From: Gemmatimonadaceae bacterium | GTDB lineage: Bacteria > Gemmatimonadota > Gemmatimonadetes > Gemmatimonadales > Gemmatimonadaceae | Reading direction: 5' to 3' | Assembly: GCA_019694735.1 (NCBI GenBank) | Contig: JAIBBJ010000214.1 | Span: 1-43,173 of the forward strand | DNA: 43,173 nt | Part shown: one piece after another, positions 1-43,173 of the stretch | How positions within the stretch are numbered: the stretch's first letter is position 1 | Layout of the letters: the number at the start of each line of letters is the position of its first letter | Made by a program: the position numbers and the translations under genes | Notes under the pieces: model-generated | What the model saw: the letters and a program-made list of their open reading frames with translations, nothing else | Databases searched by the model: none | What the model was told of the DNA's origin: nothing

Positions 1-309
1 GGCGGCGTCCGGCGCGACGATCGCGGCGAAGACCGCGGCCAGCTGCACCGAGGCCTTCGGGACGAGGTAGAAGCTGTGCATCGTCACCGAGAGGAGCTTC
101 TCGGGCTTGAGGCCGGTCTCCTCGAACAGCTCGCGGCGGGCGGCCGCGGGGAGCGACTCCCCCGGCTCGACCTTCCCGTGCACCATCTCCCACGCCCCGG
201 GGCACCGGGTGTCCGCGGCGCGCTCGAGGACGAGGGTGAGCCACCCCTTCGCGGCGGGACGCAGCACGACCACGTCCACGACGCCGACCTCGACCGGGAC
301 GGCGCTCAC
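1..309 (-). CDS. Nudix hydrolase, C-terminus cut by window edge
   Basis: The visible 103 codons contain a textbook Nudix box at about residues 45-67: G-x5-E-x7-REL-x-EE-x-GL (GKVEPGE, then RRELFEETGL). These residues bind the metal and catalyse hydrolysis of nucleoside diphosphates linked to another group. The N-terminal strand pattern (VEVGVVDVVVL) is the usual start of the Nudix fold. The exact substrate cannot be told. The GTG start at 309 overlaps the TGA of the upstream ATPase gene by four bases (GTGA), so the two are probably translated together. The reading frame is open to base 1, so the 3' end lies outside the window. Confidence 0.85.
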   Translation of the reverse strand, partial: MSAVPVEVGVVDVVVLRPAAKGWLTLVLERAADTRCPGAWEMVHGKVEPGESLPAAARRELFEETGLKPEKLLSVTMHSFYLVPKASVQLAAVFAAIVAPDAA

Positions 310-2606
310 GGCGCGAGCTTCGCCTTGCGGTCGAGCAGCGAGTGGATGCGCGCCGAGAGCGCGCGGGCCCGGAACGGCTTCGTGAGGTAGTCGCTGGCGC
401 CGTACTCGAAGACGCGGACCTCGCTGTCCTCGTCGCCCTTGGCGGTGAGCACGATCACCGGCAGCTTCTGGGTCGCCGGGCGGGCCCGCAGGTGGCTCAG
501 CACGCCGTAGCCGTCGAGGCGCGGCAGGTTGAGGTCGAGCACCACGAGGTCCGGTGCGAGCCGGTCGATCTCGTCGAGCGCCACGACGCCGTCCGCGGCC
601 TCGTGCACCTGGAACCCCTCGCGCTCGAGGAGGTCCTTCATCACGCGGCGCAGCGACTCCTCGTCCTCGACGAGGAGGACGCGGCGGGCGGCGGCCTTCT
701 TCGGTGCCTTCGACGGATCCTCGACGAGCTCGAACGAGTCGGCGCTGAAGGTCGGGGGCACCGAGTGCCGCGTCCCGCGGCGGGACGACGGCGCGGTGAT
801 CGGCCCCGAGCCCGGCTCCTCCTCGACCGCCGGCGCGGAGGCCCGCGACGGCCGCACGGTCGGCACCTCGCCCGTCGGGACGCGGGGCATCGCGGCGGAG
901 GACGTGCGCGGCGTCTCGGACGGCGCCTCGAGCACGCGCAACAGTTCCTCGATCGTCGTCTCGCCCTGCCGCACGTGCTGCACGCCCGACTCCCACAGGG
1001 AGCGCATCCCGGTCTCGCGCGCGGCGTCGTTGAGGCGGTCCACGCTCTCGTTCGCGGCGATCCGGCGCTCCACCTCCTCGTTGCTCCGGAGGACCTCCTC
1101 CACCGCGAGCCGGCCGCGGTACCCGGTATTGGAGCACTCCGCGCACCCGACGGCGCGATAGAGCGACCCGCCCTCGGGGAACCACTTCTTGAGCCGGTCG
1201 GGCACCTGGCCGACCATCAGCTCGCGGCAGTGGGGGCAGATGCGGCGCAGGAGGCGCTGGGCGACGACGCCCTTGAGTGCGGCAGCGATCTTGTAGCTCT
1301 CGACGCCGATGTCCACGAGCCGGGTCACGGCCGAGGCCGCGTCGTTCGTGTGCAGCGTGGACAGCACCAGGTGGCCGGTGAGCGACGCCTGGATCGCGAT
1401 CGACGCCGTCTCCTTGTCGCGGATCTCGCCGACGAGGATGACGTCGGGGTCCTGGCGGAGGATCGAGCGCAGCGCCGACGCGAAGGTCAGCCCCGCCTTC
1501 TCGTTGACCTGGACCTGCACGATCCCCTGGAGCCGGTACTCGACCGGGTCCTCGACCGTGACGATGTTCACGCCGCGGCCCTGCATCTGGCGCAGCATCG
1601 AGTACAGCGTCGTCGTCTTGCCCGAGCCGGTCGGACCGGTCACGAGGACCACGCCCTCGCGGGCCTGCAGCAGCTCGTTGATGCCGTTCAGCTCGTCGGG
1701 CAGCAGGCCGAGCGAGTCGAGCGCGAGGATCGTGGAGCGCTGGTCGAGGATGCGGATGACGACCTTCTCGCCCTGCGACGCGGGGAGCGTCGACACGCGC
1801 AGGTCCACGCGGTTGCCGCTCACCGCCACGCGCGCCCGGCCGTCCTGCGGCCGGAGGCGGTCGGCGATGTCGAGCTGCGCCATGATCTTGATGCGCGACA
1901 CGAGCGGGATGCCCGCCGGCTTGGGCAGCACCATCTCCTGCCGCAGCACGCCGTCGATGCGGTAGCGCACCGCGACGCCCGACTCCTCCGGCTCGAGGTG
2001 GATGTCCGACGCCCGCGCCTGGATGCCGCGGGCGAGGATGCTGTCCACCAGCGCGATGACCGGCCGCGCGTTGCCCTGCGCGGCGCTGAGGTTCAGGTCC
2101 TCGGTGTCCTGTGTCTCGGTGATGTTCTCGACGTCGTACGTGCCCTGGACGTTCTCGAGGATCTTCTCGAACACGTTCTCGGGGCGGTACACCTCGTCGA
2201 TGCGGTCCGCGATCCGCCTGGGCCCGGCGATCTGCATCCGGACGGTGCGGCCGAGCGCGAAGGCGAGCGTGCGCTCGCAGTCGAGGTCCAGCGGGTCCGA
2301 CGTCGCGACGTCGAGCGCCGTGTCCGAGATCGAGAGCGGCAGGATGCGGTACTTCCGGGCGAGCGCCTCGGGGACCAGCTCCTTCGCCTGCTGGCTCACG
2401 TTGGCGAGGTCGGCCACGCGCATCCGGAAGCGCTTCCCCACCTGCTCGGCCAAGGCCTCGTCCGAGACCCAGCCGCGCTTCACGACCTCATCCCACAGGC
2501 TCTCGACCGGCTGCGCGCGCAGCTGCTCCAGCTGTTCGGGGCTCAGGAGCCCCTCCAGCGTGGCGTGCAGCCACTCGTCCCGCGCCGGCTTCGCAGAGCT
2601 TCCCAT
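306..2606 (-). CDS. GspE/PilB-family assembly ATPase with C-terminal response-regulator receiver domain
   Basis: A 766-residue hexameric secretion ATPase that would power type IV pilus extension or type II secretion from the cytoplasmic side of the inner membrane. Domains in order are a GspE N-terminal domain (about 30-140), then the ATPase core with Walker A GPTGSGKT (324-331), an Asp box (VEDPVEY, 351-357), a Walker B segment (DPDVILVGEIRD, 386-397) and a His box (TLHTND, 417-422). A zinc motif follows (CPHC 457-460, CAEC 488-491). After a Pro/Ser/Thr-rich linker (about 560-640) comes a full CheY-like receiver with acidic pair E647/D648, phospho-acceptor D691, T721 and K743. Most PilB/GspE proteins end soon after the zinc region, so the receiver is an addition. 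ATG at 2606 follows an AAGGA ribosome site. PilB and GspE cannot be separated by sequence alone here. Confidence 0.93.
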   Translation of the reverse strand: MGSSAKPARDEWLHATLEGLLSPEQLEQLRAQPVESLWDEVVKRGWVSDEALAEQVGKRFRMRVADLANVSQQAKELVPEALARKYRILPLSISDTALDVATSDPLDLDCERTLAFALGRTVRMQIAGPRRIADRIDEVYRPENVFEKILENVQGTYDVENITETQDTEDLNLSAAQGNARPVIALVDSILARGIQARASDIHLEPEESGVAVRYRIDGVLRQEMVLPKPAGIPLVSRIKIMAQLDIADRLRPQDGRARVAVSGNRVDLRVSTLPASQGEKVVIRILDQRSTILALDSLGLLPDELNGINELLQAREGVVLVTGPTGSGKTTTLYSMLRQMQGRGVNIVTVEDPVEYRLQGIVQVQVNEKAGLTFASALRSILRQDPDVILVGEIRDKETASIAIQASLTGHLVLSTLHTNDAASAVTRLVDIGVESYKIAAALKGVVAQRLLRRICPHCRELMVGQVPDRLKKWFPEGGSLYRAVGCAECSNTGYRGRLAVEEVLRSNEEVERRIAANESVDRLNDAARETGMRSLWESGVQHVRQGETTIEELLRVLEAPSETPRTSSAAMPRVPTGEVPTVRPSRASAPAVEEEPGSGPITAPSSRRGTRHSVPPTFSADSFELVEDPSKAPKKAAARRVLLVEDEESLRRVMKDLLEREGFQVHEAADGVVALDEIDRLAPDLVVLDLNLPRLDGYGVLSHLRARPATQKLPVIVLTAKGDEDSEVRVFEYGASDYLTKPFRARALSARIHSLLDRKAKLAP

Positions 2607-2644
2607 TCCTTGGCCTCGTGCAGGTTCTCAGCGGGTCCGTCCGC

Positions 2645-2660
2645 CCCGTAAACCTACGGG
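2645..2660. repeat. 16-bp palindrome CCCGTA-N4-TACGGG
   Basis: CCCGTA AACC TACGGG is a perfect inverted repeat in the 106-base gap between the beta-barrel gene (stop at 2713) and the ATPase gene (start 2606). It could be an operator or promoter element for the ATPase gene, or a small transcription-end hairpin for the barrel gene. A close copy of the same palindrome is at 27491-27506. No T-run follows it. Confidence 0.45.
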
Positions 2661-2712
2661 ACGTCCGGACAGCGGTCCACGACCTCGGGCTACGACCGAA
2701 CAGGTCCCGGCG

Positions 2713-4773
2713 TCACAGCACCTTCCAGAACTCCCGCGCGACGTCGACGGAGAGGAGCCAGCCCCCCCCGCGCACGGGGCGCGCGACGTCCAGCCGGAAG
2801 AGGTCGAAGAGGCCGAGCACCCCGAGGCCGACGGCCGGCCGGCTGCGCCACGCGCCGTCCGTCCCGCGCACCAGCGCGGCGTGGGCGTACGGGGCCACGA
2901 CGAGTGAGGACGGCACGCGGCCGAACCGGCCCAGCTCCAGCGGCAGGAACGGCACGCGACGCTGCCACTCGAGCCGCTGGGCGATCGCGACGCGACCCCG
3001 CAGCGCGTGGAACGCGGTCCCCGGCGCGGTCACCGGGCCGCCGAGCACCGGGAGGGCCTGCACCGGGACCGCCCCGCCGCCGACGGCCGCCGCGAACGTC
3101 CGGAGGGCGAATCGCCCCCCGCCGCCGGCGGCGAAGGACTCGACCTCCGCGGCCACCCGCAGGGCGTCCGTCGTGCGGCCACCCGCGTCCGGCCGCGCGC
3201 GGATCAGGCCCGCCTGCACCCATCCGGCGATCCCCCGCGCTGCGACCTGCGCCGACGGGGCGAGCGACCAACGGACCGCGAGGCGGTCCACCGTCGCTGC
3301 GTCGGCCGGGAGCAGGGGCTCATAGCGGCCGGAGGTCGGGACGCCCCGCAACGGCAGGGCGCGCTGCGCCTCTCGGGCGACTTCGGCGCTCCATCGCTGG
3401 CGCCCGACGGCGCCACGGACGATCCGCAGCGCGCCGCCGCGTACACCGTACGGGTCGGTCCAGTCGCTGCCGAACTCCTGGGCGGCGAGCGAGTTCCGCA
3501 ACCCGCTGACCTCCGCGACGTCGCCTGCGTCGGCGAAGTCGTCGCGGCCCTCGAAGGTGACCTGATGCCCGGCCGCCGCCTCCCACGTGAGGGTCCCGCG
3601 GCCCTTCCAGCGCGAATCGCCGAAGCCGTAGCGGCCGGCGATGGTCGTGCGGAATCCCCCGCCGAGCGACTGGGTCATCCCGGCGCCGAGCGCGAGCCCC
3701 TCCGCGCGGTCCACGCGGACGAGGTCGCTCACGGCGCGCGCCGCCGGTGCCGTGTTGCGCGCGCGGGCGAGCGCGCCGGCGCGGACCAGCGCGCGCGCCT
3801 CCTCCTGCACGCGGCGCACCTCGGCGGCATCGAGGGCGCGGACCTCCTCGGGGAGGGTCCGGAGCAGCTCCCCCTCGAACGGATACGCGCGCTGCTGGGC
3901 GCGCGGCACCTCGGCGATCTCCGGCCCGACGAAGGTGCGGGGCGCGAGCCCGCGGTTGGTCTCGACGCAGCACACCTCCCAGCGGCCGCGGATGATCCCG
4001 CGCGCCGGGAAGTCCATCCACGTGGCCGAGCGCCGGATCTCGATCTCCTGGCGCCGGGGGAGCCAGAAGCGGCCGTCCACCAGGCCGTTCTCCAGGATGA
4101 TCGAGACATCCTCCAGCTGGCGGTCCTTCAGCGCGGCACGCGTGAACGAGAGGGTCATCCGCACGACGGCGGCCGTCCCGCGCTCGATGAAGACCGCGCC
4201 CACGGCCGCCGCCTGCGTGTCGTCCTTCGGCCGCACGTTCACCTGCAGCACGTCCAGCGTGCGGTCCGGGGTACGGATCGTGAGCGAGTCCACGATGCGG
4301 AAGTCGTAGGCCTCGAATCCGGCGGCGGAGAGCGGGTGCGGCACGTCGCGCACCTCGTCGCCGTCCCCCAGCCGGATGATCGCCGGGAAGTCGTTCTGGA
4401 CGATGCCGAGGTGGTCGCGGTGGTAGTTGATGTCGGTGGGGAGGAGCAGCGTGTCGCGCCGGCCGACGATGCGTTGCTTGCTCCGGTCGGGCGCGCCCCA
4501 ATAGACTTCGAGCATCAGCTCGTCGGACTTGATGACGACGGGCGGCAGCGGGAAGCCGTCGCCGAGCTGGGCGAGGAAGGTGACGTAGCCGTGGGCGCGG
4601 GCCGTGTAGTCGGTGAGCCCGGTGTCGGCGAGCTGCGCGGCGCGGCGGGCGGTGGCGGCGATCACGAGGGCGCGCGTGCGCTCGTCGTTCCACCCGTCCT
4701 GCGCCGCGAGGGCGTGGGTGGCGGGACCCATCACGAGCAGAGCCGCCGCAGCGAGGGCGCGCAGGGAACGCAT
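2713..4773 (-). CDS. Secreted outer-membrane beta-barrel protein, DUF5686-like (tentative)
   Basis: A 686-residue protein beginning with a clear Sec signal peptide (MRSLRALAAAALLVMGPATHALAAQ). The first 300 or so mature residues look like a periplasmic beta domain, including the stretch NGLVDGRFWLPRRQEIEIRR, which resembles DUF5686-type proteins. The C-terminal half is a run of alternating hydrophobic strands with Gly/aromatic turns, as in outer-membrane barrels, and the protein ends in FWKVL. A two-cysteine motif (VCCVE) lies mid-protein. No substrate or partner can be read from the sequence. The start at 4773 is chosen because the signal peptide begins there and a promoter-like element lies directly upstream; the longer upstream frame antisense to trpE is not coding. 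Function unknown. Confidence 0.8.
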   Translation of the reverse strand: MRSLRALAAAALLVMGPATHALAAQDGWNDERTRALVIAATARRAAQLADTGLTDYTARAHGYVTFLAQLGDGFPLPPVVIKSDELMLEVYWGAPDRSKQRIVGRRDTLLLPTDINYHRDHLGIVQNDFPAIIRLGDGDEVRDVPHPLSAAGFEAYDFRIVDSLTIRTPDRTLDVLQVNVRPKDDTQAAAVGAVFIERGTAAVVRMTLSFTRAALKDRQLEDVSIILENGLVDGRFWLPRRQEIEIRRSATWMDFPARGIIRGRWEVCCVETNRGLAPRTFVGPEIAEVPRAQQRAYPFEGELLRTLPEEVRALDAAEVRRVQEEARALVRAGALARARNTAPAARAVSDLVRVDRAEGLALGAGMTQSLGGGFRTTIAGRYGFGDSRWKGRGTLTWEAAAGHQVTFEGRDDFADAGDVAEVSGLRNSLAAQEFGSDWTDPYGVRGGALRIVRGAVGRQRWSAEVAREAQRALPLRGVPTSGRYEPLLPADAATVDRLAVRWSLAPSAQVAARGIAGWVQAGLIRARPDAGGRTTDALRVAAEVESFAAGGGGRFALRTFAAAVGGGAVPVQALPVLGGPVTAPGTAFHALRGRVAIAQRLEWQRRVPFLPLELGRFGRVPSSLVVAPYAHAALVRGTDGAWRSRPAVGLGVLGLFDLFRLDVARPVRGGGWLLSVDVAREFWKVL

Positions 4774-4779
4774 GAGGGG

Positions 4780-4808
4780 AATTTCCACGCCCGCCCGTCG
4801 GGTCACAA
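4780..4808 (-). promoter_or_regulatory. Predicted promoter of the beta-barrel gene
   Basis: On the minus strand TTGTGA (4808-4803), 17 bases, then GAAATT (4785-4780), followed six bases later by the ATG at 4773. This spacing implies a transcript with almost no leader. The -10 matches the hexamer seen before several other genes in the window. Confidence 0.5.
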
Positions 4809-4821
4809 CCGGCAGACCGCG

Positions 4822-6333
4822 ATGAGGTACGAGGCGTTCCGCGCGCGGTGCGTGCCGGGCCATCTCGTGCCGGTGTGGCGCGACCACCTGCTCGACGCCG
4901 ACACGGCGGTGGGCGCGTTCCACCGGCTGCGGCAGCCGCCGTTCGCCTTCCTGCTCGAGTCGGCCCCTGCCGGGAGCGAGACCTGGGCGCGGTACACCTT
5001 CCTGGGCACCGCGCCGCGCGCCGCCTGGCGCCTCACCGACGGCGTGGTGGAGGACTGGTCGGCGGCCGCAGGGTGGCACGGGGCGCGCACGCCCGACGAC
5101 CCGTTCGCGGACCTGCGCGCGCGGCTCGTGGCGCACCCGCCGGTCCCGGCACCCGAGCTGGGGGCGTTCTGGGGGGGCGCGGTCGGCTACTTCGCGTACG
5201 ACGTCGTCCGGCACATCGAGCGGATCGGTGCGCCCCCGCCCCGCGGCGTCGCGGCGCCGGACGCGCTGTTCCTGATCACGGGGTGCGTGGTCATCATCGA
5301 CAACCTGCGCGCGCAGGCACGCGTGGTCGCGCCGGTGGTCGCCCCCGACCCGGCCGATGAGCCGGCGTGCCGCGCCGCCTGGGAGCGGGCGCAGCGCGAG
5401 ATCGATGCGACGCTCGCGCAACTGCGCGGCGGCCCCGCCCTGCCGCCGCTCGAGCTCGACCCGGACGCGCCGCCCGCGACGGGCACCTCCACGTACGACC
5501 GCGAGCGGTTCCTCGCCGACGTCGGCCGGATCAAGGCGCATATCCTCGCCGGCGACGTCTTCCAGGCGCTCCTCGCGCGGCGGATCCGCGTGCCGCACGA
5601 CTTCAGCGGCACCGCGCTCTACCGGGCGATCCGCGCGCTCAATCCGTCGCCGTACATGTACCACCTCGTGCTCGACGGCCTCGAGATCGTCGGCAGCTCG
5701 CCGGAGCTGCTGGTGCGCGTGGCCGACGGCCGGGTGGTGGTGCGGCCGATCGCCGGGACGCGCCCGCGCGGCCGCACGCCCGAGGAGGATGCCGCGCGCG
5801 CGGCGGAACTGCTGGCGGACGAGAAGGAGCGGGCGGAGCACGTGATGCTCGTGGACCTCGGCCGGAACGACGTGGGCCGGGTCGCCCGCTACGGCACGGT
5901 ACGCGTGACCGACTTGATGACCGTCGAGCGGTACTCGCACGTGCACCACATCGTCTCGCAGGTCGAGGGGGAGCTGCGCGATGATGGGTCCGCCCTGGGG
6001 ACCTTCCGCGCCGTCTTCCCGGCGGGAACGATGACCGGCGCCCCCAAGGTGCGGGCGATGCAGGTCATCGACGGCCTGGAGCCGGAGCGCCGCGGGCCGT
6101 ACGCCGGTGCGCTGGGGTACGTGGCCTGGGGGGACCAGCGGATGGATCTCGCGATCACGATCCGGACGGCGGTCCTCGCCGGCGGCGAGGCCTCGGTCCA
6201 GGCCGGCGCCGGCATCGTGGCGGACTCGGACCCGGCGGCCGAGTGGGCGGAGACGGAGAACAAGGCCCGGGCGATGCTGACGGCGATCGGGCGCGTGCGG
6301 GCGGCCGCCCGGGTGTCGCAGACTCCCGGCTAG
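4822..6333 (+). CDS. trpE: Anthranilate synthase component I
   Basis: 503 residues, the usual size for TrpE, which makes anthranilate from chorismate in tryptophan synthesis using ammonia from TrpG. The N-terminal LLES motif (44-47) is the tryptophan feedback site typical of TrpE rather than PabB. The chorismate-binding domain shows SSPELLVR, RPIAGTRPRG, the DLGRND block, FPAGTMTGAPKVRAMQ and the terminal AGAGIVADSDP/ETENKA blocks. ATG at 4822 is chosen because the family N-terminus begins there (MRYEAFRARC); the longer open frame upstream lies opposite the barrel gene. It diverges from that gene across 48 bases. No trpG lies beside it, so the glutaminase partner must be elsewhere. PabB is the main alternative, made less likely by the LLES motif. 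Confidence 0.9.
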   Translation: MRYEAFRARCVPGHLVPVWRDHLLDADTAVGAFHRLRQPPFAFLLESAPAGSETWARYTFLGTAPRAAWRLTDGVVEDWSAAAGWHGARTPDDPFADLRARLVAHPPVPAPELGAFWGGAVGYFAYDVVRHIERIGAPPPRGVAAPDALFLITGCVVIIDNLRAQARVVAPVVAPDPADEPACRAAWERAQREIDATLAQLRGGPALPPLELDPDAPPATGTSTYDRERFLADVGRIKAHILAGDVFQALLARRIRVPHDFSGTALYRAIRALNPSPYMYHLVLDGLEIVGSSPELLVRVADGRVVVRPIAGTRPRGRTPEEDAARAAELLADEKERAEHVMLVDLGRNDVGRVARYGTVRVTDLMTVERYSHVHHIVSQVEGELRDDGSALGTFRAVFPAGTMTGAPKVRAMQVIDGLEPERRGPYAGALGYVAWGDQRMDLAITIRTAVLAGGEASVQAGAGIVADSDPAAEWAETENKARAMLTAIGRVRAAARVSQTPG

Positions 6334-6338
6334 CCGGG

Positions 6339-6344
6339 TAACTT
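6339..6344 (+). promoter_or_regulatory. -10-like hexamer TAACTT before the cyclase gene
   Basis: TAACTT lies six bases before the ATG at 6351 and just after the trpE stop codon. A perfect GC palindrome (CCCGGCTAGCCGGG, 6325-6338) abuts it and may end trpE transcription. No convincing -35 is visible. Confidence 0.4.
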
Positions 6345-6350
6345 CCTGTG

Positions 6351-7928
6351 ATGCACTACCGCCTCATCGGGGTCGGGAACACCTACACGTTCGAGCTCTC
6401 GGGGAGCGCCCCGCTGAGCGTGGGCCGCGCCGTCACCAACGACTGCGCGATCGTGGACCCGACCATCTCGCGCAAGCACGCGGACCTGAAGGTGACCCCC
6501 GGGGGCGTGGAGGTCATCGACGCCGGGTCCAGCAACGGGACGTACGTCAACGGCGTGCAGATCGAGCGCTCGCTGATGGTCGCGGGCGACGAGGTGACCT
6601 TCGGCAAGGTCGTGTTCAAGCTCGAGCAGGTGCAGCCGGCCCGGCCGGCGGCCCCGCCTGCCCCGGCCGGCAAGCCCGGCGGCGCCACCATCGTCCGCCA
6701 GATCCCGAAGACGGGCGAGGCCCTCGCGATGGGGCACGCGGCCGGCAAGATCGGCGACTCGCTCCCCGGCGCCGATGCCACCGAGCGCGACCGGCGCCGG
6801 CTCGCGATGCTGCTCGAGGTCTCGAAGGGCCTCACCCGCTCGGCCGACATCGAGGCGCTGCTGCAGAAGATCGCCGAGTACGCCTTCCAGGTGCTCGAGG
6901 CGGACCGCGTCGCGATCCAGCTGACCGACGACTTCGGCCTGCTGCACCCGAAGATCTCGCGCGACCGGCGCGGCGAGCGCGCGTCGAGCGACATCCCGCA
7001 GTCGATCGCGCGGATGGCGGTGGACGACAAGGTCGCCGTGCTCTCCGACGACGCCGCCGACGACCAGCGGTTCCAGGGCCAGTCGGTCGTGCTGCAGAAG
7101 GTGAAGTCCGCGATGTGCGTGCCGCTCATCGGCAGCGAGAACCGCGTCCTCGGCGTGCTCTACGTGGACAACTTCTCGCTCAAGCGCTTCAACGAGAGCG
7201 ACCTCGACTTCCTGATCGCGTTCTCGGGCATCGCGGCGGTCGCGATCGAGAACGGCCAGCTGGCCGAGCGGATCCGGAAGGAGGCGCTGGCGCGGTCGAA
7301 CTTCGAGCGCTTCTTCACGCCGCACCTCGCGGCCCGCATCGCGTCGAGCCCCGACGCGGTGAAGCTCGGCGGCGACAAGCGGCGCGTGGCGGTGCTCTTC
7401 TCCGACATCCGCGGCTTCACCGCGCTCTCGGAGACGATGAACCCGGACACGATGGCGCGCCTGCTCACCGAGTACTTCACCGAGATGGTGGAGTGCGTGT
7501 TCCGGCACGGCGGCACGCTCGACAAGTTCATCGGGGACGCGGTGATGGCGCAGTGGGGCGCGCCGATCGGCGAGCCGGACGACTGCGACCGGGCGATGCA
7601 GGCGGCGCTCGACATGATGGAGGAGCTCGACCGCCTCAACGCGCGCTGGACGGCGGAGGCCCGTCCGACGCTGCAGATCGGCATCGGGCTCAACGTCGGC
7701 GACGTGTTCGCCGGCAACATCGGGTCGGACCGGCGCCTCGAGTACACGGTCATCGGCGACCCCGTGAACGTGTCGAGCCGGCTCTGCGGCGCCGCGGGCC
7801 CGGGCGAGATCCTGCTCTCCGAGACCTTCCGCAACGCGCTCGGCGCGCCACCGCCGCTCGTCCCGCTCCCGCCGATGGAACTGAAGGGGAAGAGCCAGGC
7901 GATGCCGGTCTTCCGCGTCCAGCGGTGA
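6351..7928 (+). CDS. FHA-GAF-class III adenylate cyclase
   Basis: A 525-residue soluble signalling enzyme expected to make cAMP from ATP. An FHA domain (about 1-92; SVGR, SRKH, SSNGTYVNG) would bind a phosphothreonine peptide. A proline/alanine linker and a GAF domain (about 150-305) follow, then a class III cyclase catalytic domain (about 343-500). Both metal aspartates are present (D352 in FSDIRGFT, D396 in IGDAVMA). The base-selecting pair is Lys/Asp (K392, D470), which favours ATP over GTP, and the transition-state residues N473 and R477 are in place, so the enzyme looks catalytically complete. ATG at 6351 is preferred to the adjoining GTG at 6348. Its stop overlaps the kinase gene by four bases, tying it to an LPS-type operon. 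Confidence 0.93.
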   Translation: MHYRLIGVGNTYTFELSGSAPLSVGRAVTNDCAIVDPTISRKHADLKVTPGGVEVIDAGSSNGTYVNGVQIERSLMVAGDEVTFGKVVFKLEQVQPARPAAPPAPAGKPGGATIVRQIPKTGEALAMGHAAGKIGDSLPGADATERDRRRLAMLLEVSKGLTRSADIEALLQKIAEYAFQVLEADRVAIQLTDDFGLLHPKISRDRRGERASSDIPQSIARMAVDDKVAVLSDDAADDQRFQGQSVVLQKVKSAMCVPLIGSENRVLGVLYVDNFSLKRFNESDLDFLIAFSGIAAVAIENGQLAERIRKEALARSNFERFFTPHLAARIASSPDAVKLGGDKRRVAVLFSDIRGFTALSETMNPDTMARLLTEYFTEMVECVFRHGGTLDKFIGDAVMAQWGAPIGEPDDCDRAMQAALDMMEELDRLNARWTAEARPTLQIGIGLNVGDVFAGNIGSDRRLEYTVIGDPVNVSSRLCGAAGPGEILLSETFRNALGAPPPLVPLPPMELKGKSQAMPVFRVQR

Positions 7929-8692
7929 CCCGCACGGCGGTCACCGCCCCCGCCGGGTACGAACGCTTCGAGGTCGGCAGTGCCGTGGTGGTCGCGCGCG
8001 TCGCGGCCGCCGCCGGCCTGCGCCGTGCGCTCGAGGGCGCGCCCTCCCTGCACGACTGGGCCGCGACGGTGCCGGGCGCCGAGGGCTTCCAGGGGCGCGC
8101 GACCGCGTGGGGCGTCCGGCTCCCCGGCACCGCGCTCGACGTCGTCATCCGCCACGCGCGGCGCGGCGGCCTCCTCGGCCGCGTGCGCGGCGACCGTTTC
8201 GTCTGGCCGGGGCGCGCGCCCTGGGAGCTCGAGACCGCACTCCGCCTGACCGACGCCGGGGTGCGCACGCCGGACGTCGTGGCGTACGTGCTCTACCCCG
8301 CCGGTCCGGCGCTCTGCCGCTGCGACGTCGCGACCCGGCGGCTCCCGCCCGGCGCCGAGTTCCCCGCGGCCTGGCGCGACGCCGACGCCGCCGCGCGCGA
8401 GGCGCACCTCGTCGCGGTCGGCACGCTGCTGCGGGACCTGCGCGCGGCGGGCGCCCGGCACGCCGACCTCAACGCGAAGAACCTCTACCTCGCCCGCGAG
8501 GGCGGCCGGTGGCAGGCCTGGGTGCTCGACGTGGACCGCGTGGTCTTCCGCGCGCCGAACGACGCGGAGGTCGGCGCGGAGAACCTCGCCCGCCTGGAGC
8601 GCTCGCTCCGGAAGCTCCGCGAGCGCGCCACGCTCCACCTCGACGACGCGGCGCTCGGACGCCTCGCCACGCTGGCCGCGGGGGACGCGTGA
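7925..8692 (+). CDS. Lipopolysaccharide (Kdo/WaaP-type) kinase
   Basis: 255 residues of the small bacterial protein-kinase-like fold that phosphorylates the LPS inner core. The catalytic loop is HADLNAKN (179-186), and DVD (202-204) stands where the DFG-type metal aspartate belongs, followed by DR. These match the KdkA/WaaP/InaA group. GTG at 7925 overlaps the cyclase TGA (GTGA). Its own TGA overlaps the GTG of the next gene, a heptosyltransferase, so the pair likely decorates the same inner-core sugar. Whether the substrate is Kdo or heptose cannot be decided. Confidence 0.82.
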   Translation: MTRTAVTAPAGYERFEVGSAVVVARVAAAAGLRRALEGAPSLHDWAATVPGAEGFQGRATAWGVRLPGTALDVVIRHARRGGLLGRVRGDRFVWPGRAPWELETALRLTDAGVRTPDVVAYVLYPAGPALCRCDVATRRLPPGAEFPAAWRDADAAAREAHLVAVGTLLRDLRAAGARHADLNAKNLYLAREGGRWQAWVLDVDRVVFRAPNDAEVGAENLARLERSLRKLRERATLHLDDAALGRLATLAAGDA

Positions 8693-9750
8693 GCCGCGTC
8701 CCGCTCGACCGCGTCTGCATCGTCATGATGTCCGCCGTCGGCGATGCGGTGCACGTGCTGCCCGTGCTCACCGCGCTCAAGCGGCATCATCCGGCGATGC
8801 ACGTGACCTGGGTGCTCCAGCCCGGGCCGGCCACGCTCGTGCGCGGCCACCGCTGCGTGGACGAGATCGTGCTCTTCGACCGCACCAAGGGGCTGCGGGG
8901 GTTCCTCGACATCCGGCGCGCGCTCGCCGGCCGCCGCTTCGACCTCGTCATCGACCTGCAGGTCTACTTCAAGGCGGGGATCATCACGACGTTCGCGCAC
9001 GCGCCGGTCAAGCTCGGCTTCGACCGTGCCCGCGCCCGCGATGCCAACTGGCTCTTCACGACGCACCGCATCCCGCCGCACGCCATGCAGCATGTGCAGG
9101 ACCAGTACTTCGAGTTCTGCGACTGGCTCGGCGTGCCGCACGAACCGGTCACGTGGGACCTCGGCCCGTGGAACGACGCGGAGCGGCAGTGGCAGCGCGA
9201 CTTCCTCGCCCGCTTCGACCGGCCGATCGCGCCGATCGTCGTCGCGACGAGCAAGCCGCAGAAGGACTGGCTCCCGGAGCGGTGGGCCGAGGTGAGCGAC
9301 GCCCTCTACCACGACTTCGGCCTGCAGCCCGTGCTCGTGGGCGCGCGGTCGCCGCGCGAGGTGCACGCGGAGCGGGTCATCCTCGAGCGGACGCGCACCA
9401 AGCCGTACAGCGCGCTCGGCCAGGGCGGACTGCGCGGGCTCGCGGGGATCATCGCCGCGTCGGCACTCGTGCTCACGCCCGACACCGGCCCATTGCACAT
9501 GACCGTCGCGCTCGACCGGCCGGTGATCTCGCTGATCGGCTATTCCAATCCGAAGCGCGTGGGGCCGTACCGGAAGTTCGGCGACCTCATGATCGACGCC
9601 TACGGCGAGCCGGGCGAGGACTACCCGATCTCGATGGAGAACCGCCTCGACCGGATGCCGCGGATCACGGTGCAGCAGGTGCTCGACCGCGTCGAGCGGT
9701 GGCGGAGCACCTACTTCCGGGCGAGCCGCCCCGTCACCGCGCTCGGGTAG
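8689..9750 (+). CDS. Glycosyltransferase family 9 (LPS heptosyltransferase-like)
   Basis: 353 residues with the two-Rossmann GT-B layout of ADP-heptose:LPS heptosyltransferases. The N-terminal IVMMSAVGDAVHVLPVLTAL is the family start (normally xxSxGDxxxxxPxLxxL). The C-terminal TPDTGPLHMTVALDRPVISL is the conserved donor-binding block. It would transfer heptose to the growing LPS core at the inner face of the cytoplasmic membrane. The GTG at 8689 overlaps the kinase stop by four bases. Last gene of the cyclase-kinase-transferase operon; it converges with the nos cluster. Confidence 0.9.
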   Translation: MSRVPLDRVCIVMMSAVGDAVHVLPVLTALKRHHPAMHVTWVLQPGPATLVRGHRCVDEIVLFDRTKGLRGFLDIRRALAGRRFDLVIDLQVYFKAGIITTFAHAPVKLGFDRARARDANWLFTTHRIPPHAMQHVQDQYFEFCDWLGVPHEPVTWDLGPWNDAERQWQRDFLARFDRPIAPIVVATSKPQKDWLPERWAEVSDALYHDFGLQPVLVGARSPREVHAERVILERTRTKPYSALGQGGLRGLAGIIAASALVLTPDTGPLHMTVALDRPVISLIGYSNPKRVGPYRKFGDLMIDAYGEPGEDYPISMENRLDRMPRITVQQVLDRVERWRSTYFRASRPVTALG

Positions 9751-9751
9751 C

Positions 9752-9779
9752 GGCCCGCCCGTCGCCGGCCGCGCGGGTC
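9752..9779. terminator. Weak hairpin between convergent genes
   Basis: GGCCCGC (9752-9758) can pair with GCGGGTC (9773-9779), with one G-U pair, across a 14-base loop. It sits between the heptosyltransferase stop (9750) and the cupredoxin gene end, overlapping the latter's stop codon. There is no T-run. Confidence 0.3.
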
Positions 9780-10209
9780 AGCGCTCGACCTCGACGCGCC
9801 CGACCATCCCCAGCGCGGCGTGCGGATCGCACTGGAAGTAGAACTTCCCCGTCCCGAAGGTGAGCGGAACGTCGATCGTCTGCCCCGGGAGCTGCGCGAA
9901 GGCGCTCGCCGCGGGGAGGCCGGTGCGCCCCGGGTTGGAGTCGGGGAGGAAGTGCACGTTGTGCACCCCCTGGACGAGCTTGAATCGCAGCAGGTCGCCC
10001 GGGTGCGCCTCGATCTCGGCGGGCGAGAAGTAGTTGCCCTTCTCGTCGGTGTGCATCGTGATCTCGATGACCGTGCCGGTGCTCGGCACCGCGGCGGCCG
10101 CGGGGGCCGGCGCCGCGTCGCCGGACGCCGCGGAACGATCCGAGTCGGCGCCGCCGCAGGCGGCGAGGAGGAGGGACGCGAGCGTGAGGAGACGACGGGG
10201 GGAGCGCAT
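9778..10209 (-). CDS. Cupredoxin (plastocyanin-like) lipoprotein of the nos cluster
   Basis: 143 residues with a lipoprotein signal and lipobox LAAC (Cys18), then a low-complexity Ala/Pro/Ser tether and a single cupredoxin domain from about residue 45. Type 1 copper ligands are visible: His83 (in GVHNVHF), Cys127, His130 and Met135 in the order C-x2-H-x4-M. It is therefore a membrane-anchored blue copper protein facing the periplasm. It lies 32 bases downstream of nosY, apparently the last gene of the nos operon. That suggests electron delivery to NosZ or copper handling, but neither is shown by sequence. Confidence 0.85.
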   Translation of the reverse strand: MRSPRRLLTLASLLLAACGGADSDRSAASGDAAPAPAAAAVPSTGTVIEITMHTDEKGNYFSPAEIEAHPGDLLRFKLVQGVHNVHFLPDSNPGRTGLPAASAFAQLPGQTIDVPLTFGTGKFYFQCDPHAALGMVGRVEVER

Positions 10210-10241
10210 GGCAGGGCCTCGAGAGGTCGGGGTGGAAGGGA

Positions 10242-11033
10242 TCAGAAGTCGCGCCGGAGGAAGCGGCGGCGGGCGAGGAGCACGGGCACGGCCGCCCAGG
10301 CCGTGAGGGCGACGAGCGCGACGGCCGGCCCGAGCGCGGTCCCCAGGAGCCGTCGGAAGAGCGCGCCCGTGTAGCCGAGGAGCGCCGTGGCGTCGAGCGC
10401 GGTGAGCACGAGGACGCGCGCGAGGTCCACGGGGTTGCCGAGCATCGCGACGAGCATCGGCCGTTCGAGCGGCCAGTCGCCGAAGGCGCTCACCGCGGCG
10501 ATGATCGCGCCGTCGTACGCGATGGTGAGCGCGAACCAGACGCCGATCGCGCGCGCCATGGCGCGGAGGCGGTCGTCGACGCCGTGCGCGATGACCATGG
10601 CAACGGCGGCGAAGGCGAGCGTGAGGAGCGCGCCGGCCACCGCGAGCAGCGCGAGGGCGAGCCGCGGGGCGTCGGCCGCCGCACCGTGGAGCAGGAGCGG
10701 GAGGCCGATGCCGGCGAGGAAGGCGCCGGTCATCGGGAGCGCGAGTCCGAGGTAGAGGCCGAGGAAGACGGCGCGGCGCGAGAGCGGCTGCGCGAGGAGC
10801 AGCTCGGTGAACTCGCGCGAGGCGTGGACGTGCGCCGTGCCGAAGACGAGCGCGACCAGCGGCACGACGAGCAGCATCGCGTTGAGCAGGCTCAGGACCA
10901 CCTGCGGTCCGGTGCCGCCGAAGAGGAAGAGCGCCTCGGTGACCGCCCAGAAGCCGGCGGCGTAGGCGAGGAGCCAGCGGCTGCGCGCGAGGTCGCGGAT
11001 GCCGGCGCGGAGGACGAGCGAGACGGTGCTCAT
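10242..11033 (-). CDS. nosY: NosY, ABC-2 type permease of the nitrous oxide reductase maturation transporter
   Basis: 263 residues with about six hydrophobic segments and the ABC-2 permease layout typical of NosY. One sign is the cytoplasmic loop FGTAHVHASREFTELLLAQP, matching the conserved region with E-L-L-L-x-x-P. It pairs with the NosF ATPase, whose stop overlaps this gene's ATG by four bases. With NosD it forms the NosDFY complex required to assemble the CuZ sulfide-copper centre of NosZ. Confidence 0.9.
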   Translation of the reverse strand: MSTVSLVLRAGIRDLARSRWLLAYAAGFWAVTEALFLFGGTGPQVVLSLLNAMLLVVPLVALVFGTAHVHASREFTELLLAQPLSRRAVFLGLYLGLALPMTGAFLAGIGLPLLLHGAAADAPRLALALLAVAGALLTLAFAAVAMVIAHGVDDRLRAMARAIGVWFALTIAYDGAIIAAVSAFGDWPLERPMLVAMLGNPVDLARVLVLTALDATALLGYTGALFRRLLGTALGPAVALVALTAWAAVPVLLARRRFLRRDF

Positions 11034-11740
11034 GCGATCCTCAGGCCGCGCAGCAGCGCGGCGACGGCGGGTTCGAGGCGCCGCGTCCCCGTCTCGCGGA
11101 GCAGCGCGTCCACCGGCCCCGCGAAGCGCAGCCGGCCGGCGCAGAGGAAGGCGACGTCATCGGCCAGCTCCTCGAGCTCGACGAGGATGTGCGAGCTGAT
11201 GAGGATCGTCCGGCCGGCGGCGCGCGCGGCGCGCAGGTGCGACTTGAGGAGCCCCGACGCGATGGGGTCGAGGCCCGCCGTCGGCTCGTCGAGGATCAGC
11301 AGGTCCGGCAGGAAGAGGAAGGCGCAGGCGATGGCGACCTTCTGGCGCCATCCGCCCGAGAGCGTGCCGACCGGCGTCGCCCACTCGCCGCGAAGGCCGA
11401 AGTCGTCGATGAGCGACTCGTCCACCGCGGCGCCGGGCCGCAGGGCGCGCAGCATCGCGACGACCTCGCCGACCGCCAGGTGCTCCGGGTAGCGGGGCGC
11501 CTGCGGCGCGTAGCCGATGCGCGCACGGTACGCGCCCTCGGCGTCGCAGGGGACGCCGTCGAGCAGGAGCCGGCCCGCGTCGGGGCGCGCGAGGCCGAGG
11601 AGGAGCTTGATCAGCGTCGTCTTGCCGGAACCGTTCGGGCCGACCAGCGCCACGACCCGGCCGGGCGCGAGCGAGAGCGACACGCTGTCGAGCACCGTGC
11701 GCGCGCCGTACGCCTTGCGGATGCCATCGAGCGTCATCAT
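11030..11740 (-). CDS. nosF: NosF, ABC transporter ATP-binding protein
   Basis: 236 residues: a complete ABC ATPase with Walker A GPNGSGKT, Q-loop (YAPQAP), signature LSGGWRQK, Walker B LLILDEPTAGLDP and the switch His (ISSH). It drives the NosDFY complex. The signature LSGGWRQK is typical of NosF and other ABC-2 exporters. Start at 11740 gives a four-base ATGA overlap with the nosD stop; a second ATG directly follows it. Nucleotide-binding residues all appear intact. Confidence 0.93.
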   Translation of the reverse strand: MMTLDGIRKAYGARTVLDSVSLSLAPGRVVALVGPNGSGKTTLIKLLLGLARPDAGRLLLDGVPCDAEGAYRARIGYAPQAPRYPEHLAVGEVVAMLRALRPGAAVDESLIDDFGLRGEWATPVGTLSGGWRQKVAIACAFLFLPDLLILDEPTAGLDPIASGLLKSHLRAARAAGRTILISSHILVELEELADDVAFLCAGRLRFAGPVDALLRETGTRRLEPAVAALLRGLRIA

Positions 11741-12996
11741 CGCGGGGCCCTCATCAGGGGGCGCTCGTCCGCCACCTGCGGCGTGAGCACCGGGAAGACG
11801 CGCTCGGCCGCGTCGAGCACCGCCGTCACCGGCGCGCGGAGGAGGAGCAGCGTCTCGGGATGGCGCTCGGCGACGAGCGCGAAGAGGCGGACCGGGCGGA
11901 AGGGCACGTCGCCCGTGCCGTCGCGGTCGAGGTCGTAGCCGCGGTACGCGTCCCACCAGTTGCCGACGAAGTCGCTGCGCAGCGCGCGGCTGTTCGTCGC
12001 GACGTCGAACGCGTTCCCGGAGAAGATGTTGCCGCGGAACCGGCTGTCCTCCGCGTCGGCCATGAGGCGCACCGCCCAGCCGTTGCGGCGGAAGTCGTTG
12101 TCGCGGATGTCGAGGCGCGACGCCCCCTCGAGGAAGAGGCCGACCGAGTTGCCGACGAAGCGGTTCCGGAGCAGCGCGCCGTCGGTGATCTCCTTGAGCA
12201 GGAGGCCGTAGGCGCCGCTCCCGGTCGCGTCGAGGAAGCCGTTGCCGTCCATCACGACGTGCTTGCTGTACATCACCGCGACGCCGGCGCCGTTCGCGCG
12301 GAAGGTGTTGCGCTCGTAGCGGCACGAGTCGGAAAACATGAAGTGCAGGCCGTAGCGGCGGTTCCCCTCGCTCACGTTCGCCGTCGCCACCGAGCCGTCG
12401 GAGAACTCGAAGTAGATGCCGTCGCGCTGGCCGCGGATCGTGTTCCCCTCGACGCGCGTCCCGGGGGAGTACCAGAGGTGGATCCCGTTGCCGTTGCTCG
12501 TCTCGTCGGCGCCCGCGGCGCGGATGTCGTTGTCGCGGACCACGCAGCCGGTCGTGCGCTGGAGGTAGATCGCGAAGAGGGCGTCGCGGAACGTGTTCGA
12601 CTCCACCCGGCAATCGCGCGCCTCGGCGACGCGGAGCGCCGCGCGGTCCTGCATCTGGCTCACGCCGGTGTTGCGGAAGGTGAGCCCGCGGACGGTCACG
12701 GCGTCGGCGCGCACGACGAGGACCTCGTGCGCCCCTTCGCCGTCGAACTCCGCGCCCTCCTCGCCGACGATCGTGAGGCGCGGGACGGTCACCACGACCG
12801 TCGGCTCGCGATAGCGCCCGGCGGCCACGCGGATCGTGGAGCCGGGCGTCGCCTGCGCGACGGCGGCGGCGAGCGTCGGCAGGGCCGAGCCCGGCCGCAC
12901 CAGGAGCGTCCGCGCCGGCGGCGCGCCCTGGGCGGCGAGCTCCCCCGCGGCGGCGAGCACCGCGAGGCCCAGCATGACCCGGCGGACGGCGACCAT
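11737..12996 (-). CDS. nosD: NosD, periplasmic beta-helix copper-site maturation protein
   Basis: 419 residues with a signal peptide (MVAVRRVMLGLAVLAAAGELAAQ) followed by a right-handed parallel beta-helix. Repeated NxF/NxI turns (VESNTFRD, VRDNDIRA, VEGNTIRG, IRDNDFRR, FRGNIFSG) mark the coils. The NosD hallmarks GIHLWYSP, GLHFMFSD and the late GNWWDAYRGYDLDRDGTGDVPF block are present. It docks NosL-delivered copper and feeds NosZ in the periplasm. ATG 12996 is favoured over ATG 13011 because GGGGA lies eight bases upstream and the signal peptide then starts cleanly; the longer form would overlap nosL by 14 bases. Confidence 0.93.
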   Translation of the reverse strand: MVAVRRVMLGLAVLAAAGELAAQGAPPARTLLVRPGSALPTLAAAVAQATPGSTIRVAAGRYREPTVVVTVPRLTIVGEEGAEFDGEGAHEVLVVRADAVTVRGLTFRNTGVSQMQDRAALRVAEARDCRVESNTFRDALFAIYLQRTTGCVVRDNDIRAAGADETSNGNGIHLWYSPGTRVEGNTIRGQRDGIYFEFSDGSVATANVSEGNRRYGLHFMFSDSCRYERNTFRANGAGVAVMYSKHVVMDGNGFLDATGSGAYGLLLKEITDGALLRNRFVGNSVGLFLEGASRLDIRDNDFRRNGWAVRLMADAEDSRFRGNIFSGNAFDVATNSRALRSDFVGNWWDAYRGYDLDRDGTGDVPFRPVRLFALVAERHPETLLLLRAPVTAVLDAAERVFPVLTPQVADERPLMRAPR

Positions 12997-12997
12997 C

Positions 12998-13480
12998 TCA
13001 GCGGTCCCCATGCGCGTGCGCGAGCGTGTCCGCGAGCACCGCGTTCCAGTCGGCGACCGTGCCGCCGAGCCGCGCCTGCGCGGCCCGCGCCGCCTCGATG
13101 GACGCGAAGGCCACCGCGCGCCCCATCGGCCCGCGCAGCGAGGCGTCGAGCAGGTACCCGGCGCGCTCCGCCGCGACGAAGGTCCCCGGCGCCGAGGCGT
13201 CGGTCACCCAGAGCGCGCGCGCCGTGCCCGGCTCCGCCGCGCGGACCCAACCCGCGAGGCAGTCGATGCCGTCGAACACGTGCACGCGTCCGGTGCGCGT
13301 CACCGCCTCCGCGGCGAAGCGCGGATCGGTCACCGTCATCCGGCAGTAGGCGCAGGCGTCCTCGCCGAGCGCCACGGGGCGCGGGCCGGTGCCGCCGCAG
13401 GCGAGCGCGGCGACCACGAGCACCGACACGCCGAGCCGGCGCGGTGCGGCCGACCACCCGGTGCGGCCTCCGGCGCGCAT
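12998..13480 (-). CDS. nosL: NosL, copper chaperone lipoprotein
   Basis: 160 residues. A signal peptide ends near Cys28 (VVAALAC), suggesting a lipoprotein, though the residue before the usual lipobox position is Ala rather than Leu. The mature protein opens with C43-AY-C46-R-M48, the NosL Cu(I)-binding CxYCxM motif, and continues with the conserved FDGIDCLAGW block. NosL hands Cu(I) to NosD for CuZ assembly. The ATG at 13480 overlaps the upstream membrane-protein stop by one base (TGATG). The long N-terminal extension that is open in this frame is rejected because it overlaps the neighbour. Confidence 0.9.
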   Translation of the reverse strand: MRAGGRTGWSAAPRRLGVSVLVVAALACGGTGPRPVALGEDACAYCRMTVTDPRFAAEAVTRTGRVHVFDGIDCLAGWVRAAEPGTARALWVTDASAPGTFVAAERAGYLLDASLRGPMGRAVAFASIEAARAAQARLGGTVADWNAVLADTLAHAHGDR

Positions 13481-14064
13481 CAGGCCGCCTCCGGGCGGCG
13501 CCGCGACGTCCATGACGCCCAGAGCACGAGCCCCCCCGCGAGCGCGAGCGCGACGCCGCCCGCGGCGGGCCACGAGGTCGCGGTGAAGTTGAGCAGCTTC
13601 TTGCGGCCGATCACCGGCGGCGAGTAGCTCATGCCGGGGATCTTGATGATGGCATGCTCGTGGTCGAGGTCGTGGCCGTAGTCGTAGCCCCAGCGCCAGT
13701 AGTCCCAGAGCCCCACGCCCATGACCCCGATCAGGAGCGCGCCGTACAGGAAGAGCGGGACCCGCCGCCGCAGCGCGGCGACGGCGAGTCCGGCGACGAT
13801 GAGCCCGGCGAGGATCCAGGGCATGAACCGCAGCTCCGGGATCGACTCGGGCTCGATCGTCTTCATGCCGATGTAATGGTTCAGCCCGTTGATCGACTGC
13901 AGGTCATTGGGCTTGAGCCCGTCCACGCCGTCGATGCGGATCAGCATGCCCAGCCCCTCGGGGTACTGCGGCGCGATCAGGTCCACGCGCCAGAGGGGGA
14001 GGAAGTACCCGGTCGCGAGGAGCGCGACCGCCGCGAGCACGAGCCAGCGTGAACGGGCCGTCAT
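13480..14064 (-). CDS. nos-cluster membrane protein, possible NosB counterpart
   Basis: 194 residues with an N-terminal membrane anchor (LVLAAVALLATGYFLPLW). A periplasmic loop follows, including SINGLNHYIGMK, then two central membrane segments (about 83-120), a His/Asp/Tyr-rich loop (WDYWRWGYDYGHDLDHEHAIIK) and a last membrane segment near 168-186. It lies seven bases after nosZ and runs into nosL. In clade II nos operons such as that of Wolinella an integral membrane protein (NosB) occupies this place. I infer a matching role from position and size, not from a recognised motif. The acidic and histidine-rich loop could bind metal. Confidence 0.7.
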   Translation of the reverse strand: MTARSRWLVLAAVALLATGYFLPLWRVDLIAPQYPEGLGMLIRIDGVDGLKPNDLQSINGLNHYIGMKTIEPESIPELRFMPWILAGLIVAGLAVAALRRRVPLFLYGALLIGVMGVGLWDYWRWGYDYGHDLDHEHAIIKIPGMSYSPPVIGRKKLLNFTATSWPAAGGVALALAGGLVLWASWTSRRRPEAA

Positions 14065-14071
14065 GGTCGCC

Positions 14072-16057
14072 TCAGTTGGAGCCGCGGGCCTGCGCGCCGC
14101 GGCGGGTGTTGGCGGTGAGGGCCACCGTCGAGCCGGCCGGCGAGACCCGGATGTAGCCCTGCATCTCCTGGTGGAGGGCCGAGCAGAAGTCGGTGCAGTA
14201 CATCGGGTAGACGCCCGGCTTCTTCGGGAGCCAGCGCAGGGTGCGCGTCTCCCCCGGCATGATCAGCAGCTCGGAGGTGTTGGCGCCGAGGATCGCGAAG
14301 CCGTGCGGGACGTCCCAGTCCTGCTCGAGGTTGGTGACGTGCACGAGCACCGTGTCGCCGACCTGCACGCCCTCGATGTTGTCGGGCGCGAAGTGCGACC
14401 GGATGGCCGTCATGCGGACGTGCACGGTGCGGCCCTCGCGGTTGACGCCCGTCTCGCGCTCGCTGCGCGAGACCATCGGGTGCCGGTTCTCGGCGATCTT
14501 GTAGAACTTCACCTGGCGGTCCACGACCTTCTTCGCGTCGATCGCGTTGGCGTAGTGCGGCTCGCCCTGGGTCGGGAAGTCGAGCAGGAGCTTCATCTTG
14601 TCGCCGGTGATGTCGTAGAGCTGCGCCGACTGCGTGAGCTCCGGGCCGGTCGGGAGGTAGCGGTCCTTCGTGATCTTGTTCATCGCGAGGACGTAGCGGC
14701 CGTACGGGTGGCGCGTGGCGCCGCCGGGGATCATCAGGTGGCCCACCGAGTAGAAGGTCGGCGCGCGATCGACCACCTCGCGGGTCTCGACGTTCCACTT
14801 CACGACCTCGGACGAGATGAACATCGAGGTGTAGGCGAAGCCCTTGCCGTCGAACTCGGTGTGGAGGGGGCCGAGGCCCGGCTCCTTCACCTCGCCGGCG
14901 ATCGTGCTCTCGTACTTGAGGACCGGGATCCCCTCGAGCTCACCCTCGAACTGCCGGTCCGCGATGGCCTTCAGCATCTTGGTGGCCGAGTGGACCGGGA
15001 TCACCGTGGCGAGCTTGCCGCCCGCGACGATGTACTCGCCGGTCGGGTCGACGTCGGCGCCGTGCGGCGACTTGGGCGTCGGGAGGAAGTAGATCGCGCC
15101 GGGGCACTGCGCGGCGGTGATCTGGAGGACGCTGGTCATCCGCTCCGAGCGCGCGACGCGCGAGAACTCGTCGAACACGTTGTGCCGGTACTCCGCCGGC
15201 GCGCGGACCCCCTTCCCCGCCTTGGCGCACGCCTCGGCGGCGCGGTAGTTCACCGCGGCGATGTAATCCTTGTCGTTCTGCGAGGCGTTCACCTCGAGCA
15301 GCGTGCTGGCCTGTTCCGAGTTGTACGAGGTGAAGAACATCCAGCCGTCCGACGGCCCCTTGCCCGCGCGGGCCAGGTCGTAGTTGAACCCGGGCACGAT
15401 GAGCTGGAAGGCGATGTCCATCTTCCCCGGCTGGTTCGCCGTGATGAAGGAGATCTGGCCCTTGAAGAACTTCTTGTACTCGTCGATCGGCACGTCGCGG
15501 TTCGGCACCGGGATCGAGAAGCGCGTCGACGAGACGATGTACTCGGTGTTCCCCGTCACGAAGGGCGAGGCGTGGTTGCCGCTCGCGTTCGGGATCTCGA
15601 GGATCTCGGTCGTCTCGAAGGTCGCGAGGTCGATGCGCGCCACGCGCGGCGTGTTGTTCCCGTTCACGAAGATCCAGCGACCGTCGTCGTCGCCCTCGGT
15701 CTGCGAGAGCGCCGTGTGGTGCAGGTCGTCCCACGGCACGAAGCCGTAGGAGGTCTCGAGCATCGCCTTCGTCTCCTCGTTGTAGCCGTACCCGTTCTCG
15801 GCGTGCTGCGAGAAGACCGGGATCGTGCGGAGGAGGCGGCCGGAGGGGAGGCCATAGACGCCGAGCTGGCCACCGAAGCCGCCGGAGAGGAAGGCGTAGA
15901 GCTCATCCTTCTCGCCGGGCGCGACGTAGACGCGCTGCGCCATCTCGGCGGTGCCGGCGAGCGAGCCGGAGCCGCGTCCCGCGCAGGCGTAGCCAAGGCC
16001 GAGCACGGTGAGGGCACCGGCACCGAAGAGGATTCGGGATCGCGAGAGGAGGGACAT
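14072..16057 (-). CDS. nosZ: Nitrous oxide reductase, clade II (Sec-type)
   Basis: 661 residues; reduces N2O to N2 in the periplasm. The signal region (MSLLSRSRILFGAGALTVLGLGYACAG) has no twin-arginine pair, so export should be by Sec, as in clade II enzymes. The N-terminal seven-bladed propeller carries likely CuZ ligands H113/H114 (DLHHTALSQTEG), H162 (NHASPF), H332 (PHGADVDPTGEY), H399 (PLHTEFDG), H440 (VGHLM) and H501 (EPHYAN). The C-terminal cupredoxin domain has the CuA set H585 (VPHGF), C621, C625, H629 and M632 in CTDFCSALHQEM. All copper ligands appear present, so the enzyme should be active. A GAGG ribosome site precedes ATG 16057. It is the first gene of the operon. Confidence 0.96.
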   Translation of the reverse strand: MSLLSRSRILFGAGALTVLGLGYACAGRGSGSLAGTAEMAQRVYVAPGEKDELYAFLSGGFGGQLGVYGLPSGRLLRTIPVFSQHAENGYGYNEETKAMLETSYGFVPWDDLHHTALSQTEGDDDGRWIFVNGNNTPRVARIDLATFETTEILEIPNASGNHASPFVTGNTEYIVSSTRFSIPVPNRDVPIDEYKKFFKGQISFITANQPGKMDIAFQLIVPGFNYDLARAGKGPSDGWMFFTSYNSEQASTLLEVNASQNDKDYIAAVNYRAAEACAKAGKGVRAPAEYRHNVFDEFSRVARSERMTSVLQITAAQCPGAIYFLPTPKSPHGADVDPTGEYIVAGGKLATVIPVHSATKMLKAIADRQFEGELEGIPVLKYESTIAGEVKEPGLGPLHTEFDGKGFAYTSMFISSEVVKWNVETREVVDRAPTFYSVGHLMIPGGATRHPYGRYVLAMNKITKDRYLPTGPELTQSAQLYDITGDKMKLLLDFPTQGEPHYANAIDAKKVVDRQVKFYKIAENRHPMVSRSERETGVNREGRTVHVRMTAIRSHFAPDNIEGVQVGDTVLVHVTNLEQDWDVPHGFAILGANTSELLIMPGETRTLRWLPKKPGVYPMYCTDFCSALHQEMQGYIRVSPAGSTVALTANTRRGAQARGSN

Positions 16058-16128
16058 GGGAACCTCGGGACCAGCGGGGGACGGTTCGGCGGTCGGCCGG
16101 CCCGGGGGGACTTGCCCCGGACGACCAA

Positions 16129-16151
16129 AAGATGCATTTTACTTGCACCTT
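16129..16151. promoter_or_regulatory. NsrR-type operator in the nosZ-nsrR divergent region
   Basis: An interrupted palindrome of AAGATGCAT (16129-16137), five bases TTTAC, and TTGCACCTT (16143-16151). The right arm matches the reverse complement of the left at seven of nine bases. The arm AAGATGCAT and the 23-base overall length match the known NsrR binding consensus. The site lies 72 bases before nosZ and 58 bases before nsrR, and in an AT-rich island within GC-rich DNA, so it could govern both directions. Confidence 0.7.
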
Positions 16152-16209
16152 AACAAGTCGGATGACTTTCGCAAGGCACGTCGGGCAATCCCTCACCCTC
16201 CGCGAACCG

Positions 16210-16641
16210 ATGCGACTCACCCGATACACCGACAACGCACTGCGCGCGCTCATCTACATCGGACTCCACGACGACACGCCCTCGCGCATCACCGACATCG
16301 CCCGACGCATGGGCATGTCGGAGGACCACACCGCGAAGGTGATCGCCCGCCTCGCCGAACTCGGCTTCGTCACGACCCTTCGCGGCCGCGCCGGCGGCGT
16401 GCGGCTCGCGCGGCCCGCGGCCGAGATCAACATCGGCCAGGTCGTGCGCGCGACCGAGGACAACCTGAACCTCGTGGAGTGCTTCGACGCCGAGGCGAAC
16501 CGGTGCCCCATCGCGCCGGCCTGCGCGCTCGCTCCCGCGCTCGACGAGGCGCTCGGCGCCTTCCTCGCCGTCCTCGACCGCTACACGCTCGCGCAGCTCA
16601 CCGAGAAGCCGCGCGCGTTGCAGCGCCTCCTCATCGCCTGA
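16210..16641 (+). CDS. nsrR: NsrR-like Rrf2-family nitric oxide-sensing repressor
   Basis: 143 residues. The start MRLTRYTDNALRALIYI is the Rrf2/NsrR N-terminus, followed by a winged helix (recognition region about 35-60, SEDHTAKVIARLAELGFV). Three cysteines C91, C99 and C105 (LVECF...CPIAPAC) match the spacing of the NsrR iron-sulfur ligands; the cluster is destroyed by nitric oxide, releasing the DNA. It diverges from nosZ, with a matching operator between them. The inference is that NO, the substrate precursor of N2O, induces the nos genes and this regulator. Confidence 0.9.
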   Translation: MRLTRYTDNALRALIYIGLHDDTPSRITDIARRMGMSEDHTAKVIARLAELGFVTTLRGRAGGVRLARPAAEINIGQVVRATEDNLNLVECFDAEANRCPIAPACALAPALDEALGAFLAVLDRYTLAQLTEKPRALQRLLIA

Positions 16642-16685
16642 CGCGCGGCGGCCCCGCCGCCGCACGGCCCCACCCGCCCACGCCC

Positions 16686-17147
16686 ATGGACTGGTTCGTC
16701 CGCGCCTTCCTCAAGGCCAGCCTCGTCTGGTTCTCGCTCGCCGTCGGCCTCGCGCTCCTCATGGCCGTGCTGCCGATGCTGACCGTCTACCGGACGGCCC
16801 ATCTCCACCTCGCGCTGCTCGGCTTCGTCACGCAGATGATCTACGGAGTGGCGCTCCACGTGGTCCCGCGCTTCTTCGGCCAGCCGCTGGTGCACCGGCG
16901 CCTGGCCGAGGTGCAGTTCTGGGCGGCGCAGGCGGGGCTCACGCTCCTCGCGGCGGGCTTCGTCGCGCGGGTGAACGGCTGGCCGCTCGCCGGCGCGGCG
17001 ATCGGCGCCGGCGGATTCGCGTCGGCGGTGGGGGCCGCCTGCTTCGTCGTGAACCTCTGGCGGACGATGGACGCGAGCCCGATGCGCGCGGTGCAGGCGC
17101 GCGGCGGGCGTCCGCTCGCGACGCTCCCGCAGGCGGACGCGCACTGA
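16686..17147 (+). CDS. Four-helix membrane protein resembling part of heme-copper oxidase subunit I
   Basis: 153 residues with four predicted membrane helices (about 12-32, 37-58, 78-95 and 100-125). The second carries H39 and H41 (RTAHLHLALLGF) and H58 followed by VVPRF, a pattern seen in cbb3-type oxidase and NO reductase subunit I and in related small proteins often found beside nitrogen-oxide genes. It is far too short to be a full oxidase. It lies 44 bases after nsrR on the same strand and so is probably co-regulated with it. A role in NO response or heme or electron handling is inference only. Confidence 0.75.
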   Translation: MDWFVRAFLKASLVWFSLAVGLALLMAVLPMLTVYRTAHLHLALLGFVTQMIYGVALHVVPRFFGQPLVHRRLAEVQFWAAQAGLTLLAAGFVARVNGWPLAGAAIGAGGFASAVGAACFVVNLWRTMDASPMRAVQARGGRPLATLPQADAH

Positions 17148-17157
17148 CGGCGCGCCC

Positions 17158-17769
17158 TCACCCCGCCCGCGTCACGCCCTCGGCGAAGTCGTAGCGCAGC
17201 CCGACGCGCTCGAGCAGCGCGACGAGCCGCCGCAGCCCGAGCCCCATCACGCTGAAGTAGTCGCCCTCGATCCGCTCCACGATCGTGGCCCCGAAGCCCT
17301 GGATGCCGTACGCGCCGGCCTTGTCCATCGGCTCGCGCGTCGCGACGTACTCCGCGATCGCCTCCGCCGTGAGCGCGCGGAAGGTCACCTGCACCTCCTC
17401 CACCGCGCTCTCGGTGCGCCCGTCGCGCGCGACCGCCATCGCGGTGAAGACGGTGTGCGTGCGCCCGGCGAGCCGCGCGAGCATCGCGCGGGCGTCGGCC
17501 TCGTCGCGCGGCTTCCCGAGGATGTCGCCGTCGAGCACCACGATCGTGTCGGCGGCGATGACGACGGCCTCCGGGTGCCGCGTCGCGAGGACGTGCGCCT
17601 TGGCGCGGGCGAGCCGCTCGCAGTGCGGCACCGGCCGCTCGTCCGGCATCACCGACTCGTCGATGTCCGCCGGCCGGACCTCGTGCACGATGCCGACGAG
17701 CGTGAGCAGCTCGCGCCGCCGAGGCGACTGCGAGGCGAGGATGACCCGCACGGGAACGGGCGCGCTCAT
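17158..17769 (-). CDS. maf: Maf family nucleotide pyrophosphatase (YhdE/dTTP-UTP type)
   Basis: 203 residues. Maf signatures are [10 protein letters not shown] near the N-terminus, [18 protein letters not shown] in the middle, [10 protein letters not shown], and [33 protein letters not shown] near the end. The [10 protein letters not shown] form is that of the dTTP/UTP/pseudo-UTP pyrophosphatases rather than the YceF type. It hydrolyses noncanonical or modified nucleoside triphosphates in the cytoplasm. The ATG at 17769 overlaps the dtd stop by four bases, so it is translated with dtd. Confidence 0.92.
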
Positions 17770-18203
17770 CGCTCGAGCCACAGCGTGACCGGCCCGTCGT
17801 TGACGAGCTCGACATCCATCATCGCGCCGAACTCGCCCGTCTCCACCGTGAGGCCGCGCTCGCGCAGCAGCCGGAGGAACCCCTCGTAGAGCGGGATCGC
17901 GACCTCCGGCCGTGCCGCATCGACGAAGCTGGGCCGCCGCCCCTTCTCCGCATCGCCGTAGAGGGTGAATTGGCTGACGACCAGGACCGCCCCACCGACG
18001 TCGGCCAGTGCCAGATTCATCTTCCCCTCCGCATCCCCGAAGAGCCGCAGGCCGGCGACCTTGTCGGCCATCCACGTGTTCTGCGCCTCGGTATCCGCGT
18101 GCGTGTAGCCGACGAGCAGGAGGAAGCCGGTGCCGATGCGGCCGGTGATCCGGCCATCCACGCGGACCTCGGCCCGGGAGACGCGCTGCAGGAGGAGTCT
18201 CAT
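17766..18203 (-). CDS. dtd: D-aminoacyl-tRNA deacylase
   Basis: 145 residues, the family's normal size. It removes D-amino acids (and glycine) from mischarged tRNAs. The active-site motif SQFTLYGD and the cross-subunit motif [10 protein letters not shown] (normally xGPVT near the C-terminus) are both present, as is the N-terminal [17 protein letters not shown]. First gene of the dtd-maf pair; it diverges from arsR. Confidence 0.95.
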
Positions 18204-18210
18204 GGCGTGG

Positions 18211-18216
18211 AAGGTA
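18211..18216 (-). promoter_or_regulatory. -10-like hexamer TACCTT before dtd
   Basis: On the minus strand TACCTT (18216-18211) is followed by seven bases and the dtd ATG, the same layout as before several other genes here. No good -35 is visible 17 bases upstream. Confidence 0.35.
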
Positions 18217-18245
18217 CCGGCCCGACCCCCGGAAGGGGTGGGGGG

Positions 18246-18273
18246 TTGACCAAACAAGATTTGTTGATAGATT
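18246..18273 (+). promoter_or_regulatory. arsR promoter with embedded palindrome
   Basis: TTGACC (18246-18251), 16 bases, then TAGATT (18268-18273), seven bases before the GTG of arsR. Inside the spacer is the inverted repeat AACAA-GAT-TTGTT (18253-18265), a fitting place for ArsR to bind and block polymerase. The island is AT-rich compared with its surroundings. Confidence 0.55.
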
Positions 18274-18280
18274 ACCCCTC

Positions 18281-18610
18281 GTGACCACCACCGCCCGCCC
18301 CGACACCGACCGCTCCGTGGCGCTGTTCCACGCCCTCTCCGACGCGACGCGCCTCGAGATCCTCGAGATGCTGCGCGCCGGCGAGCGGTGCGTCTGCGAG
18401 CTCCAGGACGAGCTCGACGCGGCGCAGTCGCGGCTGTCGTTCCACCTCAAGGTCCTCCGCGAGGCCGGCCTCGTGGCGGACCGGAAGGAAGGGCGCTGGT
18501 CGTACTACCGCATCGTCCCGGAGGCGCTCACCGAGGTCCACGACCTCGCCGTCGCGCTGCAGCCCCGCAAAGGCACCCTGCCGGTGCGCACGACCGGCTG
18601 CTGCACCTGA
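18281..18610 (+). CDS. arsR: ArsR family arsenite-responsive repressor
   Basis: 109 residues: a winged-helix ArsR/SmtB protein with [24 protein letters not shown]. The C37-V-C39 pair is the usual As(III) site at the DNA-reading region, and a second pair C107/C108 lies at the C-terminus (TTGCCT). The recognition helix is about 47-62 ([17 protein letters not shown]). It begins with GTG directly after a promoter-like element and probably represses itself and arsM. Confidence 0.93.
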
Positions 18611-18629
18611 GATTCTTTTCGCTCAATCC

Positions 18630-18645
18630 ATCAGTTTTTCTTGAT
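18630..18645 (+). promoter_or_regulatory. Imperfect inverted repeat before arsM, possible second ArsR site
   Basis: ATCAG (18630-18634), six bases, TTGAT (18641-18645); the arms match at four of five positions in reverse complement. It lies in the AT-rich 56-base gap between arsR and arsM. Binding by ArsR is possible but not shown. Confidence 0.3.
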
Positions 18646-18666
18646 CAGCCCCAACAGGGAGTGATG

Positions 18667-19680
18667 ATGAGCAAGGCCACGAAGATGCCCACCACGCTCG
18701 ACGAGATCCGTGCGACGGTCGCCGCGCGCTACGGTGCGACCGCGAAGGCCGTCGCCGACGGCGCCGCCACCGCGAGCTGCTGCGGCCCGGCGGGCGAGTC
18801 GAGCGGCTGCTGCGGCGCGACGAACGAGACCTGGGATCCCATCACCGCTGACCTCTACGACGCGGGCCAGACGGCGGGACTGCCGGCGGAGGCGCTCCTC
18901 GCCTCCCTCGGATGCGGCAACCCGACCGCGCTCGCCGAGCTGCGGGAGGGCGAGGTGGTGCTCGACCTCGGCTCGGGCGGCGGCATCGACGTGCTCCTCT
19001 CGGCCCGCCGCGTGGGGCCGACGGGCAAGGCGTACGGCCTCGACATGACGGACGAGATGCTCGCGCTGGCGCAGGAGAACAAGGCGAAGGCCGGCGCCAC
19101 GAACGTCGAGTTCCTGCGCGGCCACATCGAGGCGATCCCGCTCCCCTCGAACAGCGTGGACGTGATCATCTCGAACTGCGTGATCAACCTCTCCGGCGAC
19201 AAGCGGAAGGTGCTGCAGGAGGCGTTCCGCGTGCTGCGGCCCGGCGGCCGCTTCGCGGTGAGCGACGTGATCACGCGTGCCGGCCTCCCGGCCGCGGTGA
19301 AGGAGAGCATGGCGCTCTGGACCGGCTGCGTGGCCGGGGCACTCGAGGAGACGGAGTTCGTCGCGCTGCTGCGCGAGGCCGGATTCGAGGACGCGGGCAT
19401 CGAGCCGACGCGCGAGTACACGCGGGACGACGCGCTGGCGCTGATCGCCGGCACCGGTCTGGACCCGGCGCTCGCCGACGGCGTCGAAGGCCGCATCCTC
19501 AGCGCCTTCGTGCGGGCCCGGAAGCCCGGTGGCCGCACGGCGACCGCAGCCCCCGGGGCGGTGGCGGTGGGGCGCGAGGCGGGCGAACGTCCCGCCAAGC
19601 CCGCGCGCCCACTGGCGACGCTCGGTGCGACGACGACCGGCAGCCGCGCGTGCGGCTGCGCGGACGACTGCTGCTCGTGA
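18667..19680 (+). CDS. arsM: Arsenite S-adenosylmethionine methyltransferase
   Basis: 337 residues. Methylates As(III) with SAM, giving mono-, di- and trimethylated arsenicals. The SAM motif is DLGSGGG (100-106). The three cysteines conserved in ArsM are present at C83 ([11 protein letters not shown]), C171 (ISNCVINLS) and C221 ([11 protein letters not shown]). Extra cysteine pairs occur at 38-39 and 48-49, and a tail of about 50 residues ends in [15 protein letters not shown] at 18656-18661 is best spaced for ATG 18667, though ATG 18664 is one codon upstream. Follows arsR by 56 bases. Confidence 0.94.
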
Positions 19681-19715
19681 TCCCCGCGCCCCTCCCTCCG
19701 GACCGGAGCCTGCCG

Positions 19716-20174
19716 ATGTCCACGACCACCGCTGCCACCGTGCGTCCCGCGCGGCCCGACGACCTCCCGCGGGTCGAGGCGCTGCTCACCGCCTCCGCCC
19801 TGCCGCTCGACGGCGTGTCCGAGGCATTCGCCCACTTCGTCGTGGCGGAGCACGATGGCGCGCTGGTCGGCGTCGCCGGGCTCGAGGTATGCTGCGACAA
19901 TGCCCTGCTCCGCTCGGTGGCCGTGGCGGGGGACTGGCGGTCGCGCGGGCTCGGGCGCCAGCTCGTGACGACGGCGATCGCACAGGCCGAGTCGCGCGGC
20001 ATCCGCGCGCTGTACCTGCTGACGACGACCGCCGAGCACTACTTCCCGAGCTTCGGCTTCACGCCGATCGCGCGCGACGCGGTGCCGGCGGACGTGCGGG
20101 CGACGCGGGAGTTCCAGGGCGCCTGCCCGGCCTCGGCGACGGTGATGACACGGCCGGTCACGGCCGCGTCCTGA
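19716..20174 (+). CDS. arsN2: ArsN2-type GNAT N-acetyltransferase
   Basis: 152 residues with the GNAT fold: beta strands VRPARPDDLPRVEALL, acetyl-CoA pyrophosphate loop SRGLGRQLV and the GIRALYLLTTTAEHYFPSFGF block. The ending ATREFQGACPASATVM, with a single conserved Cys-Pro, is typical of the ArsN2 family found in arsenic operons. The related ArsN1 acetylates the organoarsenical arsinothricin; the ArsN2 substrate is not certain. It lies 35 bases after arsM, with a GGAG ribosome site. Confidence 0.8.
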   Translation: MSTTTAATVRPARPDDLPRVEALLTASALPLDGVSEAFAHFVVAEHDGALVGVAGLEVCCDNALLRSVAVAGDWRSRGLGRQLVTTAIAQAESRGIRALYLLTTTAEHYFPSFGFTPIARDAVPADVRATREFQGACPASATVMTRPVTAAS

Positions 20175-20205
20175 GCGCGCGCGGGGTGCGCCGCCATGGA
20201 CGCGC

Positions 20206-20237
20206 GAGGGCCCGGACGCTGCCGCGTCCGGGCCCTC
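20206..20237. terminator. Strong hairpin between convergent arsN2 and glmS
   Basis: GAGGGCCCGGACGC (20206-20219), loop TGCC, GCGTCCGGGCCCTC (20224-20237): a perfect 14-bp stem. The flanking GCGC/GCGC can extend it with a small bulge. There is no T-run on either strand. Its placement between two convergent stops suggests a bidirectional transcription end. Confidence 0.7.
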
Positions 20238-20260
20238 GTCGCGCCGGCGGGCGCCGGCGC

Positions 20261-22087
20261 CTACTCGACCGTGACCGACTTCGCGAGGTTGCGCGGCTGG
20301 TCCACGTTGGCCCCGCGCTTCACCGCGATGTAGTAGGCGAGGAGCTGGAGCGGGATCGACGCGAGGATCGGCGTGAGCATGTCGATCGTCTCGGGGACGC
20401 GGATCTCGTGGTCGATGAGGCCCTGGAGCGCGGGCTCGTCGCGGCTGGTGATGACGATCGTGCGGCCGTGCCGCGCCTTCACCTCCTGGATGTTCGAGAC
20501 GACCTTGTCGAACACCGCGTCGTGCGGCGCGATGAAGACGACGGGCATCTGGTCGTCGATCAGCGCGATCGGGCCGTGCTTCATCTCCGCCGCCGGGTAC
20601 CCCTCGGCGTGGATGTAGCTGATCTCCTTCAGCTTGAGGGCCCCCTCGAGGGCGGCCGGGAAGTTGTAGCCGCGCCCGAGGTACAGGAAGTTCTTCGCGT
20701 CCTTGTACGAGTCGGCGATGCGCTCGATCTCGGCCGCGCGGTCGAGGATGTGCTGGATCTGGTGCGGCAGCTCGGCGAGCGCCTGCGCGATCTCGCGCCC
20801 GCGCATCACCGAGAGGGTGCGCTTGCGTCCGAGCTTGAGCGCGAAGAGCGCGAGCGCGACCACCTGGCTGGTGAAGGCCTTGGTGGACGCGACGCCGATC
20901 TCGGGGCCGGCGTGCAGGTAGATGCCGCCGTCGTCCTCGCGCGCGATGGTGGACCCCACGACGTTGACGAGGCCCAGCGTGCGGGCGCCGCGGCGCTTCG
21001 CCTCGCGCATCGCGGCGAGCGTGTCGGCGGTCTCGCCGGACTGCGAGATGACGATGCAGAGCGTCCGCGGCGTGACGATCGGGTTCCGGTAGCGGAACTC
21101 CGACGCGTACTCGACCTCGCAGGGGATGCGCGCGAAGTCCTCGATCATCATCTCGCCGATCAGCGCCGAGTGCCAGGAAGTGCCGCACGCGGTCAGCACG
21201 ACCTGGTCGATGTTCATCAGCTGCTCGTGGCTCAGGTTGATGCCGCCGAGCTTGGAGGTGCCGTCCTCGAGGATGAGCCGGCCCCGCATCGTGTTCTCGA
21301 TGGTGGTCGGCTGCTCGAAGATCTCCTTGAGCATGAAGTGGTCGAACCCGCCGCGCTCGATCGCATCGAGGTCCCACTCGATGCGCTCGACCGAGCGCCG
21401 GATCGGCGACGCGTTGATGTCCATCACGCGGTAGCCGTCGGGCGTCAGCACCGCCAGGTCGCCGTCGTTCAGGTACACGACCTCGCGGGTGTGCGCGAGG
21501 ATCGCCGACGCGTCGGACGCGAGGAAGTACTCGCCCTCCCCGATGCCGATCAGCAGCGGGCTGCCCTTGCGGGCGGCGACGATCTTCTCCGGGTCGCGGC
21601 TCGAGACGACGGCGAGGCCGAAGGTGCCCTCCACCTTCCGCAGCGCCCCGATCACCGCCTCCTCGAGCGACCCCTCGTACAGCTCCTGCACGAGGTGCGC
21701 GATGGTCTCGGTGTCGGTGTCCGACCGGAAGGTGTGCCCGAGGGCGATGAGCTGCTTCCGCAGGACGTCCGAGTTCTCGATGATGCCGTTGTGCACCACG
21801 GCCACCGACTCGTCGGTGCTGAGGTGCGGGTGCGCATTGCGCTCCGTCGGCGGGCCGTGGGTGGCCCAGCGGGTGTGCGCGATGCCGACGCGCCCGGTCA
21901 CCGGGTCGGCGCTCAGCGCGCCCTCGAGCTTCGCGATCTTCCCCGCCGCGCGCCGCGTCTCGAGCGTCTCGCCGTCGTACACGGCGACGCCGGCGGAGTC
22001 ATAGCCGCGGTACTCCAGACGCTTGAGCCCGGAGATCAGGATCGGGGTGGCCTGCTTGGGGCCGATGTAGCCGACGATGCCGCACAT
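20261..22087 (-). CDS. glmS: Glutamine-fructose-6-phosphate aminotransferase (isomerizing)
   Basis: 608 residues. Makes glucosamine-6-phosphate from fructose-6-phosphate and glutamine, the first step to UDP-GlcNAc for peptidoglycan and LPS. The N-terminal nucleophile Cys2 starts MCGIVGYIG. The glutaminase domain has HTRWATHG and HNGIIEN. Two SIS isomerase domains follow, with CGTSWHS, SQSGETADT and the terminal LAKSVTVE. Lies 56 bases downstream of glmM on the same strand; no glmS ribozyme-like structure is evident in that short gap. Confidence 0.97.
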   Translation of the reverse strand: MCGIVGYIGPKQATPILISGLKRLEYRGYDSAGVAVYDGETLETRRAAGKIAKLEGALSADPVTGRVGIAHTRWATHGPPTERNAHPHLSTDESVAVVHNGIIENSDVLRKQLIALGHTFRSDTDTETIAHLVQELYEGSLEEAVIGALRKVEGTFGLAVVSSRDPEKIVAARKGSPLLIGIGEGEYFLASDASAILAHTREVVYLNDGDLAVLTPDGYRVMDINASPIRRSVERIEWDLDAIERGGFDHFMLKEIFEQPTTIENTMRGRLILEDGTSKLGGINLSHEQLMNIDQVVLTACGTSWHSALIGEMMIEDFARIPCEVEYASEFRYRNPIVTPRTLCIVISQSGETADTLAAMREAKRRGARTLGLVNVVGSTIAREDDGGIYLHAGPEIGVASTKAFTSQVVALALFALKLGRKRTLSVMRGREIAQALAELPHQIQHILDRAAEIERIADSYKDAKNFLYLGRGYNFPAALEGALKLKEISYIHAEGYPAAEMKHGPIALIDDQMPVVFIAPHDAVFDKVVSNIQEVKARHGRTIVITSRDEPALQGLIDHEIRVPETIDMLTPILASIPLQLLAYYIAVKRGANVDQPRNLAKSVTVE

Positions 22088-22143
22088 GAGCAGATGGGGA
22101 TGGGAGACTCGGGGACGGCGGCGCTCGCCGCCTCCCGCTCGAC

Positions 22144-23511
22144 CTACGCCAACTTCGCCAGCAACTCGCGGCCCCGCTCCACCAGCGCCTTCGCGTCGGC
22201 GGTCGTGGGGGCCTCGGCGATCACCCGGACGATCGGCTCCGTGCCGCTCGGCCGGATATGGACCCAGCGGTCGGGCCACCCGAGCCGCAAGCCGTCCTGC
22301 GTGTCCGCCTCGGCGTCCGGGAAGGCCGCCGTGAGGGCCGCATAGACCGCGTCCAGGGGCTTCGCCGGCCGGTCCAGCTTGTCCTTGATGATCGCGTAGC
22401 GGGGGAACCGACCGACCACGGCGCTCAGCGGCTCCCCAGCCTCGACCAGCAGTTGCAAGAGCAGTGCCACCCCGAGCGGCGCATCGCGCCCCAGGTGCAG
22501 CTCCGGCAGGATCACCCCGCCGTTGCCCTCGCCGCCGATCACCGCCCCTTCGGTCCGCATCCGGAGCGCGACGTTCACCTCGCCCACCGGCGCCCGGATC
22601 ACGCGGGCCCCGCGGTCCGCGGCCATGTCGTCCACGATGCGGCTCGTCGAGAGGTTGGTCACCACCGGACCCGTCCGATGTCGCAGCACGACACGTGTCG
22701 CGAGCGCGAGCGTGTAGTCCTCGCCGATCGCCCGGCCCGCGTCCGAGACCAGTGCCAGGCGGTCCACGTCCGGGTCGGTCGCGAAGCCGATGTCCGCCCC
22801 GACCTGCTGCACCAGCCGCTCCAGCGCGCCGAGATTCTCGGCCACCGGCTCCGGCGGCCGCGGGAAGCGGCCGTCGCTCTCGAGCTCGATCGCGTGGACC
22901 TCGCAGCCGAGCAGTTCGAGGAGCCGCGGGATGACCGCACCGCCGGCCCCGCGGCACGCGTCGTACGCGACCTTGAACCGGCGCGCCCGGATGGCGGCGA
23001 GGTCGAGGAACGGCAGGGCGAGCACGGCGTCGAGGTGCCGCGCGATCGCGTCCCCGTCGAAGCGCGTCGTCCCGAGCGCGTCCCAGGTGGCGTAGGGGAT
23101 GCCCTGCTCCACCAGCGCGCGCATCTCGGCCCCCTGCGCGGCGCTCAGGAAGAGCCCGTCCGGGCCGATGAACTTGAGGGCGTTCCACTCGATCGGGTTG
23201 TGGCTCGCCGTGATGCCGAGCCCGCCGGCCGCATGGTGGTGCTCCACCGCGAGCTGCAGCGTGGGCGTGGTGGTCAGGCCGATGTCGATGACGTCGGCCC
23301 CCACGCTCTCGAGGGCCGCGCGGGTGATGCCATGGAACAGCGGCCCCGTCACGCGGCTGTCCCGCCCGAGGACGACGGCCCTGGAGGGCCCCTTCGCGAT
23401 GGCCCAGGCGCCGAACGCCGCGGCGTAGCGCGCGACGACCTCGGGCGTGAGGCCGAAACCGACGCGTCCCCGGATGCCGGAGACGCTGATCATGAGACGT
23501 GGATCGGACAT
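22144..23511 (-). CDS. glmM: Phosphoglucosamine mutase
   Basis: 455 residues of the alpha-D-phosphohexomutase family. The phosphoserine loop is TASHNP, the metal loop DPDVDRLAL, the sugar-binding loop GEGNGG and the phosphate-binding loop RPSGTEP. It converts glucosamine-6-phosphate to glucosamine-1-phosphate. The neighbouring glmS, which makes its substrate, supports GlmM over phosphomannomutase. Start ATG 23511 lies six bases after a promoter-like -10. Confidence 0.92.
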   Translation of the reverse strand: MSDPRLMISVSGIRGRVGFGLTPEVVARYAAAFGAWAIAKGPSRAVVLGRDSRVTGPLFHGITRAALESVGADVIDIGLTTTPTLQLAVEHHHAAGGLGITASHNPIEWNALKFIGPDGLFLSAAQGAEMRALVEQGIPYATWDALGTTRFDGDAIARHLDAVLALPFLDLAAIRARRFKVAYDACRGAGGAVIPRLLELLGCEVHAIELESDGRFPRPPEPVAENLGALERLVQQVGADIGFATDPDVDRLALVSDAGRAIGEDYTLALATRVVLRHRTGPVVTNLSTSRIVDDMAADRGARVIRAPVGEVNVALRMRTEGAVIGGEGNGGVILPELHLGRDAPLGVALLLQLLVEAGEPLSAVVGRFPRYAIIKDKLDRPAKPLDAVYAALTAAFPDAEADTQDGLRLGWPDRWVHIRPSGTEPIVRVIAEAPTTADAKALVERGRELLAKLA

Positions 23512-23517
23512 GCCGGG

Positions 23518-23546
23518 AAGCTAGGGGGGCCGGTGGCGGCAACCAA
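23518..23546 (-). promoter_or_regulatory. Predicted glmM promoter
   Basis: Minus strand TTGGTT (23546-23541), 17 bases, TAGCTT (23523-23518), six bases, then the ATG. The layout predicts a transcript with a leader of at most a base or so. Confidence 0.55.
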
Positions 23547-23660
23547 CCGCTTCCGGAAGGACGATCGATGTCGCCGGGACGCATCGTCGCACCGGCGGTG
23601 TGAGACAGGTCACGGACTATCTTTCCGGGGTCGTTCCGACGCCCCCAACGTGCGCCTCCC

Positions 23661-25082
23661 GTGGACCTCCTGACGCTTCGCGCCGCCGCCGGCGGCGGCA
23701 CCATCGACGGCCATCCGGCGGCCGCCCTCGTGGCGGCCGGGTTCACCCTGCTCCAGCGGAGCCCGGTGCTGGTGCGCGCCCTCGCCGGGACGCGCGCCGC
23801 GATCCTCCTCCCCACCTCGCCGCAATTCCTCGTCGCGCTCGCCGCGTGCGACGGCCGGGGCGCGGTCCTCGTGAACCCGCTCGCCGCGCCCAGCGAGGTC
23901 GCCCACCAGTGCGCGGACGCCGGCGTGGGCGCGATCCTCACCATCGCGCCGATGGCCAAGCGCCTGCCCCCCGGCCTCGTGCAGGTGCTCCTCGACGAGG
24001 CGCCGGCGGCCGCGACCGTGGTGGCCGCGGACGGCGCGGCCACGCGCGTGGACCTCGGCACGCACTTCGGCCTCGACGTCGAGGGCGAGGCGGACGCGCC
24101 GGGCCGCGACGAGGAGTGCGCCATCGTCTACACCTCCGGCATGGCCGGCCGCGCGCTCGGCGCGATACTCACGCACCGCAACCTGATCACGAATGCCCGG
24201 GCGACGGTGCAGGCGGCCGCCTTCACGCCCGAGGACCATGTGCTCGCCATGCTGCCGTGGTCGCACCTGTTCGGCCTCACCGTCTCGGGCATCGCGCCGC
24301 TGCTCGTGAAGGCGCGGGTCAGCACGATGGCGCGCTTCAACCCGCTCACGGCGGTGGACCGCGTCGCGGCCGAGGGGATCACGACGCTCATCGCCGTGCC
24401 CGCGGTGTTCGCGGCCCTGCTGCAGGCGATCGAGCGCCGCGGCGGACTCCCCGCGCACGCCCTCCGGCTCTGCATCTGCGGCGGCGCCCCGCTCGACCCG
24501 GCGTTGCAGGCGCGCTGGGCCGAGGCGACCGGCGTCGAGCTCCGGCAAGGCTATGGCCTCACCGAGGCCTCGCCGGTCGCGCTCTTCAATCGCGTGGACC
24601 GGCCCAATCGTCGCGGCACCCTCGGCCTGCCCTTCCCCGGCGTGCGCGTCTCCGTGCGCGACCCGGCGTCGGGGGCCGAGCGCGCGACGGGCATCGAGGG
24701 CGAGATCTGCGTCGCGGGGGACACCGTGTTCCGCGGCTACGTCAGCGGTGGCGAGCTGGGGCTCCAGGTGCGCGACGGCTGGCTGCACACGGGAGACCTC
24801 GGCATCGCGGACGCGGACGGCGTCGTGCGATTCACGGGGCTCTGCAAGCCGATGTTCACGCGCAACGGCTTCAACGTGTACCCGCGCGAGGTGGAGCGCG
24901 TGCTCGGGACGCTCCCGGGGGTGCGCGCCGTGTCGGTCACGGGGGAGCCCGATCCGGCCAGCGAGCACGAGGTCGCGGCCACGGTCACCGGCTCGGTCTC
25001 CGAGGCCGACGTGAAGGCGTGGGCCGAGGCGCACCTCTCCGCGTACAAGCGGCCCACGCGCCTCACCATCGTCCCCGGATGA
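23661..25082 (+). CDS. Acyl-CoA ligase-like AMP-binding protein lacking the C-terminal catalytic lysine
   Basis: 473 residues of the ANL adenylating superfamily. The core is recognisable: A5 region QGYGLTEASPVALFN (296-310), A7 GWLHTGDLGIADADG (373-387) and NVYPREVE (405-412). The phosphate loop is unusual: YTSGMAGRALGAILTH (157-172) in place of YTSGTTGxPKGV, so the loop lysine is missing. The A8 hinge reads GLCKPMF rather than GRxKDxI. The protein stops at AYKRPTRLTIVPG, just before the A10 segment holding the lysine that catalyses adenylation. It could be a non-catalytic acyl or nucleotide binder, or a ligase with altered chemistry. GTG 23661 is the family-consistent start. Its stop overlaps the histidine-kinase ATG. 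Confidence 0.8.
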   Translation: MDLLTLRAAAGGGTIDGHPAAALVAAGFTLLQRSPVLVRALAGTRAAILLPTSPQFLVALAACDGRGAVLVNPLAAPSEVAHQCADAGVGAILTIAPMAKRLPPGLVQVLLDEAPAAATVVAADGAATRVDLGTHFGLDVEGEADAPGRDEECAIVYTSGMAGRALGAILTHRNLITNARATVQAAAFTPEDHVLAMLPWSHLFGLTVSGIAPLLVKARVSTMARFNPLTAVDRVAAEGITTLIAVPAVFAALLQAIERRGGLPAHALRLCICGGAPLDPALQARWAEATGVELRQGYGLTEASPVALFNRVDRPNRRGTLGLPFPGVRVSVRDPASGAERATGIEGEICVAGDTVFRGYVSGGELGLQVRDGWLHTGDLGIADADGVVRFTGLCKPMFTRNGFNVYPREVERVLGTLPGVRAVSVTGEPDPASEHEVAATVTGSVSEADVKAWAEAHLSAYKRPTRLTIVPG

Positions 25083-26833
25083 ACGGGTTCGAGCCCGCCA
25101 GCCCGCCGTCGCTCGGCGCGCCGCTGCTGCAGGCGGTGGTGACGCTCGGGCTGGCGCTCCTGCTCTGGCACCTCCATGCCCGCCAACGGAAGGCGCACTT
25201 CCGGTGGTGGGCCGTCGCGCTCTTCGCGCGCGTGCTCAGCGTCGGTGCGATCGCGAGCTTCCTCGTGACGGGCTGGCAGCCGTTCCTCTATCTGCACCAG
25301 GTCTTCCTCGGATGGACCGCGTTCGGGCTGCTCTATGCGGCGCAGGTCTTCGCGCGGCAGCTCGCCTGGGACCGGCGCTTCTGGGGCTTCGTGGCGTTCC
25401 CCGTGGTCTGGTCGGCGTTCGCGATCTTCGTGCTCGACTCGTTCGCCCTGGCCGCGGGGCTCGCGGTGGTCTTCCTCGCGCTCGCGACGCTCTGGGCCGG
25501 CGTCGTCTTCCTGCGGTACCGCCACCGGACGGGTTCGCCCGCCGCCGCGTTCCTCGCCGGCGTGATGTACTTCTGGGCCCTGCACCATCTCGACTACCCG
25601 ATCCTGCGCGCGCGCGGCGCCTGGGACCCGTGGGGCTACTACCTCGACATCCTCTTCACGCTCGCGATGGGCGCCGGCGTGCTGCTGCTCGTGATCGAGG
25701 AACAGCGCGAGGGGCTCCGCACGCTCACCGCACTCTCGGGCGAGCTGCCGGGCGCGCCCGAGACCGACCTCCGCGACGCACTGCTCGCGCGCCCGCTCGC
25801 GCTGCGCGGGGTGCGCGGCGCGGCGCTCGTGCGCGTCGCCGGCGAGGCCGAGACGGTCGAGCGCGCCGTGGGCGTCGCATCGCGCTGGCCGGCGCAGGCC
25901 CTCCCGGCCGCGCTGCGCCCGCTCGTGCGCGAGACCGCGCGGACCGGCCATTCACGCCTCGCCGGGCAATCGGGGCCGGACGGGCCGCCGTTCGCGGCGG
26001 CGCTCCCGCTCGCGGCCGCCGGCGACGCCAACACGGTGCTGCTCGTGGTCGGCGACGTCGCGGCGCCCTTCGCCGCGCTCGAGGACGACATCCTCCGCGT
26101 CGTCGGCGAGCAGGTGGGGCACGCACTCGACCGTGCCGAACTGAGCCGCGGACTCGCCCAGCGCACCGACGAGCTCGAGCGGCTCTCCGTGCGCATGCTG
26201 CAGGAGCACGAGGCGCAGCGCCGTCGGCTCGGCCGCGAGCTGCACGACGAGACCGCACAGGTCTTCTCGGCCCTCAAGCTCCAGCTCGGCACCCTGCGCG
26301 AGGGCTCCCCGCCGGAGTTGCACGAGCGGTTCGACCGCCTGCTCGCGTGGGTGGACCGCGGGAGCACCAGCATCCGGAGCGCCACCGACGGGCTCCGGCC
26401 GGCCGTGCTCGACGACCTCGGCCTCGTCCCCGCGCTGCGCGCGCTCTGCGCCGAGGTGCGCGAATGGGCGGGACTCGCGGTGGACCTCGATGCCGCGGGA
26501 TTCCCGGTGCCCGGGCGCGGACTCCTCTCGCCGGCCGCGGAGGTCGCGCTCTTCCGTGCGCTCCAGGAGGCCCTGAGCAACGCCGCGCGCCACGCCGGCG
26601 CGACGCGCGTCCAGGTGACGCTCGCCGCCTCGGCCTCCGAGGCGACGCTCACCGTCGCCGACGACGGGCAGGGGCTCGACGCCGCGAGCGTCGCCCGGCT
26701 CTCGCGCGGACCGGGACGCTCGGGACTCGTCGGGATGCGGGAGCGTGTCGCCGCCGCGGGCGGGACGGTGACGCTGGCCCCCGCCGCCCCCGGCCTCCGT
26801 GTCACCATCACCATCCCCGTGAGGCGCGCATGA
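25079..26833 (+). CDS. NarL-type membrane sensor histidine kinase
   Basis: 584 residues. Six or seven N-terminal membrane helices (about 13-208) form a membrane-embedded sensor. A GAF-like cytoplasmic region (about 225-355), a short coiled coil and a HisKA_3 dimerisation helix follow, with phospho-acceptor H389 in RRRLGRELHDETAQ. A compact HATPase domain closes the protein: N-box EALSNAARHA, G1 DDGQG, G2 SGLVGMRERV. The ATG overlaps the preceding ligase-like stop, and its own stop overlaps the response regulator. The signal sensed is unknown; the ligase-like partner hints at a lipid or acyl cue. Confidence 0.88.
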   Translation: MNGFEPASPPSLGAPLLQAVVTLGLALLLWHLHARQRKAHFRWWAVALFARVLSVGAIASFLVTGWQPFLYLHQVFLGWTAFGLLYAAQVFARQLAWDRRFWGFVAFPVVWSAFAIFVLDSFALAAGLAVVFLALATLWAGVVFLRYRHRTGSPAAAFLAGVMYFWALHHLDYPILRARGAWDPWGYYLDILFTLAMGAGVLLLVIEEQREGLRTLTALSGELPGAPETDLRDALLARPLALRGVRGAALVRVAGEAETVERAVGVASRWPAQALPAALRPLVRETARTGHSRLAGQSGPDGPPFAAALPLAAAGDANTVLLVVGDVAAPFAALEDDILRVVGEQVGHALDRAELSRGLAQRTDELERLSVRMLQEHEAQRRRLGRELHDETAQVFSALKLQLGTLREGSPPELHERFDRLLAWVDRGSTSIRSATDGLRPAVLDDLGLVPALRALCAEVREWAGLAVDLDAAGFPVPGRGLLSPAAEVALFRALQEALSNAARHAGATRVQVTLAASASEATLTVADDGQGLDAASVARLSRGPGRSGLVGMRERVAAAGGTVTLAPAAPGLRVTITIPVRRA

Positions 26834-27477
26834 GCGGGCCCGTGATCCGCATCCTGGTCGTGGACGACCATCCGCTCGTGCGCGAAGGCATCCGCAACGC
26901 GCTCTCGGTGGACGGCTTCACGGTCGTTGCCGACGTCGGGAGCGCCGAGGAAGCGCTGCCGATCGCGCGCGCCGAGCAGCCGGATGTGGTCGTCATGGAC
27001 ATCACGCTGCCCGGGATGAGCGGGATCGAGGCCACGGAGGCGCTCTGCCGCGAGCGCCCGGGCACCCGCGTGCTGATGCTCTCGGTGCACGATCATCCCG
27101 AGTACGTGCTCGAGAGCGTCCGTGCCGGCGCGAGCGGTTACCTGCGCAAGGACTCGCTGCCGGCGGCGCTGCGCGAGGCGGTCCGCGAGGTGCACGGCGG
27201 CCGCACCCACTTCCAGGCGGGGCGGAGCGGCACGGCCGAGGTGACGGCGCCGGTGCTCGCGGCCGCGGCGCAGCGGCTCGAGCTCCTCACACGGCGGGAG
27301 CGCGATGTGCTCGTCGGCATCGCCAGCGGCCGGTCCAACAAGGAGATCGCGGCGGGGCTCGAGCTCAGCGTGCGCACCGTCGAGTCGTACCGCGAGACGC
27401 TGATGGGCAAGCTCGGGATCAAGAGCACGGCGGGGCTCACGCGCTTCGCCCTGGAGTCGGGACTGCTCGGGCAGTGA
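26830..27477 (+). CDS. NarL/FixJ-family response regulator
   Basis: 215 residues. Receiver domain with acidic pair D12/D13, phospho-acceptor D57 (VVMDITLPGMSG), and K107. After a linker a LuxR-type helix-turn-helix spans about 148-205 (LTRRERDVLVGIASGRSNKEIAAGLELSVRTVESYRETLMGKLGI). It is the cognate partner of the kinase upstream, overlapping it by four bases (ATGA). Targets are unknown; the nearest downstream gene is the TonB receptor. Confidence 0.95.
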   Translation: MSGPVIRILVVDDHPLVREGIRNALSVDGFTVVADVGSAEEALPIARAEQPDVVVMDITLPGMSGIEATEALCRERPGTRVLMLSVHDHPEYVLESVRAGASGYLRKDSLPAALREAVREVHGGRTHFQAGRSGTAEVTAPVLAAAAQRLELLTRRERDVLVGIASGRSNKEIAAGLELSVRTVESYRETLMGKLGIKSTAGLTRFALESGLLGQ

Positions 27478-27483
27478 ACGTCC

Positions 27484-27514
27484 GGCGCGGGCCGTAGAAC
27501 TACGGGACCGCGCC
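27484..27514. terminator. Two-part hairpin after the two-component operon, containing CCGTAG-AA-CTACGG
   Basis: GGCGCGG (27484-27490) pairs with CCGCGCC (27508-27514), and inside it CCGTAG (27492-27497) pairs with CTACGG (27500-27505) around AA. It begins seven bases after the regulator stop, so a transcription-end role is reasonable. The inner 16 bases (27491-27506) closely copy the palindrome at 2645-2660, so an operator role is also possible. Confidence 0.5.
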
Positions 27515-27608
27515 CCCGTACCCTTGCGGTGCCCGGGCACACGGGGGCGGATGACCGTTCGGCGTGCGGCGCGAGCCGCCCCGGTCCCCTTCATCCGATC
27601 CCGTCCCG

Positions 27609-29771
27609 ATGCGCCGTTCGCTCCCCCGCGCCCTCGTCCTGGCGCTCCTCGTCCCCGCCGCGCTGGCCGCCCAGCAGGCGACACCGACCCCCGACACCAC
27701 GACCCGCGTCACGCGTCTCGCGCCCGTCGGCGTCACCGCCACCCGCTGGGAGACCGCCGTGGTGCGTACCGCGATGCCGCTCCTCGTCGTGGATTCCGCG
27801 GTGGTCCGCAGCGAGCTGCCCAACGCGGTCGGCGACCTCTTCCGCAACCTCCCCGGCGTGGACGTCACCGGCGTCGGCGCGAGCCAGGTGCGCCTGATGA
27901 TCCGGGGCCAGCGCGGCCAGCGCATCCTCCTCGCCGAGGACGGCATGCGGCTCAACAACGCGCGGCGCCAGTCGGACTTCGGCGAGCTCTCGTCCCTCAC
28001 CGACCTCAACACGCTCGCGCGCGTGGAGGTGCTGCGCGGCCCGGCATCGGTCCTCTACGGCACCGACGCGATCGGCGGCGTGGTGAACCAGCTCACCCTC
28101 GGTGTGCCGGCGCTCGGCCGCGACGGGATCTCGGGCACGTCGTTCTACCGCCGCAACGCGGCGGACTCGCAGGACGCCGCGCACCTCCGCGTCGCCGGAC
28201 GCGAGGGCCGTTTCGGCTTCGCGCTCTCCGGCACGCAGCGTGAGGCGCGCAACTACGAGGCGCCCGCGGGCCGCTTCGGCGCCCTGCGGCTCGACGCCCC
28301 TGCCACCGTGCGGGACGCCGGCGTCCGCGACGCGAGCTACGCCGCGCAGTTCGCGGTGGACGTGTCCGCCCGCCAGCGCGTCGCGCTCCGCCTCTCGCGC
28401 TACGCCGCCGCCGACGCCGGCTTCGGGTACGTGGATGCGCGGGCCTGGGGCGATTCCAGCGGGACGCTCGTCCGCCTGCTCTATCCCGACCAGACCGTCG
28501 ACCGCGCCACGCTCAGCTGGACGCACACCGCGCTCGGCACGCCGCTCGCCGACCGGCTCACCCTCACCGCCTCCTCGTCGCGCAACGCACGGACCTTCCG
28601 GCAGGCGATCGACATCCCGTTCACACCGACCGCCGGGATGACGATCCGCTCCGAGAACCTCACCGACATCCACGGGCTCGGGCTCCGCGCCGAGGCGACC
28701 AAGGTGCTCGCGGCCGGCCACGTGATCACGTACGGCGCCGACTGGTACCGCGACCGCTCGCTGGGGAGCGATTCGAGCGAGACGCGCATGTACGGCTTCG
28801 GCCCGCCGTCCACCGATATCTCCACGACCCCGAACCTGCCGAACGCGACCTTCGCGACGGGAGGCGTCTTCGCTCAGGCGCAGGTCACGGTCACCCCGCG
28901 CCTCGAGCTCGGCGCCGGCGTGCGCGGCCAGCTGATCGGCAGCCGCACGCAGGACACCCCCGGGCTCCCCGCCGATCGCGCGGGGGTGACCGCGTTCAGC
29001 CGCGCGCTCGTCGGCCAGGCCAACGCGCAGTACGCGGTGGGCGGCGGATGGCACCTCGTCGCCGCCGTCGGCCGCGCCTTCCGTGCGCCCAACCTGATCG
29101 AGCGCTACTTCGAGGGCGCGACCGCTGAGGGCAACGGCTACCAGGTGGCGAACGCCGACCTCGCGCCCGAGACGAGTCTGAACGTGGACGTCGGCGTGAA
29201 GGTACGCCGCGACCGGTTCTACGCCGAGGTGACCTACTTCGACAACGCGATCCGCGACGGCATCCGCATCGCCCCGATGGACACCACGATCGGCGGCTTC
29301 GACGCCTACCGCAACGAGAACGTCGACCGGCTCCGCGACCGCGGGATCGAGGCGCTCGGCGAGGTCCGCCTCCCCGCTGGTTTCACCGCGCTCGCCTACG
29401 CGGCGACGCTCCGGAGCCGCAACGCGCGCTCCAATGACCCCGTCGGCGACAGCTACGGCAGCAAGCTCGGCGGCGAGCTCGGCTGGCGCGAGGCTCGCGG
29501 CCGCTACGGCGTCCGCTATGAGGTCCGCCATCAGGGCGAGCGCAAGGACATCCAGTTGGCGGGGAGCCCGGTCGGCGACGCGCTCCCCGCGTTCACCGTG
29601 CAGGCGGTCCGCGGCGAGGTCGTGCTGCCGCCGCTCGGCGCCGTGCGGCCCACGCTCACGCTCGCCGTGACGAACCTCGCCAACGTGCTCTATGCCGAGT
29701 CGTCCAATACCTCGTTCTTCCGGCCGGAGCCGCCGCGCAGCGTGCTCGCCGCACTGCGGTTCGACTTCTGA
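27609..29771 (+). CDS. TonB-dependent outer-membrane receptor
   Basis: 720 residues. Signal peptide MRRSLPRALVLALLVPAALA, then a short region with PVGVTATRWE that may be the TonB box, a plug domain (PNAVGDLFRNLPGVDV, RIEVLRGP-like VEVLRGPASVLYGTDAIGGVVNQ) and a 22-strand barrel ending in aromatic FDF. It would import a scarce ligand such as a siderophore, heme, cobalamin or copper chelate using TonB energy; the substrate cannot be told. ATG at 27609 is chosen by the signal peptide. It follows the two-component operon across 131 bases with a hairpin between. Confidence 0.93.
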   Translation: MRRSLPRALVLALLVPAALAAQQATPTPDTTTRVTRLAPVGVTATRWETAVVRTAMPLLVVDSAVVRSELPNAVGDLFRNLPGVDVTGVGASQVRLMIRGQRGQRILLAEDGMRLNNARRQSDFGELSSLTDLNTLARVEVLRGPASVLYGTDAIGGVVNQLTLGVPALGRDGISGTSFYRRNAADSQDAAHLRVAGREGRFGFALSGTQREARNYEAPAGRFGALRLDAPATVRDAGVRDASYAAQFAVDVSARQRVALRLSRYAAADAGFGYVDARAWGDSSGTLVRLLYPDQTVDRATLSWTHTALGTPLADRLTLTASSSRNARTFRQAIDIPFTPTAGMTIRSENLTDIHGLGLRAEATKVLAAGHVITYGADWYRDRSLGSDSSETRMYGFGPPSTDISTTPNLPNATFATGGVFAQAQVTVTPRLELGAGVRGQLIGSRTQDTPGLPADRAGVTAFSRALVGQANAQYAVGGGWHLVAAVGRAFRAPNLIERYFEGATAEGNGYQVANADLAPETSLNVDVGVKVRRDRFYAEVTYFDNAIRDGIRIAPMDTTIGGFDAYRNENVDRLRDRGIEALGEVRLPAGFTALAYAATLRSRNARSNDPVGDSYGSKLGGELGWREARGRYGVRYEVRHQGERKDIQLAGSPVGDALPAFTVQAVRGEVVLPPLGAVRPTLTLAVTNLANVLYAESSNTSFFRPEPPRSVLAALRFDF

Positions 29772-29854
29772 GGAGCGCGCGCCCGGCGGATCGGCCGCCG
29801 CCTCCCGGGGCGTCCCGGGTGGCGGCGACCGATCCCGCAGGACAGGTTGACCGG

Positions 29855-31000
29855 ATGCGCCGCCCCACCCTGCTGCCCGGCCTCCTGCTGTTCGCGCTCC
29901 TCGAGTTCGCGAACGTCTGGTTCATCATGCCGCTGCCCGGGTCGCAGCGGATCCGCAGCCTCGAGCTCGCGTATGCGATCCACGCGGCACGCTGGCCGCT
30001 GCGCGGGCTGTTCGCGGCGCTCGTGGCCGTCGGCCTGCCGCGGGCCTGGGCGGCGGGCCGGCTGCAGCAGGTCGGGACGGTCGCCGGCCTCCTCCTCGTC
30101 GGGGCGATGACGTACGTCTTCAACTTCGTCATGGCCGCCGATGCGATGTTCCGGATGCCGACCCGGATGGCGATGGTCCCGGCGGCCCGGAACACCGTGG
30201 AGCTGGATCGGCTCGTCGTCGGCATCGCGATGGACGGGCAGGCGCGCGCGTACCCGCTGCGCTTCATCGGCTACCACCACCAGGTCCGCGACACCGTCGC
30301 CGGCCGCGAGGTCCTCGTCACGTACTGCACGGTCTGCCGCACGGGCCGCGTCTTCGACCCGCGCATCGGCGGCGCGGTCGAGCGGTTCCGCCTCGTGGGG
30401 ATGGACCACTTCAACGCCATGCTCGAGGACCGCACGACGGGCAGCTGGTGGCGGCAGGCGAACGGCGAGGCGGTCGCCGGGCCGCTCAAGGGGGTCGCGA
30501 TGACGGAGCTGCCGAGCCGTCAGGTGACGCTGCGGCAGTGGCTCGCGCTCTACCCGACGAGCCTGATCATGCAGGGCGACCCCACGTTCGATCGCGAGTA
30601 CGCCAAGGACTACGCCTACGAGCGCGGCACGAGCCGGAGCCGCCTCACCGGCACCGACCGCCGCTCGTGGCAGGAGAAGTCGTGGGTGGTCGGCCTCGCG
30701 GTGAATGGGGCGGCGCGCGCCTACGACTGGAACCGGCTGCTCACCGAGCGCGCCATCAACGACACGCTCGGCGGCCGGCCCGTGGTGCTCGCGGTCGCAG
30801 CCGACAGCGCGAGCTTCTTCGCGTTCGTGCGGCCGGACGCGGCGACCCGGTTCACGCTCGCCGGCGACTCCCTGCGCTCGGGAACGCGCGCCTTCGCGTT
30901 CAATGGCATCGGCCCGACGGGCCGCCTCGACGCATTGGTGGCCAGCCAGGAGTTCTGGCACAGCTGGCGCACCTTCCACCCCGCGACGACGCAGTACTGA
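29855..31000 (+). CDS. DUF3179 domain membrane-anchored protein
   Basis: 381 residues. Three hydrophobic segments (about 5-27, 50-66 and 75-95) precede a soluble DUF3179 domain. The domain has AYPLRFIGYHHQVRD (H141/H142), TYCTVCRTG (C158-x2-C161), a mid-region MDHFNAMLEDRTTGSWW, and late LPSRQVTLRQWLALYP. The family has no assigned biochemical role; the paired His and the CxxC are its most conserved features. ATG 29855 is preferred to GTG 29819 because the membrane segment starts there and AGGACAGG precedes it. Confidence 0.85.
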   Translation: MRRPTLLPGLLLFALLEFANVWFIMPLPGSQRIRSLELAYAIHAARWPLRGLFAALVAVGLPRAWAAGRLQQVGTVAGLLLVGAMTYVFNFVMAADAMFRMPTRMAMVPAARNTVELDRLVVGIAMDGQARAYPLRFIGYHHQVRDTVAGREVLVTYCTVCRTGRVFDPRIGGAVERFRLVGMDHFNAMLEDRTTGSWWRQANGEAVAGPLKGVAMTELPSRQVTLRQWLALYPTSLIMQGDPTFDREYAKDYAYERGTSRSRLTGTDRRSWQEKSWVVGLAVNGAARAYDWNRLLTERAINDTLGGRPVVLAVAADSASFFAFVRPDAATRFTLAGDSLRSGTRAFAFNGIGPTGRLDALVASQEFWHSWRTFHPATTQY

Positions 31001-31043
31001 GGTCGCCCGGGCATCCGCGGGGACTCGCGGGCCCCGCGGCACC

Positions 31044-31064
31044 CGCCCGATCCGGCATCGGGCG
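31044..31064 (+). terminator. Hairpin after the DUF3179 gene
   Basis: CGCCCGAT (31044-31051), loop CCGGC, ATCGGGCG (31057-31064): a perfect 8-bp stem 44 bases after the stop and 38 bases before the next start. CCTTCT follows instead of a T-run. Confidence 0.45.
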
Positions 31065-31090
31065 CCTTCTGCCGTCCGCCCTCGGGCCCC

Positions 31091-31096
31091 TAGATT
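31091..31096 (+). promoter_or_regulatory. -10-like TAGATT five bases before the cystathionine enzyme gene
   Basis: TAGATT then CCGGC and the ATG at 31102. TTCTGC 18 bases upstream is only a weak -35. There is no Shine-Dalgarno sequence, which fits a leaderless transcript. Confidence 0.45.
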
Positions 31097-31101
31097 CCGG
31101 C

Positions 31102-32271
31102 ATGACCAAGGTCCTCCCTGACGAGCACGGCGGCGGGTTCTCCACCCGCGCCATCCACGCCGGCCAGCGCCCCGACCCGACGTCGGGCGCCATCATGCCG
31201 CCGATCTTCCAGACCTCGACCTACGCCCAGGAGGCGCTCGGGGTCAACACGGGCTACGAGTACGCCCGCGGCAAGAACCCCACGCGCGAGTGTCTGGAGC
31301 GGAACGTCGCCGCCCTCGAGGGGGCGCAGCACGGATTCGCCTTCTCGTCGGGGATGGGGTGCGTGGACTCCATCATGAAGCTCTTCAAGGCCGGCGACCA
31401 TGTGGTCGTCGGCGCCAACGTCTACGGCGGCACCTACCGGCTGTTCGACAAGATCCTGCAGAACTTCGGGATGCGGTTCAGCTGGGTGGACACGCGTGAC
31501 CCGCAGCGCATCGCCGACGCGATGCAGTCCAACACGGTCGCGGTGATGCTCGAGACGCCGACGAATCCGCTGATGCAGCTCACCGACATCGCCGCCGCGG
31601 CGCAGATCGCGAAGCGGCACGGGGCGCTCACCGTCGTGGACAACACCTTCGCGACGGCGTTCTTCCAGAACCCGCTCCAGCTCGGCGCCGACATCGTCTG
31701 GCACTCGAGCACCAAGTACCTGAACGGCCACTCCGACGTGATCGGCGGCGTCGCCGTCTGCAACGACGACGAGCTCGCGCGGCGCCTGCAGTTCAACCTC
31801 AACTCGGCCGGCGCCGTCCCCGGGCCGATGGACTCCTGGCTCACGCTGCGCGGCACGAAGACCTTCGCGCTCCGCATGCGCCAGCACGACGCCAACGGCC
31901 GCGCCATCGCCCAGTGGCTGGCCGGCCGCGTCGGCGAGACGGAGGTCTTCTATCCGGGGCTGGCCTCGCACCCGCAGCACGAGCTGGCCAAGCGGCAGAT
32001 GCGCGGCTTCGGCGGCATGGTCTCCGTGGAGACCGGCTCCAAGGCCAACGCCAACACCGTCGTCACCCGGCTCAAGGTCTTCACGCTCGCCGAGTCGCTC
32101 GGCGGCGTCGAGTCGCTCGTCTGCCAGCCGGCCGGCATGACCCACGCGTCGGTCGAGCCGGCGCGCCGGCTCGAGATCGGCATCACCGACGGGCTCCTCC
32201 GCTTCTCGTGCGGCGTGGAGGACGTCGAGGACCTGCTCGCCGACCTCGAGCAGGCCTTCCGGGGACTCTGA
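31102..32271 (+). CDS. Cystathionine gamma-synthase/gamma-lyase family PLP enzyme
   Basis: 389 residues of the Cys/Met metabolism PLP family. Key parts are YARGKNPTRECLE (54-66), SSGMGCVDSIMKLFKAGDHVV (phosphate-binding S-S-G-M), D180 that pairs with the pyridine nitrogen (TVVDNTFA), and the Schiff-base lysine K205 in HSSTKYLNGHSD. It acts in trans-sulfuration, either making cystathionine from an activated homoserine plus cysteine or splitting it. Synthase and lyase cannot be parted from these motifs. Confidence 0.9.
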   Translation: MTKVLPDEHGGGFSTRAIHAGQRPDPTSGAIMPPIFQTSTYAQEALGVNTGYEYARGKNPTRECLERNVAALEGAQHGFAFSSGMGCVDSIMKLFKAGDHVVVGANVYGGTYRLFDKILQNFGMRFSWVDTRDPQRIADAMQSNTVAVMLETPTNPLMQLTDIAAAAQIAKRHGALTVVDNTFATAFFQNPLQLGADIVWHSSTKYLNGHSDVIGGVAVCNDDELARRLQFNLNSAGAVPGPMDSWLTLRGTKTFALRMRQHDANGRAIAQWLAGRVGETEVFYPGLASHPQHELAKRQMRGFGGMVSVETGSKANANTVVTRLKVFTLAESLGGVESLVCQPAGMTHASVEPARRLEIGITDGLLRFSCGVEDVEDLLADLEQAFRGL

Positions 32272-32343
32272 CGCGCCGACCCGCCGTCCGGAACCCCGCC
32301 CGTGCCGCGCCCGTAGGGAGCGCACCCATACCCGGAGCACCCG

Positions 32344-33318
32344 ATGCGCACCACCCTGACCGACATCTCCTCGCTCTCCTGGGAGCACCCCGCCGACCGT
32401 GCCGCGCTCAATGCGCTGCGCGCGATCCCGGGGTTCCAGCAGGTCGTGAACAAGGTGGCGGGCGTCTTCGGGGAGCGCGGCATCCGCCACCTCTTCACCG
32501 CGAACGCGGTGCGCGTGGGGCCCACCCAGCGCCCCGACCTCGATGCGCTGTGGACCGAGGTCCTGCAGGTGATGGACTGGCCCACGCGCCCGCAGCTCTA
32601 CGTCACGCAGACGCCGGAGATGAACGCCGGCGCCGTCGGCTTCGCCGACCCGTTCGTCGTCATCAACTCCGCGGTGCTCGAGCACCTCTCGCGCGACGAG
32701 GTCCGCGTCCTCCTCGCCCATGAGCTCGGCCACATCATGAGCGGGCACGTCACCTACCGGACGATCGCGAAGATCATCTTCTACGTCGGCCTCGGGAACC
32801 TCCCCTTCCTCGCCGGCGTCGCGCTGCTGCCGTTCCAGCTCGCGCTCCTCGAGTGGTACCGCAAGAGCGAGCTCTCGTGCGACCGGGCCGCGCTGCTCGG
32901 CGTGCAGGATCCCGACCTCGTCCTCACCACCTTCATGAAGCTCGCCGGCGGCCGCGAGTTCGGCGACCGGCTCGACCTCGCCGCGTTCAAGGAGCAGGCG
33001 AAGGAGTACGAGACCGACTCGAGCGCCTGGGACGCGGTGCTCAAGGCGCTCAACACCGCGCTGCAGGAGCACCCGTTCTTCACGGTGCGCGCCGGCGAGC
33101 TGCAGCGCTGGGTCGAGTCGGTCGCGTACGCGCGCATCGTGGCGGGCGACTACAAGCGCCGCGCCGACGTGAAGCCCGGCGAAGGGCTCGGCGACGACAT
33201 GAAGGAGGCCTCGACCTACTACCAGGAGCGGGCGAAGGAGGCCGCGAGCAAGGTCACCGACTCGTTCTCGCGGGCGCGCAACGCCTTCACCGACGCCTTC
33301 AAGGGCGGATCGCGATGA
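32344..33318 (+). CDS. M48-family zinc metallopeptidase
   Basis: 324 residues. The zinc motif HELGH (126-130) and a third ligand E176 in KSELSCDRAAL fit M48 (HtpX/Oma1-like) peptidases. A hydrophobic hairpin (about 143-168) lies between them and is probably membrane-associated. The C-terminal 100 residues are polar and end with a likely helical EAASKVTDSFSRARNAFTDAF stretch. It probably degrades misfolded proteins at the membrane. Its stop overlaps the purD ATG (ATGA). Confidence 0.88.
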   Translation: MRTTLTDISSLSWEHPADRAALNALRAIPGFQQVVNKVAGVFGERGIRHLFTANAVRVGPTQRPDLDALWTEVLQVMDWPTRPQLYVTQTPEMNAGAVGFADPFVVINSAVLEHLSRDEVRVLLAHELGHIMSGHVTYRTIAKIIFYVGLGNLPFLAGVALLPFQLALLEWYRKSELSCDRAALLGVQDPDLVLTTFMKLAGGREFGDRLDLAAFKEQAKEYETDSSAWDAVLKALNTALQEHPFFTVRAGELQRWVESVAYARIVAGDYKRRADVKPGEGLGDDMKEASTYYQERAKEAASKVTDSFSRARNAFTDAFKGGSR

Positions 33319-34589
33319 GGATCCTGGTCGTCGGCGGCGGCGGGCGCGAGCACGCCCTCGCCTGGAAGCTCCGCCGCGACGACCCGTCGTGCGAGATCAT
33401 CGCTGCACCCGGCAACCCCGGGCTCGCGGCACTCGGCCGCTGCGAGCCGGTCGGCGCCACCGACCTCGACGGGCTCGTCGCGCTCGCCGCGCGCGAGCGC
33501 GTGGACTTCACCGTCGTCGGCCCCGAGGCGCCGCTCGAGGCGGGGCTCGTGGACCGCTTCCGCGCGGCCGGCCTGCCGGTGTTCGGCCCAACGGCCGCCG
33601 CGGCGCGGATCGAGACGAGCAAGCGCTTCGCCAAGGAACTGATGCTCGCCGCCGGGGTGCCCACCGCCAGCGCGCGCAGCTTCACCGCGCCCGCCGACGC
33701 CAAGGCCGAGGCGCGGCGCCTCGGGACGCCCGTCGTCATCAAGGCCTCCGGCATCGCCGCCGGGAAGGGGGTCATCATCGCGATGTCCCTCGCCGAGGCG
33801 GACGAGGCGATCGACGCGATGCTCGTGGACCACACCTTCGGCGCCGCCGGCGCCGAGGTGCTCGTCGAGGAGTTCATGGAGGGCGAGGAGCTCTCGCTCT
33901 TCGCGATCACCGACGGCACGCACGTGCTCCCGTTCACCGCGGCGCAGGACCACAAGCGCATCGGCGAGGGCGACACCGGCCCCAACACGGGCGGCATGGG
34001 AGCCTACGCCCCGGTCGCGACGTGCACCGACGCACTGGTCGCCGACGTGGTGGCGCGGGTCCTCACGCCCACGCTCCGCGCGATGCGCGACGCCGGCTGC
34101 CCCTTCACCGGCCTGCTCTACGCCGGCCTCATGCTCACGACGGACGGCCCCAGGGTCGTCGAGTTCAACTGCCGCTTCGGCGACCCGGAGACCCAGGCGC
34201 TGCTGCCGCTGATGGCGTCGTCGCTGCTCGAGCCGATGCGCGCCGTCGCCGAGGGGCGTTCGCTCGCCGGGATGGCGCCGATCGCGTGGCGCGCGGGGGC
34301 CTCGGTCACCACGGTCGTCGCGGCGGCGGGCTATCCCGGCACCGTGCGCGCGGGGGATGCGATCACGCTGCCCACGGTCCCCGATGGGGTGACGATCTTC
34401 CACGCGGGCACCAGGCGCACGGACGGGACCCTCGTCACGAGCGGCGGCCGCGTCGTCGCGGTCACGGCGCTCGCCCCGACGATCGCCGAGGCGCAACGGG
34501 CCAGTGCGGCCGCCGCCGCCGCGGTGCGGTTCGAAGGGGCGCAGTTCCGGCGCGACATCGGCTGGCGCGAGCTGGCGCGTCCCCGCTAG
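33315..34589 (+). CDS. purD: Phosphoribosylamine-glycine ligase
   Basis: 424 residues, normal GARS length. Ligates glycine to phosphoribosylamine with ATP in purine synthesis. Motifs: MRILVVGGGGREHALAWKL, VGPEAPLEAGLVD, the ATP-grasp loop KASGIAAGKGV, QDHKRIGEGDTGPNTGGMGAY and VEFNCRFGDPETQ. The ATG at 33315 overlaps the M48 peptidase stop by four bases. Confidence 0.97.
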   Translation: MRILVVGGGGREHALAWKLRRDDPSCEIIAAPGNPGLAALGRCEPVGATDLDGLVALAARERVDFTVVGPEAPLEAGLVDRFRAAGLPVFGPTAAAARIETSKRFAKELMLAAGVPTASARSFTAPADAKAEARRLGTPVVIKASGIAAGKGVIIAMSLAEADEAIDAMLVDHTFGAAGAEVLVEEFMEGEELSLFAITDGTHVLPFTAAQDHKRIGEGDTGPNTGGMGAYAPVATCTDALVADVVARVLTPTLRAMRDAGCPFTGLLYAGLMLTTDGPRVVEFNCRFGDPETQALLPLMASSLLEPMRAVAEGRSLAGMAPIAWRAGASVTTVVAAAGYPGTVRAGDAITLPTVPDGVTIFHAGTRRTDGTLVTSGGRVVAVTALAPTIAEAQRASAAAAAAVRFEGAQFRRDIGWRELARPR

Positions 34590-34611
34590 CCGCGCTCCGC
34601 GCCGCGCCCGC

Positions 34612-35421
34612 GTGCCCGAACTCCCCGAGACCGAGACGATCGCGCGCGACCTGGACGGCGCCCTCCGCGGCGCCGTCGTGCGTTCGGTGGCCGTGGAGCG
34701 CGCCGATGTGCTCCGCGGCGACTCCGCCGGCGTCCGCACGCTCGCCGGCGCGCGGGTCCTCGGCGTGCACCGCCGTGCGAAGAGCGTCGTGCTCGACCTC
34801 GGGCCGGCCGGCCGCCTCGTCGTGACGCCGCGCTTCACCGGGGCGCTGCTCGTGGACGGCGCCCCGGACGAGGCCTACACCTGCCTGCGCCTCGCGCTCG
34901 ACGACGGCCGCACCGTGCGCTACCACGACGTGCGACGGCTCGGCACCGTCGCGCTTCTCGACGCCACCGCGTTCGCGGCCTGGGACGCGGCCCTCGGCCC
35001 CGAGCCGCTTGACCCGGGCCTCACCGCCGAGCGATTTTCGGGACTCATTCGGGGGTCGTCGCGCGCCGTGAAGAGCATCCTGATGGACCAGAAACGGCTG
35101 GCCGGCGTGGGGAACATCTACGCCAACGAGGCGCTGTGGCGGGCGGGGCTGCGCCCGACGCGCCGCGGCCGCTCGGTGCGCCTCGCGGAGGGCGCGCGGC
35201 TGCTCGCCGCGCTGCGCGGCGTGCTGGAGGAGTCCATCGCGCTCCGCGGCACGACCTTCCGCGACTATCGCGATGCGTACGGCGGCCGCGGCGGATTCGC
35301 CGCGCGCCTGCAATGCTATGGTCGCGCGGGTGCGCCGTGCATGCGATGCCGCCGCACGCTCGTCGGCACGCACCGCCTCGAGGGGCGCCAGACGGTCTGG
35401 TGCCCGGGCTGCCAGCGCTGA
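34612..35421 (+). CDS. mutM: Formamidopyrimidine/endonuclease VIII-type DNA glycosylase
   Basis: 269 residues. The GTG start at 34612 gives M-P-E-L-PETE, whose Pro2 becomes the catalytic N-terminal imine nucleophile and Glu3 the acid. Other family marks are the helix-two-turn-helix KSILMDQKRLAGVGNIYANEALW (K-x-x-LLDQ-type) and the C-terminal zinc finger C-x2-C ... C-x2-C (CMRC, CPGC) ending in QR. It excises oxidised purines such as 8-oxoguanine. It lies 22 bases after purD and abuts the Cho-like nuclease. Confidence 0.94.
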   Translation: MPELPETETIARDLDGALRGAVVRSVAVERADVLRGDSAGVRTLAGARVLGVHRRAKSVVLDLGPAGRLVVTPRFTGALLVDGAPDEAYTCLRLALDDGRTVRYHDVRRLGTVALLDATAFAAWDAALGPEPLDPGLTAERFSGLIRGSSRAVKSILMDQKRLAGVGNIYANEALWRAGLRPTRRGRSVRLAEGARLLAALRGVLEESIALRGTTFRDYRDAYGGRGGFAARLQCYGRAGAPCMRCRRTLVGTHRLEGRQTVWCPGCQR

Positions 35422-36570
35422 ATGGCCCGCCGTCGCCGCCGCCGCGGGCCGCTCGCGCCACCGAAGGACGTCGAGATGCGGATCGACACCATGCTCGCCG
35501 TGGTGAAGGACACCGCACGCGACGTGCCGGGCGTCTATCGCATGACCTCCGCCGATGGCGAGGTCATCTACGTCGGGAAGTCGAAGGCGTTGCGGACGCG
35601 CCTGCTCAGCTACTTCCGCGCCTCCTACCCCAGGGACAAGGGCGCGCGCATCCTGCACGAGGCGGCGACGCTCGAGTGGGAGGTGCTGCCGAGCGAGTTC
35701 GCCGCGCTGCTGCGCGAACTGCGGCTCATCAAGCTGCTCCGGCCGCGCTACAACGTGATGATGAAGCGGGACGCGCGGTACCACGCCTTCGTGCGCGTCT
35801 CGCGCGGGCCCGCGCCACGGTTCCACGTGGTGCGCGGCGCCGGCACCGACGAGACGGGTACCTACTACGGCCCGTTCCGCGGCGCGCTCCAGCTCGAGGA
35901 GGCGCTCCGCGAGCTCAATGACGTGCTCGGCCTCCGCGACTGCCGGCTCGACCAGCCGATGCACTTCGCCGACCAGCCCGACCTGCTGGATCTGCCGACC
36001 CGCACGCCGGGGTGCATCCGCCACGAGATCGGCAAGTGCCTCGGCCCGTGCGTCGGCGCCGTGCGCGAGGAGGAGTACCTCGCGCGGTTCCGGGCGGCGA
36101 AGGAGTTCCTCGAGGGACGGCACGACGCGCCGCTCGCCCCGCTCCGCGCGGCGATGGAGGCATCGAGCGACGCGCTCGACTTCGAGCGCGCGGCGCTGAT
36201 GCGCGACAAGATCCGTCGGCTCGAGTCGCTGCAGGAACAGTTCGGGCGGATCCGGTTCGCGCTGGAGTCGCTCTCGTTCACGTACACGATCCCCGGCGAG
36301 CGGCCGGAGGACGCGCGGAGCTACGTGATCCGCCGCGGCCGCGTGCGGCACGAGGGCCCGGCCCCGCGGGACGCCGCGGAACGGCGCACGTTCGAGCAGC
36401 GGATCGCCGAGGTCCTCGCCCCCGCCGAGCGCGCGCCGGCGACCGTGCCGGGGCATGAGGTGGATGAGGTGCTGCTGGTGGCGGCCTGGTTCAGGAAGCA
36501 CCCGAAGGAGCTCAAGCGGACCGAGGCGTTCGCAGTGACCGCGCAGACGGCACCGGCGCGGAGCGCCTGA
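35422..36570 (+). CDS. Cho/half-UvrC-like GIY-YIG endonuclease
   Basis: 382 residues. A GIY-YIG nuclease domain (about 35-112; GVYRM, IYVGKSKALRTRLLSYF) is followed by the UvrC cysteine cluster C174, C198, C206, C210 (CIRHEIGKCLGPC), which holds an iron-sulfur cluster in UvrC. A UVR-type UvrB-binding helix pair follows (about 246-275, DALDFERAALMRDKIRRLESLQEQ). The RNase H-like and HhH half of UvrC is missing, as in E. coli Cho, so only the 3' incision should be possible. The first two cysteines are 23 residues apart rather than about 11. Its ATG directly abuts the mutM stop. Confidence 0.85.
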   Translation: MARRRRRRGPLAPPKDVEMRIDTMLAVVKDTARDVPGVYRMTSADGEVIYVGKSKALRTRLLSYFRASYPRDKGARILHEAATLEWEVLPSEFAALLRELRLIKLLRPRYNVMMKRDARYHAFVRVSRGPAPRFHVVRGAGTDETGTYYGPFRGALQLEEALRELNDVLGLRDCRLDQPMHFADQPDLLDLPTRTPGCIRHEIGKCLGPCVGAVREEEYLARFRAAKEFLEGRHDAPLAPLRAAMEASSDALDFERAALMRDKIRRLESLQEQFGRIRFALESLSFTYTIPGERPEDARSYVIRRGRVRHEGPAPRDAAERRTFEQRIAEVLAPAERAPATVPGHEVDEVLLVAAWFRKHPKELKRTEAFAVTAQTAPARSA

Positions 36571-36575
36571 GCGGG

Positions 36576-36611
36576 GACCGGGGCGCGCCGCCGGTTCGCC
36601 GCGCCGCGGTC
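36576..36611. terminator. Hairpin between convergent nuclease and phosphoesterase genes
   Basis: GACCGGGGCGCG (36576-36587) and CGCGCCGCGGTC (36600-36611) pair at 11 of 12 positions around a 12-base loop. It overlaps the phosphoesterase stop codon. There is no T-run. Confidence 0.5.
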
Positions 36612-37092
36612 AGCCCGGCAGCGGCACGAGCGCTGCCTCCGCGTGGCCGTCCGCGATCGTCAGGATCGCGACGCTCGGCTCGAGGTCGAACCGCCGAGGG
36701 CCGGCCGCGCCCGGGTTCACCACCAGCCGCCCGCCCACGCGCTCGATGAGCTGCCGGTGCGTGTGCCCGTAGACGCAGACGTCCGCGTCGTACGCCGCCG
36801 CGACCTTCGCCGCCCCGGGCCGCCCCAGCTCATGGCCGTGCTGCACGTGGATGCGCACCCCGCCCACCACCACGTCGAGCGCCTCGGCGAGGCGCCGGTC
36901 GTCCGGTGCGTCGCAGTTCCCGAGGACCGCGCGCACCGGCGCGATCAGCGCGAGCTCGTCGAGGATCTCGTCCCCGCATACGTCGCCGGCGTGCAGGATC
37001 TGCGCGACGCCCGCGAACACGGTGTGCACCGCCGGGCGGAGCAGGCCGTGCGTGTCGCTGATGAGGCCGATCCGCACGGGCGCCCCGCTCAT
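36610..37092 (-). CDS. YfcE/MJ0936-type metallophosphoesterase
   Basis: 160 residues with the full calcineurin-like metal set: LISDTHG (12-18), HAGDVCGDE, LGNCD, HGHELG and YGHTH. These small two-metal enzymes cleave phosphodiesters or cyclic nucleotides in vitro; the natural substrate is unknown. Last gene of the quinone operon, its ATG overlapping the ubiX stop by four bases. A functional link to quinone synthesis is not obvious. Confidence 0.9.
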   Translation of the reverse strand: MSGAPVRIGLISDTHGLLRPAVHTVFAGVAQILHAGDVCGDEILDELALIAPVRAVLGNCDAPDDRRLAEALDVVVGGVRIHVQHGHELGRPGAAKVAAAYDADVCVYGHTHRQLIERVGGRLVVNPGAAGPRRFDLEPSVAILTIADGHAEAALVPLPG

Positions 37093-37703
37093 TCGCGCGG
37101 CTCGCCCCAGCGGGGCGCGAGGGTGTTGGGGACACCGAGGTGGTCGAGCGCGCGCGCGACGATGAAGTCCACGAGCTCCTCGATCCGCGTCGGGCGATGG
37201 TAGAACCCGGGCGCCGCCGGCATCACCGTCGCGCCGGCGAGCGTCACCTGGCGCATGTTCTCGAGGTGGATGAGCGAGAGGGGCGTCTCGCGCGTGACGA
37301 GCAGCAGCGGCCGGCGTTCCTTCAGCGCCACGTCCGCCGCGCGCTCCACCAGCGACCGCGAGGTCCCGGCCGCGATGCTCGCGACGGTGCCCATCGAGCA
37401 CGGGCAGATCACCATCCCGCCGGCGAGGTGGGAGCCCGAGGCCGGCGCCGCACCGCGGTCGCCGTCGTCGTACACCGTCACGAGGCCATCCCAGCGCGAC
37501 GGGCCCACCGCCTCGCGCAGCTGCGCGAGGTCGGCGATGTCCGATTCCGTCCGGAGCAGCCGGAATCCGTGCGAGCTGACGATGAGCGAGACCCGCCGCT
37601 CGGCGACGAGCAGCTGCTCGAGCAGCCGGATGCCGTACGGCGCGCCGCTCGCGCCCGTGATCGCGAGCACCACCGGCGCCGCCGCGTCGAGGCCGCGCGT
37701 CAT
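37089..37703 (-). CDS. ubiX: UbiX-family flavin prenyltransferase
   Basis: 204 residues. Makes the prenylated FMN cofactor needed by UbiD decarboxylases. Motifs: AITGASGAPYGIRLLEQLL at the N-terminus, MVICPCSMGTVASIAAGTS in the flavin site, RRPLLLVTRETPLSLIHLENM and a C-terminal PGFYHRPTRIEELVDF. The ATG overlaps the ubiA stop. If the operon serves the futalosine menaquinone route, this would be MqnM. Confidence 0.95.
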   Translation of the reverse strand: MTRGLDAAAPVVLAITGASGAPYGIRLLEQLLVAERRVSLIVSSHGFRLLRTESDIADLAQLREAVGPSRWDGLVTVYDDGDRGAAPASGSHLAGGMVICPCSMGTVASIAAGTSRSLVERAADVALKERRPLLLVTRETPLSLIHLENMRQVTLAGATVMPAAPGFYHRPTRIEELVDFIVARALDHLGVPNTLAPRWGEPRE

Positions 37704-38596
37704 GCGAGGATCCGGTCGGCCAGCACGCAGCCGAAGAAGGCCATCGAGATCACGCCGTTCATCGTGAAGAAGGCCGCGTCGAGCTTCGAGAGGTCGTCCC
37801 CCGAGACCAGCGAGTGCTCGTAGGTGAGCAGCGCGGCCGCGAGCCCCACGCCGACCCACGCGAGCGTGCCGGCGCCGAACGCGACCACCGTCGCCGCGAG
37901 CGCGAGCACCGTCACCACGTGCAGCGCCCGCGCGACCAGGATCGCATTGCGCACGCCGATCGCGGCGGGGATCGAGTGCAGCCCCTGCGACCGGTCGAAC
38001 GCCACGTCCGGCAGCGCGTAGAGCACGTCGAATCCGCCCGACCACGTCATCACCGCCACGGTGATGGTGAGCAGCGCCCACCACGGGTCGCTCCACTGCC
38101 CCGTCACCGCGAGGTACCCGCCGACCGGCGCGATCGCGAGCCCGAGCCCGAGCACGAGGTGCGCGTACCGCGTGAACCGCTTGGTGAACGAGTAGAAGCT
38201 CACCCACGCCAGCGCGACCGGCGCGAGGCGCAGACAGAGCGGGTTGAGCATCGCGGCCGCGACGAGGAAGAGCCCGGCCGCGATCGCGACCGTCACCCAC
38301 GCGTCGGCCACGCGGATCGCGCCGCGCGGGATCTCGCGCTGCGCCGTGCGCGGGTTCTTCGCGTCGTACTCGCGGTCCACGATGCGGTTGACCGCCATCG
38401 CCACCCACCGCGCGCAGGTGAACGCGAGCACCACCCAGCCCACCATCGCGAGCGTGATCGGTGCCGTGCGCGTCGCGAAGGTCACGCCCACCAGCGCGAA
38501 CGGCAGCGCGAAGACCGTGTGCGGCAGCTTCACGAAGCTCGCCCAGCGTGCGAGCCCCGACTCGCCGGCGAAGGTCTGCCCCTCGCGTGCGCTCAC
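37700..38596 (-). CDS. ubiA: UbiA-family polyprenyltransferase
   Basis: 298 residues with eight or nine membrane helices. The two Asp-rich motifs that bind the prenyl diphosphate magnesium ions are N70-RIVD-REYD-x-KNPRT and D190-VLYALPDVAFD. It attaches the isoprenoid tail to an aromatic quinone precursor in the cytoplasmic membrane. GTG 38596 overlaps the ubiD stop (GTGA). In the futalosine route the same enzyme class is MqnP. Confidence 0.93.
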   Translation of the reverse strand: MSAREGQTFAGESGLARWASFVKLPHTVFALPFALVGVTFATRTAPITLAMVGWVVLAFTCARWVAMAVNRIVDREYDAKNPRTAQREIPRGAIRVADAWVTVAIAAGLFLVAAAMLNPLCLRLAPVALAWVSFYSFTKRFTRYAHLVLGLGLAIAPVGGYLAVTGQWSDPWWALLTITVAVMTWSGGFDVLYALPDVAFDRSQGLHSIPAAIGVRNAILVARALHVVTVLALAATVVAFGAGTLAWVGVGLAAALLTYEHSLVSGDDLSKLDAAFFTMNGVISMAFFGCVLADRILA

Positions 38597-40086
38597 CGGC
38601 GCGGCACCGGCAGCCCGAGCTTCGGCCACATCGCGTCCACCCGCGCCTTCGTCGCCGCGTCCATCGTGATCACCTTCGGCCAGTCGCGCGTGAACCCCTC
38701 CTCGGGCCACTTCCGCGTGCCGTCGATGCCCATCTTCGAGCCGTAGGAGAAGGCGCGGCTCGAGTGGTCGAGGACGTCCATCGGGCCCATCGTGAACCGT
38801 GTGTCGCGCTCGGGGTCGATGTTGTTCAGCGCCACCCACCACGCCTCCTGCGGGTCGCGCACGTTCACCCAGTCGTCCACCACGACGAGCACCTTCGCGA
38901 GCGACATCAGGCCGGCGCCCCAGAGGGCGTTCATCACCTTGTACGCGTGCCCCGGATACTGCTTCCGGATCGACACCAGCACGAGGTTGTGGAACACCCC
39001 CTCGGCCGGCATGTGGTAGTCCACGATCTCGGGGTTCGTGAGCTTGAGCAGCGGCAGGAAGATCCGCTCCGTCGCGTGCCCGAGGTAGAAGTCCTCCATC
39101 GGCGGCCGCCCGACGATCGTCGCGCAGTACACCGGCGCCTTCCGCATCGTGACCGCGGTGACGTGCACCCGCGGGTAGAGGTCCGCCTCGGAGTAGAAGC
39201 CGGTGTGGTCGCCGAACGGCCCCTCGACGACCAGCGCCTCCTGGGGGTCGATGTAGCCCTCGATCACGAACTCCGCCTCGGCGGGCACCTCGAGGTCGCA
39301 GGTGATCGCCTTCACCAGCTTCACCGGCTTCCGCCGCAGGAAGCCGGCGAAGATGAACTCGTCCACGTTGGGCGGCAGCGGCGCGCTCGCCGAGTACATC
39401 GACGCCGGGTCCGCCCCGACCACGATGCAGACCGGCATCCGCTCGCCCCGCTCCGCCATCTGCCGCCAGTGTTCGGCGCCCGTCTTGTGGCGCTGCCAGT
39501 GCATCGCGACGTGGCGCTTCCCCAACTGCTGCACGCGGTACATCCCCACGTTGCGGATGCCGCGCTTCGGGTCCTTGCTGACCACCGCGGTCATCGTGAT
39601 GAACGGGCCGCCGTCCTCCGGCCAGGTGGTCAGCACGGGGATGCGGTCGAGGTCGATCTCGTCCCCCTGCCAGACGACCTCCTGGCACGGCGCCGGCGAC
39701 GCCTGCGTGCGCGGCGGGAACTTCGCGACCTCGAGCAGCCGCGGCAGCAGCTGGAGCTTGCCGAGGAAGCCCTCGGGGACCTTGAGGTCGAGCAACTGGG
39801 TGATCCGGTCGCCGTGCTCGTCGAGCCGCGCGACGCCGAGCGCCATCGCCATGCGCGACATCGAGCCGAAGACATTGATCGCCACCGGGAAGCGCGAGAC
39901 GGTGCCGTCACGCAGCACGGGGCGCTCGAACAGCAGCGCCGGCCCGCCGCCCGGCATCTTCATCACGCGGTCGGCGATCTCGCACATCTCGAGCTCGACC
40001 TTCACCGGCTCCCCGATGCGCACCAGCTCCCCCGCCCGCTCCACCGCGGCGAGGAGGTCCTGCAGGGTGTCGAACGCGTCGCTCAC
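38593..40086 (-). CDS. ubiD: UbiD-family prenyl-FMN-dependent decarboxylase
   Basis: 497 residues, the UbiD norm. Features are TMTAVVSKDPKRGIRNVGMYRVQ, VVVGADPASMYSASAPLP, the acid motif EGPFGDHTGFYS and a C-terminal FSYGSKMGIDGTRKWPEEG. It decarboxylates an aromatic acid during quinone synthesis and needs the cofactor made by UbiX two genes on. GTG 40086 overlaps the ubiE stop; the long open frame beyond it runs through ubiE and is not used. MqnL is the name if the futalosine route is right. Confidence 0.95.
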   Translation of the reverse strand: MSDAFDTLQDLLAAVERAGELVRIGEPVKVELEMCEIADRVMKMPGGGPALLFERPVLRDGTVSRFPVAINVFGSMSRMAMALGVARLDEHGDRITQLLDLKVPEGFLGKLQLLPRLLEVAKFPPRTQASPAPCQEVVWQGDEIDLDRIPVLTTWPEDGGPFITMTAVVSKDPKRGIRNVGMYRVQQLGKRHVAMHWQRHKTGAEHWRQMAERGERMPVCIVVGADPASMYSASAPLPPNVDEFIFAGFLRRKPVKLVKAITCDLEVPAEAEFVIEGYIDPQEALVVEGPFGDHTGFYSEADLYPRVHVTAVTMRKAPVYCATIVGRPPMEDFYLGHATERIFLPLLKLTNPEIVDYHMPAEGVFHNLVLVSIRKQYPGHAYKVMNALWGAGLMSLAKVLVVVDDWVNVRDPQEAWWVALNNIDPERDTRFTMGPMDVLDHSSRAFSYGSKMGIDGTRKWPEEGFTRDWPKVITMDAATKARVDAMWPKLGLPVPRR

Positions 40087-40838
40087 TTGGTGCCCACGTG
40101 CACGGCCGCGATCCCGAACGTCAGCGTCTCCCACCGGACGTCGCGGAAGCCCGCGTCGGTCATCGCCTGCGCGAGGACCCCCGTCTCGGGGAAGTTCGCC
40201 ACGGAACGCGGCAGGTAGGTGTAGGCGGTCTTGTGACCGCTGATCAGCCGCCCGATGCGCGGCAGGATGTGATGGAAGTAGAACAGGTACGAGGCGCGGA
40301 CCAGCGGCACGCGCGGGGTCGAGAACTCGAGGATCACGAACCGCGCGCCGGGGCGGAGCACGCGCCGCACCTCGCGCAGCCCCGCCCCGAGGTCGGCGAC
40401 GTTGCGGATGCCGAAGGCCACGATCGCGCCATCGAAGGCGTCGTCCCGGATCGGCAGCTGCAGCGCATCGGCGACCACTGGAGCCAGAACCGCGCGCGGC
40501 GCCTTGCCGTTCCCGGCCCGCAGCATCGGCTCCGCGAAGTCGGCGCCGACCACCGCGCCGCCGAAGCCCGCCGTGCGGATGAGCGTCGCCCCGACGTCGA
40601 GCGTGCCGGCGCAGAGGTCGAGGTAGGTGCCCGCGGGCACCCGGTCCCACCCGAGGCGCCGCAGCGCCACGCGCCGCCAAGACCGGTCGATGCCGAGCGA
40701 GAGGAGGCGGTTCAGCAGGTCGTAGCGCGGCGCGATCTCGGAGAAGATGCGCCGGACGTACGTGCGCTTGGTCGCCGCCGAGGCGCCCGCGGCGGCCGCG
40801 TGGGCCTCGAGTGCCTCCGGATCGAGCGTGTGCGGCAT
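40083..40838 (-). CDS. ubiE: Demethylmenaquinone/2-polyprenyl-benzoquinol methyltransferase
   Basis: 251 residues of the UbiE/MenG family: VRRIFSEIAPRYDLLNRLLSLGIDRSWRR, SAM motif YLDLCAGTLDVG, FGIRNVADLGAGLREVRRVLRPGARFVILEFS, and the ending YTYLPRSVANFPE. It makes the last C-methylation of menaquinone or an equivalent step of ubiquinone. ATG 40838 is chosen because the family start and a promoter lie there. First gene of a five-gene operon with overlapping starts. Confidence 0.94.
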   Translation of the reverse strand: MPHTLDPEALEAHAAAAGASAATKRTYVRRIFSEIAPRYDLLNRLLSLGIDRSWRRVALRRLGWDRVPAGTYLDLCAGTLDVGATLIRTAGFGGAVVGADFAEPMLRAGNGKAPRAVLAPVVADALQLPIRDDAFDGAIVAFGIRNVADLGAGLREVRRVLRPGARFVILEFSTPRVPLVRASYLFYFHHILPRIGRLISGHKTAYTYLPRSVANFPETGVLAQAMTDAGFRDVRWETLTFGIAAVHVGTK

Positions 40839-40847
40839 AAGAGTCGA

Positions 40848-40879
40848 AAGTTGCCCGGCGCCCATCCCCCGGGCAAGTT
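40848..40879. promoter_or_regulatory. Mirror-image overlapping divergent promoters of ubiE and the sigma factor gene
   Basis: Rightward: TTGCCC (40851-40856), 17 bases, CAAGTT (40874-40879), then 12 bases to the sigma factor ATG. Leftward: TTGCCC (40876-40871), 17 bases, CAACTT (40853-40848), then nine bases to the ubiE ATG. Each -35 overlaps the opposite -10, inside a 12-bp inverted repeat with one mismatch (40847-40858 / 40869-40880). Both cannot be occupied at once. Confidence 0.6.
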
Positions 40880-40891
40880 TCCGGACAGCGA

Positions 40892-41494
40892 ATGGCCCCG
40901 CCCCTCGACCTCCAGAACCTCCCGGACGCCGACGTCGTCGCGCTCGCCCAGAAGGGCAAGGAGGCGGCGTTCCGCGAGCTGATCCGCCGCTACGAGCGGC
41001 CGGTCTTCACGCTCATCTACCGGATGGTGCGCGACAGCACCGCGGCCGAGGACCTCGCGCAGGATGCCTTCATCAAGGTCCTGAACCACATCGACAAGTA
41101 CCGGCCCGAGTTCAAGTTCTCGAGCTGGCTCTTCAAGATCGCCAACAACATCGCGATCGATCACCTGCGCAAGCGCACGGTGGACACGATCTCGATGGAC
41201 GGCTCCCCCAACGCCGTGTCCGCGACCGAGGTCGAGGCGACCTCGTTCGAGCTCGCCGACGAGGGCGAGAACGCCCTCGATGAACTCACCGCGCGCGAGC
41301 TCGGCAGCGCCATCGAGCAGGCCATCGGCAAGCTCCGTCCGGAGTACCGGAACTGCATCATGCTCCGGCACGTGGAAGGCCGGAGCTACGAGGAGATCGC
41401 CGCCACGCTCGACCTGCCCCTCGGCACGGTGAAGACCTACATCCACCGCGCGCGGCACCAGTTGCGTGAGGCATTGCAGCACCTGCGGGAATAG
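40892..41494 (+). CDS. ECF (RpoE-type) RNA polymerase sigma factor
   Basis: 200 residues with only regions 2 and 4. Region 2: FRELIRRYERPVFTLIYRMVRD, AEDLAQDAFIKVLNHIDKY, FSSWLFKIANNIAIDHLRKR. Region 4: LRPEYRNCIMLRHVEGRSYEEIAATLDLPLGTVKTYIHRARHQLR. It would direct RNA polymerase to stress-type promoters and is followed by a likely anti-sigma factor, 143 bases on. Shares its promoter region with the quinone operon. Confidence 0.93.
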   Translation: MAPPLDLQNLPDADVVALAQKGKEAAFRELIRRYERPVFTLIYRMVRDSTAAEDLAQDAFIKVLNHIDKYRPEFKFSSWLFKIANNIAIDHLRKRTVDTISMDGSPNAVSATEVEATSFELADEGENALDELTARELGSAIEQAIGKLRPEYRNCIMLRHVEGRSYEEIAATLDLPLGTVKTYIHRARHQLREALQHLRE

Positions 41495-41637
41495 TCGAGG
41501 CGGCGCGGCGCCCCGGACCTGGCCGAACACAGTCCGAACCCCACCCGGTCCCCCGCCCGCCCCCCTCCCGGAACCCCCGCCACGACCCCGCTGAAACCCC
41601 AGGGCCCCCACCCTCGTACGCCCCACCGGAGACCACC

Positions 41638-42228
41638 ATGGACCACCGCCACCTCCTCCCCAACGAGATCGACCTCCTGGTCGACGGCGAAGCCGGATTC
41701 GGCGTCGCCCCGTTGCGCGCGCACCTCGCCGAGTGCGGCGACTGCCGCGCGCGGTACGACGAGTTGCGGATCGTGGCCGAGTCGCTCGAGGCGCTCCCGC
41801 ACTTCACGCCGAGCCTCCGCTTCGCCGATACGGTGATGCGCGAGGTGCAGGTCGTGGAGCCGTGGCACGTCGCCCTCACCGAGGGGGCCCGTCGGCTCGT
41901 CCCGCGGAGCACGCCGATGCGCGTGCTGGCGGGCGCCGGCGCGGGAGCGGCGGCGCTGGCGATCTCGGGGAGCGCCGCATGGCTCGCATTCCGCGGCGAC
42001 CTGGCCGGCTGGGTGGTCAACCTCTTCGTGGACCGCACCCGCCAGACGATCGTGACCGGCGCCGGTGAGGTGGCCTCGAGCGCCCTCGGCGCCGACGCGA
42101 CCTCCGCGCTCGCGTCGGGCGGGCTGGCGACCCTCGCCATCAGCACCGTCGTCCTCGCCGCCGCGGCGGCGGGCGCGGTGCTCGGATTCCGCCGACTCGC
42201 CGCCACCGCCCGCGCCGCGCGAGGGTAA
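41638..42228 (+). CDS. Zinc-finger (ZAS-type) membrane anti-sigma factor
   Basis: 196 residues. The cytosolic N-terminus has H29-x3-C33-x2-C36 (AHLAECGDCRARY), the zinc-binding ZAS motif that sequesters ECF sigma factors. Two hydrophobic segments follow (about 93-116 and 155-183). It follows the sigma gene on the same strand, the usual partner arrangement. GGAG lies seven bases before ATG 41638. The middle region (VDRTRQTIVTGAGEVASSALG) has no recognised domain. Confidence 0.85.
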   Translation: MDHRHLLPNEIDLLVDGEAGFGVAPLRAHLAECGDCRARYDELRIVAESLEALPHFTPSLRFADTVMREVQVVEPWHVALTEGARRLVPRSTPMRVLAGAGAGAAALAISGSAAWLAFRGDLAGWVVNLFVDRTRQTIVTGAGEVASSALGADATSALASGGLATLAISTVVLAAAAAGAVLGFRRLAATARAARG

Positions 42229-42232
42229 TCCG

Positions 42233-43173
42233 ATGCGGCGCACGGCCCTCTTCTCCACCGCCGCGCTCCTCGCGCTCGCGGTACCGCCGCGTTCCGTCGC
42301 GGCCCAGGTCGCCACCGCGGCGCAGGACACCGTCGTCGAGGCGATGCGCGCGCTCGGCGTCAGCGACGCGGCGGTCCGCCTCAACGGTCGCTATGTCAAG
42401 GGCGATGCACGCATCCCCGCCGGCGACACCGTCCGCGGCCCGCTGGTGGTCGTCGGCGGCAACGCCGAGATCCTCGGCGTGGTCCTCGGCAACGTCCACG
42501 CGCTCTGGGGCGACGTCCTCGTCGCCGACGGCGGCGAGGTGAAGGGGAGCGCGAGCGCCTACCGCGGAGCCGTCGTGCTCCGTGGCGGACAGGTGCGCGG
42601 CCCCATGGGATCGTGGCAGCCCGCCACGGCCGCCCCCGCGTCCGCCCCGATGAGCCGCGGCCGCGCGCTCGGCCTCGCCGGCGGCTGGACCGCGATGCTC
42701 GTCGTGATCGGCCTCGCCGTCCTGGTGCTGCTGGCGCCGAACGTCGAGCGGACGGCGCGGGTGCTCGAGCAGGACTTCGGCCGGGCGTTCTTCCTCGGCG
42801 TCGTCGGCCAGCTCGGCTTCCTCCCGGCCCTCCTGCTGGCCTGCGTCGCGCTCACGGTCACCGTGATCGGCATCCTCCTCGTGCCGTTCGTGCTCGTCGC
42901 GGCGCCGGTGGCGCTGGCCGGCGTCGTCACGCTCGGCGTGCTCGCGCTCGCGCTGCTCTCCGGCCGCGTGCTGACGAAGGGCGCCCGCGAGGGCGCCTCG
43001 CGCGGGGACGCCGTGCGGGCGCTCCTCGCCGGCGTCGTGCTGCTGATGGCGCCGTGGTTCATCGCCGCGGCGCTGCAGGGGACCGGACTCGCGGCGCTGC
43101 TGGCGCGGGTCGTCGCACTCGCGGTGGCGTGGGTCGCCGTGACCACGGGCCTCGGCGCCGCGCTGCTGAGCCG
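42233..43173 (+). CDS. Membrane protein with polymer-forming (bactofilin-like) N-terminal region, 3' end cut by window
   Basis: The open frame runs from ATG 42233 to the window edge (313 codons). A signal peptide (MRRTALFSTAALLALAVPPRSVAAQ) leads to a short beta-helix-like repeat (RIPAGDTVRGPLVVVGGNAEILGVVLGNVHALWGDVLVADGGEVKG), similar to bactofilin/polymer-forming proteins but here on the outside of the membrane. A Pro/Ala linker and at least four membrane helices follow (LVVIGLAVLVLLAP, FFLGVVGQLGFLPALLLA and others). Four bases separate it from the anti-sigma gene, so it likely belongs to the same operon. Function unknown. Confidence 0.75.
   Translation, partial: MRRTALFSTAALLALAVPPRSVAAQVATAAQDTVVEAMRALGVSDAAVRLNGRYVKGDARIPAGDTVRGPLVVVGGNAEILGVVLGNVHALWGDVLVADGGEVKGSASAYRGAVVLRGGQVRGPMGSWQPATAAPASAPMSRGRALGLAGGWTAMLVVIGLAVLVLLAPNVERTARVLEQDFGRAFFLGVVGQLGFLPALLLACVALTVTVIGILLVPFVLVAAPVALAGVVTLGVLALALLSGRVLTKGAREGASRGDAVRALLAGVVLLMAPWFIAAALQGTGLAALLARVVALAVAWVAVTTGLGAALLS

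Follow-up and report, generated by a model that had tools for sequence, protein, structure and literature searches.

A predicted NsrR-type operator between divergent clade II nosZ and Rrf2 regulator genes in Gemmatimonadaceae

Organisms with clade II nosZ are important soil sinks of nitrous oxide (N2O), and many of them make no N2O; little is known about the signal that turns on their N2O reductase. The 43,173-nt stretch of Gemmatimonadaceae DNA analyzed here (contig JAIBBJ010000214.1, hereafter the window) poses this question at one intergenic region, from which nosZ and a gene for an Rrf2-family regulator are divergently oriented. Two reports already document NsrR control of nosZ, in Magnetospirillum gryphiswaldense, where NsrR represses the gene directly by binding to its promoter (PMC11014258), and, in sediment metagenomes, an enrichment of Rrf2 genes beside clade II nosZ, in nos clusters without nosR (PMC6264515). 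The locus contains the following features.

9778-10209, minus strand: plastocyanin/pseudoazurin-like copper protein (PF00127, 39.3 bits)
10242-11033, minus strand: nosY-like ABC permease (assigned by eye)
11030-11740, minus strand: nosF-like ABC ATPase (assigned by eye)
11737-13011, minus strand: nosD-like periplasmic copper-site maturation protein (assigned by eye from the translation)
12998-13573, minus strand: nosL (PF05573, 51.5 bits)
13480-14064, minus strand: membrane protein of the nos cluster, no family match
14072-16057, minus strand: nosZ, Sec-dependent (clade II) nitrous oxide reductase, 661 aa (TIGR04246, 920.7 bits, cut-off 625)
16129-16151, no strand: predicted NsrR-type operator, AAGATGCAT-TTTAC-TTGCACCTT, an imperfect palindrome with arms at 16129-16137 and 16143-16151
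16136-16141, minus strand: candidate -10 hexamer of the nosZ promoter, TAAAAT, inside the operator, proposed from its position
16210-16641, plus strand: nsrR-like Rrf2 regulator, 143 aa, with D8, C91, C99, and C105, divergent from nosZ
16686-17147, plus strand: small COX1/CcoN-like membrane protein, 153 aa, the next gene after nsrR

The assignment of the reductase to clade II, made in the first-pass annotation, is borne out by the model scores, which are far higher for the Sec-dependent type than for the TAT type (362.8 bits). On the other side of the gap, the COX1/CcoN-like gene would use the nsrR promoter, and each of the seven genus members with nosZ and the regulator has a relative of it in the locus. 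Small membrane proteins of this kind (about 150 aa) recur beside nosZ and nirK (window 16686-17147; L190:7937-8374; L192:7780-8238) and adjoin nosZ also in a sister family of the order, where the regulator is absent; they are possibly NO- or heme-related accessory proteins. Further downstream, at 18281-19680, an ArsR-type regulator, an arsenite-methyltransferase-like gene, and a GNAT acetyltransferase-like gene were recognized by eye in this order.

An NsrR-type palindrome had been proposed between nosZ and the Rrf2 gene, and the 23-mer AAGATGCATTTTACTTGCACCTT, of the form AAGATGCAT-N5-TTGCACCTT, lies exactly at 16129-16151. Measured from this site, the ATG of nosZ (16057, minus strand) is 71 nt away and that of the regulator (16210, plus strand) 58 nt. 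In direct reading against the NsrR consensus gATGyAT-N5-ATrCATc, its left arm agrees at 7 of 7 and its right arm at 5 of 7 positions; the site stands as proposed, with a symmetry that is imperfect (8 of 11 positions). The 23-mer is the sole match at up to three mismatches in the window, where none is expected from 100 dinucleotide shuffles, and it scores 28.4 bits with a matrix of proteobacterial Rrf2 promoter sites (described below), the runner-up in the window reaching 4.7 bits. Pattern-based scans of the 3.52 Mb genome located the relaxed palindrome with fewer than three mismatches at this position alone; the single other match has three mismatches and overlaps an open reading frame. The operator occupies the AT-rich trough of the 152-bp gap, with a GC content of 0.35 vs. 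0.65-0.87 closer to nosZ; the island described in the first-pass annotation is thus present, and its low GC continues past the site to about 16173. A scan for consensus sigma-70 promoters gave no match, which is unsurprising because the DNA is GC-rich. Other known types of control were considered for the same gap and rejected. The FNR/DNR-type motif TTGAT-N4-ATCAA (up to two mismatches) occurs elsewhere in the window and is absent from the nosZ gap, as are TTGA-N6-TCAA of the FNR type and the iron box TGA-N9-TCA; the one Crp/FNR-type gene of the genome is located on another contig.

The genus comparison comprised 13 genomes, seven with nosZ and the regulator and six with neither. A strict pattern found one operator site in each of the seven carriers and none in the six other members, and the reversed pattern, used as a control, found none in the genus genomes. 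When the seven gaps are aligned, 13 of the 18 columns in the arms show no variation, compared with 25 of 107 ungapped columns elsewhere in the gap. Loss of the arms in relatives had been named beforehand as an outcome that would count against the site; the arms are kept in all seven carriers and have changed together in sister genera.

The divergent nosZ-nsrR arrangement recurs in 37 gaps from eleven genera of the family. For an outside comparison, a matrix was built from ten proteobacterial sites only, all of them upstream of Rrf2 genes and mostly located beside hmp or other NO-related genes; for instance, the Rrf2/hmp gap of Acidocella contains AAGATGCATTATGTATACATCTT. This matrix is independent of the phylum of the window and not of the consensus, because its sites were chosen by their likeness to the published consensus type. 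At p<0.05 against shuffles it recognizes a site in 27 of the 37 nosZ gaps with the regulator vs. 2 of 36 nosZ upstream regions without it (rank test 5e-11, a value that overstates the evidence because the genomes are related), and at the genus level at least one significant site was found in eight of the eleven genera. In genera g12, g17, and g19 the gene pair is present, and scans with the matrix and with the plain consensus gave no recognizable site. Genus g3 has a diverged site, which escapes the plain consensus scan, and retains an imperfect palindrome AATCTCGGAT..ATACCAGATT. Two g8 genomes have kept nosZ, and both the adjacent regulator and the site are absent from them. The arms of genus g10 are AAGTGGTAT and ATNCCACTT (AAGTGGTAT...CCACTT), altered together on both sides, as expected for the operator of a dimer. 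In many genera nosZ and nsrR remain divergent around the site, and the distance between the site and nsrR varies about twofold. The nosZ strand of the operator core reads TAATAT or TAAAAT in most relatives, with a GAC-containing element upstream. The gaps of g1, g3, g8, and g10 also share two conserved elements, AGTCNGG and GTCNGG, which lie between the operator and nsrR at a spacing of about 30 nt and are perhaps part of the nsrR promoter.

Most g10 genomes contain a second copy of the operator, and in all nine that have a gene for the ScdA_N domain (PF04405) this copy lies 63-85 nt before that domain, in a layout similar to that of the operator core and GAC element on the nosZ strand. ScdA/YtfE (RIC) proteins have the ScdA_N domain at their N-terminus. 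In the genus of the window, the member G126 has a second, looser site of 22.2 bits immediately ahead of an operon that comprises a gene for a 4Fe-4S membrane protein and nirK. Both kinds of genes are NsrR targets, ytfE/dnrN being a classic one (PMC1274295). In 649 kb of fetched DNA from the phylum of the window, 31 distinct 23-mers reach at least 12 bits, and nearly all of them are located at nosZ-nsrR gaps, ScdA_N genes, or the one nirK operon. The argument for a regulon of NO-related genes rests on these relatives (ScdA_N in g10, nirK in G126), because the ScdA_N and nirK genes of the window's own genome have no such site; there the regulator seems to serve nosZ and itself only. Two side observations concern other sites. 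G126 has a 16.6-bit NsrR-type site (contig C3, L163:589-611) about 230 nt before a CoxB/CoxA pair, perhaps a CuA-type oxidase or an unusual NO reductase; this site was left out of the argument because no nitric oxide reductase family matched. A different palindrome, TCAAGGTATATTCCTTGA, occurs twice on contig C224 of genome G000 (L190:3256-3278 and 5950-5972), ahead of an ScdA_N-type gene and next to the gene of a SufR-like regulator (L190:2557-3270, minus strand) near an NnrS-like gene, and probably marks a further regulon of this genus, of the Fe-S or NO type.

The regulator itself is a member of the Rrf2 family with the winged-helix fold (PF02082, 123.5 bits, cut-off 30). Its best match among solved structures is Streptomyces coelicolor NsrR (5n07, 1.2e-20), and D8 and the three cysteines of the ligand set are kept in all complete orthologs aligned. 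Asp8 belongs to the ligand set of [4Fe-4S] NsrR (PMC5411485). The regulator reaches 124.7 of the 182 bits required by the NCBIfam equivalog model of NsrR and 145.6 of the 193 bits required by the RirA model, falling below both cut-offs and scoring higher with the latter. Hmp-linked Rrf2 relatives from alpha- and betaproteobacteria (136-145 bits) fall under the NsrR cut-off too, and the model thus looks restricted to the enteric type. The three cysteines had been taken as spaced in the NsrR manner. They are present in the Rrf2 neighbor of nosZ, but their CX7CX5C spacing is nearly the same in a fetched RirA (L197; 286 bits to the RirA model, Asn8) and therefore cannot separate the two types, which makes the argument from spacing weaker than stated. 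It is residue 8 that separates them: RirA has a conserved Asn8 and NsrR Asp8, and the substitution N8D gives RirA an NsrR-like cluster that is much less sensitive to low iron (PMC10510648). In a tree of 47 Rrf2 proteins, all regulators of the phylum group together (support 100/97) with the single RirA as a weakly supported sister (92/72), the deep branches being unresolved; several of the nearest proteobacterial relatives adjoin hmp. The IRO box of RirA targets is TGA-N9-TCA, which, as noted above, is missing from the nosZ-nsrR gap.

We propose that the Rrf2 protein is an NsrR-type [4Fe-4S] regulator and that the 23-bp element is its operator. The ligands that such a cluster would use, C91, C99, and C105 together with D8 of the partner subunit, are present. 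A cluster-loaded dimer on the operator would cover the -10 region of nosZ, and RNA polymerase would therefore be blocked and the nos operon repressed; from the same operator, the dimer would repress nsrR itself and the COX1-like gene behind it. NO would destroy or nitrosylate the cluster, the dimer would leave, and nosZ would be transcribed. The cluster type, NO as the signal, the direction of repression, and the position of the promoter are inferred, repression by the cluster-loaded dimer and its release by NO being known for NsrR. Judged from the sequences, the conserved operator most likely lets an NO-sensing protein hold nosZ off until NO appears, and it is quite probable that an NsrR-type Fe-S repressor released by NO binds over the likely -10 box of this clade II nosZ. 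Comparison among genomes shows that the site exists and is conserved, that it goes together with the regulator gene and matches the Rrf2/hmp operators of proteobacteria, that relatives use it a second time before a gene of the Fe-S repair type, and that the ligands are kept.

The same operator might serve an Rrf2 protein that senses iron or Fe-S/O2 status in the manner of RirA, so that nosZ would follow iron or oxygen and not NO. The model scores, the cysteine spacing shared with L197, and the weak sister position in the tree are in line with this reading, as is the ScdA_N target, a gene of the Fe-S repair type. However, residue 8 is Asp as in NsrR, in place of the Asn conserved in RirA (PMC10510648), the gap has no IRO-type box, the operators match those of hmp-linked Rrf2 genes, and the genes targeted are nosZ and ScdA_N, joined in one genome by nirK; we consider sensing of iron or oxygen unlikely. 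Still less likely, in our estimate, is a site that serves the autoregulation of nsrR only, with nosZ under other control and close to it by accident. The site is slightly closer to nsrR than to nosZ, but the two genes stay divergent around it in many genera despite the variable distance to nsrR, and the TAAAAT/TAATAT core with its GAC element lies on the nosZ strand and has a similar counterpart before the ScdA_N gene, a target other than nsrR.

Activation of nosZ from the operator in place of repression would have a precedent in Magnetospirillum NsrR, which activates some promoters; nosZ itself is repressed there (PMC11014258), and the overlap of our operator with the likely -10 box is the position of a repressor, which leaves activation a very improbable reading. 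A chance palindrome within the AT-rich island, for which the imperfect arms might speak, has practically no likelihood left: none is expected in shuffles, each carrier genome has one copy, and the conservation of the arms in all seven has already refuted it.

The proposed NsrR-type control of nosZ shares features with several known systems. NsrR of Escherichia coli and other gamma- and betaproteobacteria, with a gATGyAT-N5-ATrCATc regulon of hmp, ytfE/dnrN, nnrS, hcp, norB, and nirK (PMC1274295), has the same Rrf2 fold, the three cysteines and Asp8, and an operator that agrees in length, spacing, and arm sequence and that, in relatives of the window's genome, is likewise found at the ScdA_N gene (of the ytfE type) and, in a single genome, at a nirK operon. 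In contrast to these proteins, the regulator described here falls under the NCBIfam NsrR cut-off, its adjacent target is clade II nosZ, and the strict pattern finds a single operator per genome in its genus. The predicted action on the nosZ promoter is shared with M. gryphiswaldense, a member of another phylum, whose NsrR regulates broadly, has degenerate sites, and acts as an activator of genes as well; the accessible part of that report describes no operator shared by nosZ and nsrR (PMC11014258). The sediment metagenomes show the same adjacency, reported in the available text without an operator or an assignment to NsrR by residues or regulon (PMC6264515). S. coelicolor NsrR (PDB 5n07/7b0c), the closest structure, agrees in the Asp8 ligand and the cysteines and differs in its operator sequence. 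To our knowledge, it has three target genes, and nosZ is not among the known ones. Rhizobial RirA resembles the regulator in family, cysteine spacing, and a somewhat higher model score than that of NsrR, but has Asn8, an IRO box, and an iron-uptake regulon. A parallel pairing exists in a well-studied bacterium, on plasmid pRCB133 of Rhodobacter capsulatus SB 1003 (L123, 60043-68441), where an Rrf2 gene and an operon containing nosR and nosZ are divergently oriented; however, this nosZ is of clade I (TAT-dependent), a small gene lies in between, the Rrf2 protein is on a separate branch of the tree, and the region upstream of its gene has no matching operator. Our literature search, conducted mostly without subscription papers, found none that assigns the regulators of this phylum to NsrR, defines their operator, or shows an operator shared by nosZ and nsrR.

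Four of the seven genus members with the gene pair have no NirK match above the cut-off. We tentatively suggest, holding it slightly more doubtful than probable, that the regulator of this genus is dedicated to nitrous oxide reductase, with one operator per genome, even in the absence of a recognizable copper nitrite reductase (G126, with its site before nirK, being an exception), and that NO, possibly made by neighbors, acts as an advance signal that switches on N2O respiration in a non-denitrifying consumer. A defined operator and regulator reduce the question of the switch to an experiment on one promoter, and the lineage-specific operator variants provide a ready matrix for the annotation of NO regulons in the phylum. 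If the proposed control is true, a greenhouse-gas sink of the soil type would be tied to an NO signal, and NO from neighbors could set the consumption of N2O.
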